A stretch of 5,038 nt of DNA, taken from the NCBI GenBank assembly GCA_022573935.1, contig JACZTE010000101.1, forward strand, positions 1-5,038. The letters run 5' to 3'. A program made the translations under genes and the position numbers. The DNA comes from Chloroflexota bacterium (GTDB taxonomy: Bacteria; Chloroflexota; Dehalococcoidia; DSTF01; RBG-16-68-14). This document shows, piece after piece, positions 1 through 5,038 of this stretch (the first letter of the stretch is position 1; every line of letters begins with the position of its first letter). The notes under the pieces were generated by a model. That model was not told where the DNA came from. It searched no databases and saw only the letters and a list, made by a program, of their open reading frames with translations.

Positions 1-158
1 TCGCTCGGATCACTCGCTGTGACGTCCAGGGAGACAACGCCCGATGGGTCGGCTGCCAGGGCTTGCTGGCCTGCACTTACCATGAACGCCACCACTGCCG
101 CGAGGGCGATCAGTAGAACTGCCGTCACTCTGAATTGCGAAGGATTGGTCGGCTTCAT
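1..158 (-). CDS. Secreted protein of unknown function, N-terminal part only (runs off left edge)
   Basis: Reading leftwards from the ATG at 158-156, 52 codons are open to the window edge. The start MKPTNPSQFR is a short positively charged n-region. It is followed by a hydrophobic stretch at residues 11-27 (VTAVLLIALAAVVAFMV) and a small-residue cleavage motif, Ala33-Leu34-Ala35, before AADPSG. This is a textbook Sec signal peptide with likely cleavage after Ala35. The visible mature part, about 17 residues (ADPSGVVSLDVTASDPS), is too short to assign a family. The start is supported by a G-rich Shine-Dalgarno at 162-169 and by a promoter at 276-304 reading the same way. The gene is transcribed divergently from the mutase gene and probably acts outside the cytoplasm. 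An in-frame ATG at Met26 lies inside the hydrophobic core and is an unlikely start. I am fairly sure it is a real exported protein; its function is unknown. Confidence 0.75.
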   Translation of the reverse strand, partial: MKPTNPSQFRVTAVLLIALAAVVAFMVSAGQQALAADPSGVVSLDVTASDPS

Positions 159-161
159 GTG

Positions 162-169
162 TCACCCCC
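162..169 (-). promoter_or_regulatory. Shine-Dalgarno of the secreted-protein gene
   Basis: On the minus strand GGGGGTGA ends close to the ATG at 158-156. The gap is 3-4 nt, shorter than usual, but the anti-SD complementarity is good and it fixes the start at 158. The G-run can also pair with CCCAACG further up the same leader (230-236 on the plus strand), so translation could be influenced by leader folding. That last point is inference. Confidence 0.55.
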
Positions 170-236
170 AACGCAACGCTCCTTCGCCTGTAAGCGGGGA
201 CAGGCTGCAGCGCGGCGAGCCACGTCAAGCGTTGGG
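166..236 (-). other. Foldable 5' leader of the secreted-protein gene
   Basis: The leader between the predicted transcription start (about 269) and the ATG holds a perfect 6-bp hairpin, GCCTGT/ACAGGC (plus-strand 186-191 and 200-205, 8-nt loop). Outside it, AGCGTTG at 228-234 is complementary to CAACGCT at 174-180, and the overlapping CGTTGGG at 230-236 is complementary to CCCAACG at 167-173. The two outer pairings share one strand and so exclude each other; the second covers part of the Shine-Dalgarno. I matched it to no riboswitch family I can recall. It may be only a structured leader. Confidence 0.35.
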
Positions 237-275
237 CAGGGACAACCTTGATGAGCTATTTCACCAGCCTAAGCC

Positions 276-304
276 AGGATACGGGGATTCTCGGCATTTG
301 TCAA
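276..304 (-). promoter_or_regulatory. Sigma70-type promoter for the secreted-protein gene
   Basis: The minus strand carries a perfect -35 box TTGACA (304-299), a 17-bp spacer (298-282) and a -10 box TATCCT (281-276). Spacing is ideal and the -10 keeps the key T1, A2 and T6 bases. Transcription should begin near 269, giving a leader of about 110 nt before the ATG at 158. It points at the gene leaving the left edge and is the best promoter in the window. Confidence 0.7.
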
Positions 305-505
305 GAGGGTAGAGCAACAATCTGCATCTGAAATTGGTACAAACAGCCTACACGACTGGCGCGGAACGGCATGCCTCCGGCTGTTAGCTTGTCCGGCTAG
401 CGTGCTGAGTCCATCTCCGCCGATCCTCACGTGCATCGTAACGCGGCCCCTCCTTGCGCAGATCGGCCGGGGCCAGGTTCACGGTGATGCGTCGGTTGGG
501 AAAGG

Positions 506-534
506 AGAATGCCGCAGCGGGAAGGAAATGTCAA
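506..534 (-). promoter_or_regulatory. Possible second, upstream minus-strand promoter
   Basis: The minus strand has another perfect TTGACA (534-529) with a 17-bp spacer (528-512) and a weak -10 CATTCT (511-506), which keeps A2, T3 and T6. It would also transcribe toward the secreted-protein gene, with a leader of over 300 nt. The weak -10 and the better promoter downstream make this tentative. Confidence 0.25.
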
Positions 535-623
535 ACGTCACCTGTAACCATAACGACCCTTCGCCGTTAGGTAGGGCAGGAGAGGAGATGCGGAGAGGCG
601 GGGCTCCTCACTTCACTCCACTT

Positions 624-652
624 GAGGCGCACCGACATAGTCGGGGCGCCTC
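624..652 (+). terminator. Strong hairpin, terminator- or attenuator-like
   Basis: GAGGCGCACCGAC (624-636) and GTCGGGGCGCCTC (640-652) form a 13-bp stem with a single A/G mismatch and a 3-nt loop, followed by the pyrimidine tract TCTCTTTC (653-660). This resembles an intrinsic terminator with a poor U-tract. The right arm can pair instead with GAGAGGCG at 593-600 (through CGCCTCTC, 647-654), so two exclusive folds exist, as in an attenuator. It lies between divergent genes, where no plus-strand gene needs ending, so its role is unclear. It ends about 60 bp before the mutase start. Confidence 0.4.
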
Positions 653-699
653 TCTCTTTCCCACCCGTACGCCTCGTGCTCCTGTCGACCCGCATCCGC

Positions 700-711
700 T
701 ATACTTTCCGC

Positions 712-712
<1 letters not shown>
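700..712 (+). promoter_or_regulatory. -10 box giving a probable leaderless mutase transcript
   Basis: TATACT (700-705) matches the -10 consensus at five of six bases and is followed by 6 nt and then the GTG at 712. The transcription start would fall on or next to the first base of the start codon. No Shine-Dalgarno precedes 712. The -35 region (about 676-682) is a poor match. Leaderless starts with this geometry are established in several high-GC bacterial groups; that this gene uses one is inference. Confidence 0.5.
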
Positions 713-2400
<1,688 letters not shown>

Positions 2401-2411
2401 GAACCAAGGTT

Positions 2412-2510
2412 ATTCGGTAGCCGAGCCTTTCCAGGCTCGGCGGGGAATCTGGCGGCGAGGCTCGAAAGCCTCGCCTACGAGGTTTGCAGCAACCTGCTCG
2501 GCTACCGAAT
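2412..2510. repeat. Compound inverted repeat, multi-hairpin element (interspersed-repeat/MITE-like)
   Basis: A perfect 15-bp inverted repeat, ATTCGGTAGCCGAGC (2412-2426) with GCTCGGCTACCGAAT (2496-2510), brackets the element. Inside are a 9-bp hairpin GCCGAGCCT/AGGCTCGGC (2420-2428 with 2433-2441, loop TTCC), a 9-bp hairpin GGCGAGGCT/AGCCTCGCC (2454-2462 with 2467-2475, CGAA tetraloop) and a 5-bp hairpin AGGTT/AACCT (2480-2484 with 2491-2495). The first inner hairpin shares bases with the outer arm, so they compete. The element begins 11 bp after the mutase stop and could act as a terminator or mRNA 3' protector. No open frame lies in it. Whether it is repeated elsewhere cannot be seen from one window. 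Confidence 0.7.
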
Positions 2511-2545
2511 TCTTCAGCACCTTGCTAGAAACAAGCACCCCAGCG

Positions 2546-2554
2546 TGATAGACT
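2546..2554 (+). promoter_or_regulatory. Possible extended -10 promoter for the reductase gene
   Basis: TGATAGACT (2546-2554) fits the extended -10 pattern TGnTAnnnT. TTGCTA at 2522-2527 lies upstream but 21 bp away, too far for a normal -35. If used, transcription would start near 2561 with a leader of about 60 nt. It is the only promoter-like sequence between the repeat element and the reductase start. Confidence 0.3.
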
Positions 2555-2558
2555 CATG

Positions 2559-2580
2559 CCGTTCGCCCCGGGGCGGACGG
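2559..2580 (+). other. GC-rich hairpin in the reductase leader
   Basis: CCGTTCGCC (2559-2567) pairs with GGCGGACGG (2572-2580), giving a 9-bp stem with one G-T wobble and the loop CCGG. It is not followed by a T-run, so it is a poor intrinsic terminator. It sits where a transcript from the candidate promoter at 2546 would begin, so it may stabilise or tune that mRNA. Function is unknown. Confidence 0.4.
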
Positions 2581-2581
2581 T

Positions 2582-2602
2582 GTTCCTAGTTCCATGTTCC
2601 TA
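2582..2602 (+). repeat. Three tandem heptamers GTTCCTA / GTTCCAT / GTTCCTA
   Basis: Three 7-bp units follow each other without gaps at 2582-2588, 2589-2595 and 2596-2602; the first and third are identical and the middle differs at its last two bases. They end 19 bp before the reductase start. They could be a binding site read in phase or chance low-complexity sequence. Confidence 0.35.
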
Positions 2603-2608
2603 ACGAAT

Positions 2609-2613
2609 GGAGG
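2609..2613 (+). promoter_or_regulatory. Shine-Dalgarno that sets the reductase start at 2622
   Basis: GGAGG (2609-2613) lies 8 nt before the ATG at 2622. The longer in-frame ATG at 2607 overlaps this motif and has no ribosome site of its own. The SDR fold begins directly after 2622 (MKRLDEQVAIVTGAS), so 2622 is chosen. Confidence 0.75.
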
Positions 2614-2621
2614 TTGGCAGG

Positions 2622-3365
2622 ATGAAGCGATTGGACGAACAGGTAGCGATCGTCACGGGCGCCTCGCGTGGCATCGGCCGGGCGGTAGCGAAGGAGCTGG
2701 CAGACTACGGCGCCGCCGTGGTCGTCAACTACTTCCAGAGCCAGGAGCCAGCCGAGGCGCTGGTGACTGAGATCACCGGCGGTGGCGGCAAGGCGATCGC
2801 CGTGCGCGCCAACGTGGGCGAGCCGGATGATGCCCAAGCGCTAGCAAAGCGCGCCCTGGACGAGTTCGGCCGGATCGATATCCTGGTGAACAACGCCGGC
2901 GTCAACCGCGACCGGAGCCTGCGCCGCATGTCGACGGAGGAGTGGCAGGAGGTGATCAACACCGACCTGAACAGCGCCTTCTACTGCACCTCCGCCGTCC
3001 TCCCCAACATGGTCGAGCGCAAGTACGGCCGCATCATCAACATGTCCAGCATCATCGGCCAGATGGGGAACGTCGGCCAGGCCAACTACGCCGCGGCCAA
3101 AGCGGGGCTCATCGCCTTAAGCAAATCCGCGGCGCAGGAGCTGGCTCGCTACAACATCACCGTCAACGCCATGTGCCCCGGCTTCATCGAGACGGACATG
3201 GTGATCGCCCTCAGCGACGAGGTGAAGGAGGCGCTGATCAGCCGCATCCCGCTCGGCCGCTTTGGCCGCCCGGACGAGGTCGCCGCCTTCATCCGCTTCC
3301 TCGTCACCGAGGGCGACTGGATCACCGGCCAGCAGTTCAACCCCAACGGCGGGATGTACATGTAA
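2622..3365 (+). CDS. fabG: FabG/PhaB-like short-chain dehydrogenase (3-oxoacyl-ACP or acetoacetyl-CoA reductase)
   Basis: The 247-residue product is a classical-size SDR, expected to reduce a 3-oxoacyl thioester to the 3-hydroxy form with NAD(P)H in the cytoplasm. The Rossmann motif TGASRGIG is at 12-19 and NNAG at 90-93. The catalytic Ser143, Tyr156 and Lys160 sit in MSSIIGQMGNVGQANYAAAK (141-160), PGFIETDMV is at 186-194, and the end NGGMYM is typical of FabG. The stretch GQMGNVGQANYAAAKAGL closely resembles FabG; PhaB acetoacetyl-CoA reductases share the same pattern, so ACP versus CoA substrate is open. The tetrad Asn, normally in a TNL motif, reads Asp115 (INTDL). It follows the mutase across a repeat-filled gap of about 220 bp, so it probably has its own promoter, and is likely co-transcribed with the kinase 44 bp downstream. 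Confidence 0.88.
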   Translation: MKRLDEQVAIVTGASRGIGRAVAKELADYGAAVVVNYFQSQEPAEALVTEITGGGGKAIAVRANVGEPDDAQALAKRALDEFGRIDILVNNAGVNRDRSLRRMSTEEWQEVINTDLNSAFYCTSAVLPNMVERKYGRIINMSSIIGQMGNVGQANYAAAKAGLIALSKSAAQELARYNITVNAMCPGFIETDMVIALSDEVKEALISRIPLGRFGRPDEVAAFIRFLVTEGDWITGQQFNPNGGMYM

Positions 3366-3396
3366 GCAGCCGCGACAGGCGAGATCGAGAGACAGC

Positions 3397-3403
3397 AGGA
3401 GGG
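3397..3403 (+). promoter_or_regulatory. Strong Shine-Dalgarno of the kinase gene
   Basis: AGGAGGG lies 6 nt before the ATG at 3410. It is the best ribosome site in the window, decides the start and supports a real gene here despite the odd downstream half. Confidence 0.8.
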
Positions 3404-3409
3404 TGCGCA

Positions 3410-4225
3410 ATGGCAACACGAAACATCCCGTCCGGTCCCCAAGAGATCACCCCTGAATGGCTCACGGACGCGCTTCGCGAGACCGGAGCGATCAAGCAGG
3501 CGACGGTCACGTCATTCGACATGGAGCCGGACATCGCGGCGGGAACCGGGTTCCTGGGAAAGCTCGCCCGGGTGAAGCCGCAGTACGACCGGCAAGAGGA
3601 GGGCGCGCCTCAGTCGATCATCGCAAAGTTCCCTACCCCCTCCGCGGAATGGCGCGCGATGGCAGACGGCTTCCGCTTCTACGAGATTGAGACTCGCTTC
3701 TATGAGGAGATCGCCGAGGAGGTGGAGCTCCGGACGCCGCGACGCTACTTCAGCCACTTCGACAGCGAGACAGGCGACTTCGTCCTCTTGCTCGAGGATC
3801 TCGCCCCCGCTCGCATGGGCGATCAGATGGCCGGCTGCACTCGCGCCGAGGCCGAGCTCTGCATCGGCAACCTGGCGAAGTTCCACGCGACGTGGTGGGA
3901 GAGCCCGCGCCTAGCCGAGATGGATTGGCTGCCAATGACGGCCGATCCCCTCAGGGCGCAGGTGCTGGAGGACAACTATCGCGAAGCGTGGCCGGCGTTC
4001 GCTGAGTACCTCGGCGATCGACTCTCCCCCGCCATGCGAGAGATCGGCGAGCGGTTCGGGCGATCTGTCCCCGCAATGATCGGCCGGTACAGCAAGCCGC
4101 CCCACACGATCGTCCACGGGGACTACCGCCTCGATAATCTCTTCTTCACGACATCTCAGGATGGTGACTCGCTCGCCGTCATCGATTGGCAGATCTCCTC
4201 TCGCGGCACCGGTGTATTCGACATC
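3410..4225 (+). other. Segment 1 of the chimeric frame: APH/CHK (ecdysteroid-kinase-like) phosphotransferase, C-terminally truncated
   Basis: Enzymes of this fold transfer the ATP gamma-phosphate to a hydroxyl on a small molecule in the cytoplasm; the substrate cannot be told from sequence. Visible motifs are a glycine-rich region GTGFLGKLARV (45-55), the probable ATP-binding Lys73 in IIAKFP, an N-lobe helix YEIETRFYEEIAEEV (91-105) with a candidate partner Glu, and the hinge-like FVLLLEDL (124-131). The catalytic loop HGDYRLDN (236-243) has Asp238 as base and Asn243 for metal, and the metal-binding Asp259 is in VIDWQ. The family pattern continues through SRGTGVFDI (264-272), after which a further helical part of the C-lobe is expected. 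Instead the sequence changes family. Relatives are usually some 330-370 residues, so roughly the last quarter is missing. It follows the reductase by 44 bp, likely in one operon. Confidence 0.8.
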
Positions 4226-5038
4226 CTGGTGGAGACCGATGAACCGGAAGCACTGTTCAGACCTCGCTTCCTTAAGAAAATCGAGGCGTTTCAGCGTGTT
4301 ATCGAAAGCCACGGTATCGTTGGCGGTACGACATCCGTAGTCGATTATCTCAAGCAGATGAATCGATCATTAAACGAAGGAAATAGTGAAGAATATCGCC
4401 TCATCGACGATGAGCAGCTGAACGCGCAGTTGTTCCTGCTCTATTCAACGACAGGCGATCCAACGGACCTCGAGGAAGAAATTGATTATGACTATCAACG
4501 GGCCAACATTCGCGTCAATTTAAAAAGTCCGAGCTACCAGGAACTCAAACCCGTAATCGCTTCATTGAACGAGTATATAGAGGCGGAATTTAACGAACCG
4601 GGGTTAAAAGCCACACTCAGCGGTGCGGCAATGGTCTTCTATGAAATGACGGATTCAGTGGGGAAAAGCCACTTCAATAGTGTGCTGATTTCATTAATCC
4701 TTGTGCTCTTCATGGCGACGATTGTTTTCCGTTCAGTCGTTGCAGGTTTGATGTCGCTTACTCCGGTAGCAATCTCCATCCTCTTCGTCTACGCCGTGAT
4801 GGCGAATTTTGGAATCAGTATTGGAATTGGGACGTCGATGTTCGCATCAATCTCTATAGGCCTTGGTGTGGATTTCGCGATCCATACTATCGATCGTGTG
4901 CGCGACTTGTATAAAAACAGTTCTGATGATGATTACGTCATGCTGGCACTCTTTCCATCAACCGGTCGGGCGCTTTTTTTCAACCTGCTTGCTCTCGCCT
5001 GCGGCTTCGGCGTCTTGATAACTTCAGAAGTTGTACCC
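3410..5038 (+). CDS. Chimeric reading frame: APH/CHK-type kinase fused in frame to an RND/MMPL exporter fragment (3' end off window)
   Basis: From the ATG at 3410, with its strong Shine-Dalgarno, the frame is open for exactly 543 codons to the window edge. Residues 1-272 are a protein-kinase-fold small-molecule phosphotransferase cut before the end of its C-lobe. Residues from about 273 on are RND exporter sequence, starting within the first extracytoplasmic domain and without its first membrane helix. No linker, stop or frameshift lies between them. In a 20-codon sample from the kinase part (residues 101-120) 19 codons end in G or C; in residues 384-403 only 10 do. Two incomplete domains meeting at one point, with a composition change, suggest a chimeric contig or a recent illegitimate join more than a functional fusion. 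The two segments are described separately. Confidence refers to the open frame, not to a working protein. Confidence 0.6.
   Translation, partial: MATRNIPSGPQEITPEWLTDALRETGAIKQATVTSFDMEPDIAAGTGFLGKLARVKPQYDRQEEGAPQSIIAKFPTPSAEWRAMADGFRFYEIETRFYEEIAEEVELRTPRRYFSHFDSETGDFVLLLEDLAPARMGDQMAGCTRAEAELCIGNLAKFHATWWESPRLAEMDWLPMTADPLRAQVLEDNYREAWPAFAEYLGDRLSPAMREIGERFGRSVPAMIGRYSKPPHTIVHGDYRLDNLFFTTSQDGDSLAVIDWQISSRGTGVFDILVETDEPEALFRPRFLKKIEAFQRVIESHGIVGGTTSVVDYLKQMNRSLNEGNSEEYRLIDDEQLNAQLFLLYSTTGDPTDLEEEIDYDYQRANIRVNLKSPSYQELKPVIASLNEYIEAEFNEPGLKATLSGAAMVFYEMTDSVGKSHFNSVLISLILVLFMATIVFRSVVAGLMSLTPVAISILFVYAVMANFGISIGIGTSMFASISIGLGVDFAIHTIDRVRDLYKNSSDDDYVMLALFPSTGRALFFNLLALACGFGVLITSEVVP
4226..5038 (+). 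other. Segment 2 of the chimeric frame: RND-superfamily (MMPL/HAE3-like) exporter, internal fragment
   Basis: RND/MMPL proteins are inner-membrane, proton-driven exporters of lipids or hydrophobic compounds, normally some 750-1000 residues with two repeats of six helices and large extracytoplasmic loops. Here the extracytoplasmic loop begins at LVETDEPEAL (273-282) and continues with SVVDYLKQMNRSLNEGN (309-325), the family pattern NAQLFLLYSTTGDP (338-351) and IDYDYQRANIRV (358-369). Membrane helices follow at about 424-440, 445-466 and 473-491, the last with the signature GLGVDFAIH (484-492: Asp488, His492). A further helix starts near 521 (ALFFNLLALACGFGVLI). The usual N-terminal cytoplasmic start and first helix are absent, replaced by kinase sequence, and the C-terminal half lies beyond the window. 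Lower GC and relaxed codon choice set it apart from the genes to its left. Confidence 0.8.

Follow-up and report, generated by a model that had tools for sequence, protein, structure and literature searches.

The kinase-exporter fusion encoded at the 3' end of the window (the whole stretch of DNA that was analysed, 5,038 nucleotides) most likely results from a join made in the laboratory or by the assembly and is not a new protein. The window is very probably a chimeric contig, in which Chloroflexi DNA with the gene order mutase, SDR-family reductase and kinase has been joined to a gammaproteobacterial piece of an RND exporter gene within positions 4205-4225. The two parts have different origins, and the switch between them lies in this short zone. 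The window is regarded as chimeric because its left part matches the Chloroflexi MAG G001 at 98% and 95% while the best relatives of its right part are gammaproteobacterial, because a sharp switch of identity and a step in GC3 occur and each of the two genes is incomplete at the join, and because no other locus or protein examined has both parts.

Gene content of the window

Two genes of the Chloroflexi side precede the fusion, all genes lying on the forward strand: a methylmalonyl-CoA mutase large-subunit-like gene (622..2400; PF01642, 1.7e-219) and an SDR-family reductase gene resembling FabG or acetoacetyl-CoA reductase (2607..3365; PF00106, 4.4e-63). The TTG start of the mutase gene at 622 is mechanical, and the matches in other genomes cover 772-2400. 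The best two NCBIfam matches of the SDR gene lie under the equivalog cut-offs. The 5' part of an EcKL/APH-type kinase gene (3410..4204, residues 1-265), which Pfam as well as protein and DNA identity place on the Chloroflexi side, is followed by the join zone (4205..4225, residues 266-272, codons G-T-G-V-F-D-I), which is delimited by the ends and starts of BLASTN matches and fits both parents. The remainder (4226..5038) comes from the middle of an RND/MMPL (HAE3-like) exporter gene and belongs to the gammaproteobacterial side.

The first-pass annotation had described one open frame that leads from a kinase directly into an RND/MMPL exporter, and this description was correct. The frame at 3410-5038 comprises 543 codons without a stop and is open at the 3' end of the window, so that the exporter's own end lies beyond it. 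In the 543-aa protein, Pfam recognizes EcKL at residues 45-273 (7.3e-17), APH at 92-272 and MMPL at 361-540 (6.3e-15), and all named motifs are found at the residues given for them, i.e., HGDYRLDN at 236-243, DW at 259-260, GVFDI at 268-272 and LVETDEPEAL from 273.

It should also be noted that an element whose ends are perfectly inverted over 15 nt, and which is dispersed in G001, is present at 2412-2510 and takes at least 28 of the 43 matches between the window and that MAG (40 of 182 candidates scored). From its appearance this element may be REP- or MITE-like.

The kinase part is of Chloroflexi origin and truncated

The scores of 62.1 bits for PF02958 (EcKL; cut-off 22) and 45.5 bits for PF01636 (APH; cut-off 23.2) make the left part of the fusion a member of the kinase family. 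Residues 1-272 are 91% identical to P0002, the best kinase match, and Dehalococcoidia is the organism in all four organism-named kinase matches (P0022, P0050, P0091 and P0105), both statements applying to the best 120 of 2216 matches at E <= 0.001. At the DNA level, G001 is 98% identical over 534-2296 and its locus L001 is 94.5% identical to 2578-4225, while three further genomes (G004, G005 and G006) reach 81-86% in the mutase region (772-2401). The mutase, SDR and kinase genes lie together on one contig in G004-G006 and occur in the same order over two contigs in G001; the gene order around the SDR gene is that of the window in G001 and in three other Chloroflexi genomes.

The claim that the kinase lacks the end of its C-lobe was confirmed, as its relatives among the matches listed are mostly 365-370 aa long and nine of the nine aligned ones extend beyond the join. 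The family match ceases after residue 272, short of a complete C-lobe, and the EcKL profile is covered to position 258 of 294, compared with 287 in P0002. The kinase of L001, in contrast to that of the window, is intact, i.e., it reaches its stop at 1955 and has 368 aa. Downstream of it lies a gene whose product has hydrolase and cyclase domains, and the kinase gene of G004 is followed by one for a 455-aa cyclase-domain protein that is 59% identical to this neighbor in L001.

The window kinase also has a weak match (5e-05) to PDB 3dxp, an entry named putative acyl-CoA dehydrogenase. Our guess, by analogy with ACAD10/11 as described in excerpts of two publications (PMC11342911, PMC12440821), is that the kinase might have a role in hydroxyacyl-CoA phosphorylation.

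The exporter part is of gammaproteobacterial origin and truncated

The right part belongs to the RND/MMPL proteins, with 55.4 bits for PF03176 (MMPL; cut-off 20.5); the 95.9 bits for NCBIfam TIGR00921 lie under its whole-protein cut-off of 351.9. Separate searches with the two halves, which had been proposed in the first-pass annotation, led residues 1-272 to the kinases described above and residues 270-543 to RND/MMPL proteins, the best match being the gammaproteobacterial P0121 with 82% protein identity (best 120 of 685). The DNA identity is highest on this side for L002 (71% over 4205-5037), and the values for the genomes G002, G003 and G007 are 71%, 68% and 68%, respectively. Reciprocally, the best stretch of an RND counterpart in G001 is merely 28% identical, and the kinase part is absent from the four matches listed for G002.

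The exporter had been said to be incomplete at the join through the loss of its first membrane helix and start. The truncation is real, but it is much larger, comprising about 457 residues and thus the N-terminal half and more. The piece aligns from residue 458 on of the intact 1047-aa RND-LolA-like protein of L004, the HAE3 profile match begins at position 455 of 733, and of the two RND repeats, which would begin with a membrane helix, the second is the only one represented. In a crude hydrophobicity scan, which can merge segments and does not yield a helix count, no hydrophobic segment appears upstream of residue 417 in the fusion protein (P0001), compared with six before residue 458 in the L004 protein.

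These observations bear on the possibility that the protein is a natural, selected fusion of a cytoplasmic kinase with half of an RND exporter, a possibility to which we assign a very low probability. While the frame is open and neither set of conserved motifs is damaged ahead of the join, the protein lacks half of the RND fold as well as the C-terminal part of the kinase, the codon composition shifts at the join, and no relative with this architecture exists among the matches listed and the loci examined. Moreover, the loop in question lies extracytoplasmically in RND proteins and, according to the crude scan, would be left in the cytoplasm by the fusion. The topological problem of a kinase feeding into an extracytoplasmic domain had been recognized before and is genuine; nevertheless, it is beside the point, as the protein probably does not exist.

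Intact single-chain relatives of the exporter are encoded within 4732-9143 in L003 and within 4642-9097 in L004, each with a DUF1302 gene downstream of it, and the L004 protein contains two MMPL stretches followed by a LolA-like domain. In Castellaniella, according to an excerpt of the respective report (PMC6394551), AmeA (DUF1302) and AmeB (LolA superfamily, DUF1329) are separate proteins that have been tied to monoterpene metabolism together with the RND transporter AmeD.

The switch point and the shared codons

The kinase-side BLASTN matches stop at 4225 in four of the seven loci that reach past 4100, and at 4206, 4206 and 4195 in the others; the RND-side matches begin at 4205 in L002 and L003 and later in the other loci. 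The ungapped identity to L001 is 54/60 at 4145-4204, 16/21 at 4205-4225 and 15/60 at 4226-4285, and the corresponding values for L002 are 18/60, 16/21 and 44/60, so that beyond the 21-nt zone the identity to the relative of the wrong side is at chance level.

The composition changes as well. GC3 is 0.913 in the mutase and SDR genes, 0.816 in the kinase part and 0.539 in the RND part, and the GC content is 0.641 in the kinase part versus 0.476 in the RND part. GC3 changes most clearly at codon 276 (position 4238), with a log-likelihood gain of 26.2 compared with a maximum of 10.8 in 2000 shuffles. By composition alone, however, the point is loosely placed: codon 241 is hardly inferior, and codons 241-270 have a reduced GC3 of 0.67; we have counted this early dip against a chimeric origin. 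The composition step supports two sources. Thus, similarity and composition change abruptly at one point, and the halves on its two sides stem from unrelated organisms, Chloroflexi on the left and Gammaproteobacteria on the right.

At the join site, 120 kinases mostly have G-R-G-V-F-D-V and 119 RND proteins mostly G-T-x-x-L-D-I, while the nearest RND relatives (P0121, P0123, L003 and L004) have G-T-S-V-F-D-I. That the frame is open across the join follows from the codon register, which is common to both families at G-x-x-V-F-D-I, so that a join at any point of this stretch preserves the frame. The short shared sequence that had been postulated at the join is present; however, it is not limited to the 9-nt ttcgacatc and may comprise up to 21 nt (4205-4225). 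The exact parents are not among the sequences found, and the nearest relatives agree with the window at 16 of the 21 positions, so that the shared run may be shorter than 21 nt.

The residues encoded at 4208-4213 are a peculiarity of the zone. Residue 267 is T, which occurs more often than any other residue in the RND set (57/119) and is outside the seven commonest of the kinase set; residue 268 is G, which is found in 119 of the 120 kinases and is outside the seven commonest of the RND set. The order T267-G268 is the reverse of that expected for one clean switch between typical sequences, and it counts against a chimera; ordinary variation in one of the parents would yield it.

A join at a sequence that both families share is compatible with microhomology repair and with a technical event alike, and from the sequence alone the two look the same. 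A real, non-functional illegitimate recombination might thus have taken place, in which one Chloroflexi strain acquired a gammaproteobacterial RND fragment within its kinase gene by microhomology. We consider this improbable, since it requires the interphylum transfer of a startless gene piece that has kept the composition of its donor, and nothing similar is present in 148 genomes of the class of the Chloroflexi relative (among the matches listed) or in 93 loci. It appears very unlikely that an interphylum join inside the G-x-x-V-F-D-I codons common to both families has given one Chloroflexi strain a real recombinant gene from which an in-frame protein with kinase and RND parts is made. The first-pass annotation had favored an artefact or a recent illegitimate recombination, and this preference is supported by the two phyla, the switch within 4205-4225 and the lack of this architecture in everything else that was examined.

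Search for the same architecture in other genomes

A search for other genomes with the same architecture had likewise been proposed. Of 106 stretches confirmed in a species collection, 80 were retained as loci; 9 contain the kinase part and 71 the RND part, none contains both together, and none of the 71 RND loci has a match to kinase residues 1-265. Neither do any of the 93 loci compared in total, some of which are second copies of one place, combine kinase and RND parts. Among 240 retrieved proteins, both motif patterns occur solely in the window's own P0001 and in none of the 239 others, so that neither loci nor proteins provided the architecture in an independent genome. The whole-protein search revealed no second protein labelled with both families (best 120 of 1306), and the 90% cluster of the fusion protein consists of one sequence from one contig of 5038 bases.

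At the genome level, none of the 148 genomes of the class of the Chloroflexi relative (95 with a match) and none of the 95 genomes of the order of the gammaproteobacterial relative (89 with a match) covers both parts fully among the matches listed. Some RND matches do reach upstream of the join, namely to query residue 173 (L067) and 205 (G158). In viral contigs, eight stretches fit a pattern and none of them encodes a relative.

One candidate was rejected. In G126, a genome of the Chloroflexi class, a long frame around a kinase (855 aa from the start codon) could have been a natural fusion, but Pfam recognizes only the kinase (EcKL at 538-791, DUF1679 at 722-808) and nothing upstream of it. 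An overlapping same-strand frame of 884 aa starts the likely neighboring gene.

Discussion

The chimeric nature of the contig would be explained most simply if DNA of two members of a mixed community had been joined technically at a sequence common to both, be it in amplification, in library making or in assembly. With the join located within the in-register G-x-x-V-F-D-I codons, the frame would have stayed open automatically.

That a frame continues through a join is thus weak evidence for a fusion protein, because unrelated families that share a few in-register codons keep the frame for free. This is of practical relevance, as the fused record (P0001) is already present in a protein database, where it figures as a multi-domain protein and carries the Pfam labels of both families, and it could be taken wrongly for a new architecture.

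Each of the two parts has well-defined natural counterparts. Up to residue 272 the protein is an ordinary member of the Dehalococcoidia EcKL/APH-type kinases (P0002-P0005 and others), with the HGD and DW motifs, but it differs from them in that about 95 C-terminal residues have been replaced. Residues 266-543 align to the second RND repeat of the gammaproteobacterial RND(MMPL)-LolA-like single chains (L003, 1045 aa; L004, 1047 aa; P0121), with up to 82% identity, but the first 457 residues of these proteins are lacking, and their LolA-like C-terminal part would lie past the window end.

As a whole, the window resembles chimeric metagenome contigs and amplification chimeras, with which it shares the two unrelated genomes, the short shared sequence, the truncated genes and the composition step. 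Chimeric contigs in metagenome assembly are the subject of two studies (PMC8171044, PMC7881036), and most MDA chimeras have overlaps of 5-8 nt according to an excerpt of a third (PMC4595205). With up to 21 nt, the compatible zone exceeds this length, which counts against a chimera, although the true overlap may be shorter. The window is set apart by its shared codons, which are in register, and a frame of 543 codons survives the join.
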